Of a DNA stretch of 64,000 nt, positions 1 through 64,000 are shown one piece after another. The DNA comes from Prostheceraeus crozeri (taxonomy: Eukaryota > Platyhelminthes > Polycladida > Euryleptidae). A program made the position numbers and the translations under genes. The notes beneath the pieces are model-generated. The model ran no database searches. It was not told where the DNA came from and saw nothing but the letters and a program-made list of their open reading frames with translations. Location: positions 806,001 to 870,000 of the forward strand of contig CAJQUW010005362.1 of assembly GCA_907163375.1 (NCBI GenBank). Reading direction: 5' to 3'. Positions within the stretch are counted from its first letter, which is position 1. Every line of letters begins with the position of its first letter.

Positions 1-2400
1 TGATGACTTTCATATCCTCTCGATCAATACCCAACTCACTGAGAATCTTTTATCTGGATTTAAAAGAAGATCAGCGACTTTTTAAAGATTGCCTTTCAGC
101 CGAAAACACAACTGTCGAGCGAAAAGCTCTTGGCGAACAAAAAAATCTTACATTCTCACCTCGAAATTAATGCTATTATGCAATTATGCATGGCTATTTT
201 ACAAGTGCCTCATTTCAATGAAATACTTAGAAGAAGCATTAAAATACTAAAAACAGAATTTTGGTTCAATTTGAAAGTATCCAATTGTTTCATTTGATTG
301 ATAAATATTAGATGGAGGCTTGTAAGCTACGTGTTTAAATCATCTCGTCCGACCGGCAGAATGATTTTCTGCAGAAAACGAGGATGTGAAAATTGGACTT
401 TCAGAGAATGCAGTACACCCTATCCGTAGCTGCTACGAATCTGTGCGTCTGCCGAGTTCTACCCGGTTCCTGTTCTTATCAGAAAGGATCAACAAAAGTG
501 CACATATACATGTAAATCCAACTGTGTGCAAACTGAAGTTTTGACAGCCCCTTCACTGTGGCCGATGTGTCTGACTAAAATACCTCTTTTTAATTAATGA
601 TGCCTCCCTCTGGAAGAGTGAAACATTTGTTTTCGCCTCTGATTCAGCGTTTATTGCGGTCGTGATGGGGACTGAATCAGAGGCTTCAATAAGTCCCTAA
701 ATAAACAGAAAATTTTCATGGTTCGCTCTGCGACTCATGCTTCATAAAAAGTTTGAAGCGGGAAATGGCAGAGCTAAGTCATTAGCCGTTGAACCTTTTG
801 CGTGGAATCGCTTGATATCATTTTGTATTCTGTATGTGCTTGTGCTTCCGATCGATGATGTATATGAAAATGTATTTACAGACATTGTACGTACATAAAA
901 TTTAATCAAGATTCTGTGCTTGACGAGAAGAAGAAAATATTCTCTTAAACAAAGTATGCTGTGAATCGTGTGGCCCAGAGATGGTCCTGGACTTGCAGTA
1001 GTACTTCTCACTTAATTGCAGAAAACACAGACAAATGTCATTCTACCGAAAACTTCAGTCTACTTCCCATTGAGTTTATATGTGCTTTCTTGGATCTTGT
1101 CTGACAAGAAAGGACACCGGGTGGACTTCAGCAGATGTGTACATCATTCTGCAAAAGTCTCATTTTTTGGTCTGGTGTTAGAGGCCCGACTACATGTCGA
1201 GGGGTCTTGGGTCGGAGCCGCAGCCGTGGTAGCTGGCCGACGGCTCCGAAACCCTGGAAAAAACAAACTAGCATGTTGGCTATTACATGCAGTAGACCTG
1301 CATCTACGTAGATGATGAAATTCCCTTCATTATTGCATGCATTTTGCCCTTCTGGAAATTTCAGTTGACGCATTACACTTCTCGTGACGCATTTGAGGCA
1401 TTTCCAGACTTATGAGAAGCATTGTGCATGAAGGATAAATCACTATGAAATTATGGAATATAATTAGGGGCCTACTTATCGCTAGGTGATCAATATTAGC
1501 ATACGTTAAGGGTTGAGTCTTGATGAAAGGTTGTGAGTGCACAATGGCGCAATAACAGGAGTAATCCTCATTTCGATGATAGTAAACGATTGCGACTGTT
1601 TTCCCGAAGGTTTCCAATCTCGAAAAACATTCGTTCCGAGCAAACTGCCGACACCGTTCATATAAAGAACATCCAAAAGCTAAATTCTTAGTAATACTGG
1701 TCACGTGTTAAGCATCTACACTTAGCCTGCGGTTTCAGAATTTCAGAGAGCCCGAGGAGCTCTAAGATTTTCTATACGATTTGAACGCATTAACAGTATA
1801 CATATATAACATAGTTTGCGTCTCTTCGCCAGTGTGATTGCGCTGTAGCAGGAGTCAACCGCATTGAGACTTTATTATTATCATATATAGTTTATCACAT
1901 TAAAAGTGTCGTGTGAATGTTAAGGAATCGTTAAGTCATGAATACTACTTTGTTTCTTTGGCGACAGTGTCCTATGCAATGTTACAAACACGTTAAACAA
2001 CGTCATTCTGTCGATCTATCGATCTATAGTAGCCCATCTCCTTTTCCATTGTTGTAGCCTGCCTAGCTTATTAGGTATCATTGTTATCGAAATTAGTAGT
2101 TATACGTGGTGAATTTTGGATGATGATATTTACGGCATCAGCAGCAATCAGAAATATTCAGGAGAAAATGTTGAGTGCAATCGTGTTAAGCAATAATTAC
2201 AATAGTTTCGGGCAGTTCGATTCGGCTGTGCCGAACTTAGAAGTAGAAGTAGATGAATTATATTGAGAATGAAAATCATTGACAAAACACTTGATGAATA
2301 CACTTTGGAAACAATGTACGATTGATATATTACATGTACGAGTATAGTATGAAAGAGTACTTAGTCCTATAGGCATATGGTACACTTGGGTACTTGGGTA
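1..2400. other. AT-rich non-coding stretch, no supported gene
   Basis: Open frames here are short, often begin at non-ATG codons, and show no recognisable domain or signal peptide. A locally GC-rich patch near 1190-1260 is the only compositional feature. No RNA gene was recognised. I read it as intergenic or intronic DNA. Confidence 0.5.
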
Positions 2401-2419
2401 TACTTCAATAAAATATCAA

Positions 2420-3170
2420 AAAATAGAAATAAGAAAGGAAAGTTCTACTGAACAAGAATGCCTTCAAATAATGCACATGTATAAGGTACAAACGAATTAA
2501 AACGTCTAGATGTTGCACTGTAGGGTTGAAGATAACGACCGGATCGACATGAGATGTCTGGCATAATGCCGTGGAGAATATGATTCTCGTTCTTCGAAGA
2601 GAGATGGAAGAGTTTGACAGCAGCTTCTTCACGTCGACGCTTGAGTGGTGGAATCTGTAGCTCGAAAGTCTTTCGGCAGCGAACATACCATTTTATGGAT
2701 TCGGTTTTGAAAACAATTCAAACGAGATTCGAGATGGGCAGGCAATTGAATAAAGACACTCGATGCATATTCGAACAAACTTCGGATGAGAGAATGGTTG
2801 ATAGCTGCGAAGGAAGAAGGTGGTACCAGAGGCTTCAGAATTCTCAACCCATACATACGCTGACTTGCGGTCGTAATCTGCTTGGTAATGTGGCTGTCCC
2901 ATCTCAATTGGCTGTTGAGTATAACTCCCAAGATACGCAGTTCATCGACATCCTTGACATTATTCAGTAGTGTAGGCAAACAACTAGGCACTTTACGAAT
3001 GAAGAGGGACTTGCATTTGTCATAGTTCAGAGAGAGTCCGTTTGCCAGTGACCAGCTGTTTATGTTCGCATGTTCTTCAGATACATTGGAACAAACTTGA
3101 GTTTTAAAAATCGGGATGCATAAAGTCACGTCATCAATATACTTGATCATCCAGGTTGAGTGATGAACAG
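2420..3170 (-). pseudogene. CR1/L2-like LINE reverse transcriptase, 5'-truncated fragment
   Basis: The minus strand encodes a fragment of a non-LTR retrotransposon reverse transcriptase. Reading from about 3150 there is the palm catalytic box in the form YIDDV (canonical YADD with Ala replaced by Ile), then the usual downstream thumb sequence including the LRILGVILNSQLRWDSHI stretch and a C-terminal region rich in aromatic and basic residues. The frame runs for 173 codons and then shifts: the continuation near 2600-2690 is in another frame. Endonuclease, ORF1 and the N-terminal half of the RT are missing. This is a dead, 5'-truncated copy; the clade is inferred from the thumb region only. Confidence 0.8.
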
Positions 3171-3746
3171 GTGTTAGAGATGTTTCTTGTTAGTTTCGAC
3201 ACTGTAGCCTACTGGTTCGGTCAAACCTTAAAAATCAAGGTTCGTTGCATCCTTACCAATATTCAGGGAACTGTCGATGAGTTGGCTGTCACTTTTGATA
3301 GCAACCCCATCGATTAGCAGCCTCCGCCAAGAATGGCAGTTTTTAATAGTGCAAAGAATCCTTTCGAACAATCTTTTTTTATCACAATTGAGCAATAGTA
3401 GATCAATTTGCACTTCATCACTTCTTGCTGTACAAGGTGTTCACGCTCATGCTGGTAGATGCAGCATCGGATGAGCTTCATCAATTCGATCATGTTTTGA
3501 TATATATAAGCATATTAATTTATTTGTGATTCGAACTTGCGAAGGAAATAGCCGAATTACTTCATATTCGTCCGCGTTCCAATTGGAGATTGTAGGTGCA
3601 ATGTTGAGTAATGACCATAATATATTGCATATTTTTCAAAATTGTGAAAATGTCATTTACATAATTCATATCAGCTTGCGGCATGTAGGCCTACCGCAGA
3701 ATCATAATCCTATCGAATTCAAAGTGTTTACCTATATCTACTTACC
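3171..3746. other. non-coding spacer
   Basis: This short AT-rich stretch lies between the LINE fragment and the hAT element. No domain-bearing frame is visible. Confidence 0.4.
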
Positions 3747-3754
3747 CTCTATAT

Positions 3755-4720
3755 CAGTGGTTCTTAACCTTTTTGCTCGGATTCCTCCCTAACAGTTGAA
3801 AGTATGTTTAATTCCTCCCTCTAAACTAGTAGGCCACTATTCAAGTTAAAAAACTAAGTCAAAGATAGCAGTAACAAACATTTTCAAATGCAGACTTCAG
3901 GTAGCCTATCACGAAGAATCTAAGTAGGCCTACATGCAAATGGGAAGTGTTACAAGAAATCCAACAAAAAAACTAATGACTGCATTGAGCCTGATACTTG
4001 CCGCACAATTCCTGAATTCGAGGTGTCAAATTCGTGAGTTTTTTACACCAAGACGCGCAGCTATTTTCCGTCTGTTAAAAAAAAATTTCAATCTCAAATC
4101 ACTGCGCACGCTGATGCTGAGTCGATTTCTCTTCCTAGGTATCAAATCTGATACCGCCGAGACACCGAACTCGACCAGGTACGATGTTGGAAAAGGAAGT
4201 AGTAGCGTGTGGGCATTGGCTGATAAAGTTGGGTGCTTTTCAACTGTTTCTTGAGTGAGCCATACCATTTGACCTTAATTTATGAATGGAAATGTGACGC
4301 CTCGCTTCATTAGCTCTCTCTGACCAGAATACTATCTTCTAGTCTATCTTGTCGGTGCAACTGAGCAGGCCACTCACAAAACGTCCAGGTGATGATCTAT
4401 AGCCGCGTAGTTGAATTTTCCCTAATTAAAATAATTCGAATGGAACACTCGTACACAGAGATATATTGGTAGCTTCTAAATCTGTGGTCGCAATAGCTAT
4501 TAAACAGTAGCTGCATAATTAACATCGTGAATATTGGGAAGCGATTAACGAATACTGACGATGATAAGTCACACGTGACGGTGAATCAACAAATCCTGTT
4601 CATCTCAAATACTCCTTCGAACCTCCTTCCTCCCCAAATCCTCCTTATGTACGTCATTCCTCCCCTGGCATGTTGAATTCCTCCCCAGGAAGCCACATGG
4701 CCCCCGGTTAAGAATCACTG
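3755..4720. mobile_element. non-autonomous hAT-type DNA transposon, 966 bp
   Basis: The left end reads CAGTGGTTCTTAACC and the right end is its inverted counterpart GGTTAAGAATCACTG, giving 15-bp terminal inverted repeats with one mismatch. This is the typical hAT/Charlie terminus. Immediately outside are CTCTATAT (3747-3754) and CTTTATAT (4721-4728), an 8-bp target-site duplication with one mismatch, as expected for hAT. The subterminal DNA repeats the word TTCCTCCC near both ends. The longest internal ATG frame (3934-4254, 106 codons) has no zinc finger, RNase H-like or dimerisation motif that I can see, so the element is probably non-autonomous. Confidence 0.85.
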
Positions 4721-4728
4721 CTTTATAT

Positions 4729-7700
4729 ACTTACTTTGATCGAAATCACAATTTTGTAATCTGCAAGTAATGAAATCTTTCATTCCAGAATTGAAAAGCA
4801 GTTTCTGTAAAATTGTCCATGCTGTATCAAAATGCTCAATAACAAATGCCCGCTCACTTTTGCGAGCAGAAGATACAGTATTGCACCATTATCCTTGAGA
4901 ATCAGCGATGACTAATCAATTTCTAGTCCTTCTGTTCATCCATACGTGCAATATTTCCACAGATTGTAGCCTCGCTACCCGTCGCCCTAACGATCCTAAT
5001 TTATACTTTACATTAACTATTCATTTATTCACTCATTCCTATGTGTCAAGTGAACGGAAAACAGGATGTTAAGGTTATCTATTTCATAGTCAATTGTCAA
5101 ACGGTTGGTAATGGCACATAACGTTTGAAAATACCCAAGATCCCACCAGCTGTGGTGTATGAAATATTCATCTTTTCTAACATAATGTAGTTCATCAACA
5201 AGATGATGAGAGTGTTTAATTGTTGCAACGACTTCCATTAAAAATTCAGATATTAATGTCATGTCTTGTTTCTGAGTTCCACCTACATGCTACAACATGC
5301 ATATAAATTATTAATTCAACAAATCATCAATTGAATTACAATAATACTCATAGTGCAAATTGAAGTGTTCTTACTGAGGAATGTCATGAAATAAAGTCCA
5401 TTCGATAGAGTCACCGAGACATAATGATACGTATATAATAATTTGTGGTTGTACAACGAGTATGGCAATCACGGAATGACATTTGTGATCATGATAATCT
5501 TTTTTCGTTCCTGTGGATGCTGGATACTAAATTGCCACAGACACCACGTCACATTGCTTCAAATCCCGATATGGCACAATATTAACAGAACGAAAATAGA
5601 AATTGTATCTATCAAGGATCATCAGTTACAAAAAAGTGTCAAATCTGTTCCGAAAATTGAACACCCTCAATAACTATGTTGTGAATGTAGTCTTTTGGGT
5701 AACTTCTGAAATTTCTGTGGGATTTGATCAGAGTTCATTTTTCCACGTAAGTTTCGAATAGTTTCAATAAAAGAAGCATATTCAATCTTAGGTGAACTTT
5801 GTCGCTTTTGCAGGCTCATTTGGATGACATACCCGCGATTGAATAATCTTAGACCTGTTTATTGCATCGTCAACTGCGACTGCGATAAGGATTTTCGCAT
5901 CGATCAATCAGGACAGTGGCAAAATTTACTATTGATGGTATAAACGTCAAAATATAATTCACAATCACATCTCTACCCATTACAACACACTTTCCACAAT
6001 TCTGCCTTTTTTATTATTATGTTTTAAAGCATCTTGCTCATCTTTGGAAAGTGGATTTGTACTTTTGTCTGTGACTTAAGTAAATGCAAAATCTATTCAG
6101 ATCAGCCACTTATGCTGTATAATAAAGTAATAATGCATTACTTTGTCATTATTTTCAATTTTGACTGCATTCTCAAAGTTTGATTTCTTAATTGATGAAT
6201 ATAATTTTCTGTCTCAACGTTTCATCAATTTATCACATCTTGACTTAAAACAAAAATCCATGTTCTGTTTGTAATAGACTGTTTTTGTCATTACTCAATG
6301 TGGTCAAAGAACAATATGAGACACAATCTTGTTCTTCTGGTAGACATATGTCAGCATCGCATAGTTCATCAATTTCTTCAGCTGTTTGAATTTCACATTT
6401 TCTGATTCCAAGTTGCATATTCGCATTCATAAATTGCATCAGTCCAAAGAAGAGAAATTCAGACGTCACATGTTGTCTCTATCCAAAACATTCTTGCACA
6501 GTTATTTTTGCTGTAAACTTAGCTTATTCTTAGCGTCGGTAATTTCAATATCAATTAAGTCTGCACGGAAACGATCCGTTTTTCACGTTTGCGAGCAGTG
6601 CAATTGCATAATCGAAAATTAGTCTATTTTGGATAAATGTCATTTTGTTTGCATGTGTTACTAAATTGCTGGTCATTAATAAATTTATTCATTTTTGTTA
6701 TGTTCTCTCTGCTTATGTGAGTATTTGCTCACCTTTTTAATACAACACTTTTAAGACGATGTTGAAATACCATTTACCGGTAATTGCGTGAGTGGTTATC
6801 AAGTACAAAAATGCGAGAAGTGATGAAATAATCAATAACCGTAAGTTACAACATATCAAGACATCACTGCTATCAAGTTGCATTTGAATGTCTGTTTAAT
6901 CCCATATCTCTGTTGCCTAGCTATACAGGGTACGGCGTGACTATTATACTATAACACATAGCTATAACAATACTTCACCGATAATAGAGTATAATAATAG
7001 TGCCGTAATATCTGTATCAATGCTGGCTGATGTTGTGATCTACGGGCGCAAAACAAGTCTTAAAAGTGCTTTACATATTTTCTTGAAATTTTGAATTTCG
7101 TGTATGTTTTATATACTATTTAGTATTTAAAACTAGTATGCACGGATTAAATCTTTAGCAAAAACTTTGCTAACGCTTCTGAACGTAAAATATGTGGTGG
7201 AAATTTTTCTTTAGCAGGAAGCCTGAAATGAATACCATGTGTAACTGAAATAAATGTCTATAATAATATGTCGCTAATTGCAGATGTTAATTTCCGTCAA
7301 TAAATTTGAATTTTTCTGTATTGAACTGATTATGTGTTGTCCTCGTTCTTTGCTTGCTTTATATAGTTGTTGTCATTACAAAACTTTTCATTGCAAACTT
7401 ATATTGAAATATATATTTGTAATTTCATAATGTGTCATGAAAAAATGTCATCATAATATAAGTACACATGCATGAATATTTTGACAATTTGCAGGACACT
7501 GTGTGCATGTCTTTTGCTGTGTATATTCTATGTGCAAATTTATGTGCACATCTACATGCATGAATATACATACATTGTACAGTGCATTGCTCACTCACAG
7601 GCGCACAAACTTTGAAAACAGACTGAAAAATTGATTGTTAATACAACTAGAGTATTCTTTCTCTTCAATAGATTAAGATGAATAAATTACATATTATAAC

Positions 7701-9356
7701 AGGTATTTCTTCAAGCGACATGAATCATGTGTTGTCGCTGACTGCATTGTTTGTGTTCACGATATGCTTTCTAAAGCACTTCAATAAAGAGAATCAATGG
7801 TAGATAGCAACGACCGAAATACCTGATTCATGATATTGTTTAACTCCATAGTTTATCAATGATGTCATAGCCAGGTTAATACTACTCGCATCTCATTTAA
7901 TGATGACTAATATACAAATGTAATGCAACGTGATCTAATTGACTATTAATGTGTTCGTTTGTACTTTTATTGGCAAAAAGCATTCAACGACTAAAATGCA
8001 TGCAATCATTGACATAATACCTATGACAATCTTACTTAAACATCCTAAACAGTTATATTTGAAGTTTTTAGTTTAATTATTTGTCAGCAATCTTTAAACT
8101 CAAAAGAAAAGCGAGCTTTGTGACCAATAATCTATTGTATGATTTATATCAAAGAGCATTCGTTAAATGCGATGCATCTCTTATTTGATCTTTCTTGTCC
8201 TTTATTCTTCCTTTTACCTGAGGATGAAGCTGGACATCAACACGTGGCGTCTTTTGAATATACTATGTATTATGCTTATCTTTTTCAATGCAAATTCAAT
8301 CGGAGCGTATATGTTTCTGCCTCAGTACGCACTTTATTCCCTATAAAACTTCTATCAACTTCTTCAGTTCTTTGTGTGCAGCATACAGTTATGGTTTCCG
8401 CTTATCTTGTCTACTGTCCGCGCTGACAAGCCCTAAAAGACCGAAATGATATGTTATTTGCATTATACTTTCATTTTTTAGATGTCTATGAGAAATTAAA
8501 TTAATTCCTCCTTCTTAAATGATGAGATAGCTTAACTTTGAAGTAACTTTAAGTTAATAAATGTAGGCCTATTTTAGTATTTAGGAGATTTCATTAGTAA
8601 AGAGGGATGTAATATAACATACTTTTTTTATTGAAACTTCTATTCACAAGCGCTCACTGTTTGGATTTTAACAAGGACTGTTGTTTGGAAAAGGAATGGG
8701 ACGGGAATGAGACAATGTGCTGAGATCTATTTTCACATGGGAGGACTATGGAAAGACTATGCAACATTTAAACTTAATTTCTGTGTAACGGTTGTTGGAG
8801 GATTATGTTGCACACCACACTTGACTACCCCTGCATATTTCTTGTATTATTATCCACCACTTGAATATAAGAAAAATAGCCATGTTCTAATTTTTGTTCG
8901 GCAATTTGATAGTTTCTTTGATGATCAGTCTGATGGTGACTGCTTTCAGGATTTGCGAAATTCCGATTTGCTCATAATATTGTTTGTTACCAATTATAAT
9001 TATTCTTTGATTATGCGTGGAACTTTTCTATCAATAAAACAACAGCATTCAGCTAAAATCTTAAGACGACAATCAAGAGATAGGGAGCCTACACAGTGAA
9101 AATGCATTAAGCGAGTTCATTCTTGCAATAATTGGCTGGTGGTGACTATGCTAGTACCGGTAGGCTATTATATGTTAGATAGTAGCAGAGATTGGCGATC
9201 CGTAAATTTGGACCGCCAATCAATTGGCTTGTCGATCTTAAATTGATAATGAACTACAATTTAATGTGCGAGCATGTTGTCATATTGAACAACAGCTCCT
9301 CTTTCTACATGGCACTCTAGAGAGCAATGGCTTTTCCCTCCTGGTTCATGAAGAAA
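4729..9356. other. AT-rich non-coding stretch, no supported gene
   Basis: The region consists of low-complexity AT-rich DNA with frames shorter than 131 codons and no domains. The longest ATG frame is at 8707-9099; its translation resembles no family I know and shows no coding signature. I interpret the stretch as intergenic or intronic. Confidence 0.45.
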
Positions 9357-9409
9357 CATTCACAGCCTGCAAGATTGTGCTGTTCCACGCGCACCCGGAG
9401 TGTATAATC

Positions 9410-9747
9410 AGAAAACCAGAGAAAAACTTCCACAGGTACCAATGTATATATTACGTAGCTCTCCTGACGTTTCGCCTAGTCGGCTTGATCACAGGAAGTG
9501 AAAGACGATACAATCGTTCAGCATGGCATGATTCAACACGTGACATTCATCGAACACGTTCAGCATGGAATGATTTAACACCTGACTGACATTGGACAAT
9601 AGAAAAATTACAAAACGTACACTAAAATAGTTTAAGAACTATTATTCCTTTATAACGACTTCCTGTGATCAAGCCGACTAGGCGAAACGTCAGGAGAGCT
9701 ACGTAATATATACATTGGTACCTGTGGAAGTTTTTCTCTGGTTTTCT
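9410..9747. repeat. perfect 90-bp inverted repeat with 158-bp spacer
   Basis: Bases 9410-9499 and 9658-9747 are exact reverse complements over 90 bp, separated by 158 bp. The arms are free of the AT-rich drift of the surroundings, which suggests a recent origin or gene conversion. The 12-mer CATTCACAGCCT occurs just left (9357-9368) and directly after the right arm (9748-9759), so 9369-9747 is bounded by a direct repeat that could be a target-site duplication. The transcript would fold into a long hairpin. The family is not recognised; a foldback-type DNA element is one possibility. Confidence 0.9.
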
Positions 9748-9777
9748 CATTCACAGCCTCTTCATCAAAAAGTTGTC

Positions 9778-10062
9778 TCAGTTCAGAAGAGGATTTCTAC
9801 TAAAGTGTAGCAAAATGGGCTCGATTGTTCGATCATAACAGAGAAAGTACTCCGCGACATCGAAGGAAGCTATTTTCAACTCCGTGCCATTCCTGTCTAC
9901 ATGACTCGAATTCTCACACGGAATACCATTGAAGACATCGTTCCACTCGAGCAGAGACGCTTGCAAACTTACCAGTTTACTTGTCCTTGAGGACCAAAGT
10001 ACACCGGTAAGAGTGAATATTCCTACAGTAAGAAAGAAGGAACACCACAGAATTAGATTCAT
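9778..10062 (-). CDS. possible 94-aa secreted or type II membrane protein (first exon?)
   Basis: An ATG frame of 94 codons starts with a strongly hydrophobic N-terminus (residues 2-22, MNLILWCSFFLTVGIFTLTG) that would serve as a signal peptide or signal anchor. It is followed by a polar segment with two Cys and two possible N-glycosylation sites (Asn-Ser-Ser and Asn-Gly-Thr). That layout is usual for the N-terminal exon of Golgi type II enzymes or for a small secreted protein, but no catalytic domain is visible. It ends beside the 90-bp inverted repeat and just outside the 10.1-12.5 kb repeat cluster. It could also be a chance frame; no family match is claimed. Confidence 0.3.
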   Translation of the reverse strand: MNLILWCSFFLTVGIFTLTGVLWSSRTSKLVSLQASLLEWNDVFNGIPCENSSHVDRNGTELKIASFDVAEYFLCYDRTIEPILLHFSRNPLLN

Positions 10063-10076
10063 CTTTTTAGATAATC

Positions 10077-12493
10077 AACACCCCGAATTCCAAAAATGAT
10101 AGGAAATAGGAGAAGATATCACCAAAACATCAAAAGTTGAGGCTAACATTAATGCTAACTTCACTGGGCATCTAAAACAATTTGCTCGCCATTTAGAATA
10201 ATGTAGCATTAACAAATAGCCAATTTCCGAATTTGCTCGCATGTTTTACAATTCCTACCTTTCAAATACATAGAACATACAGTGCATTTTCGGCTCGACA
10301 TCAACCGAGAATCAATGATAAAGTTATATACATGACGACTACGTGCATAACTACTCAGAATAGCTCAGAAACTCAGAAAACATCATGCATTTATTGAAAA
10401 GTTAATGCTAGCTTCATGGGACATCAAAATCAATTGCATTTATCAAAATACTTAGATCGTTATTCTGATTTGTTGTAGATCCGTCAGGTAATCCAAAAAG
10501 TGCGAGCAAACTCGGGACTGACTCATTTGACAATCCTGAGTCGTTTGTCTGAGCCAGCAAATTGATTATAATGTCCTATGAAGGTTGCATATACTTTATG
10601 ATTGATTCTCGGTTGGTTTCGAGCCGAAAATGCATGTTCTATGTATTTGAAACGTAGGAGGAACTGTAAAACATGCGAGTAATTCCGAAATGAGCTATTT
10701 GTTAATGCTACATCATTCGAAATGGCGAGCAAATTAATTTAACCCGTTGTTTACCTTAGTCGACTATGGTCGTCCATACATTATTCTGCCAGAGCGTGGT
10801 TAAATAATGTTTTTCGAAATCAATGAAAATGCTTGTCATCAATAACTCATCTGAAACATATAAGCCATCATGATCAGATGAAGTCCCACTTCTTAATTTT
10901 TCATTAATTGTTAATTATATAACACTATAATTTAGTTAATTATAGTGGCGATATTGAATCTGCGCGATTATCTCGAAACTTAAGGAATCCATTCATTTGA
11001 TTTATGTTATGTGATGTTAATAGCAAACAGTTTATATATCAATCGGTTACTTGAGAAAGACAAATAAATTAGTACCAGAAATCATTGAATAAACTTGATG
11101 TCGAATAATCATTTTTTGACACAATTCATGAAAATTGGGATTGCTCTCCTTACATGTGAAAATCACTTCCTATAAGTATCTGATATTCACTGTGATGAAA
11201 ACTTATCTTTGCAACCTGAGGCGACTGAAATACCTCACTGCATCAAGTCGACTACAATCGACCCAGGGAGGTTTGCGGTGAAATTCAAACCGAAAAGAAT
11301 TTCACATATTGCGAAATTACCTAGACGATGAGTCTGACAGGTTGGATTGCTCGCTATGATGCGTAGCACACTCTCTTATCATCAGTGAAGTGCTTCACAT
11401 GTAATTTGTCAATTCTCATTCAAGAAGCACTTTTGCAATGATTGAAATAACATTGCTACTGACTAGACATAAGATAATCTGAATTGCACGTCAAGATACT
11501 CAACAAACTGCCTTGTCATTTTTAGATTGATTCTGTCGGAAATGTATTAGATTCTCTTGATCTGAATACTTTTAGATAGCACATCATATTCATTGTATGA
11601 CACATTTTGCTATATTCTTTTCAGCGAATTTCAAATTTATCATCAAAATTATCCGCTTCTTAGTGAAAAGGCTTTCATAATAGGCATACTCGAAGGTATG
11701 CTACCCAAGATTCATTACATGCCATAGCACTACAGCGGCTCTCACTTTGCTGCTTTGAAAAGAAAGTACACCTAGGAGAAAGATAACCTCCGACGAAATC
11801 TAAAATCATGAGTGCTCTGTTCGATTGATTGAAATGGCAGATTTGGCACTGATGACCCAACATGACATTCCAACGTTCTTTCTACGACGCATTGTATACG
11901 ACGAAGAAAATGAAGATGATGAAATCTCAGAAGAAGTGACGGTTGCTCAATTATACCTATTGCTGTCCAATCAAACAAATTCCCAGGCAGCCCAGTCGTC
12001 GGCAACGTCTACTCAACACATTACATGCTGGCATTCATCAGCTGACAACCATTTCCTTGTTTTAGCAATTGGCAACCAACAAAGAAAATGTGAACTTTAT
12101 AGGAAGCATTTACGTCGGCAAGGCTACTCTTTCGAATGCCGACTTGTACTTTGAATATTTTTCAACTTTTAATCAGCAATAGATTCTAATGATCGGTAAT
12201 CTTCTATATTTTCAGTCGTGTGTCAATTTTAATGTGTATCTACATGGGTCGACTACAGTCGACAAATTTTAATTTTTAATAAATGGAGTCATATTATAAA
12301 AATCGAATTTCTGTACACCCTTCAAAGATGGAGAAGGTGATTTGATAAGAATTTCGAAAATCAATGAATAAAAAATCTGGGAAATAGCGGGTAATTTAAA
12401 TGCTCTGTAAGTTAGTATTAATGTCAGCACTAACTTTTGATGTTTTAGTGATATTTTCTCTTATTTCTTGTAACTTTTGAAATTCGGGGTGTT
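10077..12493. repeat. nested imperfect inverted repeats bounding a 2.4-kb segment
   Basis: An outer pair of arms (10077-10160 and 12410-12493) and an inner pair (about 10179-10330 and 10588-10735) are inverted and clearly related by eye, with scattered mismatches and small indels. A shared word, TAATGCTAACTTCA or close variants, also recurs in direct orientation near 10150, 10405 and 12580. The outer arms keep a common reading frame (HPEFQK, then ITKTSK) on opposite strands, so the repeats may descend from coding DNA of an unidentified transposon. No transposase is recognisable in between. Confidence 0.6.
11834..12154 (+). CDS. hypothetical 106-aa protein inside the inverted-repeat segment
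   Basis: The ATG frame has an acidic run (residues about 24-37, DEENEDDEISEE) followed by a more hydrophobic LYLLLS segment and a basic C-terminus. I do not recognise a family. It is the longest sense frame in the 2.4-kb segment bounded by inverted repeats, so it may be a remnant of a transposon protein. It could equally be an exon or a chance frame. Confidence 0.2.
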   Translation: MADLALMTQHDIPTFFLRRIVYDEENEDDEISEEVTVAQLYLLLSNQTNSQAAQSSATSTQHITCWHSSADNHFLVLAIGNQQRKCELYRKHLRRQGYSFECRLVL

Positions 12494-12659
12494 CATGAGG
12501 AAATTCCTGATTGGAGAATGTACGTGTACATATATGTGAATTTTGAGATGCGAGCAGATTATCTGAAAAAGTTAATGGTGGAGCTAATGCTAACTTCATC
12601 GCCTTCCTAATTATCTGAAGGCCACAGAGAAATTGCCAAATCACCAATTCAGTAGAAAA

Positions 12660-15600
12660 TAGGTTTAATTATTTCAACATTCAAACAGTTGAACATGCAA
12701 ATTAACAAAACAATTACCCGAAATGCTATATCCATGCATATTCCAATCATGGGGTAAATGAAAGAATTCATTTGAAATAATTCAATACAAATTAATAATT
12801 ATATTGCCCGGGCGTATGTCTGAAGTTTCTAAGAGAGGCGTTCAATATTCATAAAGTTTGTGAGACTATAAAATATCCGACATGCAAAGCTAGTTGTTGG
12901 AATCATGCAACAAATTTAGCCTGTCTCTTATTATTCTAATTTACTTGCAATTTGGGCTTGACCCAAACTGGATTGCCAGTGTGAACGTTAAATTGATCCT
13001 CATAAAATTAGTCATCTCTCGAAGACTATCAAAATTTGTTGCGTTCTATCAGAAAATATGGTTAAAACTAGTAAAATAATAGTTAAAGAGCTAGCCGGCA
13101 GAAAATGAAACTGGCACGTATAATATTCTGCCCGCAACATTTTCATTCAGGTTTTGAGCGACGGTGTGCTCGGAAAATGAGGGAATATTCTCAGTGTTAT
13201 CCTGACGCTCAAAACTCGACTGAATCTTCTGTTGGTTAATAATTTGTTGCTCAATGCCATTATTCTAGCATTGAATATCATCAAGAATTTAAACACAATG
13301 ACGCAATCCCATAGCAAGTAGGCAAGATCCTTGACTGTGGACATTGGTCCTTCAACCTCGTATCTGGATTTAGTATTGAGATTAACGAAACTTGTTTACC
13401 ACAAAGAAATGAGTATCAACCAAGTAATGATTTTAACAATCAAAGCTATTGACATATAGGGAGTAAGCAACTTTTAAAGTCAATAAAGACACTGGTCAAA
13501 AACCTCTTTGATTATTTGAAGGGCAAAAATGTTATTTCAATTTTAATTGTGAAGGAGTAAAAGTCTGATAGCTGAACATAAGTCCATTTTAAAAATCATC
13601 GTTTGTGTAGCCTAAGTTGGGCAGAGAAAGGAAAAAAGCGACAAAATCGCATGCGTAAAAACAAAGTTGAAGCGGGAGACAGCCTTCAAGACTTTTTGCA
13701 CGCCCGGAAGCCCTGGGTAAGGACAATAATAGAGAAATTCAATCAAATTTGGTAACGGTTCAGCAATTCGGAAATGTACGATTCTTCTAGATAATGACAA
13801 ATTATAACCGGATTCTCTTAGTCGAGGAAGATCAACAATATAAAATGCATTGTTGCATAATATAAAATAGGTTACACAAACCCTAGTATCAAACCACCAT
13901 ACGCCTGAGCTGTATTATAAATGTCATGATATTAAAAACTGCTTTTTTAGTGAAAGCCCCTTCTTGCAATGATACATATTATTGCCGTCATTTTATTATC
14001 GCACTGTCCTTTATCAGTACATTATTTCTGGAGAATTTTGATATCTATTATACCAGTACCATTACGCATTTCATTTGATTGTGAAGATAGAATATAATCT
14101 TATCAGAAGCATTAAAAGAGATATAGACCCCACTCGATATCAAAAGCGAATAGATACGTGTATAGCACAGACATACCCCAAAACAACTACATTATGCTTA
14201 CTGTTGCCATTATTTTTTATACTAATTGACACATTTTTAAGTAAGCGGTCTGCACAATTTCGCTGTAACATATATAAGAGGAGCTTCCAATTCAGCAGCG
14301 CTACGTATGCAGACGAGTTGATACTGATGACAAGTTGAGTAGACGCATGTTCATTTATGTGTGCATAATTGAGCATGTAAACTATGAATCATGGCAGACA
14401 AAAGTATACAGCACTTTGAAAAACTTTTCTTGTGGGATCAGTCAAGGATAAATCATTAATTTATTAATTAATAATGAAAATCACCACTGAAATGCAATGA
14501 CACATTAACTTTAATAATTTATGTGACCGTTCTAAATTGATATGCAAAGGATTCGTAATATAAATTTGGTGATCCATTGAATCAGTCTGGCATCAGTTAA
14601 TGCAATTTACGGCTACTCAAATATAGTTTTGTATTTTGACCATAAATGCTGAATAAGTCGTCTTTGACATTTGTCTATGAAAGTTTCCTTTGTCAAAACC
14701 GGCATTTGTCTGCGACCTAGACCACTCTTAGACCATTCTTGACGCGTGGAGATAATGATAAACCCGCATGTTTCCAGGAACAGATGTCAGCTGAAGCATA
14801 TGAAAGGCAATTGTCGAAAACTTTTAAACAATTCTTCAGTCGATAGCACAATGCGGGAAGAAATTATTCATTATGTGCAAAGCTTATAGGAATGGCACTA
14901 AAATTGAAGTCGACATGCTTCAAAGAAAGAAACAGAACAAATTTCTTCTACATTTTGATGTTACATCAAGGAGAAAATTCCGCATCCACAGTATTGCATG
15001 AATTCATGAAGTTAAGAAAGTCAAAGCCAGAGCCAGATCGATTTTGTATAGCTGATAAAATATGCATTTCGTCCAATATTTCGACTGTTACAGTCAGTGT
15101 CAGCTGTAAGTCTGATTTTCCCGAATGGAATTTAGCAACTGTTTCAAACTTCAGCTGCTTTATGATTCTTTTATTCAGACATTCAATTTTAGGCTTTCTA
15201 TATTTCAGCATTTAGACATAAGTCTAGCTTCCTTTTAATTGAACAATCTCTAAAATGAATCGGCGCCTCAAAGACAGCTTTAATGCCTGAAATAGAGCAC
15301 ATTATAATGTTGATAACAGGCTGTTCGCAATTTTCTATGTCGTGATGACATTGATTATGCCTGTCAGCATCGACTACATTTCTTGGAAGCCTTCATGACA
15401 TGAATCTCGCATTCAAATCACCAACAGGCTATAAGACTACATGATAACTGACTCACTTGTCTCAATTTTCTCTCGCGGTGAATTTATCAATCAAGGCGCA
15501 TTTCAACAGGTATATGCCTAGAGCTTTGAAAACTATCTAAACTTTGTTTCAAAAACGTGGCCTATTTCAAGGCCATGTTCAAAAACACAATTAAGACTTA

Positions 15601-16290
15601 TTTAAAAACTTGATTTAAAGAATTTTCGAAAACATGCAGTATGCTAGGTAGGAAAAGCACGTTTAAAGCAATCAACTTTGAAAACAATGTACAAAACATG
15701 CATAAAAATGTTTTAGAACACTGTTTTAAAACTGCTCTTTTGCTCCTTTGACAATTGAGCCACTTATCTGATTTTATCAATCATTTAGAAGAATGCAAAA
15801 TGTGTTAATGTTAATGGTGCTTAACATTATGCATGTAATGCGTTTATTATGGGATGAATATCATTCCATGCATGTACGACAAGTAATGTTCAAATCCATC
15901 TATACACTAGAAAAGCACTCAAGAAGGTTGCTAATTTGTCATCAAAGCCAATGTTCAACAGCTTGTTGAAGTAAATTGTGCTATTATCAAAGCAAAAACA
16001 TGCTTTTAAAACATGGTTCAATAGAAAATCATGCTTATCAAAACACCTACATATGACGCCGATAGCAATAGTAGTCGAAATATTGAGTCGAATACATTAT
16101 CTAATCAATTTTTAATATTTGGGGCTTTTGGTATTTCTAGATTCAGAGATGCATGCATGTAGATTACATTCATCATTAAGCCATTCATCATTTCAGTTTT
16201 CTCGAATTTCTTTCGAATTGCTAATTAAAAATTGATCTATTCGTTAATTAAATCTTGAAATTCTTGAAAGTCTTGAATCTTATATTTTTC
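12660..16290. other. AT-rich non-coding stretch, no supported gene
   Basis: Only short unmatched frames are present, such as 14892-15215, which overlaps an equally open antisense frame. No TIRs, tandem arrays or RNA genes were recognised. Confidence 0.45.
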
Positions 16291-16295
16291 TGCTG

Positions 16296-17690
16296 CAGCG
16301 ACTCAAATTGCCGCTTGAACTACTAGGAAATGTGCACAAGTGGGTCTCCTCATGTCTATGCTCGTATGGTCGATCTCGCTATGTTAAACTTCGCGAGTCA
16401 TCTTCCGCCCGGGCTCCTGTCACCGCTGGAGTTCCACAAGACTCTGTGCTCGGCCCGCTGCTTTTTACGTTGTACATATTTGATTTCTGCAAGCTTATCG
16501 AGTAGCGTAACCAAAGTGTATACATGTATGCTGATGACATCCAGGTGCATGGCTTCTGCTCTCCATCAGCGACCAATCTTCTCAGCGCTTCTAGGCCTAT
16601 GTCATCCAGTATCGGCAACATCGAAAAGTGCCAAGTGGCTCTCCACAACCCGCTACAGTTGAACGCAGATAAAGCAAATTTTATGTTGTGCTTCTCCACT
16701 AAACGACGAGATTTTCTCAGTGACCCCATTCCAATTCGCGAGTCCCTCTCAGCACCAGTGTCTTTGGTGCAGTGGCTCGGGGTCACCCTAGACAATCATG
16801 TCTCTCTCTCCAGTCACATCTCTCGTACAATGTCCTTTTGAATTGCCAAATTAGAGCCATCAGCATCAAAGGTTCTGTCTCTCGTCCAATGGACATCATG
16901 CTGATCAAGTGCCTTGCCTTCTGCCGACTCGACTACTGTATCGCTACCCTGACTGGACTGTCGCAGTCTCCAACGTCTCTAAAGCGTTATTAGGGCTTCT
17001 GTCCATCTTGCTTTCTTAGTTTATAGTTTACAAGTGCCGTATTGACCCTTAAGCTACCAATGTATGGTCAATCTGATCACACTTGTGCAACTTTTCATTC
17101 CATGAACACATTTCACTTCGCTGAATGCTGTGAGTAAGACTTTTCTTATTTATGCTTCAAATATCAAAATACTCGTACATTATCAAACAGATGCAATTCT
17201 TCTTGATCTCATTGCTTTGAGTATCTCAATACATGCAGTTATTGATACATTATAAATCTATAAAACATTGATAGAAACCCTTGAAACTCAATTTCTCACC
17301 ATTGTAATGCAATAAAATGTTTGTACAATGAAAATGAGTGAATTTTTTTGAAGGTGATCAAAACGATCATACGTTGGTAGTGTTGGAGGTAAAATTTCCT
17401 TGGTAGCTTGAGGGTTAACCAAGCCCCATCTTACCTCTCAACTTTCATTCAGCCAGGATCATCCTTACCAGGTCGCAACAGACACCGTTCAGCTTCCACT
17501 CCTTCACTCAACGCAACATTTATGCGCCACCGTACTGTTGGAGGTCGTCATTCCAGGTAGCTGCCTCGACGGTTTGGAATGATATCCTTTCGGAGTTCGC
17601 GGAGCCACTCAGAACAGCGCGAGCCACCGACAACTTCTACCAGTATGTACCGTATGTGTCCCGAAATCCCGAACTGTCCACCACTCCAAC
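16296..17690 (+). pseudogene. Jockey/CR1-type LINE reverse transcriptase remnant, interrupted by a MITE
   Basis: The left part (16296-17040) encodes an RT palm: a GVPQDSVLGPLLFTLYI stretch (usually G-x-PQGS-x-LGP), then YADDIQVHG in another frame, then an LGVTLD-type thumb motif. The right part (17419-17690) resumes with the conserved C-terminal region containing a VWNDIL motif (usually LWN-x-LP). At least three frame changes and several stops make it non-functional. The two halves are separated by the piggyBac-type MITE at 17046-17414, which inserted after the LINE. The copy is 5'-truncated, and upstream DNA is plain AT-rich sequence. Confidence 0.8.
17046..17414. mobile_element. piggyBac-type MITE, 369 bp
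   Basis: The ends are CCCTTAAGCTACCAA and, inverted, TTGGTAGCTTGAGGG, giving 15-bp TIRs with one mismatch and the CCCT...AGGG termini typical of piggyBac superfamily elements. The flanks are TTGA (17042-17045) and TTAA (17415-17418), consistent with a TTAA target duplication with one mutated base. There is no coding capacity. It lies inside the dead LINE RT, so its insertion postdates that LINE. Confidence 0.75.
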
Positions 17691-17699
17691 GCAATGGAA

Positions 17700-20600
17700 T
17701 GCTTTACCATCAAATTCGCTCACTTGTGGACTCCAAGGCATGAAACAGTACTCCTCCAGAAACCACATATTGTGACTTTTCATTCTACTATTCTTCCGTT
17801 TTCTGTGTACAATTGTTTTCTCTCCACTGCATCTGCGGCTGGCCTGGTTGCATCCGGTCTCGTTGCTTGGGGACCGAACTCCTTGGTAAACAAAAAATGT
17901 TTCACATTGCCGAAATTACTTCTTCCACGCTATTCGCGTGATCACGCATATTATTATGTTCAAATGGCCTAGACGTCTATCACTAATATTGTGCTATCCT
18001 TGTAATTATTTAGATAAATAATATTCGGGAACAACCTTTTGAAGAAAATAAGTTGATAAGTAAATTCACTACTAACAACAGAAAATAGTATACTTTTTCT
18101 TTGTTTGACAGAATTTCTCTTTGTAACTAAATTTACTAACTTTGACTAATGAACTGCCCGTCCCCCTGACTATGCTCTGTTGGAGAATTCATGTCCACCG
18201 TCGGTAACAAAGTGCGAGAAGATAATGCCATAATTTTATGGTGTCTTTTGCAAACTATCTATCTATCTATTGCTTCATATGACGCTGGCTTTCTTGATAA
18301 ACTTATAGAGGACGGAAAAATCTGTTACTTTAAATTGAAATATGCGTGTATTTCGAAAATCGTGCGGTACAAAAGTCGGAGTGAGTGAATGACCGATGGC
18401 AATTCGGTCTATCCGATGGCAATTTTCTCGATCTATATTTAGATAAAATGAATTTCTTTGCGAGCTTGTTATGTTGCGAATGTAGCTGTTATATACATTA
18501 CTATACTATCTGTGTTAACATTGGAAGTTACAAATGAATCAAAACGAAATATAAAGAATAGATCATGGAATAGATACAATAAACAATTAATATTGTTTAC
18601 AAATGAGTAAAGCTTCGTGCGCGATACGCATCCGTGCAAAAAGACTTCCATGCATTCCGTGCAAAAAAGAATAAAATATTCTCTTGGATTATTTGAATTT
18701 CAACCCTGAAAATATTTTATACAACAACAGAACATCATCTATCTCATGCGACTTTTACTTCGTCAACTCTACTTGTATCACATATTTTATGCTATTTCAC
18801 CGTTAAATAAATTACAATTAAACATAAAAACTAACGGAAGAATCAAAATTTAAAATAATGCAATTAAGCGTTATCCAATTAGGAAATAAACGCTCTGAAT
18901 TTTGAATATGAGATTCATGAGTGATAAAGTAATGGTAAGTTATAAGCACATGAATAAGACCACATTACTTATAGAAGATGTGTCCACTTTTAACATTTTC
19001 CAGTCTTTATCTGATATCATGTTGGCGAGCTTCATCCATAGCCTACAATACAGTGGGCTCGACATTATCGTCGCAAGCCAACTTTTTGGAAACAAATCAA
19101 TTGTCAAGTCTATTTAGATTAACTGTACATTTACTATTATATTTACTCTCATCTAATATATAAAACCGTTCTTTTCATGCAACCTCGAAAACATCACAGA
19201 TCAGAGACTGAAAATTAAATAGAGCCAACAAGTTCAAGCTTACAGCTATGATAATCTCTCGATGTTGAGATAGCACTCAAATACCTCATATCGCAAGTTA
19301 TACCCTTGTCCCGGAACTTAATGATGAAAATCCAGTATGACAACCATAGATTCCGGATGCTAAATTGCCGTCATGCAAACAAGGGTGGAAGGTGATAATT
19401 ATCTTATCATCAATTTCCGTTTACAATGTACATGCAGACTATTACGAGGTGTCGTTGGAGCCACAGGATAAACTTAGTTACAACACATTAATGAACGTGA
19501 CCGAAATATCTCATGGCCATCTCTAAACATGTCTATCTTTTCTGTAAGCCTAGGGCCTACACAGCCTTTTTGATTGGTTGCCTGACTTTTTGGCAAGTAT
19601 AGTGGCGGATGCAGGGCGATGTAGGGATCCATCCCCACCTCCAGAATTAGCACTTTATGGTCATGTGCATTGGATCCCCTTCGAATTTTCTGCATGTGCA
19701 TTGCTTTTCATCTGACTATTGAAAGTCGGAGTTTCTTAGTTCTTCGACCTCTGTCTACACTACAAAACAGTGTTTTGTTTCCTGTTTTTGACCATGCGCA
19801 TACATGCATGTGTATGATGATATATTTACATTACACATCCGTGGTTGACTAGATGTGATCATACATAAAATCTCAGCACACACGCTTACTTAGATGATCT
19901 TCTCAATAGATTGGCATTGGTGTAGGTTAAATTAAGTTTTGAAATACACATCAATGTCGAAGGAGTGACAGATACTTCTAAAGAAGAAAAACTGAAGATG
20001 ATATTTCCAAAAAAATGCCAATTATTCATTATGTCATTTGGGCTTGTGCACCTGAAATACAAACTGCAGCTTTTATCATGTTAGGACAACCGTGGTAATA
20101 GATGTATTTGTTTACTGCAAGATGAGATGAAGGATTCCACACAACATCTTATAGTGCATTACCTTTAGTATTACAGAGGTCCTATTGCAAGGAAATGTAC
20201 AATTGACAAATAAATTATTGGATTAACTATTTCATTATTTTGTAAAGCACACAGTCAGACATGTATCTATGTAAACCCTGACGCATCAGTTTCTTTCACG
20301 GACATATCCAAACAGAACAGGAATTTTATTTGCTTTGATATACAGCCATGGGCCTACATATATGAGCATCGCGTCCCACCGGCCTACATACAACAGTACC
20401 ATGCAACATGTGCTCCTAAATTTTCTTAATATAGCCATCGAGAATGCCAATAGTAATAACAATGATAACAACAATAACAAGCACTATATTTAAAAAATGA
20501 AAATTAGAAATTGCGTCAGTGCTTTTTTAAAATGAAATAAATAAAATGAAAGGATAAGACCATAATTGAGTACAGCAAAATGCCTCTAATTCTTTACAAA

Positions 20601-23600
20601 TAGTTCTTACATGTGTCTCGAATTCTCAAAATATGCGAACGGTTCGAACAGTGGTTTTCCCATGACATGCGAATATTCAAAGATACCCAAAATAAGAAAG
20701 GAATTCAGACAGATTAATACCGCTAGGGAGCAGAATTGATGCAATCTTTGACTTTTTGATGATGATCTGCATATTTTCTCTATATGTAGAGTAATTTCAA
20801 AATAAGGCCTACCCATAGATCACATATGATTAATTTGAAAGGAAGCTATTAGATCTTGCAAGCATATTTCTGTGGAATCTTTCATTGCTCCAAAGTTGCA
20901 GCAAATGGGAAATTCGTAATTTTCATTTTTTATACTGAAGAAATTTCTTGCCTGACTCAAATTGAGAACGAAATGTAAGCGTGTTATGTTGTCGAACTTA
21001 ATCATCGCACTTTTGAAGAGTTTGAGAATCACTGTCACTGACCCTATCATTTCGGAATTCAAGCTATTCAAGTCATGTAAATCATCTATTGAAAGCAGCT
21101 ATGCATTCAATAGTCTTAAGATGATTTAAAAATGAAAATACTGCAATATTTGTATTTTCCAAAGCTTCCACGTGCCCCTGTTGTGACTATCGAGCAGTTC
21201 ATTCAAATAAATCTACATACACTTAAATTTTCAAAGCCGATAACAGGGAATGCTTTTTTGAATGAATTATTATTTAAATTAACAGTCTTGAAAATTTTAC
21301 AAATATGGGCTAATATGTTTGCATCCATGCAACTTGAAATGGTTTAGAATATGCAATTTTTCTAATATTTTATAAAATATCCAATAAGCGTCTGCTATTA
21401 TCCCTAAAATACACCCGTATATGAAATTAGTGCAAAAAAGCAAGCTATGTGTTCGCAGGCTATAAAAGTAGAAAAATTTAAATGATCGGTCATCAGAAAT
21501 TTCCATAGTTTTTTCCAGAATAGCTCAGAAAATATCTTATAAATTTCACTTTAAAATCGAAAAATAATTAGCATACTTTAATTTAACATTGACATTATAG
21601 CCGGTAATTATAAGTGAATTATCTTAATTTTTGCTGTTAATTATTATTGTCAATTAATTGTTATTATTATTATTACTGTTCAAGTCATTGAAGTCGTGGA
21701 CGATCACTTGAAATTCATTAAGAGCACTTATGATGATAATAATATGAATTTTAAGAAAAGCTTTCCAGACGTTGAACAATAGAAGAGGAATCTTTCTATA
21801 AGTATTTACATACACATCAATATCATTGTGACTTCTTTAGATAAAGGAGCCAGCATCTGCGTATCTATTGTTTATGTACTATGATATTTCTCGAAGAGTT
21901 GAGACCTGAATTCCTTTTTGCCAATTGGCAATTTCAAGCATACACATGAGTCCTGAGTAAAGTAGAATGGAAAGTAAGTTTACCGGGTTATTAGCGGGTA
22001 TCAAGAACCATGGTAATATTTTGCGAGATGAATTCGTCAAATTCTGTATTGGCAAGAACTAAGGTTGCATAAAGTCCCTTATGAATTTCGTTTCATAGCA
22101 GAAGCAAAGCATTGCTCAACAAAGTGGTAATCCATCTTGGTTAATAAAGGACTCATTTTAAAAAGTATTTTCATTAAATTTAAAACAATAGCGGCATGAA
22201 ATGTTTTTGGAACGCCTAATCTACATCAGAATTTCTAATCTCAGATTTTTTAAATATCAAAGTGATATTCTACCTGTCCCTTTCAAAGACTATCTAAAGC
22301 GCACGAAGAGACATATTGAAAATTCCCAAATGCCTTTCATGCAGTACATCTTTAGAGCAAAAAATGAGTACGTTTACCATTCCCTTTAAATGGAATATGC
22401 TACCAGTCATAATTAAAATTGCAAAATCAATAGGAGAATCAAAATGAAGCTTGAAGTTATATTCAATTGAGAAAATGATATCTTTCTAATATTCAACAAG
22501 AAAGGAAAGTTGTTGCATTTATACTGATGAATCATTAAAAATGTAAGTAGGCATTCCTTGAAAGATGATCTAAATTTTGAAAACTTGTAAATTCCTACAG
22601 AATTTATAATTTGCATTTCTTTTGAACTTACCTTACTCAGTGTAAGAACTCTTCTTGCTGATTGTAAAAATGACTGTTTAAAATAGAAGACATGACTTGA
22701 CTCGAAATTATTAAGTATTTTCCTTTACACCTTGATTCAAGACTTCGAAATGTTGTAAATATTGCTATTATGACGATCGACTACTGAGAGCAATCATGCA
22801 TGAAAAGTTCATATGAATTCTGTGTATGTAGTTTTGCAAAAAGACTAGGAAATGCTGTAAATATTATTACTGTGACGATTGACTGCAAAAAATAATCGTG
22901 CATGAAATATAAAATGACTGAAAAATTGTAAATAAACATGTTCAAATAATTGAGCTCATTTTGTATTGTTTGATGCGGATGTACCTAATTGTTGATGTTG
23001 ATATACATGCTGTCAAATGTATCACTTGCAGGGCCAGTTCATATACCCATATAGGCCTCTGTAGGTCCTCTGGTCCTTTTCTCTTCCTTTTGTGACATTG
23101 TACCAAACCAAACACAATATATATCTTTGCACCTATGCTAATATAGGCTACGTATGCTATTTGTAAATTCATTGCTTGTTATCTGAAAAATAAAGAATTA
23201 TTCTGTTATGCTCTACTCTATTCTATTCTTAATTGAATCCAAAATCTAGATGTTACAAAGTTAACCTTTGTACTTATCTGGATCAGCGTGAACTTAAAGA
23301 ACATGTTTTTTATAAAAATTGAATTAATTTTTGATAATTATAACAGAAACTTTCTATGCGTCAGATATGATAAAAGCTTTAAGTCTCGGTCAAAACATAA
23401 CTCCCATGCAACTTTTATGAAGGACAAATTCAAATCTGCTGCTACGTATTTCAGAAAATGCTTATTTAACGTTTGGGGTTCAAGTTTCCCAGTAGAATGG
23501 TGGCATTCCTATGGGAGGAAATTGCAGTCCTCTCTTAGCGGATCAATTTTTTCTAGACTGTAAATATGTTTCTATGCGAAATTTACTGAAAATAAGAGGA

Positions 23601-26600
23601 TGGGACCGGCAAAATTGGCATCTAATGCTTCCAAATGCATCGACGACATGTCTGTTGCAATCATCCCATGAGCCTGATGTAGCACTTCAGAGATAATAGA
23701 AATGCTACTCATGAAGGAAATTAAATGCCTCTTTGTATTTTTAGAAATAAAAAGGTGACACTGAAATAATTTAAAACATGTTTGCCATGTAACAAATCCA
23801 TTATGATTGTTATACAGTAATCTTTTATAGTATATATCTGTTCAATTGTTTGTAAAGAGAACACATATTGCCGGCAATATTTCATACGTCAACCATTGCA
23901 CTAAATTGACGTTCAGTAGCTGCTATGTTGTATGAATGCAAACTATTTTAGCAATCCGAAAGAGTTCCGCATCAAAGCCCATTCTCACGTGGCTTCCTAC
24001 CCTATTCCAGGATGAGTGTTGCCTTCAAAAAGACTTGCTTAAGGAATTGCCTTACACGGAGTTACTGAAGTGGTCTAGCTGCACCAGGCTCAGAACTAAC
24101 GATGAAATTTCGAACATATTTCGCTTGCTCTACGGTCATTATCAATATTGCACACTGAATCGTTGATCCAACATGTTTGCAACAAGCATCGCTGACTGTA
24201 CTGTAATTGTCGTTTCTTTTTCGATCACATGCTTATAAAAGTCGATGGGAACGCTCTTATACAGAGCATTACACATGCGACCTTTCCCAAAGTTCCATTG
24301 TCCTTCTGTCACTTGTCTAAGAAAGTTGAAACAGGATTCAAAACCTGCAATACTCGTTCAGCTAAATGATCCATTCAGTGATGTGCTAGTATTGTCTATA
24401 ATCTTTCAACTGATTGCAAAATATCATTGACAACTGGCCAGTCGATGGGTGATGATTTTGCAGTAATTTTAAGTTAAGGAAAATTTCTCGAGAAGCTTTG
24501 GTTGAAAACCATTTTCAGTGAAAACATCACTACAGACGGGCCTTCGGCATTCAACACCTGACGGTTGATGGTAACGAGCCGTTATGATGGTTGTGTGATA
24601 TTTTGGCTACAGGATTGAAAAGTTACATTAACCCCCGACACAATGGGGCTTTTTCCGAACGCGCCCCCATGGGGGGGACGAATATCGCCCCCATTGCTGA
24701 TATCCCAAACTATTGCACCAATTTTGCCAAACCACACATCAATCGAATAATCATTGAATAGTGATTCAGAATCACTTTCATTTTTAAGGTCATCCCTGGG
24801 CTGAGGTGAAGGTCAAAGATGAAAAAACGCCAATTTTTAAGAAAATTTCATTAGATCATCATTTAAATTTGAAAATGACAACAAAAACTAATAAACCATA
24901 CACCAATCAAAAGATCTGGTCAAAGTGGCTAATATTAATATTAATAATTATAATATATTATATTAATTGATATTAATAATTATTAATCGCTATGATATTT
25001 CATCATTATATTAGATGAGGTCAAAAGTCAAATAATTCAAACTTTCAATTACTTGTAAGCTCAAATTGCACTAAATCGCACATTTTAGTATTTAGTTTCT
25101 GCAGGTGAAGAAACAGGCCAATTAGGTGAACTTTTATCGAGACAGTGACTAAAAACAATATGATTCTGAACATTTTCGATAGTTGCTGATTAGATGCAGA
25201 ACTAAAAAGTATGAAAATGATAAAAAATCATGTTTGCAATACGAATTCCAAATTTCAAACATGCATGCATAATAAGCAGATAATTTCAAATTCAAAAGGT
25301 TTGCATTTGTGAGCATCCTTATATTGATAGGAAGAATCCTTTGTGTAATCAAGAATTGATACCGCAATATACATTAGAAGTGAATACATCAGTAAAAAAT
25401 TGCAAACATTCAAATTTTAAAATAGCTCTCACTCCAAAAGTATAGTGACAATTTTTTTTCCTTCGGTCAAAAGTTGCAGATTGCGTAGAAAGTAAGCTAT
25501 TAGAAATCTGGTGGCCACAGCTTGCTTGGTTTAAAAGATATTGAAAAAATTCGCCAGCCCCCTCTCCCCCCCAGTGGGATGAGGGTTGATAATCGCCTCG
25601 TAAAAAAAGCAATTTTCCAGCGTGTTTTAACTGCTGTTTTAAGCAATTTGCTTAAAGCATTACGTACCTTTGTTTGGATGTTCTGCACAGTAGATATTAG
25701 AATGTATTGCGCAATTCTTTCGTGGAGAAGTTATAGTTATAGTTTTGTTTGTACTTAAAATCCCTCAATAATAGCAGGGCCTACTTATGTTCGGCAGAAA
25801 TGGTAGTTCTATGTGCACTTCAGGGTAAAGGACATTATGCCGCGTCATCAATCGATGCCGCATGTTTTGTTAGAGTTCCTAAAAACTCAAAAATCATGAT
25901 TGGATTTTGCTTTCTTCTTCATAAAAGTGTAACTGAAGCCACTTAAAGTAATTTATTTTATCATTTGTTTAAAAATCAAAATTATTTCTTGGGAAAGAAC
26001 TTCGCCCTAACTATATTATGATTCTATGATTTTTCTTTAATTTCTCTATACAAATGCTCTCATATTCCTATATTTAGTGTATAAACTAGCATAGTACTTC
26101 AAACTAGCAAACATAGTACTTTAAATTTTCACCAAACTGGATACTCTTCAGATAATCCTATGCCGAGACGTCAAACTGGTTCTTAAATCGTGGACAATTT
26201 TCGGAAATATTAGCTATTGATTCATTTACCGTCCAAACCTCTCAGTCACTGTAAGATAAAATGTTCACGACAAAGTTAATGAGGCAAACAGGCCACTGAA
26301 AGTGTGTATGAGGATTTGCAATAACAGTATCCACAAGGTTGGATCATTAACATATTTCCGTTATACAAAACAGCATTAAAACGTGTTCCTGATTTTGAAG
26401 AGCATCTCCATTAGCGCGGTCGATGAAGACAATATTTCTCCTGCCGGCGACAGGGAGCAGCCAATCAAAAAGTAACACCGATTTAATTCTGGATTGTCCC
26501 AATGTGTACCGCACACCGCTACAATATCTACTTTCTCAATATCCTCTTTTGAAAAAGCTCAAATATTTTCCTAAGTACAGTCTTCCATTTTTTGCTCAGA

Positions 26601-28500
26601 GTTTCAAATCTCACATTAAATTGCATGATGAAGTCAACCAATCATATTGCCTTCAAAGCATTTCTAAATTAAGTATAGAATGGTCTTATTTTGCATAATG
26701 GAGGGACGTGCTGAACTGACTGATAAATGACGACGGACTCCTGCTTCATTGCCATATTTTTTAATGCCGGATCGTTGTCGCGCTCCCTCTTGTTTAAATG
26801 CTTCTCATTTATTGCTTTTTATTTCGCTTCAGGCATCGTGGTAGGTGTATTGCATTTCATAATATTGAGCATTATTGTTTTGCTCCACCGTCGTTTGAAA
26901 CATGATTTTACAGCTGTTTGAAGTCGGATACATGATGAGCCAATGGAAATACATTTAACAATGACCATAAATAAGAATGAAATATAGGGCCTAATTCGAT
27001 CGAAATATACGAGTAAACCAAAACTCTTGCAATATCAATGTTCACGATTTCACAAATCATCCTTAAGAAAATTTCCTACTGAAACGGGTGTCTGCTGCTC
27101 AAGAAAGACTACATTGTAATTTAAAAATGGAAGTTGCAATGCACAAGATGTTTTCAACGATAAATAGTTATTTGGTGGTAGTGACCAATAAATAATTCAA
27201 CTGATCAATGACAATTATTCAACATGTTTGCAAATAGACCACTATGCTAAATACAGTTTATAGGAACTTGGGGCTATGTTGTCTGCGATGTAGATATCAT
27301 TGAGGTGTTGCTTCGCAACACGCTTTATGGACCATTCTTTAGTCGCACTCAGAATTCGTCGCCAAAACTTATATATCTTGGTCTATTATTGTCACTTTGT
27401 CACCAATGCAGTGATAGTACCCTTGAGAATGTGTGATGTAGTCCATATGTAGCATTGTTTTAGTCTCCAGGAGAATTCTGAGACTATTTTTGAGACATCC
27501 TCATATTAAATACACTCAATGAAAAATAGACTTACCACATGTATGGCAAGCGCATCATAGTTTGAAGCAAAGAGAAAATAATGCACTCCCTGTGATATAT
27601 CCGCAAAACCTTTAATTGTTAAAATATTGACAGAGAGATAGACGTTCGCGACACAGTCGTAGTTTCAGTGTCTGATGAAAGCAGTGCAGAATGTGACATT
27701 CTGACGTTTTATGCAACCACAATATCGGCGATCACTTGAAGCCTATTTTGATTTGAAGTCCACACCTTTCGGAGAACTGATTATATGAAATCACAGTAAA
27801 ATGTCTATAAGGATTTCAGTGCTAAAATATTGGTTAAGAAAGATGAGGACAGCAGTAGCAATAATATAAAGTTGCAGATAAAAAAAGTTGGCAAATCTAC
27901 ATTGAGAAGTACTTATCATTGATTTGATATTGGAGTGACTATTTCTGCGCGTCAACCCTTTCTTAGGCGAGGGAAGGGAAATTTTCTGATATTGCTCTTC
28001 CAAAACTAAAATAGCGACGACTTTTACTATTCGTGATTTTTAGTTTCCATGCACTTTTGTTAAGCAATGGGCGCATGAAAATTTCGACCATTGAAAAAAG
28101 TACTTTTTGAAAATCTGGAACTCTTGTCAATTTCTGACAAAATTAAGCATCTTGTCAATTCAAATCACTTACATAACATTGAAGCTATAATTAGTATGTT
28201 AATTTATCCACGAATGCATTTATGTAATAATTATGTGAAAAAACGCAATATCATATGATACTACCCACAATAGATTCATAAGTAATGTTATTGGCTTTAT
28301 GCTACAAATAGTGTATGCCAGCCGAAGCATAAAGTGAGCAGACAATCATTCCTCACAATATTTTTATGCATTTGTTTATGTAGAAATGCAGTCACTGCAA
28401 AATTCAATTATTTTAGTAACTACCGGTTCTTAGTTTAAGTTCTGACAAGTTTCGTATAAAAATTTCTTTAAAAATGTTGCCGGTGCACATCTGAGCATAG
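17700..28500. other. long AT-rich non-coding stretch, no supported gene
   Basis: Almost 11 kb contain no domain-bearing frame; the longest frames are below 93 codons and unmatched. A diverged tandem duplication (22741-22915) and a short GC-rich foldback near 24641-24696 (CAATGGGG pairing with CCCCATTG) are the only structures noticed. It may be intergenic DNA or a large intron. Confidence 0.45.
22741..22915. repeat. diverged tandem duplication, about 101-bp period
   Basis: Bases from 22741 and from 22842 align with mismatches. Both start with GACT, pass through AAATG-TGTAAATATT and TGACGAT-GACT, and end in ATCATGCATGAAA or ATCGTGCATGAAA. Two copies are seen. Confidence 0.6.
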
Positions 28501-29025
28501 CATCACAATGTCGTATCATTAACAGCTATTGTATATGATGCATTGCGCCGCATCAGTCGTCGCATGCGGTTGTCTGTCTCGTCGTCTTGTGCGTCCTTGA
28601 TGTTTTCTTGATTTTGTGATCGTCGATATCATTCGAAATTGGAATTTTTTATATCAATCGACGTCTTTCAACGTTGCCTGTGTCATTTCGTGGGAATTAT
28701 TCATCGTCTGCATCGCATTTCGCCATTTTTTGTGGATTTGTGTTGATTTTGTGGTCTTTCGGTGGTGATTACTATTCACATCTATCTGGCATCATTGCTA
28801 TCTGTAAGTTCGCGAGAATCCACCAAGTGCAATCTCGTGTGTGTTCAATCGACCATCTCGCTCGTGACTGATCGCTGATCAGGATACATTCAGTGTTCTC
28901 GGATTGTTCCGAATCAAGTGCACCTCCAGTCGTGTGGCTTCAGTTCCTGCCTGTGATCCCAGTGCCCTGAGTTCGATTCCTTTCGGGTTAATTTTTGTGG
29001 CATTTAAGCTTGTATTTTCTCGATC

Positions 29026-29796
29026 ATGTCGGAGAGTTTGTCAGTATCAGAATTCCGCAAGATGTCTGCTTCCGAGATCGAAAAACTTTCAAAAGCCAAG
29101 CTGACTTCAGCTCTTCTGAGTGCTGTCGATTCCATCGAGAAAAGTGAAAAGGAAATTCTTACTCTCAAAGACTTGAAAGTTGCCCTTGATGATGCCATCT
29201 ACAGCATCAAGAATGATGTCGCTCAACAAACAGAGAAGAAGCTGAAAGAGCTTGAGGAGACTTTCGTGAAGAGAATGAACGAAATGCATGTTTCTCTAAC
29301 CTCAGGAATAGAGGAGACTCTAACAAGTCATGTTGACAAGAAGCTGCAATCACTAAAGTCGTCAATGGAATCTGACATAATTTCTGAAATTGAGGATCGT
29401 GAATTTCGGAAAGACAACCTGGTCATTTTTGGTCTACCCAAGCAAAGTGATCCCGAAGTCGATTCCGAGAAAACGATGGAATTGTTGAATTATCTTGATG
29501 ATAATTTTGTCGATTCTCATGTTGTCAAGTGTTTCCGAATTGGCAAACCTGGTCATAAACCTCGACCAATAAAGGTGAATTTTCTGCTGTTTGAGACGAA
29601 GATGAGATTGCTCAAGTGTGGTCCTATGCTGTCAAAATCCTCAGACTATCGCAACGTATATGTCAAGCCTGACCTTACAAAGAAGCAACAGAACGAAGAG
29701 AAAGAGCTACTCCAAGAACTGAAGCGACGAAGGAGGAATGGTGAAAAAGTCGTTATACGCAAAGGAAAAATCGTGCAAAGCTTGTCTAGCGTTTAG
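29026..29796 (+). CDS. LINE ORF1 protein: coiled coil plus RRM-like domain
   Basis: This 256-aa protein is intact. Residues about 15-125 are heptad-rich and charged (many Lys, Glu, Leu), predicting a long coiled coil that would trimerise or oligomerise the protein. Residues about 126-215 start with FRKDNLVIFGLPKQ, the usual beginning of the RRM-like domain in ORF1 proteins of L1, L2 and CR1 elements. The C-terminus is strongly basic (KRRRRNGEKVVIRKGK). By family analogy it binds LINE RNA and helps form the retrotransposition particle. It overlaps ORF2 by 59 nt in another frame, an arrangement seen in other LINEs. Confidence 0.85.
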   Translation: MSESLSVSEFRKMSASEIEKLSKAKLTSALLSAVDSIEKSEKEILTLKDLKVALDDAIYSIKNDVAQQTEKKLKELEETFVKRMNEMHVSLTSGIEETLTSHVDKKLQSLKSSMESDIISEIEDREFRKDNLVIFGLPKQSDPEVDSEKTMELLNYLDDNFVDSHVVKCFRIGKPGHKPRPIKVNFLLFETKMRLLKCGPMLSKSSDYRNVYVKPDLTKKQQNEEKELLQELKRRRRNGEKVVIRKGKIVQSLSSV

Positions 29797-32656
29797 CAGT
29801 AGTGGTAAAGGTTCTGAAAATGTGTCCATGTCTCGTGCACCGAAAATTTTAATGATGAACGCTCATTCAATTGTTTCTTCTGGGAAAATGGACGATATTC
29901 GCATTCACTGTGCCACCTTGAAGTCAGATATTGTGATAATCACTGAATCTTGGCTAAGTAATGTGCATGACAGTTGCCTTTTCAATATAGATGGTTACTC
30001 CATGTTTCGATGTGATAGAAAGAATCGTATAGGTGGTGGAGTAGCTGTGTGGGTTACGTCTGAACTCCAAGTTTCCATTTTTGAAAGTAATGCTAATCCA
30101 TCATTTTGTGAATGTCTGTTTTTAAAAATAATAATTGATTCTGAAATCATGAATTTGTTGGCTATATATGTACCTCCTCATATTGTTTCACATCATAAAG
30201 AGCTGAACGATTTTGTAATTGATGTCTTAGACAGTATGACTGAAAATCAATCATTCCCAAACGTGATTATAGGAGGTGATTTGAACGATTTTGACTCATC
30301 CATTTTAAAGCGCAGTTTTGATCTTTTTAACAAGGTCTGTGATCCAACTCGTTTTGAGTCCACGTTAGATATTTTTCTCGTGAGTAGAACTTTGAGTGAA
30401 AATTACGGATCTGCTGAAGTTGGGTCCTCGCTATTCAGTAATTGTAGAGCCTCTCATTGCTCTGTTTTGCTAGTTCCATTTGTAACCAAGGCCGATACTC
30501 ATGATTTCTGCGTTCGTAAACTTTTTGACTTGAGAAGTTCAAATGTGCAACATTTTTTATCTGCTCTGTGTGAAAGTTCACAGTAACCGTTCTGAGCGTT
30601 TCATAATGCCGTCATTCAGGACAACCCGACGAAAAGCATCTTTTTTTGTGTTTATGACTTTGCTGATAAATGACCTTCATAACATTTTTTGATATCTTGT
30701 ATTGGTTTTGTTAATTAAATGACCGCCCCATTTAAGTTGTAAATTACTTGATTTTCATTTGATTCAATATACGATTATGAATGAATGAATGAATGAAAGT
30801 TCTTTTCAATGTGCCTATGAAGCTGATGATGTTGATAGTAAAGTTGAACGGTTTTACTCAGTTTTTCTTGATTGTCTGTTTAGCTGCATACCAATCAAAG
30901 AAGTTCTCATTTCAAAGAGAGACAAGCCGTGGATGACTTCATTAGCAAAGGATTGTATTAATCGCAGATGGCAGGCGTACCGAAATCGTGATTTTCAGGA
31001 GTACTTAAGCAAAAATGCAAAGAAATTATAAAGGCCTGTAATGAAAATTGGGTGAAAAGGTCCAAGCAAACATCAAGAGATATTTGGTCCATAGTAGTCC
31101 ACTACAAAGGCAAGCAAGCAAATAATAACACTGTGGAATCACTAATTTCTCAATTTTCGTCTGTTGAATATGCTGTTGACGAAATCAATCGTGTATTTGT
31201 GAACAAATTTTGTGTCTCTCAACCTATAGAATTTGACTTTGATGACAGTTGGTGTCCTCTATCTGACCCTGTTGAAGTTTTCGGCTATCTGGAGAAATTG
31301 TCCGTCAATAAGTCTTCAGGAGCTGATTGTATTCCAAACCGAATTTATAAGATTGGTGCCCCATTTATTGCTGAACCGCTGTGTCACATTATCAACTCAT
31401 CTGTTTTGCTGCGCTATGTTCCAGCATCTTTCAAATCTTGTGTTGTAGTTCCCGTGCCGAAGAAATCTAAAGTTTCTGCTGAAAATTTGAGGCCCATTAC
31501 AATATCAAGTGTGCCATGCAAACTTTTGGAGAGACATGTATTGTCATGTATGTATTCTAAAATAACTAGCTGTATTCCTGACTTTCAGTTTGCCTACAAG
31601 CCTCAATCCGATTGTACATCAGCCTTGATTACGATTCATAATTATGTTACTGAGATGCTTGATTCTGACAATGTCACATCTGTCATAATAGCTTTCGATT
31701 TTTCATGTGCTTTCGACAGGGTTCGTCATGACATTTTGGTTGCCAAGTTGCAGGCTCTTGGCTTTCCCTCAGGTTTCATTTGTTGGACTATCTCCTATCT
31801 TCAGGATAGGTACCAAAGTGTTCGTCTTCGTGAATGTTTTAGCAGTAGCCGGTGTGTGTCCAGTGGTTGTCCTCAAGGATCCCTTCTGGGACCATTTTTG
31901 TTTGTCCTATACTGTTTTGACATAGCTACCGCCAATGAAACGACAAAGATTGTACAATATGCTGATGATGTAAATTTGATTGTACCTTTGACTAAAAACG
32001 ATTATAATATAACAGATCGCGTTTTCGTCGAATTTCTCTGTTTGGAGAAGTGGTGCTCTGAGAATGATCTTATGTTGAATAAGAGCAAGACCAAGATTGT
32101 TCATTTTAAAAAGAAAAATTATGCATGTAATGACGCTTTTCTTGACTTATCCAAATTTATTGTTGATGAAGCAAAAGTGTTAGGTGTTGTATGGGACGAT
32201 AATTTAAGCTGGTCCAGACATTTTCGTGAAGTGGAGTCGAAATGTTCTCAGCGTATAAATTTATTGAAATCACTCAAGTTTACTTTGTGTCATGATGATT
32301 TATGGACCGTGTTTTACAATGTTATAGAAAAGCTTATGTTGTATTCAGCTCCTTTGTTTGGTGTACTTAGCAGTGATGTAAAGGTGATGATGAAACGTAT
32401 ATTCAGACGATGCAGGAGAACTTTTTGTAGAAAAAATTGTGCAAGCTCTAACAACTTTGAATCATTTTCTATCAAAAGACTACAATCCTTTGAGACATTG
32501 TATAAGAGTTCTGTGAGTCCAACGCATCCACTAAATGTGCTTATACCACCAACTAGCTTGAGACGCATTAATGTACCTTTCTGTAAAACTACTCGTAGAC
32601 AGAATTGCTTTCCAATTTCGTGTCTGCTACATTTGAATGGACACTTTCGACTGTGA
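29738..32656 (+). pseudogene. LINE ORF2: AP-like endonuclease and reverse transcriptase, broken
   Basis: The N-terminal part (29738-30579) is an apurinic-type endonuclease. It shows NAHSI (residue 41), TESWL with catalytic Glu70, GGGVAVW (99-105), GGDLNDF (179-185) and TLDIFLV. The final box, usually SDH, reads ASH, so an active-site Asp may be lost. A 214-bp insertion follows. The middle part resumes at 30803 and stops at 31031; a one-base shift near 31020 moves coding into the frame of 31052-32656. That frame holds the RT palm with IAFDFSCAFDRV (motif A), SGCPQGSLLGP and YADDVNLI, then the thumb. It makes the cDNA by target-primed reverse transcription in live relatives; this copy cannot be translated whole. 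Confidence 0.9.
30580..30793 (+). mobile_element. short LINE/SINE insertion inside ORF2, 9-bp target duplication
   Basis: TGAAAGTTC is present at 30571-30579 and again at 30794-30802, flanking 214 bp that interrupt the ORF2 frame. The insert ends in a short (ATGA)n tail. Its last 50 bp before the tail resemble the 3' end of the host LINE (GTTGTAA, TTGATT-TCATT, then CAATATACGATTA against CAAATATACATATTA). It is therefore either a 5'-truncated sister LINE or a SINE sharing that 3' end, mobilised by the same machinery. Confidence 0.85.
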
Positions 32657-32775
32657 TAACTTTCCGCATTTTCTTTGGTGTTTATTTTGTGTACCTGCAA
32701 GATTCACTTGTAATTTGACTTTTGTAACTGTTCATGTTGTAATTTTTTGATTCTCATTCGGTTCAAATATACATA

Positions 32776-32778
<3 letters not shown>

Positions 32779-32852
<74 letters not shown>
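32779..32852 (+). repeat. (TC)37 microsatellite at LINE 3' end
   Basis: Seventy-four bases of uninterrupted TC dinucleotide directly follow the LINE 3' untranslated region. Its position argues that it is the expanded tail of the element and not an independent repeat. It is uninterrupted and so probably polymorphic. Confidence 0.95.
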
Positions 32853-32856
<4 letters not shown>

Positions 32857-32859
32857 AGC

Positions 32860-33990
32860 ACATTACCGACGAGGAGAATATAGGAATCCATATTGCATGT
32901 TAAAATGAATACGCAACGTGCTGACTGCAAAGTAATTGAAATTGCTTGTCAACTACATGGCTAAAAATGTTATTGATTGCAACTAAAAATTAATCATCAG
33001 AAGATGTAATTGATTATAATTTCTAATTACAGTAGTTGTAATTTCAATTGCGCAAATGTACATGTAATTGCAACCTAGAATTGCAACACAAGTCGGAGTT
33101 ACTGCGTACTCTATCTTCTCAACATACAAATGAGATTTTAGCAGATTACCGCTTTTATGATAATTTACATGTATTTTCTAAACTCTCAATATGAGTTAAT
33201 CACGGCTTAACTGTCCCAGTGCTATCAAACGTTCTCCCAACATTGTCCTAAGACGCTTTCATGTGATAACTGATCAAACGCATAGTTTATCAAAGCCATC
33301 TACCATCGATTTCCAACAGATACGCAGCGGTAACTTTTATTTGAAAAAAAGTGGAATTCAAATTTTGAATTGATCTTCATAGCAAAAATGTGACCGAGTT
33401 GTTGATAAGTGATATCACCATTGGAATGAAGATGCGTCAATTGAGATGCACTGTAATTTTGGGAACAATTGAATCATAGTAAGATCAAAATCAGGGATTC
33501 ATGGCGGGTAGAATAGTGCTAACTATTAATTATTCCTTTCAAAAGCGATTTTCAAGTATTTATTGGATCAGAATCTGCAGCACGCTTACCACATGTAAGC
33601 AAGCTTGTTGCATCTTAGCATAGAGGCTTTTCGTAAGCAGTGTTAAATCAGTTATCTCACTTATACATATACATGCATATGAAAATAAACATAAATATGT
33701 TGGTGTGCATAGAAAGCAAAAGTGCTAGCTTAATATTATGGAAGACTCTTTGAACTATCTGTGATGACAGGGACATGGCCACAATTTAGAAGATTAATCC
33801 TTCTAGACAACTGACAGTGAAGTTAGCATGAGCGTGTGCGTTTTTGCGTCTTTTGCAATGTGAAAGGTCATCATGATGACTGATAACTAAAAGACCAAGA
33901 CTTTGGATAAAATGAAATGGCGTTTGTTCAATCTCATCCAAATTAAAGAATAAAATCTAATTAACGTCCTAAGTGGATAAATGTGACTCG
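32860..33990. other. non-coding spacer, no supported gene
   Basis: This AT-rich DNA lies between two LINE copies. No ORF above background and no repeat boundary were recognised. Confidence 0.4.
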
Positions 33991-33995
33991 TCTAC

Positions 33996-34352
33996 AATTC
34001 GTTTGTAAGAAGCATTCTCGAATACAACTCACCACTCTTCTTGGGAATCAATGCTAATAATAACGCGAAACTTGAGAAGATCCACCAAAGAGCACATCGG
34101 ATCATTTGCGGACGAGGTTGCAGTTGCGTAGAATTTACCCCACTATGCATTCGGAGACAACACCAGAGTGTTAAATTTTTCACCAAGATGATGAAAGAAG
34201 ACGATATTCTCCACGATCTCATGCCCCCTCTACTCCGATTCTCACAAAAACGCTGTCAACCAATTTCGAGATCTCAACGAAGAAATGCGTCCTTTTTGCC
34301 AAGCTGCTGTTCAATTTATAATCAAATGTATGCTCGTACTCAGAATGGATAA
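33996..34352 (+). pseudogene. LINE reverse transcriptase C-terminal fragment
   Basis: The translated fragment contains KLEKIHQRAHRIICG, the conserved motif just after the RT thumb of Jockey-superfamily LINEs (usually LEKIQ-RA-R-I-G), followed by a Cys-containing tail. No palm or endonuclease is present, so it is a strongly 5'-truncated copy. It is related by eye to the fragment at 37.4-37.8 kb (RRRAHHII..GEGCQC against HQRAHRIICGRGCSC). Confidence 0.75.
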
Positions 34353-34700
34353 CGATGTATTTATGTTTTTTGCTCAATACTCTTTTTTTGTGAACATTCA
34401 ATTTCTGTAACTTAATGATTTTGATTTTTAATTGAAATAAACAACAAAAACAAACGAAGCACTTTTTATCCCACTGCTCTCCTATCGCGGTGTAATTTTT
34501 GTGCTTATGTTACTCAGAGGTTCATTTTAGATACCATGACTTCTGTACTTGATGATTTTCCCTATTGTTGTTGTTTATTGAAATACAGTATATAATTAGC
34601 AATGTTTTGAAAGAAAACTATCCGGAGTCTTTATCAAAGTTCACAGAATTGGAAAGAGTAGTAAACTGAAAAAGAAGTCTCTTGCTACGACAGCATATCA

Positions 34701-35331
34701 GGGGCCAACTTTATCAATCTACAGCCACAGATTTACAGATATAGTGTCACAATTACAGTTCGCTGTGACTGTAATGATGCACTTTATGCAAATTGATCTA
34801 GCAGCTGTAATCTGTGATCTGTGAAGAACACAATGTGAACTCAACTTATGTGTGACAACTTAAAGTGTGAATCAACTTGTGATGATTAACGTAAACTTCT
34901 TTGCATGCGCCTACACAGAAATGTTGACGCCGCCGCAGAAGACCTTATTCCTCACGGAGCTTAACAAATGCAAGGATGAGTAGGTGAAGAAGTTCGCCAT
35001 CGCCAACGATGGAAAGAAGAAAAAGGATGTAGTATGAAAGACCATCCACGAGGTTCTGCGCGTGGGGTTGTACCAACTGAGGGATAGCGAGTTTCAAAAT
35101 TTTTCGGCGATCTGCGATGAATAAGGTGGACAAAGACGCCACCTTAGAGAGTGTGATTTGAATGATAAAATGGAATTCATTGAATTGTGTTCACAGTTTC
35201 ACAGATTACAGACTCAGTTTACAGATTACATATTACAGTGACTGTGACTGTGATTGATAAAATAGAATTTTACAGATTTGACTGACAGTTTCACAGTTTA
35301 CAGACACTGTAGATTGATAACATTGGTACCC
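34701..35331 (+). mobile_element. TIR DNA transposon remnant with decayed coding core (PIF/Harbinger-like?)
   Basis: The left end GGGGCCAACTTTATCAATCTACAG-like sequence (34701 on) matches, inverted, the right end finishing at 35331: both contain TTATCAATCTACAG about 10 bp from the terminus. Subterminal regions on both sides are dense in ACAG/CTGT and ACAGATTACAG-type words. The core (34920-35157) is GC-richer and reads as one frame with three stops (MLTPPQKTLFLTELNK at its start), suggesting a decayed protein. The termini resemble PIF/Harbinger ends, but I could not define a 3-bp target duplication, so the superfamily is uncertain. Confidence 0.55.
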
Positions 35332-35339
35332 GGAGTTGA

Positions 35340-37389
35340 TATATTAGAAGTGAATATGCTGAGATGGCATCCGAAGAATTTTTTTGTCCACAATCAATCG
35401 GATGCGTGGATGACTGGGCTTAATACGACGCTCTTGCAATGGCAAGAGTATTGATGCTAAATGCATTGTATTGTAATATTCCAGGTCTATGCGGCTGTGA
35501 AACCTGGAAATTATCGAAAGCCAAAACAGGAAACACTAACAATTAGGTTCTTCTGACGTGCGAGGGAGGTTCCTGCTCATTTAGCTTATTGATATCACTT
35601 GCCTATAAATTTTAGACATCGTCTTTAAAAGTCCTGTATGGAATTCCTTGATCTGCTGCATATGCAGAGTGATGCCAAGGAGTGTCATTCTTTATCAGTT
35701 GCGAGTAGTCAGAAATCTAACTCTTGACATCGGCTTCATAGGCTCCATGAAATTACGAGGGCATGTCATGAGAGCTGTCGCATTTCTACGAGATTGCAAG
35801 ATGTATAACTTCATATGGGACTTCCATCGATCTGATGACATTGGTTTCTTCTATCATGCCGCCGTAGGCCTAATGCTTCACCATGTTGCTCTGCTTTCTT
35901 GCCCTCGAAAAGAGTTGCAGTGTGCAAAAACGAATACTGTGCTGCATGAATATTTTTAAAAACCAAGATACTCTGTAAACTAATTATTAACACAATTGTA
36001 TTTTAGATACTCCAGGGAATGAGAATTAGTTCTCTATGCCAGAATGGTGTAATTTAGTCGAAATGCTGATGCTTTGTATTTTATCCGAAGTCAAGTTACA
36101 AAGTACAAGCCAAATCTGCACTTTACAGGGATTATTGCAGTAAACTCATGGGCAACTCAGGATTTACAGGGGTACACAGGATATACATGCATAAAATACT
36201 ATTTCCGGATGAATTCATCAAAACTTGCTGTGTCAGTGATTGTCGACATGTGAAATCTAGGATATCTCTATCAAAAGTCTCGAAAGCTTCCATCAGACTA
36301 AATCATCTTGCTCGGGTCCAGCACTCTGCTAGTGAAAAAGCATTGCATTTCTGTATTAGATGGTGTCGGTCCTACCTCGCCAACGTAGTTATCATCTGTT
36401 TCATTCTCTTAGTCACTCTGTTTACTGCCATTCTTTATCCACTTCCGCGTCCACAGATACAGGGATCTGGGTGTCATTGTCCATCCATGCACAGAACTCA
36501 TCCGGTGTCATGTTAGTTTTGGATGGCGGTTCACTTTCAACTTTCAGATTCACTTCGAGACTTTCGATAGAAGAACTTAACTTTTTCCACCAGCTACGAA
36601 TTGACTCCTCAGAGACTTGCATCCAACGCATATACTTGCTGTCCACGCATCTCGTGACGACAGTGTCCGGATTGTGATTCAGTAACTATGTAGTATGTAG
36701 CATCGCAATGCATTATCGACTGTCATTTGATGCGCTCTCATTGTGCGGATTCAATGCATCACTGCAATTTTTGTTCTGGGCTTATAAAGCTGGTTCTGGA
36801 CTTACAACGAGAAGTCGTCGGTATATGCATGTACATGTAGACTGAATGGAATAAATCCGAACCGAGATCAGCTGGGTTTAATAAGCGGTTTGGATTATTA
36901 TCTGCGGCCTTATAAAGCTGCGACCACTGTGTTCAAAATTAGTGCATGAAAATTATGATAATTATAGTAATTGTGAATAAAGAATGCAATGATTACAAGT
37001 GAACATAGCTACTGCTCTCATATACGTATGGATGCACTTGTACATGCAGCACAATGTGCAATCTATGAATTGTAGGTGTATATAAATGTAAAGATTTAAT
37101 CAAGTATATGTTTATGATAACATGACATACACGAGTAATCACTCAAGCAAATTAGCAATGCACCCTATTCATCTTTAGTTAAACATTCAAACCATTTACA
37201 ATTCACTATAAATTTTTAAGTGATCCTTATCAAAAGTTGAGTAGTAGATATTAATGCAAGGCATAATCATATATACACTGTACATACACATGGACTGCTG
37301 CCAAATCAAAATAAAACAAAATCTATGTTAGTCAGAAGATCAACTGAAATATAATAAAGCCCTTGAAACATTCAATTCGAAAAACAATT
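35340..37389. other. non-coding stretch, no supported gene
   Basis: Frames at 35648-35959 and 36148-36516 are open but unmatched and overlap open antisense frames. No structure was recognised. Confidence 0.4.
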
Positions 37390-37790
37390 AAAAATCCCCT
37401 GGGTAATTTGCAACGAGAGAATGACTTGGGACCATCACGTGAAATACATCTGTAGAAAAGCAAGTCAACGAATCTACGCGTCTCAAGAAGCATATCTCAA
37501 CGAGTGATCTTGTCCTGCTTTACAATTCAATTATCTTATCGATTCTGGTGTATAATGCACCACTACTTTTTGGTACTATGAGCAATCAAAACTCAAACAA
37601 GAATGAAAAAATACGCCGTAGAGCTCATCATATAATCTGGAGAAGGATGTCAATGCTCAGCGTTTACACTTCGGAGACAAACGGTAGGTCTAAAATTATT
37701 TCATGAACTGTCTGACCCAAGTAATGTGCTCGCTACTCTTCTGCCTTGTGCCCTGCCACGCTCTGGAAACTTGCTGTGTCATTTTTACGA
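37390..37790 (+). pseudogene. LINE reverse transcriptase thumb/C-terminal remnant
   Basis: Conceptual translation across several frame changes gives TWDHHVKYICRKASQRIY, then a LLYNSIILSILVYNAPLLFG-type helix and an IRRRAHHII motif. These are the ordered landmarks downstream of the LINE RT palm. It is too damaged to yield a long frame. It belongs to the same family as the fragment near 34.0 kb. Confidence 0.7.
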
Positions 37791-37799
37791 ACACTAAAT

Positions 37800-40090
37800 C
37801 ATTGGAGATCTTTCTTGCGGTTTTGCATCTCTCTTCGTAATCGATTGTGCTCACATAGTGTTTAGCAACGACTGTTTTTCCTTTATTCATTGTCTTTTCT
37901 CTCTTTAATGCAATTTCGTTCTTTAAAATGAAGGACTTATGTATGAAACCTGTTTGTAGTATACTTAAAATTGTAAAGCTGATTTTCATTATGACAAATA
38001 TGCATCTACATGTACTACTAAACATGCATGCTGTATGTACAAAATAAACACTTTATCACAAACAAAGAAAGGGTGTATTTTGTATTCACGTTTATAAACA
38101 AAAAAAATTTATATGAGTTAAAACTGACATGTCAATAAGTGAATAACATGCCAAAGTGAACCAAGACAAATATGAAAAATTGCTTGTTCTCCTTTTTCAA
38201 AAGAATTCGTAGGCCTGCATCATCTGTAACCGCTCGTAAAGAAAAATACAAATATGGCTTTTTTATTTTGCAAATGGTTATATAAAGTACGTGTATTTTA
38301 AGTGAACGTTTGACGCTGAAAAGATGCAAAGTCGTTAGATATTCATGGATAGGCCTACATGACATTTTCTTTAAAAGTTCCCAGTTAGAGGGACCGGTAA
38401 TTGAAATTGTTTCTTTGACTTCAGTTTTCAGCTTTCGTTAAACAAGTTTTGTCGTCAATCTTGACACCAAAATTAAAATGTAGCACAATTCATTTTTGAC
38501 ACACCCATATATTTTCCATTGTTCTTTATTCAAATTCAGACAAGCAATCGTAGCTCTACTTAATCTCATTATCCAGAATGACATTCTTCACCAACATTTG
38601 ATTTATAACGAGAGGCCGCACATATATTTACATGGATTTCTTTTTGCAAGATGTCGATCTCTTATCGGTAAAGAGAACGATTAATTTCATAATCATTTTT
38701 AGTGTCGACAAATTCATGATTTATAATCTTCCTTACTTCGCACATTATCGGACATTTTAGATACTATTTCAATTGATATGGAAAAACTTTATGATCAACT
38801 ATGGGGTATACAAGAAGTCACCGCATGCCTCGAAATCTAGACCACATGAATAGAATTTTAATACACGCATCAACAAAATGAAAATGAATTTCTATTCATT
38901 ACACCAAAGTCCAGCACTGTAAATCAACCAAAGCTAGAATTCTGTTCAACTCAATTCGATCAAAATTATTAATAATGGAAAATAAAGATACATTTTAAGC
39001 AGTAATTACTAATAGGAATCATCAAGATTTCTTTTTTTACAAATTGAGAATATAACACCGAAATTTCGAATGACACCAAAATCATTCTCACAGGTATGGA
39101 ATCAGAAACTATGAATGGATGCATTTCACGAAAAGGTTGATGCAACGAATTTGAGCAGTAACCAATTTTATCAAAAGCAATTTCAAACTTTGAAAAATGA
39201 TTTCTTTGCTTCAAAAAATAATTTGATAGCATAATCAGTCAAGTTAGATTATGAAGGCCTAACATGAATGGGCCTAAGAATGCAAAGCATTCGCTGGGGA
39301 TTCTGGATTAAATTAAGGCACGGTAATTTACTCCATTAGTGCATGCTTCGTGTCTATTTAGTACATACTTTTCTTGTTGCATAATGTCAACGCAAAACTG
39401 CGCTCTAGTAGATCGATGGCACCTCCAATAGAACACTTCCTTTTATTGGCGCCATCCTCTAACAAAACGTTGTCTTCTATATCTGCTATTATATTCTTCC
39501 TTTTCTGTTGTATGGACTATGCATCGACCTAGCAATAAGCAATAACAGTGTTGATTTCTTTATTAAAGAATAACAAATGTTTTCCTATATAATGTATATA
39601 GAAAAGCTGCGTATGTCTCAGAATCCTGAAACTGTTACTAGTCTGTATGTATGAAACATATATACACTTAATGACTGAATGGCTGTAAACTCAACTCTCC
39701 AACGATATCGAGTGTATTGCAAAAATGTCTATCTTAGGTTGATTATTTCCCTTTATTTACAAACATTTTAAAGTCAATGACATATTTTCCTCAGTTTGTG
39801 ATTTTTGAACCTTTTTGGAACTTAAATATTAGTGCACAGATCTTGGTCATCTTATCATTGACACACAAATCGTGCATAAATTTCAAATGCAAAATGATTA
39901 CTAGAAAAAAGAGAATAGAAATTAGAGAAATAGAAATTCTTTCAGGTAGTCCATTTCACATTTGAAGTTGATAAGTTTACTGGGCATTCCTTTACTTTTG
40001 AATTAGTTAATGTATGTCATCATCAAAAATCTGAAAATAGAAAAGGAAAAGATAAAAGAGGAGAAAAGATCAACAAAAAATGTAAAAAAA
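37800..40090. other. AT-rich non-coding stretch, no supported gene
   Basis: No frame longer than 110 codons, no domain, and no repeat boundary were recognised. Confidence 0.4.
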
Positions 40091-40620
40091 TTACCATGAC
40101 AGTAAAAGCGATAAAACGAAATCCTTCTGTACACACATATCTGGTGACTCAGCTTTAATGTCAAAGGTCTCCAGAATTCGAAGGTGTGTCAAATTTTGAT
40201 GGCGATACTTAACACGGAAAGATGTCTTTTCATTTAAGGCGGTGTTATTGCACGGTTGCAAATGTCTCACTACAGCACTTTGTGGAGCTTTATTTGAACG
40301 CGAGGGTTTCTTGACATCATTCTGAAGCCATTGTGGGACATGTTTAGCCAACTTATCACTCAAGCGACGTCCGGTGCAGCCCACATGGCTGCTTCCGTAA
40401 CTGCATGAGAATTTGTAGATAATTGAGAAGTTGGAAAGCATTTGAGTAGGGTCCTTGGGAGATCGGTTGGGAATACGAGTCGTGGTAAATGTCAGGGCCA
40501 ATCTAGTGGCATGAAAATGCGGCAGAAGTCGTCTGAGTTCACGTCGGGCGTATAACTCGAGTCCGCTGCCTTTGTACGGAACATTCACGAAGACTTTTTT
40601 CTTTTCAAGACCGAAAGAAC
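40091..40620 (-). pseudogene. Penelope-like element C-terminal fragment with GIY-YIG-type endonuclease
   Basis: The minus frame begins with VNVPYKGSGLELYARREL, the linker found between RT and endonuclease in Penelope-like elements. A SIIYKFSCSYGSSHVGCTGR segment follows, matching the start of the Penelope GIY-YIG-like nuclease (usually V-YKF-C--C---YIG-T-R). Here YIG is replaced by HVG and the second zinc-type Cys is Tyr, so activity is doubtful. The RT domain is absent. About 20 bp separate it from another LINE fragment on the same strand. Confidence 0.75.
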
Positions 40621-40641
40621 GCCGAACGTTATCATTCGTCG

Positions 40642-41022
40642 TTAAAGCAATGCATTGGTTCTGACGTCATTTGCTGTCTTGATAAATTTACTTAATTTCA
40701 TAATGTTTCCGATAGTTATATTCTGCAGCATTCCATAGAAATCTTGAATAGTGACATTGATGAAAAATGGTATAAGTTGTGATCTGTCACTGTCATGCAT
40801 CGTGCATTCACAGATAAAATAGAATACAATTTGTATTGTTCCATCATTGCAAAACCTACATTTTCTTTCTTCGCTTTCTATTCTGTTTCCTCTAAAACTT
40901 CCCGTTCTTACCGCTAATTTATGATTTCCACACAACATGTTCAACAATGGTGCAATGTCATTTCGTTTTAAGTTAAATGTTGAATAACGTTTAATTGTGC
41001 AATCGAATTGTGTTGATTCCAA
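40642..41022 (-). pseudogene. LINE C-terminal Cys/His-motif fragment
   Basis: A KCRFCNDGTIQIVFYFICEC stretch resembles the zinc-ribbon-like motif after the RT in several LINE clades (C-x2-C, then HFxxEC), with the expected His replaced by Tyr. The preceding region is consistent with the RT tail. No palm domain is present. Assignment is by motif only. Confidence 0.5.
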
Positions 41023-41029
41023 ATGATTA

Positions 41030-44000
41030 GTTCCAGTTCGAAATCATGAAACCTATTTTGCTAGAAATCATGATGTAAATTATTACCGTATCTCATCTTT
41101 TAGTTTTACCATTTGGTAACCATGCAGAGTCTTCGTAGGCTATATAGGTCTAGTCGTGCGACGCAGCCTGTATATCTGCACGTAAATTAAGTAGTAGACC
41201 TATAGCCTAGTTTACGCGTAGCCCATATATGCATGCGTCAAAAATAATTTTACTAGTGCCAACGGCCATGTAATATTAGAATCACAAAAAAAGCGACAGA
41301 ATAGTAAATTTCTAGTCCGGTTCCGTGGACCCGGCGCACCCGGACACACCTGGATCCGTAGCACGCGGACCCGGTCATTCAACCCTGGTACCAATCTAGG
41401 TAGATGTTTGTAATAATTTAAAACATGCAATCTTTACACATGTAGTTCCTTATCATGGGACGGTATACTGCAATTTATTTAATCAAAATTGCCTCATTTT
41501 CGTAGGGAAACGAGAAGATTCGACGAATTATGTAAGCTCCCATCAACTGCACCGATAAGAAGTAGCCCAACTTTGATGCTTTCATGACAAGAAAAAAATG
41601 ATCAAAAATTAGTGATTTCAAATGATTTCGACTATTTGCTTATTTTTCATTAAACATGCATGCATGCATTATGAAGTTTGCTTCCATGAATTTCATAATT
41701 TGGCTTAATTGTGTTTTCAATTTTCATGCATTTTTTCACAGTCAAATTTGGATTTCGCATAACTTGCTAAACTTAGTGAAAATGAAAATGGTTCACATAA
41801 TTTCAGCTTGCTTGCATGGGCATTAGGTATACCCAGGACAGGTTTGCATACTCATAATTCATCGAGCCTAGATGATATATGTTTCAGTAAGAGTTTCGCC
41901 TGATACTTTGATTACTCAACTATTACACTGTTTTGACATCTCCTTTCAGGAAGTGAGGGGGGAGACATCATATAAAGCTATTCTACATAGTTTCTGCCAA
42001 GAACATGTCTTTTCAATTATTTTCCTTGCCTTGTGATCGATTTAAACCGGATATTTAAAACTTAGAATAATACAGCTTTTTCACTTGAGAGAATAAAGTG
42101 TTAAGAAAGGGAAGGAGGGAATGATCACTCTTATCGCATTTACGCCCACATTAATAAGGATTCCTCATCATCATCGACCATAAATGAAACACTTTTGCAA
42201 TTATGAATTGAGATGGAATTGCTCAATTAGCCCATTGTCAGGCATAAGACTTACATATATTGAGTCCGCCATGTATGCGGAGAGTTGGACATATTGAACC
42301 ACCAGTTGCAGTTGATAATCCATTGAAAGTGGACAAACTTTACAACATGGTTTATTGCGTCAAGTGAAAATGACTCCTCTGATCATTTCAACTGCTTCTG
42401 CTCTCCATTATTCTTATGAGATATCCAGAAATTTCAAAGAAAAAGTAGATTTTCAGGAAGTGCCGACTTTTATTTTAATTAATGTAGCCAAAAACTCAAT
42501 AATATTTCCATTAGTCAGCATGGTCAGCATTTTCTCAAGTAATCTTTATCAATTAATCTTAAGATGAAATTTTTTAAGTACAGACTTATTTTTGCATGCG
42601 AACACGTTTTTGAAAGACAAACGATGTGGGACACATTATCATTTTGAACATGGCTCATAGTGCCCAACTTCGACACTCATATTTTCTTGTCGAGTGAAAG
42701 AAGTACGATACTTCATCAATTTTGAAATGCACATTCTGACTTTTGGGCCAAGAGATTGTTAATATAAAATCGAGTATCGAACATTGCACATCTAACCTTC
42801 TATACTTGTACACATTTATAAGCGGCGACAACTTTATTTGCATTATCTCGCTTATGTATTGCGCACACGTTTACAAACCATGAGTGCGTGTTATCACAGT
42901 TATAATCTTACTTGTAAACATGCAAAAATTGGACTGCAGCTAGACAATTTAACTGTGGCTAGGCTGCAAATAATCGACAGTGATTTGCAATGATAAAAGT
43001 TAGACAAAATACATTGGACAGAAGAGAAGTTTTCCGTAAGTTTACTGTGTAAGTAATCTCTTTGATTTTATTCACAAAAAAGATGACTAATATTCAGATC
43101 ACAAGCTTGTCCAAGAGTTTTGAGTTTTCCGTTGGAAAACACTAGATGTTCCGAATCGGACAGAAGCTGCCTCTCATTTTTCCTTTTGACAATGGTTAAA
43201 GTATCGATTATTTTTATAAGAGAATACGATCAGGGAATTAATCTTATATAAAGACAAAGTTGTACGCAGTCAACAGTTAGACAGAAGACTTCATAATGTA
43301 GAATCAAAGTACAAAATGACGCATGAATGAGCCAGGGATGAGCAATTCCAGATGGATCCTGTTTTATATTTGCATGTATTTCGCAAATAGAAATTATCAT
43401 TGATTAATCATGAATGATGATGATAAAAATAAAGTGTTTGGCCTATCACTGCGTTGCCTGTGTTGTACGTGTTCATTCTTTACCATTGAAGAATCATCTT
43501 TCTGTGTTCCCTCAAACTAATCGTCTAGTATTCTTTCATTTTCTTTTCACAATGCGCTAATGAATATAATCGCCATAATAGTCCTTTCGTATTACGGTAT
43601 ATTCAGCTAGTAGCAGCAGGCCTCCTTCCTGTATTAAACTGATGACAATAAATGTATAAAAGTTAACCCTTGAAATACTAAGGATGTTCAAAATGACCGA
43701 AATTGCAGTTGCGTAGCTGCCACAGCTCGAATAGGCTAGCCAATTCAAGCTTCTTGACTTTGTCAGTTGGTGCATTAAGTGCAATTCTAAGTGATCTTCA
43801 TTACAATTTTGCATATAATTGGAAAAGCGGAATGGTTAAATTAAGCTCTTCACCCAGTAGGTTAATCGAGAATTGTGCTTTTTGTTGTCAAATAATCGAC
43901 AATTATCAAAAAACAGCTTATAGCTTTTATAGGAAAATGATTGCTAATCCAGCATGACCGCAATAACATATCTCATGGCATACATGCACTGTGTAAACTT

Positions 44001-44840
44001 GCTGTTTGTATACATTCGGATAGGAATGTCCCAGCACAGCGAACACATTCTTGGAGGACCTACATGCATATGCGTGTAGGAATGCACTATGCATGCTTTT
44101 TTTATCAGTTTCGTGATTATGGGAATGATGAACAATGAAGAGTTTGAAGGAGATATTGTGCATGCATCTTATGCATGCTTGTCCTGACAAAGGATTTATG
44201 TAGAGATATCGTCTTTGACTTAGCCTATCCATTCGAAAATTCAGTTGGTCTTTATGGGCAACAAGCTGATAATGTACCGGTACGCATTCTTGGAATCGAT
44301 GATGTTTCTAGATCAAGTGAAGAACCATCGGTAACAGCAATCAAAAAGTCTTCAGTGAGAACATACAGTAGCATACAGTTGAAGTTGTCGCCGTGTGCCA
44401 CGAAAATAAAGAACGAAGACCTATGTGAATAATCCTGCAGTCATGTGCAAGCAGTGCATGCGCATAAGTTCACCTGTAGCTTATAATTTACTACTAATTA
44501 TTTAAAACAAAGCTGTAATTTTATCTATGAATTGTCTCTTTTGATGAAATGCATCATTTGCTTGGTTAGAGTCGCATTATTTCAAAAATAAATGAGGTCG
44601 ACCGTTTGACCACCCTTGGTTATATTAGGAGTATTTTGAGCATGACATTTTTAGGGTTTTAAGAACCAACCATCTATGCCATTTGCAAATTTATGGAAAT
44701 TTTTGAGATGCTGATTTGCGTACACAAATTGATTTTGCACTTCTGCAGGCGTGTTTACAAGCACTCATGCACAGAGAACTTGTTGATGGGCTTGTGTGAA
44801 AAGAGCAGCAATCTTCCTCAACAGAATGGCCTCTGCGTTA
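41030..44840. other. AT-rich non-coding stretch, no supported gene
   Basis: No domain-bearing ORF is present. Around 43927-44232 several frames are open on both strands at once, which argues for chance. No repeats with defined ends were found. Confidence 0.4.
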
Positions 44841-44842
44841 TA

Positions 44843-45141
44843 CAGTGCGTTTCATAAATAGTTGGAAGTTTGTTAAAACAACATTAGTAGGGAAAAAACA
44901 GAAAATTTTCGTAACTGTAGTCAACAGAATTCATTTCCTAATATACATTAAGTGGTTTTTCTTTTACATTTTGGCCCAGTAATGGCCTATTCCTGAAAAG
45001 GACAGCTGTGCCCTAGTAGCCAGATTCGTCATCCTTGAGTTCAATTACTTTTCGAATGCGCTTTGGCATGAAATCTCTGATCATCTGTTGATCAGTTCGA
45101 TTCCATTTCTGTCTTTCCAACGGTTCCACAAATCGATTCAA
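44843..45141 (-). mobile_element. Tc1/mariner-type remnant
   Basis: The left end CAGTGCGTTTCATAAATAG follows a TA dinucleotide and closely resembles the left terminus of the Tc1-like element at 51991 (CAGTCCGCTTCATAAAAAG). Within it, minus-strand 45013-45141 encodes the transposase C-terminus, including DFMPKRIRKVIELK and a terminal GY followed by a stop (Tc1 proteins usually end with MP-RI--VI---G--T-Y). The catalytic core is deleted or eroded and the right end was not located. Confidence 0.65.
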
Positions 45142-45339
45142 ATCATCACTAGCGCAAATTTGTCGACCGACTGATCAACTGGTTAAACATGTTCGTGGAG
45201 TACTCACTCAAGCGCACCGTTCGGAGTTCATGTCATCCCTCATCACATGAAGTACGTTCGCTACTTCAAATGACTCCCAACATGAGAAATTTCCTACAAC
45301 ACCTTCTTTGTATGAATCTTCCTGTGAAATGAGGCATTC

Positions 45340-48300
45340 ATAACATAGAAATTTGGTTGTTGTTGTATACGATTCCCTGGATTCAATCTCAAACCAAATT
45401 GCTGATAAGAAAATATATGTAATTCAACATATAAAAAGAAAATATCAAGTTTGGTCTGTGTGGGTCATTTATCAATAGGCGTCAACGACCAACCAAAAGT
45501 TAAAACACGGAAATTCCCAGCACAATAATGACACGTTTCCGAATTGATTTCCACTTCAATATTCAGCAATGTGACTATTCGGCAAGCAAAGCGGCTGTTA
45601 ATTCCTCACGATCTTTTGTTAAAATGTTCCCCTTACAAGTGTGTGTAGCAGAAAAGTATGTAAAGCAACTCTAAGGGTATTGGCAGATGTTTTTACACAT
45701 GTAGTGTAGTTGCTCTACCGCCATTCTGTTTTGTCTTGGCTGACAGGACAAAGAACCCGGGCTTTCATTTGTTTGACTAACTCTAGACATGAGGGAAAAT
45801 ATGAATTATATTATCTTTCTGTGTAAGAGGGTCATGACTACGTTTGATTTCATAGCGCATTCTTTGATTGTATGCATTGTATCGTATTATGCATGTCTTA
45901 TTCTTTTGCTCCATGAAAGTTATCTTATCAATTAAAAAGATAAATAAACTGTGATATTAATGTAATTCACAAGTAGGGACGTAGAAGTGATCAATAGCGA
46001 CGAATAAGCGACAGTCTATAGTTCTATAAGTTATCGATAGGTAAAAGCTGCAAACCTCTTCCATTTCGGAACGCTAATATTCAGATAGAAGTCATAATTC
46101 CAGTAATTTGTCTTGTAAGCGCTGTCGTAGCATCTCCAATTGCTTTCATCAGGCAACTGATGCTTGATGATGTCGAGAGCGCTTGCATATAAATTTCTGA
46201 AATTGTGAATTTATCTGAATCATAGGCTTGCAAAATGGAAGAAATTAATCTCATGCCAATTCATGTACAACTACTAATTACATGCGCTTACTTGACCCAT
46301 TTATCATTATTCTGACGTTGGTGAAGTACATGTAAAACCAGGTGAAGGGAAACTTGATGAGAATTTCAAGGTATGTGACATACTTTGTTGACACTTGGTT
46401 ATTCCCTATTCTTCTGTTATCGTATATTGAACGCTTTGGATACGAAAGCGCTATCCACTGCCACTTTCACATCTCTGTTCATAGACATAACTCGGCAATA
46501 CAGTGATGAAAAAATTAGCTTTCTCAATTTTGAAATTTCACTGCATGTCATATTAACTTTCCAACTCGTTGGTTGAAAGTGTGATGCGCATGGATTAGTC
46601 CTATGTTTCGTATTGTCAGTTATCTCCTCAGCTGAAATAATCTTGCAACTTCTTTGACTACATAATAATGCCAGCAATTTATCAATTTAAACTCAAACTG
46701 AAAGAAGAGATCTGCAATGCTAAAAACAATGACATTCCTGAAATTGTGGAAAATAATGTGCCTATTGCTTATCATTCTTCATATTACATGCATTATCAAA
46801 ATTGTAGCCATCATTTATAAAAAATTGCTCATTTTTTATTCAAGTACTTTATCGCAAGCTTTTCACTAAGTAATGGAGTAACTTCTACGTGCAGTACTTA
46901 GTCACTTTTCTTTTGCGAAATGACCCTAAATTTCATCACTGTGGAAGATGCTCACCCATTGTTCTTACAAAAAGCTTAAAGCACACTCACTCATTCGAAA
47001 GTCTTCTTGAGGAAGTTTCACTTGCGCCGATCTTAAAATTAAGATTCTTTAAACTGGTAACAAAAGCTATTATACTCTATATAATACATATATAATATAC
47101 ACTATATATACATAAAGCTATTATTGGAAATATGAAATAATGACTGGGGAATTACTTTTATTGGGGAGTCACTGTTAGCTGTTCATAAATAATATGACAA
47201 TAAATGATAAAAGTCTATACTCATCATCAAGATAATAAAATCCACCGGCAAAGACGTCTTGCATTCTTAGTTGCAATCAAAATATTTGATGTAATAAATT
47301 CCTCTTAAGTCTTTAGCTGCATCTGAATTGCTCACTAGGAAGTCTTTTAATTTTTAAAGTTGTCGATGTGCGTATATGTAGTATGTACTTTTGCCAAATA
47401 CCTCCACTTATTTAGAGGAGCTTAGAAGGCGTTCTAATTGTAGGCATATAAAAGACTTTACTGATAGGCCACACCTGAAATTGAGTATTGATTTGAATGG
47501 CTTGCTTCACTCTTTGGCGTTTTCATTTTGTCCTCGGAAGACAAAATGATTCAATAAAATCCCCATTCAAAATACATTTGCAAGATTTGATAGTGTAAAA
47601 CTCTCACAATCAAATAAATACATTTTGATATTGATCAATCAGCAGTTTGTGAAGTTCATAAAGTTCAATTTATTCTCATTAGCTTCTTATCTCTATGACT
47701 AATTTGATCGATGTTCTAGTGAATTTAACTGTCTTTCTTTTTCCAGCGCATGTTATGAGCGTCAAACTATGCTATGTGATGATTGTTAAATTGTTAGTTC
47801 TATCGCTTGTTAGTTCAATCCTTCAATTGTGTCCGCGTGCACTTCGTTTAATCAATAACATAAATATATAGAGAGATTGTAACAGAGAAGACGAAGCATT
47901 TGGTTCAACTTGACAGAATAGTCTGATGTATGAAAAGAGAGAGAAAGATATAGAGAGATGCGAAGTGTCCCAGATCAACGAGAAGTTGCGGAGCTTTCTA
48001 TCTCACAGCCATTTATGACGAGAAATCTTTCTGAATTTAAATCTAGCTAAAAGATAGATCAGTAATGCTTTTTCTCATGTCTCTTCTTGCTTCTTTTTTC
48101 TCCATTTCTCTCTCTCTCTTTGCCTCTCTATCTCTTCACATTTTCGCACACAAATACACACAGTAAAATTCTTACTTCTAAGTTCCAGAGTTCGTCCAGT
48201 TCACCTAGAACTAATAGTGACTATTTATTCTTTCAATTCCGTTTTGAAATTTTCATTTTATCAAAAGATGTATTTGTTTTTTGACATGTTATTCCCCGAG

Positions 48301-51300
48301 AGCAAACCTGGATACAATTTGATGTAATATTACTTGCATATGAGCTCGTACAGGCTTGTTTAATGATGGAAATGAAAACGTGTTTTAGGTACATTTTCTT
48401 TTGAGAAAATCAAAGAACTTAATATACAAACAGTACACAAAAAAGTTTAATGATTCCGACTTCATATTACCAAGCTCAAACTTCTGAAGGCTGTTTTTTA
48501 TCAGCAACTTCGATATTTTGTCTTTGGTGTAATTTACTCTTTAATATTCTAGTACATGTATTTGACTACCTGTCAAGAGAGCAAAAATATGCTCATCAAG
48601 TATGACTAAAGCCGTCTTAGCATCTGACTTGCACAGCATCTGACCCGGTAGGCATCTGACCTGCACTTACCTCATTCTATTTCATCTTCTTACATAGATC
48701 TTCTCATAAAGACCTAGTGAAATAGATTTAATTGACTAAATTATCTGGCCTATATTACAGATAGATTATTAGTCAACTTCGTGTTTTCAAACATTCAGTT
48801 ATATTCGTTTTGATGTGTTTTGATACGTTAAGTAACTGAAATTGGCTAGATTGCTAATGCATTTATTTCATTTTATTTCAGAAAGAGTTATAACATGAAT
48901 TCCGAATTAGTGTTTTTAAAAAGAGAATAGATTTGTATTTGAATTCAACGGCCATAGTCTGAAGCAGGATTTTGTTGGATAACTTTTCCTACCGCTGCCT
49001 CCAAGCAAGAGATTTCTAAAAATTTGAAGATGCGATTTGAATTAATGCTCTTATTCCAGCAGTGAAAGAAGAGCTATTGAGTCAGTGATTTCTAGCCCTG
49101 GTTCCTTTTAGCTAATCACATAGATTTATTGAGCTCATTTGGTAGAAACTTCAGCCTTCATCCAGTTTCGAAATAGCTGATAGGCGTAGTATAAAACAAA
49201 GGTTTATACCCTTAGATATTTCTGTTTGCCTAAAGGCCTATTAACAGGGTCGCCGTGGGTATGGGGATTCTGTGGGTATACCCATGGGTATAGGGTGGGT
49301 ATGGGTGTTGAGTCCATCCCCACAGCTCCCATAGTGCTACTATGGGGATTCTGTGGGGATTGTCATGATTTTTGATATCCACTAGAAACAATCAGAACTG
49401 ACATTTAATCACAGAATAAATTCGGACTTTGAATTATCAAACAGCTTACCATCTCATCGCTTAAATTCAATGAAATACCTGGTGCTGATTTCACATCCGT
49501 GACACATTGACAATGATTTTGAATGAGTAATAATAACTTTGGTGTGTCAGGGACGTCTGAAGGGGAAGAACGCTGCAAGCTGGTTTTAGGGCAGAACTGA
49601 ATGGAGGGTGATTCGCACGCCTCTTTATTGCCGGTAAAGACCGGAAATTACGTACATGTAGATCAAATCACTTTGATTCATAGTGATTATGTGATGTAAT
49701 TATGCTTACGTTATTAATGCGATTAATCATTGACCTATATTTGAAACCTATAACGATATATAAGAGGTCCCGAAAAATATTTCTTTTGCACCTTGCGCAT
49801 AAATCAGATAGTACATGGGTCATTCCACAGAAAACGTGAAATTTTGTGTCCTAATTTCGATAGGCCTGCAGATGATTATAAAAGTAGAGGATGTCTGTAA
49901 TGTAACAGAGTTTTAAGCGCGAACAAAATTCTGAACTCTTTTCAATGTATAGAGGCGCATCAAAATTCTCAGCAAAATCGATGCATGAGAAAACCTCGAT
50001 AATTTGAAAATAAAGTAGGGTGATATTAGTAGGATATGCTGGAAGAGTTTCAACAAACGCTCATTTGCAGTTGTAGTAAATAGTAAAAGGGCCTAAATGA
50101 ATTCGTCTTGTCTCTAAGACTTGTGGTGCAGGCTAACACGATGCCCTTCAACTCCCATGATCATCTTCTAGTGTCTAATTTGGCACCAAAACCGATATTG
50201 CTTCAAATCGGGGAGTGTAGAGTCATAGTGATCCATTTAAGCTCAAATTCATCTTCTACCCTGCAACACGTATTTCTATATCACTTCATAGCACACACTT
50301 ATTCCTAATCCGTTGTGCGACGGACGACATGACAAGAGAATAGCTTTAATTTTTAATTTTGCCAAAAATGAAAACCTAGCATCTGCCCGTGCTAGAAAAT
50401 GCAGCCGTCGTTCTGACTGAATTTCGTTTCAACTCATACACTGAGCTAAAAGCGATTTTCGAAATGTCATTTGTGGTGTGCGGGTCATTGGCAAGGACAT
50501 GTGTCAGTGATGGTGCAACGAAACGTTTCCTTACATCAAAGAAATTCCGCTACAGTCCTGACAGGTCGTCCGAAAGTTTCAATCACTGTCGTGATTTCAA
50601 CTTTTTCTGTTGTTCTTATTTGTACGTATGACTCGTATAGCGAGAATGCCACGGCTGTCTTACCAACAATAATTCATCGTGCTTGCTCTCTCAACACACC
50701 GGCGTGTTCTGATTGCGTGAGGATCGATGCTCAAAAAGTGCTCAAAGATAGATCGCCCTGCTTCGGAGACAATGTAAAACTTAAAATCACACTTGCGACG
50801 AAAGGAAAGCTATGAAAAAAACAGAAGGTACCTAAAGTACGCTTAAGAAGTCAAAATCCTGCACGAAGATCCCTAAAATTAAGTCGGAATCGTTGATGAG
50901 GAACCTAGATAAAAATAATAGTCGAATAGTTAGAACATACACATAGTTTCATTTCAGAGTGATTGATGGCCTTAGATCGAATTTTTTTTGACTCGTTCGA
51001 ATAGGCAGTAAAGCAGACAGCATCTTGATTTGCTTGTTAAGAAATTTTTAATTGCTTGTTAAGAAAACGGTTTCAGTTTGAAACTCTACCAGTGAGTGAC
51101 GTGCATGTTCCATGTGATTGCGAAGAATGACGGTGCTGCAATTGTTGTTCAAGAATCAAGTTAGCCGATATCGTATCGTGATTCGTGAGGCAGCTTTTAA
51201 GCATTTCTGCCGACATGGGAAAATTCACTTGATCATCCAAGTCATAAGATGATCAATACTTACACACTTCATAATTTATCAGAGGACTATCTCACTCACT

Positions 51301-51988
51301 TTATGAAGCTTGCAATTATACATGCTGCACACTTCCACATAGCTTTTTTCCTGGAAGCATTGACGAGACTTCCTGACAACATTACTCAGCAGGCTTTATG
51401 CCTCAAACTAGTGATGGCTCTCTCTTGGTGACGTGGTCCATTCTATTTATAGTTAGCAACTCGGCGACTCTTTGTAATCGAGTCTCATTGGATAAACGTC
51501 TTCCTCTAAGTGGTTCATAAGTGAATGTTTGAATCTCCTCTTGCTGAGTCGGACTATATGTAGATTAGATTTCGAGGCCCGAGAGAGTGTAGAGAGTTTG
51601 TTTACAATTACTCGTATTATATAAATTCACTTCGATTAATGTGCGAAAACTTGAGTAAATTTCGATTGATTTTGTTCCAATGTGTGAATAGAAAACTGCT
51701 CAACTGAGTCGGCTAAATCGCCGGCTATCACGGCTTCGGCTAAATATAAAATACAATCGGTTGGCTTCGGCTTAATTTTCTCGAACCGCGAACATCTCAA
51801 CACTATACCTAAGACTACACATGGAAAATACTATTTCTTCACTTGAATTTGTTATCGCCAGTTTCTTAATCCACCCATGACACTTCATGGAATCCAACAT
51901 TTCTTCATTTGTCTTCATCCACAACTATATGATTTGAAATACAATATTACGACTGCTAATTCAGCAACCGATTAAGGGATATGAAACA
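45340..51988. other. AT-rich non-coding stretch, no supported gene
   Basis: No recognisable coding region is present. A G-rich patch (49256-49306) carries six or more GGG runs. Frames at 50389-50815 are open on the plus strand but have no domain. Confidence 0.4.
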
Positions 51989-51990
51989 TA

Positions 51991-53267
51991 CAGTCCGCTT
52001 CATAAAAAGTGGATCATCCTAAAATTTGACTAAATAAAACATAAGTATGATACAGAAAGCATTTTTCATGTTATTTCATGTTATTTCATGTCCATAATAT
52101 ATTTAAATGTCCTTATATAATCTGATAAGCTATGATACAGTAACGGTTCTTAAGAAGCTAATATTTTGTGGCCCTACCCTTTTTGTCAATGACATTACCA
52201 ATTCGTCTAGGCATTGATTCGATGATATCGTTGATTTTTGACTGATCTAACTTTCTCCACTCTCTTTTTAACAGTGACGTAAGTTGTGATACGCCATCTG
52301 TAGGTAGCAGTGAACGACGAACGTTACGTTTTAGAATACTCCATACATTTTCTATGGGATTCAGATCAGGAGAACGAGCTGGCCAAGATAATGTCCTAAG
52401 CCCTAATTGAGACTTGCATGAGTTGACTATACTACTCCTGTGACACGTAGCATTATCATCCATAAATAACCAAGTCGATGGATCACCAAGTTGATATGTC
52501 ATTTGGCCAATGTTCATTCGTAAAACATTCACATAGCGTTCAGAATTCATGGTTCCTTGCTGTATGTGAAGTTCAGAGCGGCCATTGGTCCAAATGCCAG
52601 CCCAAATCAGTAGAGTCGCACCACCTTGTACCCGGGACGATGTAAATGTCTCGGAATTTCCTGATCAGATTTTATCCATAATCTCAATCGACCATCACTA
52701 TCCTTCAGACGGACTGATGCCTCATCAGACCAGACAACCCGATCCCATTGATTTCGCCAGCGACAATGACTCATTGCCCATCTGAGACGTCTTTTTGTAT
52801 GCTGATCTGATAATTCGATCTGAGAGGGCCTCTTACAGCTCTTGAAATTCGACTCAATAAGTCTTCTACGAATAGTGGACTTAGAAATAGACGAGTCTAG
52901 TGCAGCCATCTCAGTTAACGAGAGACTTGGATCAGCTTTAACAAATCTCAAAATCAGGGGGTCTCTACGCTTGGATGTTTTGCGTGGACGGCCAGAGCCC
53001 TCTTTACGACAGAGTCGAAAATCATCATTATGCCATCGATGCACATTTGTGTAAGGGACATTTAGTCGCTTGCTTGTAGATCGCAAAGAAAACCCTAGTT
53101 CTAGCAATACTGACACTTTGCCTTTTGTGAATGCGATCTCGTTATTGTTCATTTGTGCTTTGTATTGTTTTCAACCGGTAAGAGATAGATTTCTAGCTGA
53201 AAGCAATCAGGAGTGCTGCCAACACCACCGCAACGAAGTCAGGAAGCTATGGAACATGAAGTCCAGT
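51991..53267 (-). mobile_element. Tc1-like DNA transposon, about 1.28 kb
   Basis: The element is flanked by TA (51989-51990 and 53268-53269). The left end is CAGTCCGCTTCATAAAAAG; the right end, read inward, is ACTGGACTTCATGTTCC, sharing the CTTCAT core, so the TIRs are degraded. Length and gene content (one transposase on the minus strand) are normal for Tc1. It ends about 250 bp left of the Polinton boundary, apparently as an independent insertion. Confidence 0.8.
52158..53152 (-). pseudogene. Tc1-like transposase, one frameshift
   Basis: Two frames together span about 331 codons, normal Tc1 length. The first (53152 down to 52607) has an N-terminal paired-type helix-turn-helix region (KGKVSVLLELGFSLRSTSKR), a GRPRKT hook and the first catalytic Asp in VVWSDEAS. 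The second (starting before 52550) has the second Asp in FMDDNATCHR and the Glu in PDLNPIENVW, spaced D34E as in Tc1. A single-base shift near 52625 separates them, so the copy is inactive as read. Confidence 0.9.
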
Positions 53268-53551
53268 TAATCACATGTAGCAGTTACATTATTGTTGATG
53301 AATAATGGTGCTATACTGGCTCTGATTGACCGATTTTCTTTATTTTTGTTTTGCTTGATAGCTTTTGGCTTGTAGAACAACATATTACATAACAAAGGAA
53401 ACAACTGTAATTTTATAAGAGTGAGGTATGATTTTGTGTAACATTGGTAAATGAAGATCAAATTATCTACTACTTTTTTTATCTATAACAGGAAAACAAC
53501 TCAATATTCATGCTTGAAAGTAGTAAGCAAGTGACAAACACTCGACCGGCG

Positions 53552-55043
53552 CCCCCCCCCTCTGGAACGGCAGAGTGTCGTGGTCGGCCGCCGTGGTGCT
53601 TCGGGTCTGAGTCCCCCCCCCCTCTGGAACGACAGAGGTTGTGGTCTGTCGTGGTGTGCCGGCCAGGTGGGTTCCCGTTCACAACATGTTCGCTGACTCC
53701 CCCCCCCTCTGCAACGACAGAGTGTGAGACTCGGGTGAGTTGGTCCGACCGCCTGGTTGACGTGGGCGACCGTCTAGGTTGACGTGGGCGACCGTCTAGG
53801 TTGTCGTGGATGGTGAAATGGCTGCCAGATTCGGATTCAGCGTAAAATTCTGCATCGGTAGGGTGAGTTTCAAGGCAATTGGCGAGAAAAAATTTTTCTT
53901 CAAAATTTTAACAGAGTTAGAATTTGGGACGTTTTGGTGTGTAGCGCCCAAACGAAGCATCGGATGAGAAAACGGAGGCCAGATTCGGAATCTACGTGAA
54001 ATTTTGGGTTAGGAAGGATGTTTCCAGCGAAATCGGAGAGAAAAAATTTTCGGCTGACGTCCCCCCCCCTCTGGACAGCTTGCTTCGATTTTGGCTTCCA
54101 GTGGACGGATTTTGTCGTGCGATAGCTCGTTTGAAAGCTAAGAGTGAGACAAATTCAGTGAAAGAATCGGCTTGTTCCTATCTGTCTTCGTTTAGATGTG
54201 AGACGCCATTTAAGATTTTGGGACATTGTCGAAAAACGACAGAGTTAGAATTTGGGACGTTTTGGGCTCTAGCTTCAAAACGAAGCATCGGATTGGAAAA
54301 CGGATTTCAGATTTGGAATCAGCGTGAAATTCTCTATCTGTATGGTGAGTTTCAAGTCAATCGGCGAGAAAAAATTTTCAACATTTTTCGAAAAAACGAC
54401 AGAGTTAGAATTTGGGACGTTTTGGTGTGTAGCGCCCAAACGAAGCATCGGATGAGAAAACGGAGGCCAGATTCGGAATCTACGTGAAATTTTGGGTTAG
54501 GAAGGATGTTTCCAGCGAAATCGGAGAGAAAAAATTTTCACTGACGTCCCCCCCCTCTGGACAGCTTGCTTCGATTTTGGCTTCCAGTGGACGGATTTTG
54601 TCGTGCGATAGCTCGTTTGAAAGCTAAGAGTGAGACAAATTCAGTGAAACAATCGGCTTGTTCCTATCTGTCTTCGTTCAAAAGTTAGAGCGGTTACAAG
54701 ATTTTAGGTCGGAGCTCGCTCACCTGAAAAAATCCTAAGTGTCAGAGTGGCTTTGTATGGGTAAAAATTTGAAAATTTTCCAAAGTGTGGAATTTCGACC
54801 TGGGACCGTCACCAAAACATTTTTCATCAAATTTTGAAATTTCACTGACGTCCCCCCCCTCTGGACAGCTTGCTTCGATTTTGGCTTCCAGTGGACGGAT
54901 TTTGTCGTGCGATAGCTCGTTTGAAAGCTAAGAGTGAGACAAATTCAGTGAAACAATCGGCTTGTTCCTATCTGTCTTCGTTTAGATGTGAGACGCCATT
55001 TAAGATTTTGGGACATTGGCGAAAAACGACAGAGTTAGATTTC
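53552..55043. repeat. Polinton left-end repeat zone: C-tracts and tandem units
   Basis: Six tracts of 8-10 C followed by TCTGG or TCTGC start at 53552, 53613, 53699, 54061, 54548 and 54852. The last three head a tandem unit beginning CTGACGT: 54054-54540 (487 bp), 54541-54844 (304 bp, internally shortened) and 54845 to about 55043. The units are almost identical where they overlap. Inside them, AGAGTTAGAATTTGGGACG recurs (53912, 54240, 54403). A 22-bp unit starting GGTTGACGTGGGCGACC is duplicated at 53755-53798. Open frames across this zone follow the repeat and are not considered genes. Confidence 0.9.
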
Positions 55044-55104
55044 GAATCAGCTTGATGTTATTGTCCAATGAGGATCATCATCCAATGAGAATCAAGCATT
55101 TCTT

Positions 55105-55113
55105 TATAAATAG
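55105..55113 (+). promoter_or_regulatory. TATA box (TATAAATAG) of the rightward array
   Basis: A consensus TATA element stands 108 bp upstream of the first ATG. Initiation would be expected around 55135, leaving a leader of about 75 nt that includes a pyrimidine-rich CTCTCTCTC stretch before the ATG. It is the only clear TATA box before the gene array. The element also encodes a TBP homologue, so it might be autoregulated; that is inference. Confidence 0.7.
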
Positions 55114-55212
55114 CGAGCCTTCCACAGTGAGAATCATTCCATCGTTGAATCACACGAGTGACGGACGCACATTTTCTCTCTCTCTAGTTCCCTGTTCTAT
55201 TATCCAACTAAA

Positions 55213-55988
55213 ATGGTAAGTCGCTACTTCCCTCCCTCTCCTCCCTTGAACGTAAACTTAATACAATCTTTTTTCATTTTCAGGCATCTACTCCATCTGC
55301 TGCACTAGTAGGACAAAATGGCGGTCAAACGTTACAAGGTTCGCTACGGTCAGATCATCTACAACTGAGGCCAGTGGAAGAAACATCCAAGGTACATAAT
55401 CCTACACCGCTACAGCGTAAATTTAAACAAGCCTTGCGTTATGATGATCATAGCGTAGTACTCCAAACGGGAATGCTCCCTTCCACGGATGTCAAGATAA
55501 TGCACAATCAGTATGGGGACTACATACTGATCCCCGTGAGTCCGTACATTCGCCACCAACTTGATATTATTGAGGAGTACGTGACATTAAATATGGACAT
55601 TCCTACTCCTCTTGCTCAAGAGTGGAAGGCGAGAGATGACAAGGATACTCCCTATAGAAAGATTTGGGATGGTAATCACATTTGCCTACCGGTATCACAT
55701 TGGTGTACTTACTATAAGAAGGAGGGAGATCATTCAATACCCATCAGATGTGATGAGCTCGGAGAAGGTACTTGGGATATCCTTTTCAAAGTGAATGGGC
55801 TATATTATGGTCGACACAAGGATAATAAAATAGCCTCTCTCTCCATGCATATGGAATCCATCCTATATATTCCGAAACCACCCAACGTGGACGACATAAT
55901 TGATCAAATCCTTAACAGCAGTGGTACGAAGCGCAAGTCGGAGAAGAATGCTACATCAAAACGCAAATCAAAGAAGGAGAATTGCTAG
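55213..55988 (+). CDS. Polinton protein of unknown function, spliced; basic C-terminus (235 aa)
   Basis: The gene has a start-codon-only first exon: ATG at 55213-55215 is followed directly by a GTAAGT donor (55216), and a 68-bp intron ends in a pyrimidine tract and TTTTCAG (55283). Exon 2 (55284-55988) is open in phase from its first codon. Without splicing the frame has no ATG near its start. I do not recognise the family. A central WDILFKVNGLYYGRH segment and alternating hydrophobic strands would fit a small beta-barrel, possibly an OB-fold single-strand binding protein, but this is speculation. The C-terminal 25 residues are rich in Lys, Arg and Ser (KRKSEKN..KRKSKK), a likely nuclear-localisation or nucleic-acid-binding tail. 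As the first gene after the TATA box it may be an early gene. Confidence 0.8.
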
Positions 55989-56022
55989 TCCTTTCCTAAC
56001 TCTACCCTATGACAATTCGCTT

Positions 56023-56148
56023 ATGTGCTTTGAGTGTCGTAGACGTGGTCTTATTAGATACATTTTACTTCTTCGTTGCCATCATATCATTTGTGTATTT
56101 TGTCGTGAAAAGCATCGATGTAATTCTTCATTTTGTAATATGTTATAG
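56023..56148 (+). CDS. small RING-like zinc-finger peptide (41 aa from ATG)
   Basis: From the first ATG the frame reads Cys2-x2-Cys5-x13-Cys19-x-His21-x2-Cys24-x2-Cys27, then Cys33 and Cys38. The first six ligands have exactly the spacing of the RING protein at 57232, so the two look like paralogues. The last ligand pair is not in the usual C-x2-C arrangement, which may prevent canonical folding. The frame is open upstream of the ATG, overlapping the end of the previous gene, so a longer or spliced form is possible. If functional it would be a ubiquitin-ligase-like module acting on host proteins; it may also be a truncated copy. Confidence 0.5.
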   Translation: MCFECRRRGLIRYILLLRCHHIICVFCREKHRCNSSFCNML

Positions 56149-56182
56149 AACGTTTCCTTAGATGTGTAAATTTCCGTTTTAG

Positions 56183-56731
56183 GCTTCTATCATCATTTTT
56201 ATGGATTGTGAGGGTGAACCTGTACAGGAGCTCAGTGCTATTGCTATGAACAATTGGACATATCAGATTGTTAGTGTCTATCATCAACATGCCAACTGCG
56301 ATCCCAATGTTGATCAATGGGCGAGAAAACACATTCATGGACTTAATCTGAAATATTTGCAAGACTATGGCTTTTCTTGTGAAAGTGCTCTTCTTATTGA
56401 CTTTAAACGATGGTTAGCTGCTTTCAATGTTATACGCATCTTTTGTAATAATCCTGGTAAGGAGAGGAAAGTATTTCCCAATCTAATCATTGATGATATT
56501 TTGCTCCCGCCTTGGGATAGTAGAGTGAATCAACATTATCATGAAGTCACGAAACGTTTTAAGGATTTGTGTGTTCCTATTTTGTCTGTTCGTTGTAGTA
56601 GCTACGTTCATAACCAATGCTTCTTTCCTCCTTACCTCAACACTGCCAAAGTCCTGTATGGTTATCATTGCTCGCTGTATGATAGTTATCAGCTGTATCT
56701 ATTTTATCTCTTTCAAACCATTGATTTATAA
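56183..56731 (+). CDS. DEDDh-type 3'-5' exonuclease-like protein
   Basis: The first in-frame ATG is 56201, but the frame is open and informative upstream to a TTTCCGTTTTAG acceptor ending at 56182. The six codons between encode Ala-Ser then a hydrophobic strand leading into MDCEG, which is what exonuclease motif I needs (Asp2 and Glu4 counting from the ATG). A later N-N-P-G-K-E segment sits where motif II is expected (Glu88 in place of the usual Asp). The C-terminus has His156-x4-Asp161, motif III of the DnaQ/DEDDh class. About 176-182 aa is right for a single exonuclease domain. It presumably trims or proofreads DNA during element replication. The start codon may come from the ATG-only exon at 55213. 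An AATAAA follows 22 bp after the stop. Confidence 0.7.
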   Translation, partial: ASIIIFMDCEGEPVQELSAIAMNNWTYQIVSVYHQHANCDPNVDQWARKHIHGLNLKYLQDYGFSCESALLIDFKRWLAAFNVIRIFCNNPGKERKVFPNLIIDDILLPPWDSRVNQHYHEVTKRFKDLCVPILSVRCSSYVHNQCFFPPYLNTAKVLYGYHCSLYDSYQLYLFYLFQTIDL

Positions 56732-56753
56732 TGCATGCTTGTTACCGTTATTC

Positions 56754-56759
56754 AATAAA
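56754..56759 (+). terminator. AATAAA polyadenylation signal after the exonuclease gene
   Basis: A consensus AATAAA stands 22 bp past the exonuclease stop codon in a short AT-rich gap before the next ATG. It is a plausible 3' end for the first transcription unit. Confidence 0.5.
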
Positions 56760-56818
56760 TGTTACTATGAGAAGAGTTGTTGTTTTCATGCAATGGATGG
56801 GTTAGTTAAAGGGCGATC

Positions 56819-57229
56819 ATGTCTTTCTCAAACGACTGCGGAACATTACGTTTTCATAGGCAAAGTTTAAAAGGAGCTGTTCAAGATTATGTGATAAATT
56901 TTCATAAAGATGAGACCGACATCGAAGCAGTGGTCGATGATGCTAGCACTCTATTTCTAGAGTTAATGAATACATTCTCTGATAGCATTGTCATGGCGCG
57001 ATTAGTTGCGAAAATTAAGTTTAGTCATTTTGGAAAGGAAGAGGTGGAAAGTCGCTCTTTCCATTTTGCTTCTTATTCAATGGAAGTGGTAGATCACCCC
57101 GAAGAATTTTTTAAAAGACATATGATAAAAATTGCTGAACGTCTTAACGCATTTAACCATCATGGTAGCAGTCTAGTGATTGAAGCGATTTCAGATATTC
57201 ACATTCAACTTTCCATAAAGAAAAATTGA
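56819..57229 (+). CDS. Polinton-type protein of unknown function (136 aa)
   Basis: The ATG frame encodes an acidic, mostly alpha/beta protein ending in FNHHGSSLVIEAISDIHIQL. That C-terminal motif (F---GS---I--I---HIQL) resembles one I associate with the N-terminal region of Polinton-type polymerase and related large proteins, where it is normally followed by more sequence. Here it ends five residues later with a stop. It may be a stand-alone version of that domain or a piece separated from a larger gene. It is tightly followed by the RING gene, whose ATG lies 2 bp past its stop. The reaction is unknown. Confidence 0.65.
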   Translation: MSFSNDCGTLRFHRQSLKGAVQDYVINFHKDETDIEAVVDDASTLFLELMNTFSDSIVMARLVAKIKFSHFGKEEVESRSFHFASYSMEVVDHPEEFFKRHMIKIAERLNAFNHHGSSLVIEAISDIHIQLSIKKN

Positions 57230-57231
57230 AA

Positions 57232-57555
57232 ATGCAGTGGTACTTGATTGTAGCACAACTGGTTTTCGAGCTATGTCTGCTCACTCTCGAAGTATATTCC
57301 TTCTGTACATGCGTCTATTATTTAGAAAAGGCTAGCAAATTCATATCTTCAAAAAGACTTGCTATAGACATCAGTAACGGTGAAACTATGTGTTGCGATG
57401 TATGTAAGCGAAAGGATGGAAATGAAAAGCGCATCTTCAAGAGATGTAAGCATGCTTTTTGTCAACGCTGTTTCATACGTAATTGCATTCAACTTTGCCA
57501 ATGTAACCACTGTGACATTGCTCATTTCGAGTGTCACTTATGTCGCAATAGTTAG
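57232..57555 (+). CDS. membrane-anchored RING-finger protein (107 aa)
   Basis: Residues 3-31 (YLIVAQLVFELCLLTLEVYS and on) form a hydrophobic segment fit to be a transmembrane anchor. Residues 55-94 are a complete C3HC4 RING: Cys55-x2-Cys58-x13-Cys72-x-His74-x2-Cys77-x2-Cys80-x10-Cys91-x2-Cys94. A further Cys pair (101, 104) follows. RING proteins usually act as E3 ubiquitin ligases; a viral membrane-bound one could redirect host membrane proteins or trafficking, by analogy only. It is packed between neighbours with 2 and 51 bp gaps. The ATG at 57232 is the first in frame. Confidence 0.75.
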   Translation: MQWYLIVAQLVFELCLLTLEVYSFCTCVYYLEKASKFISSKRLAIDISNGETMCCDVCKRKDGNEKRIFKRCKHAFCQRCFIRNCIQLCQCNHCDIAHFECHLCRNS

Positions 57556-57606
57556 TACCTATGCAAATGTGGTAAAGATAGGTTTTAGCAAAGACTAACA
57601 CGGAAA

Positions 57607-57963
57607 ATGGCGAAACGTAAAATGACGAAACGTAAAAGTCAAAAGTTTTCTTCAGCCATTCAAGCTCTCCGACGAATGAAAGCAAATCAGCGATACAATG
57701 CTATACGACATGCTAACGATAAATTCATTTGTGAAATTATTTCTCATGTGAGGAAGTTGAGGACGAAGAAATTAGCGCCAAAACAACGAAAGTTACTTAA
57801 GCGATATGCTACGAAATTGCGTTTCATCTCCAATCCTAAAGTCGCCCTTCAAAGAAAGAGGAAAACTCTAACACAAAAGGGCGGTTTCCTTTCAGCAATA
57901 CTTCCAATGATAGCTCCTGCCGTGGGCAACCTATTGGGAAATATCTTTGGCTCTAAGCGTTAA
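57607..57963 (+). CDS. basic virion core-like peptide with amphipathic C-terminus (118 aa)
   Basis: The protein is extremely basic (MAKRKMTKRK at the start, many Arg and Lys up to residue 90). It then ends in a hydrophobic Gly-rich stretch from residue 92 (GGFLSAILPMIAPAVGNLLG) followed by FGSKR. Such a basic body plus membrane-active-looking tail is found in Polinton proteins likened to adenovirus core or pVI/pX-type proteins. Probable roles are DNA condensation in the capsid or membrane disruption; neither is shown here. It lies directly upstream of the packaging ATPase, a common virion-gene neighbourhood. Confidence 0.7.
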   Translation: MAKRKMTKRKSQKFSSAIQALRRMKANQRYNAIRHANDKFICEIISHVRKLRTKKLAPKQRKLLKRYATKLRFISNPKVALQRKRKTLTQKGGFLSAILPMIAPAVGNLLGNIFGSKR

Positions 57964-57994
57964 TTATGCAAATGTTGAGTCTCAAAGTAATAAA

Positions 57995-58612
57995 ATGGAT
58001 TTCAGACTTCAATGTGATAAAGTTCTGACTGTATCAGGTCCATCTCATGCAGGTAAAACTGTTTTCACGCTGAATTTATTGGATAAAAGAAGGGAGTTGT
58101 TTAAGGAACCTATCAATCGAGTGATTTGGTGTTATGGTATTTATCAACCGTCGCTGTTTCAGGAATTGCAAAGTCGCAACTTTATTCGACATGAAGGAAT
58201 TATTCCAGTGGATAAACTTCAGTCTAATGATGTTGTTGTATTGGATGATTTATTAAAAGAAAGTAAGAATTCAAAAGATGTTACAGATATGTTCACTCGC
58301 GCAGCACACCATAAAAGGTGTTTTATCATCTATATTACACAAAATTTGTTTCCTGATGGAAAAGAAGCTCGTACACGAAACCTGAATACACACTATTATG
58401 CTATTTTCAAGAATCCGCGAGATAAAAGTCAATTTGAAATTTTAGCGCGACAAGTTGCACCCAGAGGATCAAAAGCCTTAATTGAAATTTTTCAAGCAGC
58501 TACTGAAAAACCATACGGTTACTTATTCATTGACTTTACGCAAGAGTGTCCGGAAGAATTTAGATTTCGAAGTGATATTTTGAAAACTCCCATGATTATC
58601 TACAAACTATGA
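57995..58612 (+). CDS. FtsK/HerA-type DNA packaging ATPase (205 aa)
   Basis: Walker A is GPSHAGKT (residues 15-22), Walker B is VVVLDD (80-85), and a YITQN sensor-type motif is at 113-117. This order and the short length are typical of the A32/FtsK-HerA genome-packaging ATPase of Polintons and related viruses, which pumps DNA into capsids. The frame is open further upstream, but only from a non-ATG codon, so I place the start at the ATG 57995, just before the first beta strand. Its TGA overlaps the next ATG (ATGA), a compact arrangement more like a virus than an animal gene. Confidence 0.92.
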   Translation: MDFRLQCDKVLTVSGPSHAGKTVFTLNLLDKRRELFKEPINRVIWCYGIYQPSLFQELQSRNFIRHEGIIPVDKLQSNDVVVLDDLLKESKNSKDVTDMFTRAAHHKRCFIIYITQNLFPDGKEARTRNLNTHYYAIFKNPRDKSQFEILARQVAPRGSKALIEIFQAATEKPYGYLFIDFTQECPEEFRFRSDILKTPMIIYKL

Positions 58613-59301
58613 GTTCTTATTCTCGCATGATTGTTATTCCTCAGGATGAATATGTACAATTGACTGCCATGCAGCAAGTAAAGCAACCTCTTGCAAATCA
58701 AATGTATAGGAAAGAAATAGATTATCAGCAAAATGTTCACATCAAAGATCCACATCGTGCTGTATTATTACAATCGGAAACTGTTGAGCAATTGAAAAAC
58801 TTGAAGAATAAGATGCGTGACTCTGTATCGACTGCTACACCTTTAGCATCTCGCGCACATGCCATATCTCTTTTCAACAGTATTGAACCCCATCTCAATG
58901 TAAATGATAGAGGAGAAATCATTACAGATGAAAATAAAGTGATTGATGCTTCACGTTATGAAGACTTGATTCAGTATGCGACACGTAGAAAGCGCCGTCA
59001 GGGCTATGTTCCACCTGGTTGGTCATACTTTCTTAAACTATTGAAAAAGCATAATGTGCCAAAATTTGCTTTAAATAATGAGACATTGAAAGAACTTGAT
59101 TCAACAGTGGCTACTACTCCAATGCTTCAGGCGATGAAAATGCCAACAAATTGGTTTAAGGCGTCACCTGCTACATCCCCTCCCACACTCACTAAGCAAA
59201 CAAGAGGAAGAACTCGACGTAGATCTACATCGCCACTAAAACTGGTAAAAGGAAAACGTAAAACAGCTCCTCCTAGGAAATACATGTTCTCAGACTATTA
59301 A
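58609..59301 (+). CDS. conserved Polinton-type protein of unknown function (230 aa)
   Basis: It begins MSSYSRMIVIPQDEYVQL, a start I associate with a widespread Polinton/adintovirus protein. There is a helical mid-region with coiled-coil tendency (55-75), a PPGWSYFLKLLKKHNVP segment (135-151) and a strongly basic, Pro-rich tail (198-225). Overlap with the ATPase stop and position ahead of the integrase suggest a virion or packaging role. A scaffold or core protein is plausible, but I do not know its function. Confidence 0.7.
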   Translation: MSSYSRMIVIPQDEYVQLTAMQQVKQPLANQMYRKEIDYQQNVHIKDPHRAVLLQSETVEQLKNLKNKMRDSVSTATPLASRAHAISLFNSIEPHLNVNDRGEIITDENKVIDASRYEDLIQYATRRKRRQGYVPPGWSYFLKLLKKHNVPKFALNNETLKELDSTVATTPMLQAMKMPTNWFKASPATSPPTLTKQTRGRTRRRSTSPLKLVKGKRKTAPPRKYMFSDY

Positions 59302-59302
59302 T

Positions 59303-59518
59303 ATGAAGCAGATGTGTTGCTTGCCATGTAATGAGCCGCCAGAGGTGAATGTCGTTGTCACTTGCACTTGCTGCGCCAGCTCTCATAATGAAACCCCTAA
59401 GCAATGTGAACACGATCGCAAAACCGCTAAAGCTAAATGCTGCAGTTGTTGTAAATGTAGAAAGGCAAGAAAGAAAAAAGATGAGAAGGAGGAAAAAGAG
59501 TCAGCCGTCATCGACTGA
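59303..59518 (+). CDS. Cys-rich peptide overlapping the integrase start (71 aa)
   Basis: The ATG follows the previous stop by one base. The peptide has about thirteen Cys, many in CC, CxC or CxxC spacing (MCCLPC, CTCCASS, CCSCCKC), then a Lys/Glu-rich tail. It could bind zinc. It overlaps the integrase ATG region (59481) by 38 bp in another frame. Dense Cys usage is unlikely by chance and the spacing fits the array, so I regard it as a probable small gene of unknown function. Confidence 0.45.
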   Translation: MKQMCCLPCNEPPEVNVVVTCTCCASSHNETPKQCEHDRKTAKAKCCSCCKCRKARKKKDEKEEKESAVID

Positions 59519-60569
59519 ACGTTTGAAGTCAATCTATTATGATGTAAAACATCCGGCAGGATTTGCATCTATCAAGAAATTATCAAAAGCGAGTGGTCTT
59601 CCACAATCACAAGTGAAACGATGGTTAAAGGGTCAGGCTACCTATACACTCCACAAACAAGCGAAAAAGAAGTACCGCACCCGCCATTATATTGTTCATG
59701 ACATCGATGAACAGTGGCAAGCAGATTTGTGCGATGTTGCCTCCATTTCAAAACATAACTCGGGCAATAATTTTATTTTAACCGTCATTGATATTTTCTC
59801 GCGTTATGCGTGGGCTCAACCTTTAAAAACTAAAGAAGGGAAAGGAGTAGCAAAAGCATTCCAAACAATTTTTCGAGAAGGTCGCATTCCAAAAAGAATT
59901 CAGAGTGATCAAGGAAAAGAGTTTGAAAATCAGCATGTGACAAGATTATTTGAGAGGCATGACATTGAGTTGTTTAGTGTAAAGAGCGCTTATAAAGCTG
60001 CACTCGTTGAACGTTTTAATCGCACATTAAAAAATCGCTTGTGGCGACATTTTACTGCCAACTTGACACAAAATTGGACAAAGGTTCTACAAGATACACT
60101 CCATGCCTACAATCACTCTATCCATCGTTCTATTGGACTCAGACCAGTAGATGTAAATGCTGACAATGTAGATAAAGTGCGCGAATCATTCCAACGTAAA
60201 CGCACTCATGTGAAAAGTGATGTGAAAATTGGCGATAAAGTTCGTATCTCAAAAGTGAAAAGTGTTTTTGCTAAAGGGTACCTTCCGAATTGGACAGAGG
60301 AGGTATTTACAGTATCAAGGATTAATCAAAAAGACTCTCCGACCACCTACAAGTTGAAAGATTACGATAATGAAGAAATTGAGGGTAGCTTTTACCGCGA
60401 TGAGATTGAGGTAGTCACTGAAAGTGAAACATATTTGGTAGAGAAAATCATTCGATGTAAAAAACGGCAAGGTGAAGAATGGTGTCTTGTTAAATGGACT
60501 GGTTATCCTTCAAGTATGAACTCTTGGATGCGTCGTGCCGACATCTTTCATCTAAGTGATCGACAGTGA
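59481..60569 (+). CDS. Polinton integrase: DDE core plus chromodomain (362 aa)
   Basis: From the ATG at 59481 the protein has a helix-turn-helix-like N-terminus with the Polinton hallmark HPAGF (residues 24-28) and QVKRWLKGQATYTLHK. The catalytic DDE core has Asp82 (QADLCD), Asp143 (QSDQGKEF) and Glu177 (LVERFNRTLKNR), spaced D33E. An SH3-like segment (about 248-312) and a C-terminal chromodomain (about 318-358, with YLVEKI, VKWTGYP and SW) follow. It joins element DNA to the host genome; the chromodomain should bias targeting toward methylated histone tails. The frame is open upstream of this ATG, but only through sequence shared with the Cys-rich peptide. Confidence 0.95.
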   Translation: MRRRKKSQPSSTERLKSIYYDVKHPAGFASIKKLSKASGLPQSQVKRWLKGQATYTLHKQAKKKYRTRHYIVHDIDEQWQADLCDVASISKHNSGNNFILTVIDIFSRYAWAQPLKTKEGKGVAKAFQTIFREGRIPKRIQSDQGKEFENQHVTRLFERHDIELFSVKSAYKAALVERFNRTLKNRLWRHFTANLTQNWTKVLQDTLHAYNHSIHRSIGLRPVDVNADNVDKVRESFQRKRTHVKSDVKIGDKVRISKVKSVFAKGYLPNWTEEVFTVSRINQKDSPTTYKLKDYDNEEIEGSFYRDEIEVVTESETYLVEKIIRCKKRQGEEWCLVKWTGYPSSMNSWMRRADIFHLSDRQ

Positions 60570-60610
60570 TTCATGCAAAGTTGTAACTAACAATGTTTAG
60601 GGTTTGAGCT

Positions 60611-61067
60611 ATGAATCCAACTGCCTCATTTTATTCACGACCCTCCTATGTAAGTGGCGGAGGACAAATTTACATCGGTGCTCGCCGCCAACGTGGAGGT
60701 AGCATACTTGGTGCACTGAAATCTGTTGTAGCACCTCTCATATCCAATGTCGGTAGATCTTTTAAAACGAAATGTTTTAAGTAATGCCGTTGGCTTTGCT
60801 GGTGATGTTGCTAGTGATCTTTCCAGAGGTAGAAGTTTTAAGAGCAGTTTGTTGAATCGTGGGAAGGAACGCGGTTTAAAAACATTGAAGCAGACCATTG
60901 CTGGTGTTACTCAAGGAAAGAAATCACCTAAACGAATGAATAAAGGAAGGAGGAAACATCGCGGAGCTGGTAAGGTGCGATCTTCAGTCAAAAGGCATTC
61001 ACGCAAACGTCGCAGAGGCTCTAATCATTCATCAGGCGCTAAACGACGACGCTGCTATAACTTCTAA
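60611..61067 (+). pseudogene. basic minor virion/core-type protein, split by an apparent +1 frameshift
   Basis: A 57-codon ATG frame (60611-60784) is rich in Gly and Arg and includes ARRQRGGSILGAL. It overlaps a second ATG frame (60747-61067, 106 aa) that continues with GFAGDVASDLSRGRSF and ends in a very basic Arg/Lys/Ser tail. In Polinton relatives these two parts usually belong to one virion protein. The second frame is blocked upstream by a TAG at 60729, so any switch must occur between there and 60784, where T4 and A4 runs sit. It could be a one-base indel (damage or sequencing error) or programmed shifting. The capsid gene follows 2 bp later. Confidence 0.6.
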
Positions 61068-61069
61068 TC

Positions 61070-62347
61070 ATGGAGTGTAAAACTTCCGGTTTTTGTTTGT
61101 TCGATCAACAAGCCATACAGACAGATATTCTTAGTTCAAGTATTGTAGATTATCATCCTCGAACAGCTGAGAATGCTGGCCCCATTGAATTTGTTATTCC
61201 TGGTGGTAGTGATGACTACATAGATTTGAGTTATGCGATGCTTGATTTGAGGTTTAGAATTCAGCAAGCAGATGGAACTGCTATTGACGATGCACATAAA
61301 GTTGGACTGAACAATTTACCATTGACTACATTACTTCGTGATGTTTCTCTAACGATTGGAGAGCAGCAAGTGGAAGGTGGTCAAAGCGATTATCCCTATA
61401 AATCATATTTCAATCATGTATCACAGTTTCATCCAGCAGCACAAAAAAGTCATATGGAAGCCATGGGATGGTACAGAGATGAAGCAGGAAAATTTGATGT
61501 TGAAACAAACAGTGGCTTTGTAAAGCGATCTGCTATGATTAAAGATAGTAGAGTATGTCAGCTATATGGTCCGCTGAATTTAGACTTCTTTAGACAGTCA
61601 AAGTTTTTACTGTGTAATACCAGCATGCGACTCAAGCTGACATTGAATAAGCCTGAATTTGCGCTGAATGCATTTGCTAAAGTTGACAATTTTAGAATTC
61701 ATGTGGAAGATATTGCACTTTACATTCGTCGAGTAGTACCGAATCCAAGTGTCATTAGAGGGCATGCTGAAGGCCTTAACCGCCAAAATGCCATTTACCC
61801 CATTCAGCATACAAAGCTTCTCACCTTTACAATTCCGAAAGATCAAAAGAGTTTCATGAAAGATGGCCTCTTTCCATCGGAAGCACCGAAGCTCCTCATG
61901 GTGGCAATGGTTGAAAATGATGCATTTAATGGTAATATAAAGAAGAATCCTTTCAATTTTAAACACAATCAGTTAAGTGAAATTGCTTTACGTGTAAATG
62001 GTGTGAGTCATCCTGGTCCACCCTACAAACCAGATTTTGCTTCAGATCAATTTATGCGCAGTTATGTTGATTTTATGGATGTTTTTGGCTTTTACAATAC
62101 GGATGACACCAACGGACTGACTATGAAAGAGTTTAAGAGTGGATATACTATTTATGCATTTGATTTGACTGCTGACAGCGATATTAGTGCACCCTATCGT
62201 CAAGCGAACGTGCCTCATAATATTCGTTTGGATTTGACGTTCAAAAGAACACTACCTGAGACGATCAATGTATTAATTTATGCAGTCTTCGATTCAAATA
62301 TTGAAATTACAAAGTATCGTGACGTGATTCTTCAGTATAATCGTTAA
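61070..62347 (+). CDS. capsid protein, F54H12.2-like Polinton family (425 aa)
   Basis: The N-terminal third carries the family landmarks: YHPRTAENAGPIEFVIPG (residues 28-45), DYIDLSYAMLDLRFRI (49-64), YPYKSYF, then TGFVKR-like and RVCQLYGPLNLDFF stretches. A conserved ENDAFNGNIKKNPFNFKH lies near residues 283-300. A YTIYAFDLT segment is near the C-terminus. This family (annotated in many animals as F54H12.2-like) is the Polinton structural protein; its length and beta-rich pattern fit a double jelly-roll major capsid protein. It should self-assemble into the icosahedral shell. The frame is intact, ending TAATG with the protease ATG overlapping by one base. Confidence 0.88.
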   Translation: MECKTSGFCLFDQQAIQTDILSSSIVDYHPRTAENAGPIEFVIPGGSDDYIDLSYAMLDLRFRIQQADGTAIDDAHKVGLNNLPLTTLLRDVSLTIGEQQVEGGQSDYPYKSYFNHVSQFHPAAQKSHMEAMGWYRDEAGKFDVETNSGFVKRSAMIKDSRVCQLYGPLNLDFFRQSKFLLCNTSMRLKLTLNKPEFALNAFAKVDNFRIHVEDIALYIRRVVPNPSVIRGHAEGLNRQNAIYPIQHTKLLTFTIPKDQKSFMKDGLFPSEAPKLLMVAMVENDAFNGNIKKNPFNFKHNQLSEIALRVNGVSHPGPPYKPDFASDQFMRSYVDFMDVFGFYNTDDTNGLTMKEFKSGYTIYAFDLTADSDISAPYRQANVPHNIRLDLTFKRTLPETINVLIYAVFDSNIEITKYRDVILQYNR

Positions 62348-62808
62348 TGAGTTGGTTGACTGCTGACGATATTAAGACTAAAGTGCAGCGTAATGCAGAC
62401 GAAGCGACGTTGAAAGCTTTCGATAATGTCTATTCACTCGATACCTTACCACCTGCAGTAAATCACTATCCCATCTTTATTGTGCTAAACACTCATTCAC
62501 AGAATTTAGGCGGTGAGCATTGGAAAGCGATCTTTATTGGAGAAGACCGACGTGGTGAACTATTTGACTCTCTTGCTCAACCTCCAAATATACCAACACA
62601 GCAGTGGTTGAGAAAACATACGCGTCAATATCAGCGAAATGAACGCATACTACAACATCCACTTTCATCAACGTGTGGTGCTTTTGTACTGTACTTCATC
62701 TTAAAACGTTTACATGTATCTCGATTTGCATCTATTATTCAAAACTTTTCATGTAATCCATCCTCTAATGAAAAAATGATTTGTAAGTTCTATCATGATT
62801 TGAAATAA
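62347..62808 (+). CDS. adenain-like cysteine protease (153 aa)
   Basis: Catalytic landmarks are His58 in GGEHWKAIFI, an acidic residue in ELFDSL (Glu71 or Asp74), the oxyanion Gln103 and nucleophile Cys110 in SSTCGAFVLYF. Their order and spacing match adenovirus maturation protease and the Polinton PRO family (C48/C5-like fold). It would process virion precursor proteins during assembly. The start overlaps the capsid stop by one base, implying coupled expression. An AATAAA overlaps its own stop codon. Confidence 0.92.
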   Translation: MSWLTADDIKTKVQRNADEATLKAFDNVYSLDTLPPAVNHYPIFIVLNTHSQNLGGEHWKAIFIGEDRRGELFDSLAQPPNIPTQQWLRKHTRQYQRNERILQHPLSSTCGAFVLYFILKRLHVSRFASIIQNFSCNPSSNEKMICKFYHDLK

Positions 62809-62809
62809 A
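62804..62809 (+). terminator. AATAAA overlapping the protease stop codon
   Basis: The hexamer includes the TAA stop (62806-62808). It is the likely polyadenylation signal of the rightward late array, within the 27-bp gap before the convergent gene ends. Confidence 0.5.
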
Positions 62810-62834
62810 AACATCATGTTGGAAAAAATTGTTT

Positions 62835-62840
62835 TTTATT
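62835..62840 (-). terminator. AATAAA overlapping the TBP-like stop codon
   Basis: On the minus strand the hexamer includes the TAA stop of the TBP-like gene, mirroring the signal of the convergent protease gene. The two transcription units therefore share a back-to-back 3' end. Confidence 0.5.
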
Positions 62841-63381
62841 TTACAATCCGCTGGGTACGTACATACTCAATGAGATAGTCTAGGATCATATTTGCTTGTT
62901 CATGAGATTTTAGTCCAGTAATGATCACTTTACTATTATGAAAGATTGCCACATGCACAGGCAACCAACAACTAATGAGAGCTGCAGGAAAAAGTTCGGG
63001 TTCATAACACAAACTGTAACTGCTGGTACGAATCTTCAAAAATGATAGACTGTCACTCAATTGAGTAGAGATCACCATATTGTCCACAGTCAGATTCGAC
63101 ATCACACACCTCTCCCTCTTCCATATCCGACGTAGTAGTCTTTGTAGCTCTAAGCGCATTGACTGCGCCGATGAATGAGAAAGGGCGCCGAGAATCTGTA
63201 CAGTCCCATTTGGGAAGAGTTGAAGATTCCGTGAATTGTTCATCTTCACCACTAACATTTGAGGACGGCCCGGGTAATACTTGCTGTTTGGAAGCTGTTG
63301 GCGTAATGTTGTGAGATCGATTTTGGTGTAGAGTCTGAAGCGACGGAGAATGTTGACGATGGTGTAGCGATGGCGCTTCAT
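62836..63381 (-). CDS. TATA-binding-protein homologue encoded by the Polinton (181 aa)
   Basis: Counting from the ATG at 63381, the whole protein is a TBP core of two direct repeats. Repeat 1 (about 7-85) has KIDLTTL, a YYPGRP segment, MLVVKM, LFPNGTVQILGA and SAQ. Repeat 2 (about 97-175) has DNMVIS, SYSLCYEPELFP (YEPELFP at 126-132 is identical to the diagnostic heptapeptide of eukaryotic TBP), AIFHNSKVIITGLKS and EQA. Three of the four DNA-intercalating Phe positions are kept (Phe56, Phe131, Phe147); the fourth is Pro40. There is no N-terminal extension, and 181 aa equals the canonical core. It should bend TATA-type promoters, perhaps for element genes. The frame is open upstream to 63525, but that part overlaps the PC4-like gene and has no TBP homology. 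Confidence 0.88.
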   Translation of the reverse strand: MKRHRYTIVNILRRFRLYTKIDLTTLRQQLPNSKYYPGRPQMLVVKMNNSRNLQLFPNGTVQILGALSHSSAQSMRLELQRLLRRIWKRERCVMSNLTVDNMVISTQLSDSLSFLKIRTSSYSLCYEPELFPAALISCWLPVHVAIFHNSKVIITGLKSHEQANMILDYLIEYVRTQRIVK

Positions 63382-63703
63382 GATGAAAGAATGAGTAAAT
63401 TGAGCGATGTACCTTCCTTTTATACTTTTCCCAACTACCTTGATGAAATGTGAAGTTAGTATGAAGTTGGGAATGATAGAGTTGAATTCGCCGATTGTTG
63501 ACGCGCAGCCAGATGCGATTTCCAATACGTGAATGTCTTTTCATATAGAAGTATTTCAAGTCCTTCATGATATGATGTAGAGATTGAAAATGACGATAAG
63601 ATAAAGCAAACTCTCTTCTCACATTTCCAGTTGAATCTTTGAAATAGACGTTTCGATCATGATCCGTTTCAATACGTTGTAGGGAATCTAATTTCCAACT
63701 CAT
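63053..63703 (-). CDS. PC4/SUB1-like protein with overprinted acidic C-terminus (216 aa)
   Basis: Residues about 8-50 (NVYFKDSTGNVRREFALSY, then HFQSLHHIMKDL) and about 56-100 (NRIWLRVNNRRIQLYHSQ, then FHQGSWEKYKRKVHRSI) each show a strands-then-helix pattern with the F/I-x-L-S/T...W/F-x-x-L signature of the PC4/SUB1 ssDNA-binding coactivator fold. I infer two PC4-like modules. The match is to fold pattern and short motif, so it is tentative. The rest (110-216) is polar, ending in acidic EEGEVCDVESDCGQYGD; this part overlaps the TBP-like gene by 329 nt in another frame. The ATG is 22 bp past the stop of an upstream paralogue. Confidence 0.6.
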   Translation of the reverse strand: MSWKLDSLQRIETDHDRNVYFKDSTGNVRREFALSYRHFQSLHHIMKDLKYFYMKRHSRIGNRIWLRVNNRRIQLYHSQLHTNFTFHQGSWEKYKRKVHRSIYSFFHHEAPSLHHRQHSPSLQTLHQNRSHNITPTASKQQVLPGPSSNVSGEDEQFTESSTLPKWDCTDSRRPFSFIGAVNALRATKTTTSDMEEGEVCDVESDCGQYGDLYSIE

Positions 63704-63725
63704 GGTGCGTGGTAATCATATCTGA

Positions 63726-64000
63726 TTAAGATTTGCATAGTAGGGCGATGAACTCACGACGAATAAATGTCATGATGGAGCGATGTATGTATCTTCTATA
63801 CTTCTCCCAATTGTATTTGCGAAATGAGAAACAGTTTGCGGAATGAGAATGGTAGATTTGAATTTCATTTCTGTAATGTTGAAGCCAAACTTGATCACCC
63901 AAGGAGATGAATCTTAATGTTTCAAAATATTCCAAATCCCTCATGATATCATTGAGGTTGACAAATTGTCGCCATGTTAATGTAATTCCTCTTGATGTAT
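63726..64000 (-). CDS. PC4/SUB1-like paralogue, N-terminus beyond window (partial)
   Basis: The minus frame is open from the window edge to a TAA at 63726. It begins with a SRGITLTWRQFVNLNDIMRD segment, whose G-I-x-L-x-x-x-x-F/W-x-x-L pattern is the clearest PC4-like signature here. It continues into GDQVWLQHYRNEIQIYHS and KYNWEKYRRYIHRSIMTFI. It aligns with the neighbouring gene throughout (MRDLEYF against MKDLKYF; WEKYRRYIHRSI against WEKYKRKVHRSI), so the two arose by tandem duplication. It ends soon after the second module, without the acidic tail of its neighbour. An ATG at 63944 exists, but homology extends upstream of it. Confidence 0.65.
   Translation of the reverse strand, partial: TSRGITLTWRQFVNLNDIMRDLEYFETLRFISLGDQVWLQHYRNEIQIYHSHSANCFSFRKYNWEKYRRYIHRSIMTFIRREFIALLCKS

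What the first reader, a model, noticed from the sequence alone, without database searches (positions are those of the whole stretch)
62836..63381. A Polinton-like element encodes its own TATA-binding protein
The minus-strand frame beside the protease gene is a complete two-repeat TBP core. It has an exact YEPELFP heptapeptide, DNMVIS and paired F-x-x-G-x-V/K-x-x-T-G strands, and three of four intercalating Phe retained. TBP genes are known in some giant viruses, but I know of no established description in animal Polintons. It suggests that the element drives its own promoters, for instance the TATAAATAG box at 55105, or captures the host initiation machinery.
Basis: partly seen in the sequence, partly recalled or inferred. 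Interest (0 to 1): 0.93.

Follow-up and report, generated by a model that had tools for sequence, protein, structure and literature searches.

The report
Polinton-encoded TATA-binding protein
A virus-like jumping element present in many copies in this animal's genome carries its own version of TBP, the protein that marks where genes start being read, which suggests that the element brings its own factor for steering the host's gene-reading machinery.

The parts
53519..64000 (.). Part of the Polinton-like element inside the window; left end AGTAGTAAGCAAGTGAC at 53519; the element runs on past the window into L009
   Evidence: the window and two other copies (L038, L039) align from this base, with different immediate flanks; right part in L009/L042
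55105..55113 (+). TATAAATAG box upstream of the first gene
55213..55988 (+). First gene: start codon followed directly by GTAAGT, acceptor TTTTCAG at 55277-55283, then 234 codons open from 55284; function unknown
   Evidence: splicing inferred
57947..58612 (+). A32-like packaging ATPase (presumed)
   Evidence: Pox_A32 E=0.022, below Pfam cut-off
59349..60569 (+). Retroviral-type integrase with chromodomain
   Evidence: PF00665 E=1.2e-10, PF00385 E=6.5e-7
61070..62347 (+). Presumed major capsid protein (425 aa)
   Evidence: name recalled from position; no Pfam hit, no PDB hit with a 23-row profile, one weak PHROGs hit of another kind (E=0.0047)
62347..62808 (+). Cysteine protease, Ulp1/adenain type (presumed)
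   Evidence: Peptidase_C48 E=0.0013, Peptidase_C5 E=0.044, both below cut-off
62836..63381 (-). TBP-family protein, 181 aa, two repeats
63417..63424 (-). TATAAAAG box 43 nt upstream of the TBP start codon
63053..63703 (-). Upstream ORF (216 aa): N-terminal part related to the PUR/PC4-like protein next to it (43% identity to P0062), C-terminal 108 codons overprint TBP in another frame
63726..64000 (-). Second PUR/PC4-like ORF (122 aa from the first possible start), cut by the window end; complete in L009 727-1095

Best explanation
The ORF is a TBP-family initiation factor that has long been a fixed gene of a group of animal Polinton-like elements. It most likely works in the nucleus as an element-specific TBP. 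Its conserved C-terminal repeat docks on one half of an A/T-rich box and recruits host TFIIB, and through it host RNA polymerase II. Its remodelled N-terminal repeat changes promoter choice and probably escapes TFIIA/Mot1-type control. It probably acts on element promoters, including its own TATAAAAG box, and the overlapping PUR/PC4-like protein(s) may help as ssDNA-binding cofactors. Shown here: TBP sequence and predicted fold, residence in three Polinton-like lineages, low dN/dS between them, a TATA box at about the same place before the gene, a conserved open overlapping frame. Inferred: DNA and TFIIB binding, promoter targets, the cofactor role.
Against: No expression, binding or promoter data. 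The N-terminal half lost Phe99 (Pro, 41/41) and Thr124 (Leu/Met/Phe), so ordinary TATA binding may be impaired. Only 2 of 18 gene starts have TATAAA/TATATA/TATAAG within 90 nt upstream, TBP itself and ORF472, where the box abuts the start codon, so most element genes show no nearby TATA box. In lineages I and III the TBP box lies in a stretch (TGGGAAAAGTATAAAAGG) that also encodes Trp-Glu-Lys-Tyr-Lys-Arg of the upstream ORF, so protein constraint may explain its conservation.
Confidence: 0.56

Rival explanations
1. A herpesvirus ORF24-like late factor: the element's TBP recognises a private, non-TATA late promoter together with element proteins (the PUR/PC4-like ones), while host TBP serves the TATA-bearing genes at the element's ends.
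For: N-terminal DNA contacts changed the same way throughout the family; the two terminal genes have TATA boxes and leader introns, while 16 of the 18 gene starts printed have no TATAAA/TATATA/TATAAG within 90 nt (the PolB-like ORF is among the 16, its box lies further up, before the leader exon); the precedent of KSHV ORF24, which replaces TBP at TATTWAA late promoters (PMC12529657, passages).
Against: A TATAAAA box stands before the TBP gene itself in all three lineages. No common non-TATA motif was looked for.
Confidence: 0.23
2. A decoy or host-shutoff protein: a TBP mimic that occupies TFIIB or TATA boxes and lowers host transcription.
For: TFIIB-contact residues kept while the N-terminal control surface has diverged.
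Against: Minor-groove contact residues of the C-terminal repeat are invariant in 41 of 41, which a pure TFIIB decoy would not need; an element living as many chromosomal copies gains little from host shutoff (inference).
Confidence: 0.1
3. A DNA-bending architectural protein for element replication or packaging rather than transcription.
For: TBP folds bend DNA (established knowledge); in lineages I and II the neighbours are the presumed capsid and protease genes.
Against: Strict retention of the TFIIB Glu pair (40/41, 41/41) has no obvious role there.
Confidence: 0.05
4. A host TBP retrocopy carried along by one element.
For: Eukaryote-like YEPELFP heptapeptide.
Against: Three diverged lineages, two of them in many copies, a 100/100 clade with a long stem, a different, intron-containing host TBP.
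Confidence: 0.01

Closest known systems
Cellular TBP (eukaryotes, archaea)
   Same: two-repeat saddle fold; C-terminal minor-groove contacts (N, V, F, F, T) and the TFIIB Glu pair
   Different: 19-27% identity to the TBP chains listed; Phe99 to Pro, Thr124 to Leu/Met/Phe, human E191 (recalled numbering) never Glu (0/41); no long N-terminal domain
TBP-fold proteins of large DNA viruses (giant viruses, asfarviruses, poxviruses, mirusviruses)
   Same: virus-encoded TBP-fold proteins; 50 BFVD matches at E<=0.001, several named TBP, others uncharacterised proteins of iridoviruses and ascoviruses; N-lobe regulator signature not kept in viral TBPs (PMC7221094, section 12 read)
   Different: separate clade from the 10 giant-virus TBPs sampled (six of them kept). 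PMC7221094 reports about 40% conservation at the TFIIB-contact position C.L3.2 and a viral TFIIB in almost all TBP-bearing viruses except poxviruses (sections 9 and 11 read, passages of section 24); that E127/E129 are C.L3.2/C.L3.4 is my mapping. Here the Glu pair is kept and no TFIIB was found in the 18 ORFs scanned
KSHV ORF24, viral TBP mimic of late transcription
   Same: works-like candidate: viral TBP replacing host TBP with host Pol II (PMC12529657, passages)
   Different: ORF24 has an N-terminal part that binds Pol II and a C-terminal part that contacts DNA, and needs all four Phe; here a bare 181-aa core with three
Polinton/Maverick elements
   Same: chromodomain integrase, presumed protease, ATPase, capsid and PolB-like ORFs, about 20 kb
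   Different: TBP and the overprinting PUR/PC4-like gene are not in the Polinton gene lists I know (recalled)
PUR-alpha / Whirly / PC4 ssDNA-binding fold
   Different: no sequence-level hit to that class; Foldseek's own list has nothing at E<=0.001

Membership tests
TBP (PF00352) | two tandem TBP repeats by profile | tested here: met
   E=7.6e-21, two stretches
TBP (PF00352) | saddle-shaped two-lobe fold | tested here: met
TBP (PF00352) | four DNA-intercalating Phe | tested here: inconclusive
   three of four kept in 41/41, the fourth is Pro in 41/41; host TBPL1, a TBP paralogue, also departs at three of them
TBP (PF00352) | TFIIB-contact Glu pair in the C-terminal stirrup | tested here: met
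   E127 40/41, E129 41/41
TBP (PF00352) | binds and bends TATA DNA | not testable with these tools
   needs EMSA or a structure
Polinton/Maverick | retroviral-type integrase with chromodomain | tested here: met
Polinton/Maverick | adenain/Ulp1-type protease and A32-type ATPase | tested here: inconclusive
   right families but below Pfam cut-off
Polinton/Maverick | protein-primed DNA polymerase B | tested here: inconclusive
   1276-aa ORF with zinc fingers, an endonuclease VII-type stretch and polymerase-like motifs recalled by eye; no PolB family hit in Pfam, PDB or PHROGs
Polinton/Maverick | jelly-roll major capsid protein | tested here: inconclusive
   425-aa ORF with 268 database relatives, one of them identical; no Pfam or PDB hit; not folded
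Polinton/Maverick | terminal inverted repeats starting AG and a 6-bp target duplication | tested here: inconclusive
   left end starts AGTAGTAAGC; no inverted partner found, right end not resolved because two of the three contigs stop there
PUR/PC4 ssDNA-binding fold (neighbour gene) | tandem four-strand-plus-helix repeats | tested here: inconclusive
Viral TBP with its own TFIIB | TFIIB homologue in the same genome | tested here: inconclusive
   none among the 18 lineage I ORFs scanned in Pfam; shorter ORFs, ORF149, the unresolved right end and lineages II/III not scanned

The most novel reading that the evidence does not exclude
Animal Polintons carry a private initiation module: a half-remodelled TBP and a PUR/PC4-like ssDNA-binding protein encoded on overlapping frames. 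It gives the element its own promoter code, plugged into host TFIIB and Pol II without an RNA polymerase or TFIIB of its own, and it is one reason why these elements could expand to many hundreds of copies.
Probability: 0.3. Interest if true: 0.92.

Novelty: new variant of a known kind. Interest (0 to 1): 0.82.

Why it matters
Virus-encoded TBPs are described for giant viruses (PMC11464507, PMC12085832, passages), mirusviruses (PMC10132985, passages), asfarvirus B263R (PMC5825884, listing only) and, in very diverged form, poxviruses (PMC7221094, section 9), and a TBP mimic for KSHV (PMC12529657, passages). These viruses have much larger genomes (recalled), and many bring a TFIIB. A roughly 20-kb animal element with a bare TBP and no TFIIB or polymerase found in the ORFs scanned would be the smallest such system I know of (recalled), and it would have to work through host TFIIB. 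It gives a direct handle on the open question whether animal Polintons are live viruses with a regulated early/late programme, and it supplies a natural TBP in which one half of the saddle is rewritten and the other frozen.

Tried and rejected
Host retrocopy: rejected. The host TBP match is split over separate exons about 15 kb apart and is canonical, and the element TBPs form their own clade. Origin from giant-virus or eukaryotic TBP: unresolved. Polinton plus eukaryote is one side of a branch at 72/100; Polinton plus giant virus is not rejected, p-AU 0.361. The stem is very long, the tool warned that long branches meet (gv_L050 with the Polinton rows), the archaeal outgroup was not one side of a branch, and for I dropped four giant-virus rows, TBPL1, four lineage copies and 19 of the 33 database homologues. 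The giant-virus sample came from a scan whose patterns include YEPE[LQ]FP, so it is no control for the TFIIB Glu pair.

Outside context for the 60 homologues: failed. TBP and capsid scans of viral contigs and genome contigs found no relative; the contigs behind the hits cannot be fetched here. So whether the database homologues sit in Polintons is not shown. Hints only, from equal longest-contig lengths: P0002 (TBP) and P0063 (PUR/PC4-like) 1771; P0062 and P0066 12876, P0065 and P0067 11119 (PUR/PC4-like with presumed capsid). No TBP contig length equals a capsid contig length among the 120 of 268 capsid relatives listed. PC4 proper: sequence searches found nothing; the structural second look put PUR-alpha ahead of PC4; Foldseek's own list was not significant. 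Right end, inverted repeats and target duplication: not resolved. The TFIIA reading of human E191/R205 rests on recalled mutants; a paper search for it returned 0. PolB and capsid names: not confirmed.

Literature (paper search, held open-access library only): Polinton + TATA-binding protein 3 papers; adintovirus + TATA 2; Maverick + TATA-binding protein + transposon + virus 1; Polinton + TBP 2; Polinton + TFIID 1; further listings. Passages were seen in PMC10675990, PMC10132985, PMC12220804, PMC11464507, PMC12085832, PMC7786948, PMC7221094 and PMC12529657, and sections 9, 11 and 12 of PMC7221094 were read. None of these passages describes a TBP in a Polinton. PMC5469831 and PMC11640650 were seen as listings only.

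Full report

The element. The window's copy starts at 53519 with AGTAGTAAGC, where it and two other copies with different immediate flanks begin to align. It continues past the window into L009. Inside are a chromodomain integrase (significant), a protease and an ATPase of the expected kinds (sub-threshold) and a 425-aa presumed capsid protein; beyond the window lie a second PUR/PC4-like ORF, three further ORFs and a 1276-aa ORF that I take for PolB. The polymerase and capsid names rest on recalled motifs and position; Pfam, PHROGs and PDB did not confirm them. The right end and inverted repeats were not resolved; two of the three contigs stop there.

Not a retrocopy, not one copy. The host has a canonical TBP split over exons (L001, L003) and a TBPL1 (L002). 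A PF00352 search of the 2.05-Gb genome scored its maximum of 150 places out of 10,983 candidates; four of those rows are host TBP or TBPL1 exons. Of the other 146 I examined 21: 20 chosen loci (L010-L029) and L006. All 21 lie among Polinton-type genes. PolB-like sequence is present in 19 of the 20 chosen loci, and the twentieth (L029) has capsid, protease, integrase and ATPase genes. The 20 fall into three lineages. Lineage I (8 of 20, like the window) and II (3 of 20) have protease and TBP genes facing each other. Lineage III (9 of 20) has TBP near the polymerase-like gene in a different order. Eight further loci around identical copies (L030-L037) show the same neighbours as the window (8 of 8). 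A search with the lineage II protein scored 150 places: 3 at 96-100% (lineage II) and 147 at 54-56%, which I assign to lineage III by identity; 4 of the 147 carry a stop (a capped, best-first list). The window's protein is 100% identical in 150 of 150 scored places, all in contigs numbered up to 2530 of 14165, so the real number is probably many hundreds (rough extrapolation). 30 of the 66 identical capsid places in that contig range have a listed identical TBP at constant spacing; the other 36 may have a non-identical TBP or one beyond the cap, which I did not check. Eight copies differ from the window by 0.04-0.53% over 2.7 kb, so the burst is recent.

Relatives and age. Sixty proteins in a 5.8-billion-sequence collection match, at 34-81% identity, without names or context, so that they too sit in Polintons is not shown. 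In a 62-row tree (33 of the 60 homologues) they and the three lineages form one branch with support 100/100, apart from cellular TBPs and ten giant-virus TBPs (the tool warned of long branches meeting). A thinned 34-row tree with the long rows dropped agrees. The source of the gene is unresolved. At the residue before F131 the family has Leu (36/41) or Ile (5/41), as eukaryotes have Leu, where the three archaeal rows and nine of ten giant-virus rows (the tenth blank) have Gln: a hint of eukaryotic origin. Between lineages dS is 1.2-2.5 (near saturation) and dN 0.40-0.63, which indicates purifying selection.

Anatomy of function. Mapping through the HMMER alignment (residue roles and numbering of cellular TBP are recalled), the C-terminal repeat keeps the minor-groove residues (N101, V103, F131, F147, T155, 41/41 each) and the two acidic residues that contact TFIIB (E127 40/41, E129 41/41). 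PMC7221094 (sections 9, 11 and 12 read) reports that viral TBPs as a class are poorly conserved at these positions (about 40% at C.L3.2) and nearly always come with a viral TFIIB, poxviruses excepted. I found no TFIIB among the 18 lineage I ORFs given to Pfam. In the N-terminal repeat, yeast F99 is Pro (41/41), T124 is Leu/Met/Phe, V71 is Met/His/Leu, and human E191, a residue I recall as important for TFIIA, is never Glu (0/41). So one half of the saddle is frozen and the other is rewritten in a family-wide way. The prediction is host TFIIB recruitment with changed promoter choice and little TFIIA or Mot1 control.

Promoters. A TATAAAA box sits 31-43 nt upstream of the position aligned to TBP codon 1 in 28 of 30 distinct places (32 of 34 rows; nine of the 30 are near-identical copies). 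L018 has TATAAATG and L026 TATAGAAG. In lineages I and III the box lies in a shared stretch that also encodes Trp-Glu-Lys-Tyr-Lys-Arg of the upstream ORF, so coding constraint cannot be excluded. The two outermost genes have TATA boxes further up and an ATG followed directly by GTAAGT with a TTTCAG acceptor before GCATC, which points to nuclear transcription by host Pol II and host splicing. Against a simple TATA model, of the 18 gene starts whose upstream 90 nt I printed only TBP and ORF472 have TATAAA/TATATA/TATAAG, and at ORF472 it abuts the start codon.

Verdict. A TBP gene is a conserved component of three Polinton-like lineages in this animal, most likely an element-specific initiation factor that uses host TFIIB and Pol II. 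Identity and residence are shown; mechanism is inferred. In the held library my searches found no paper that describes a Polinton TBP (searches named under Tried and rejected); that does not cover subscription journals or preprints outside it.

Noticed in passing
63053-63381 (-), L011 and L019: The upstream PUR/PC4-like ORF overprints 101-112 TBP codons in another frame in one tested copy of each of the three lineages; 1 of 5000 synonymous shuffles keeps the frame open as long in each. Some other copies have it broken.
   Followed up: partly
whole element; G000: Very recent amplification: at least 150 places with an identical TBP protein and at least 99 with an identical 425-aa presumed capsid protein; eight copies 99.5-99.96% identical to the window.
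   Followed up: partly
55213-55283 and L009 8367 (-): Both terminal genes start with ATG followed at once by GTAAGT and rejoin at TTTCAG before GCATC: a shared leader-exon design.
   Followed up: partly
52086-53496: A stretch with mariner-like transposase ORFs (name recalled, not tested) abuts the left end; in copy L038 matching pieces abut the left end in the opposite orientation, in copy L039 none was found. Possible insertion preference.
   Followed up: no
53530-55042 and L009 around 9139-9964: Arrays of direct repeats near both ends of the element; contigs C4454 and C1822 both stop at about the same point past the right array.
   Followed up: no
P0067: A relative of the 425-aa protein (87%) is filed under a MAG labelled Pseudomonadota, perhaps animal DNA in the bin.
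   Followed up: no
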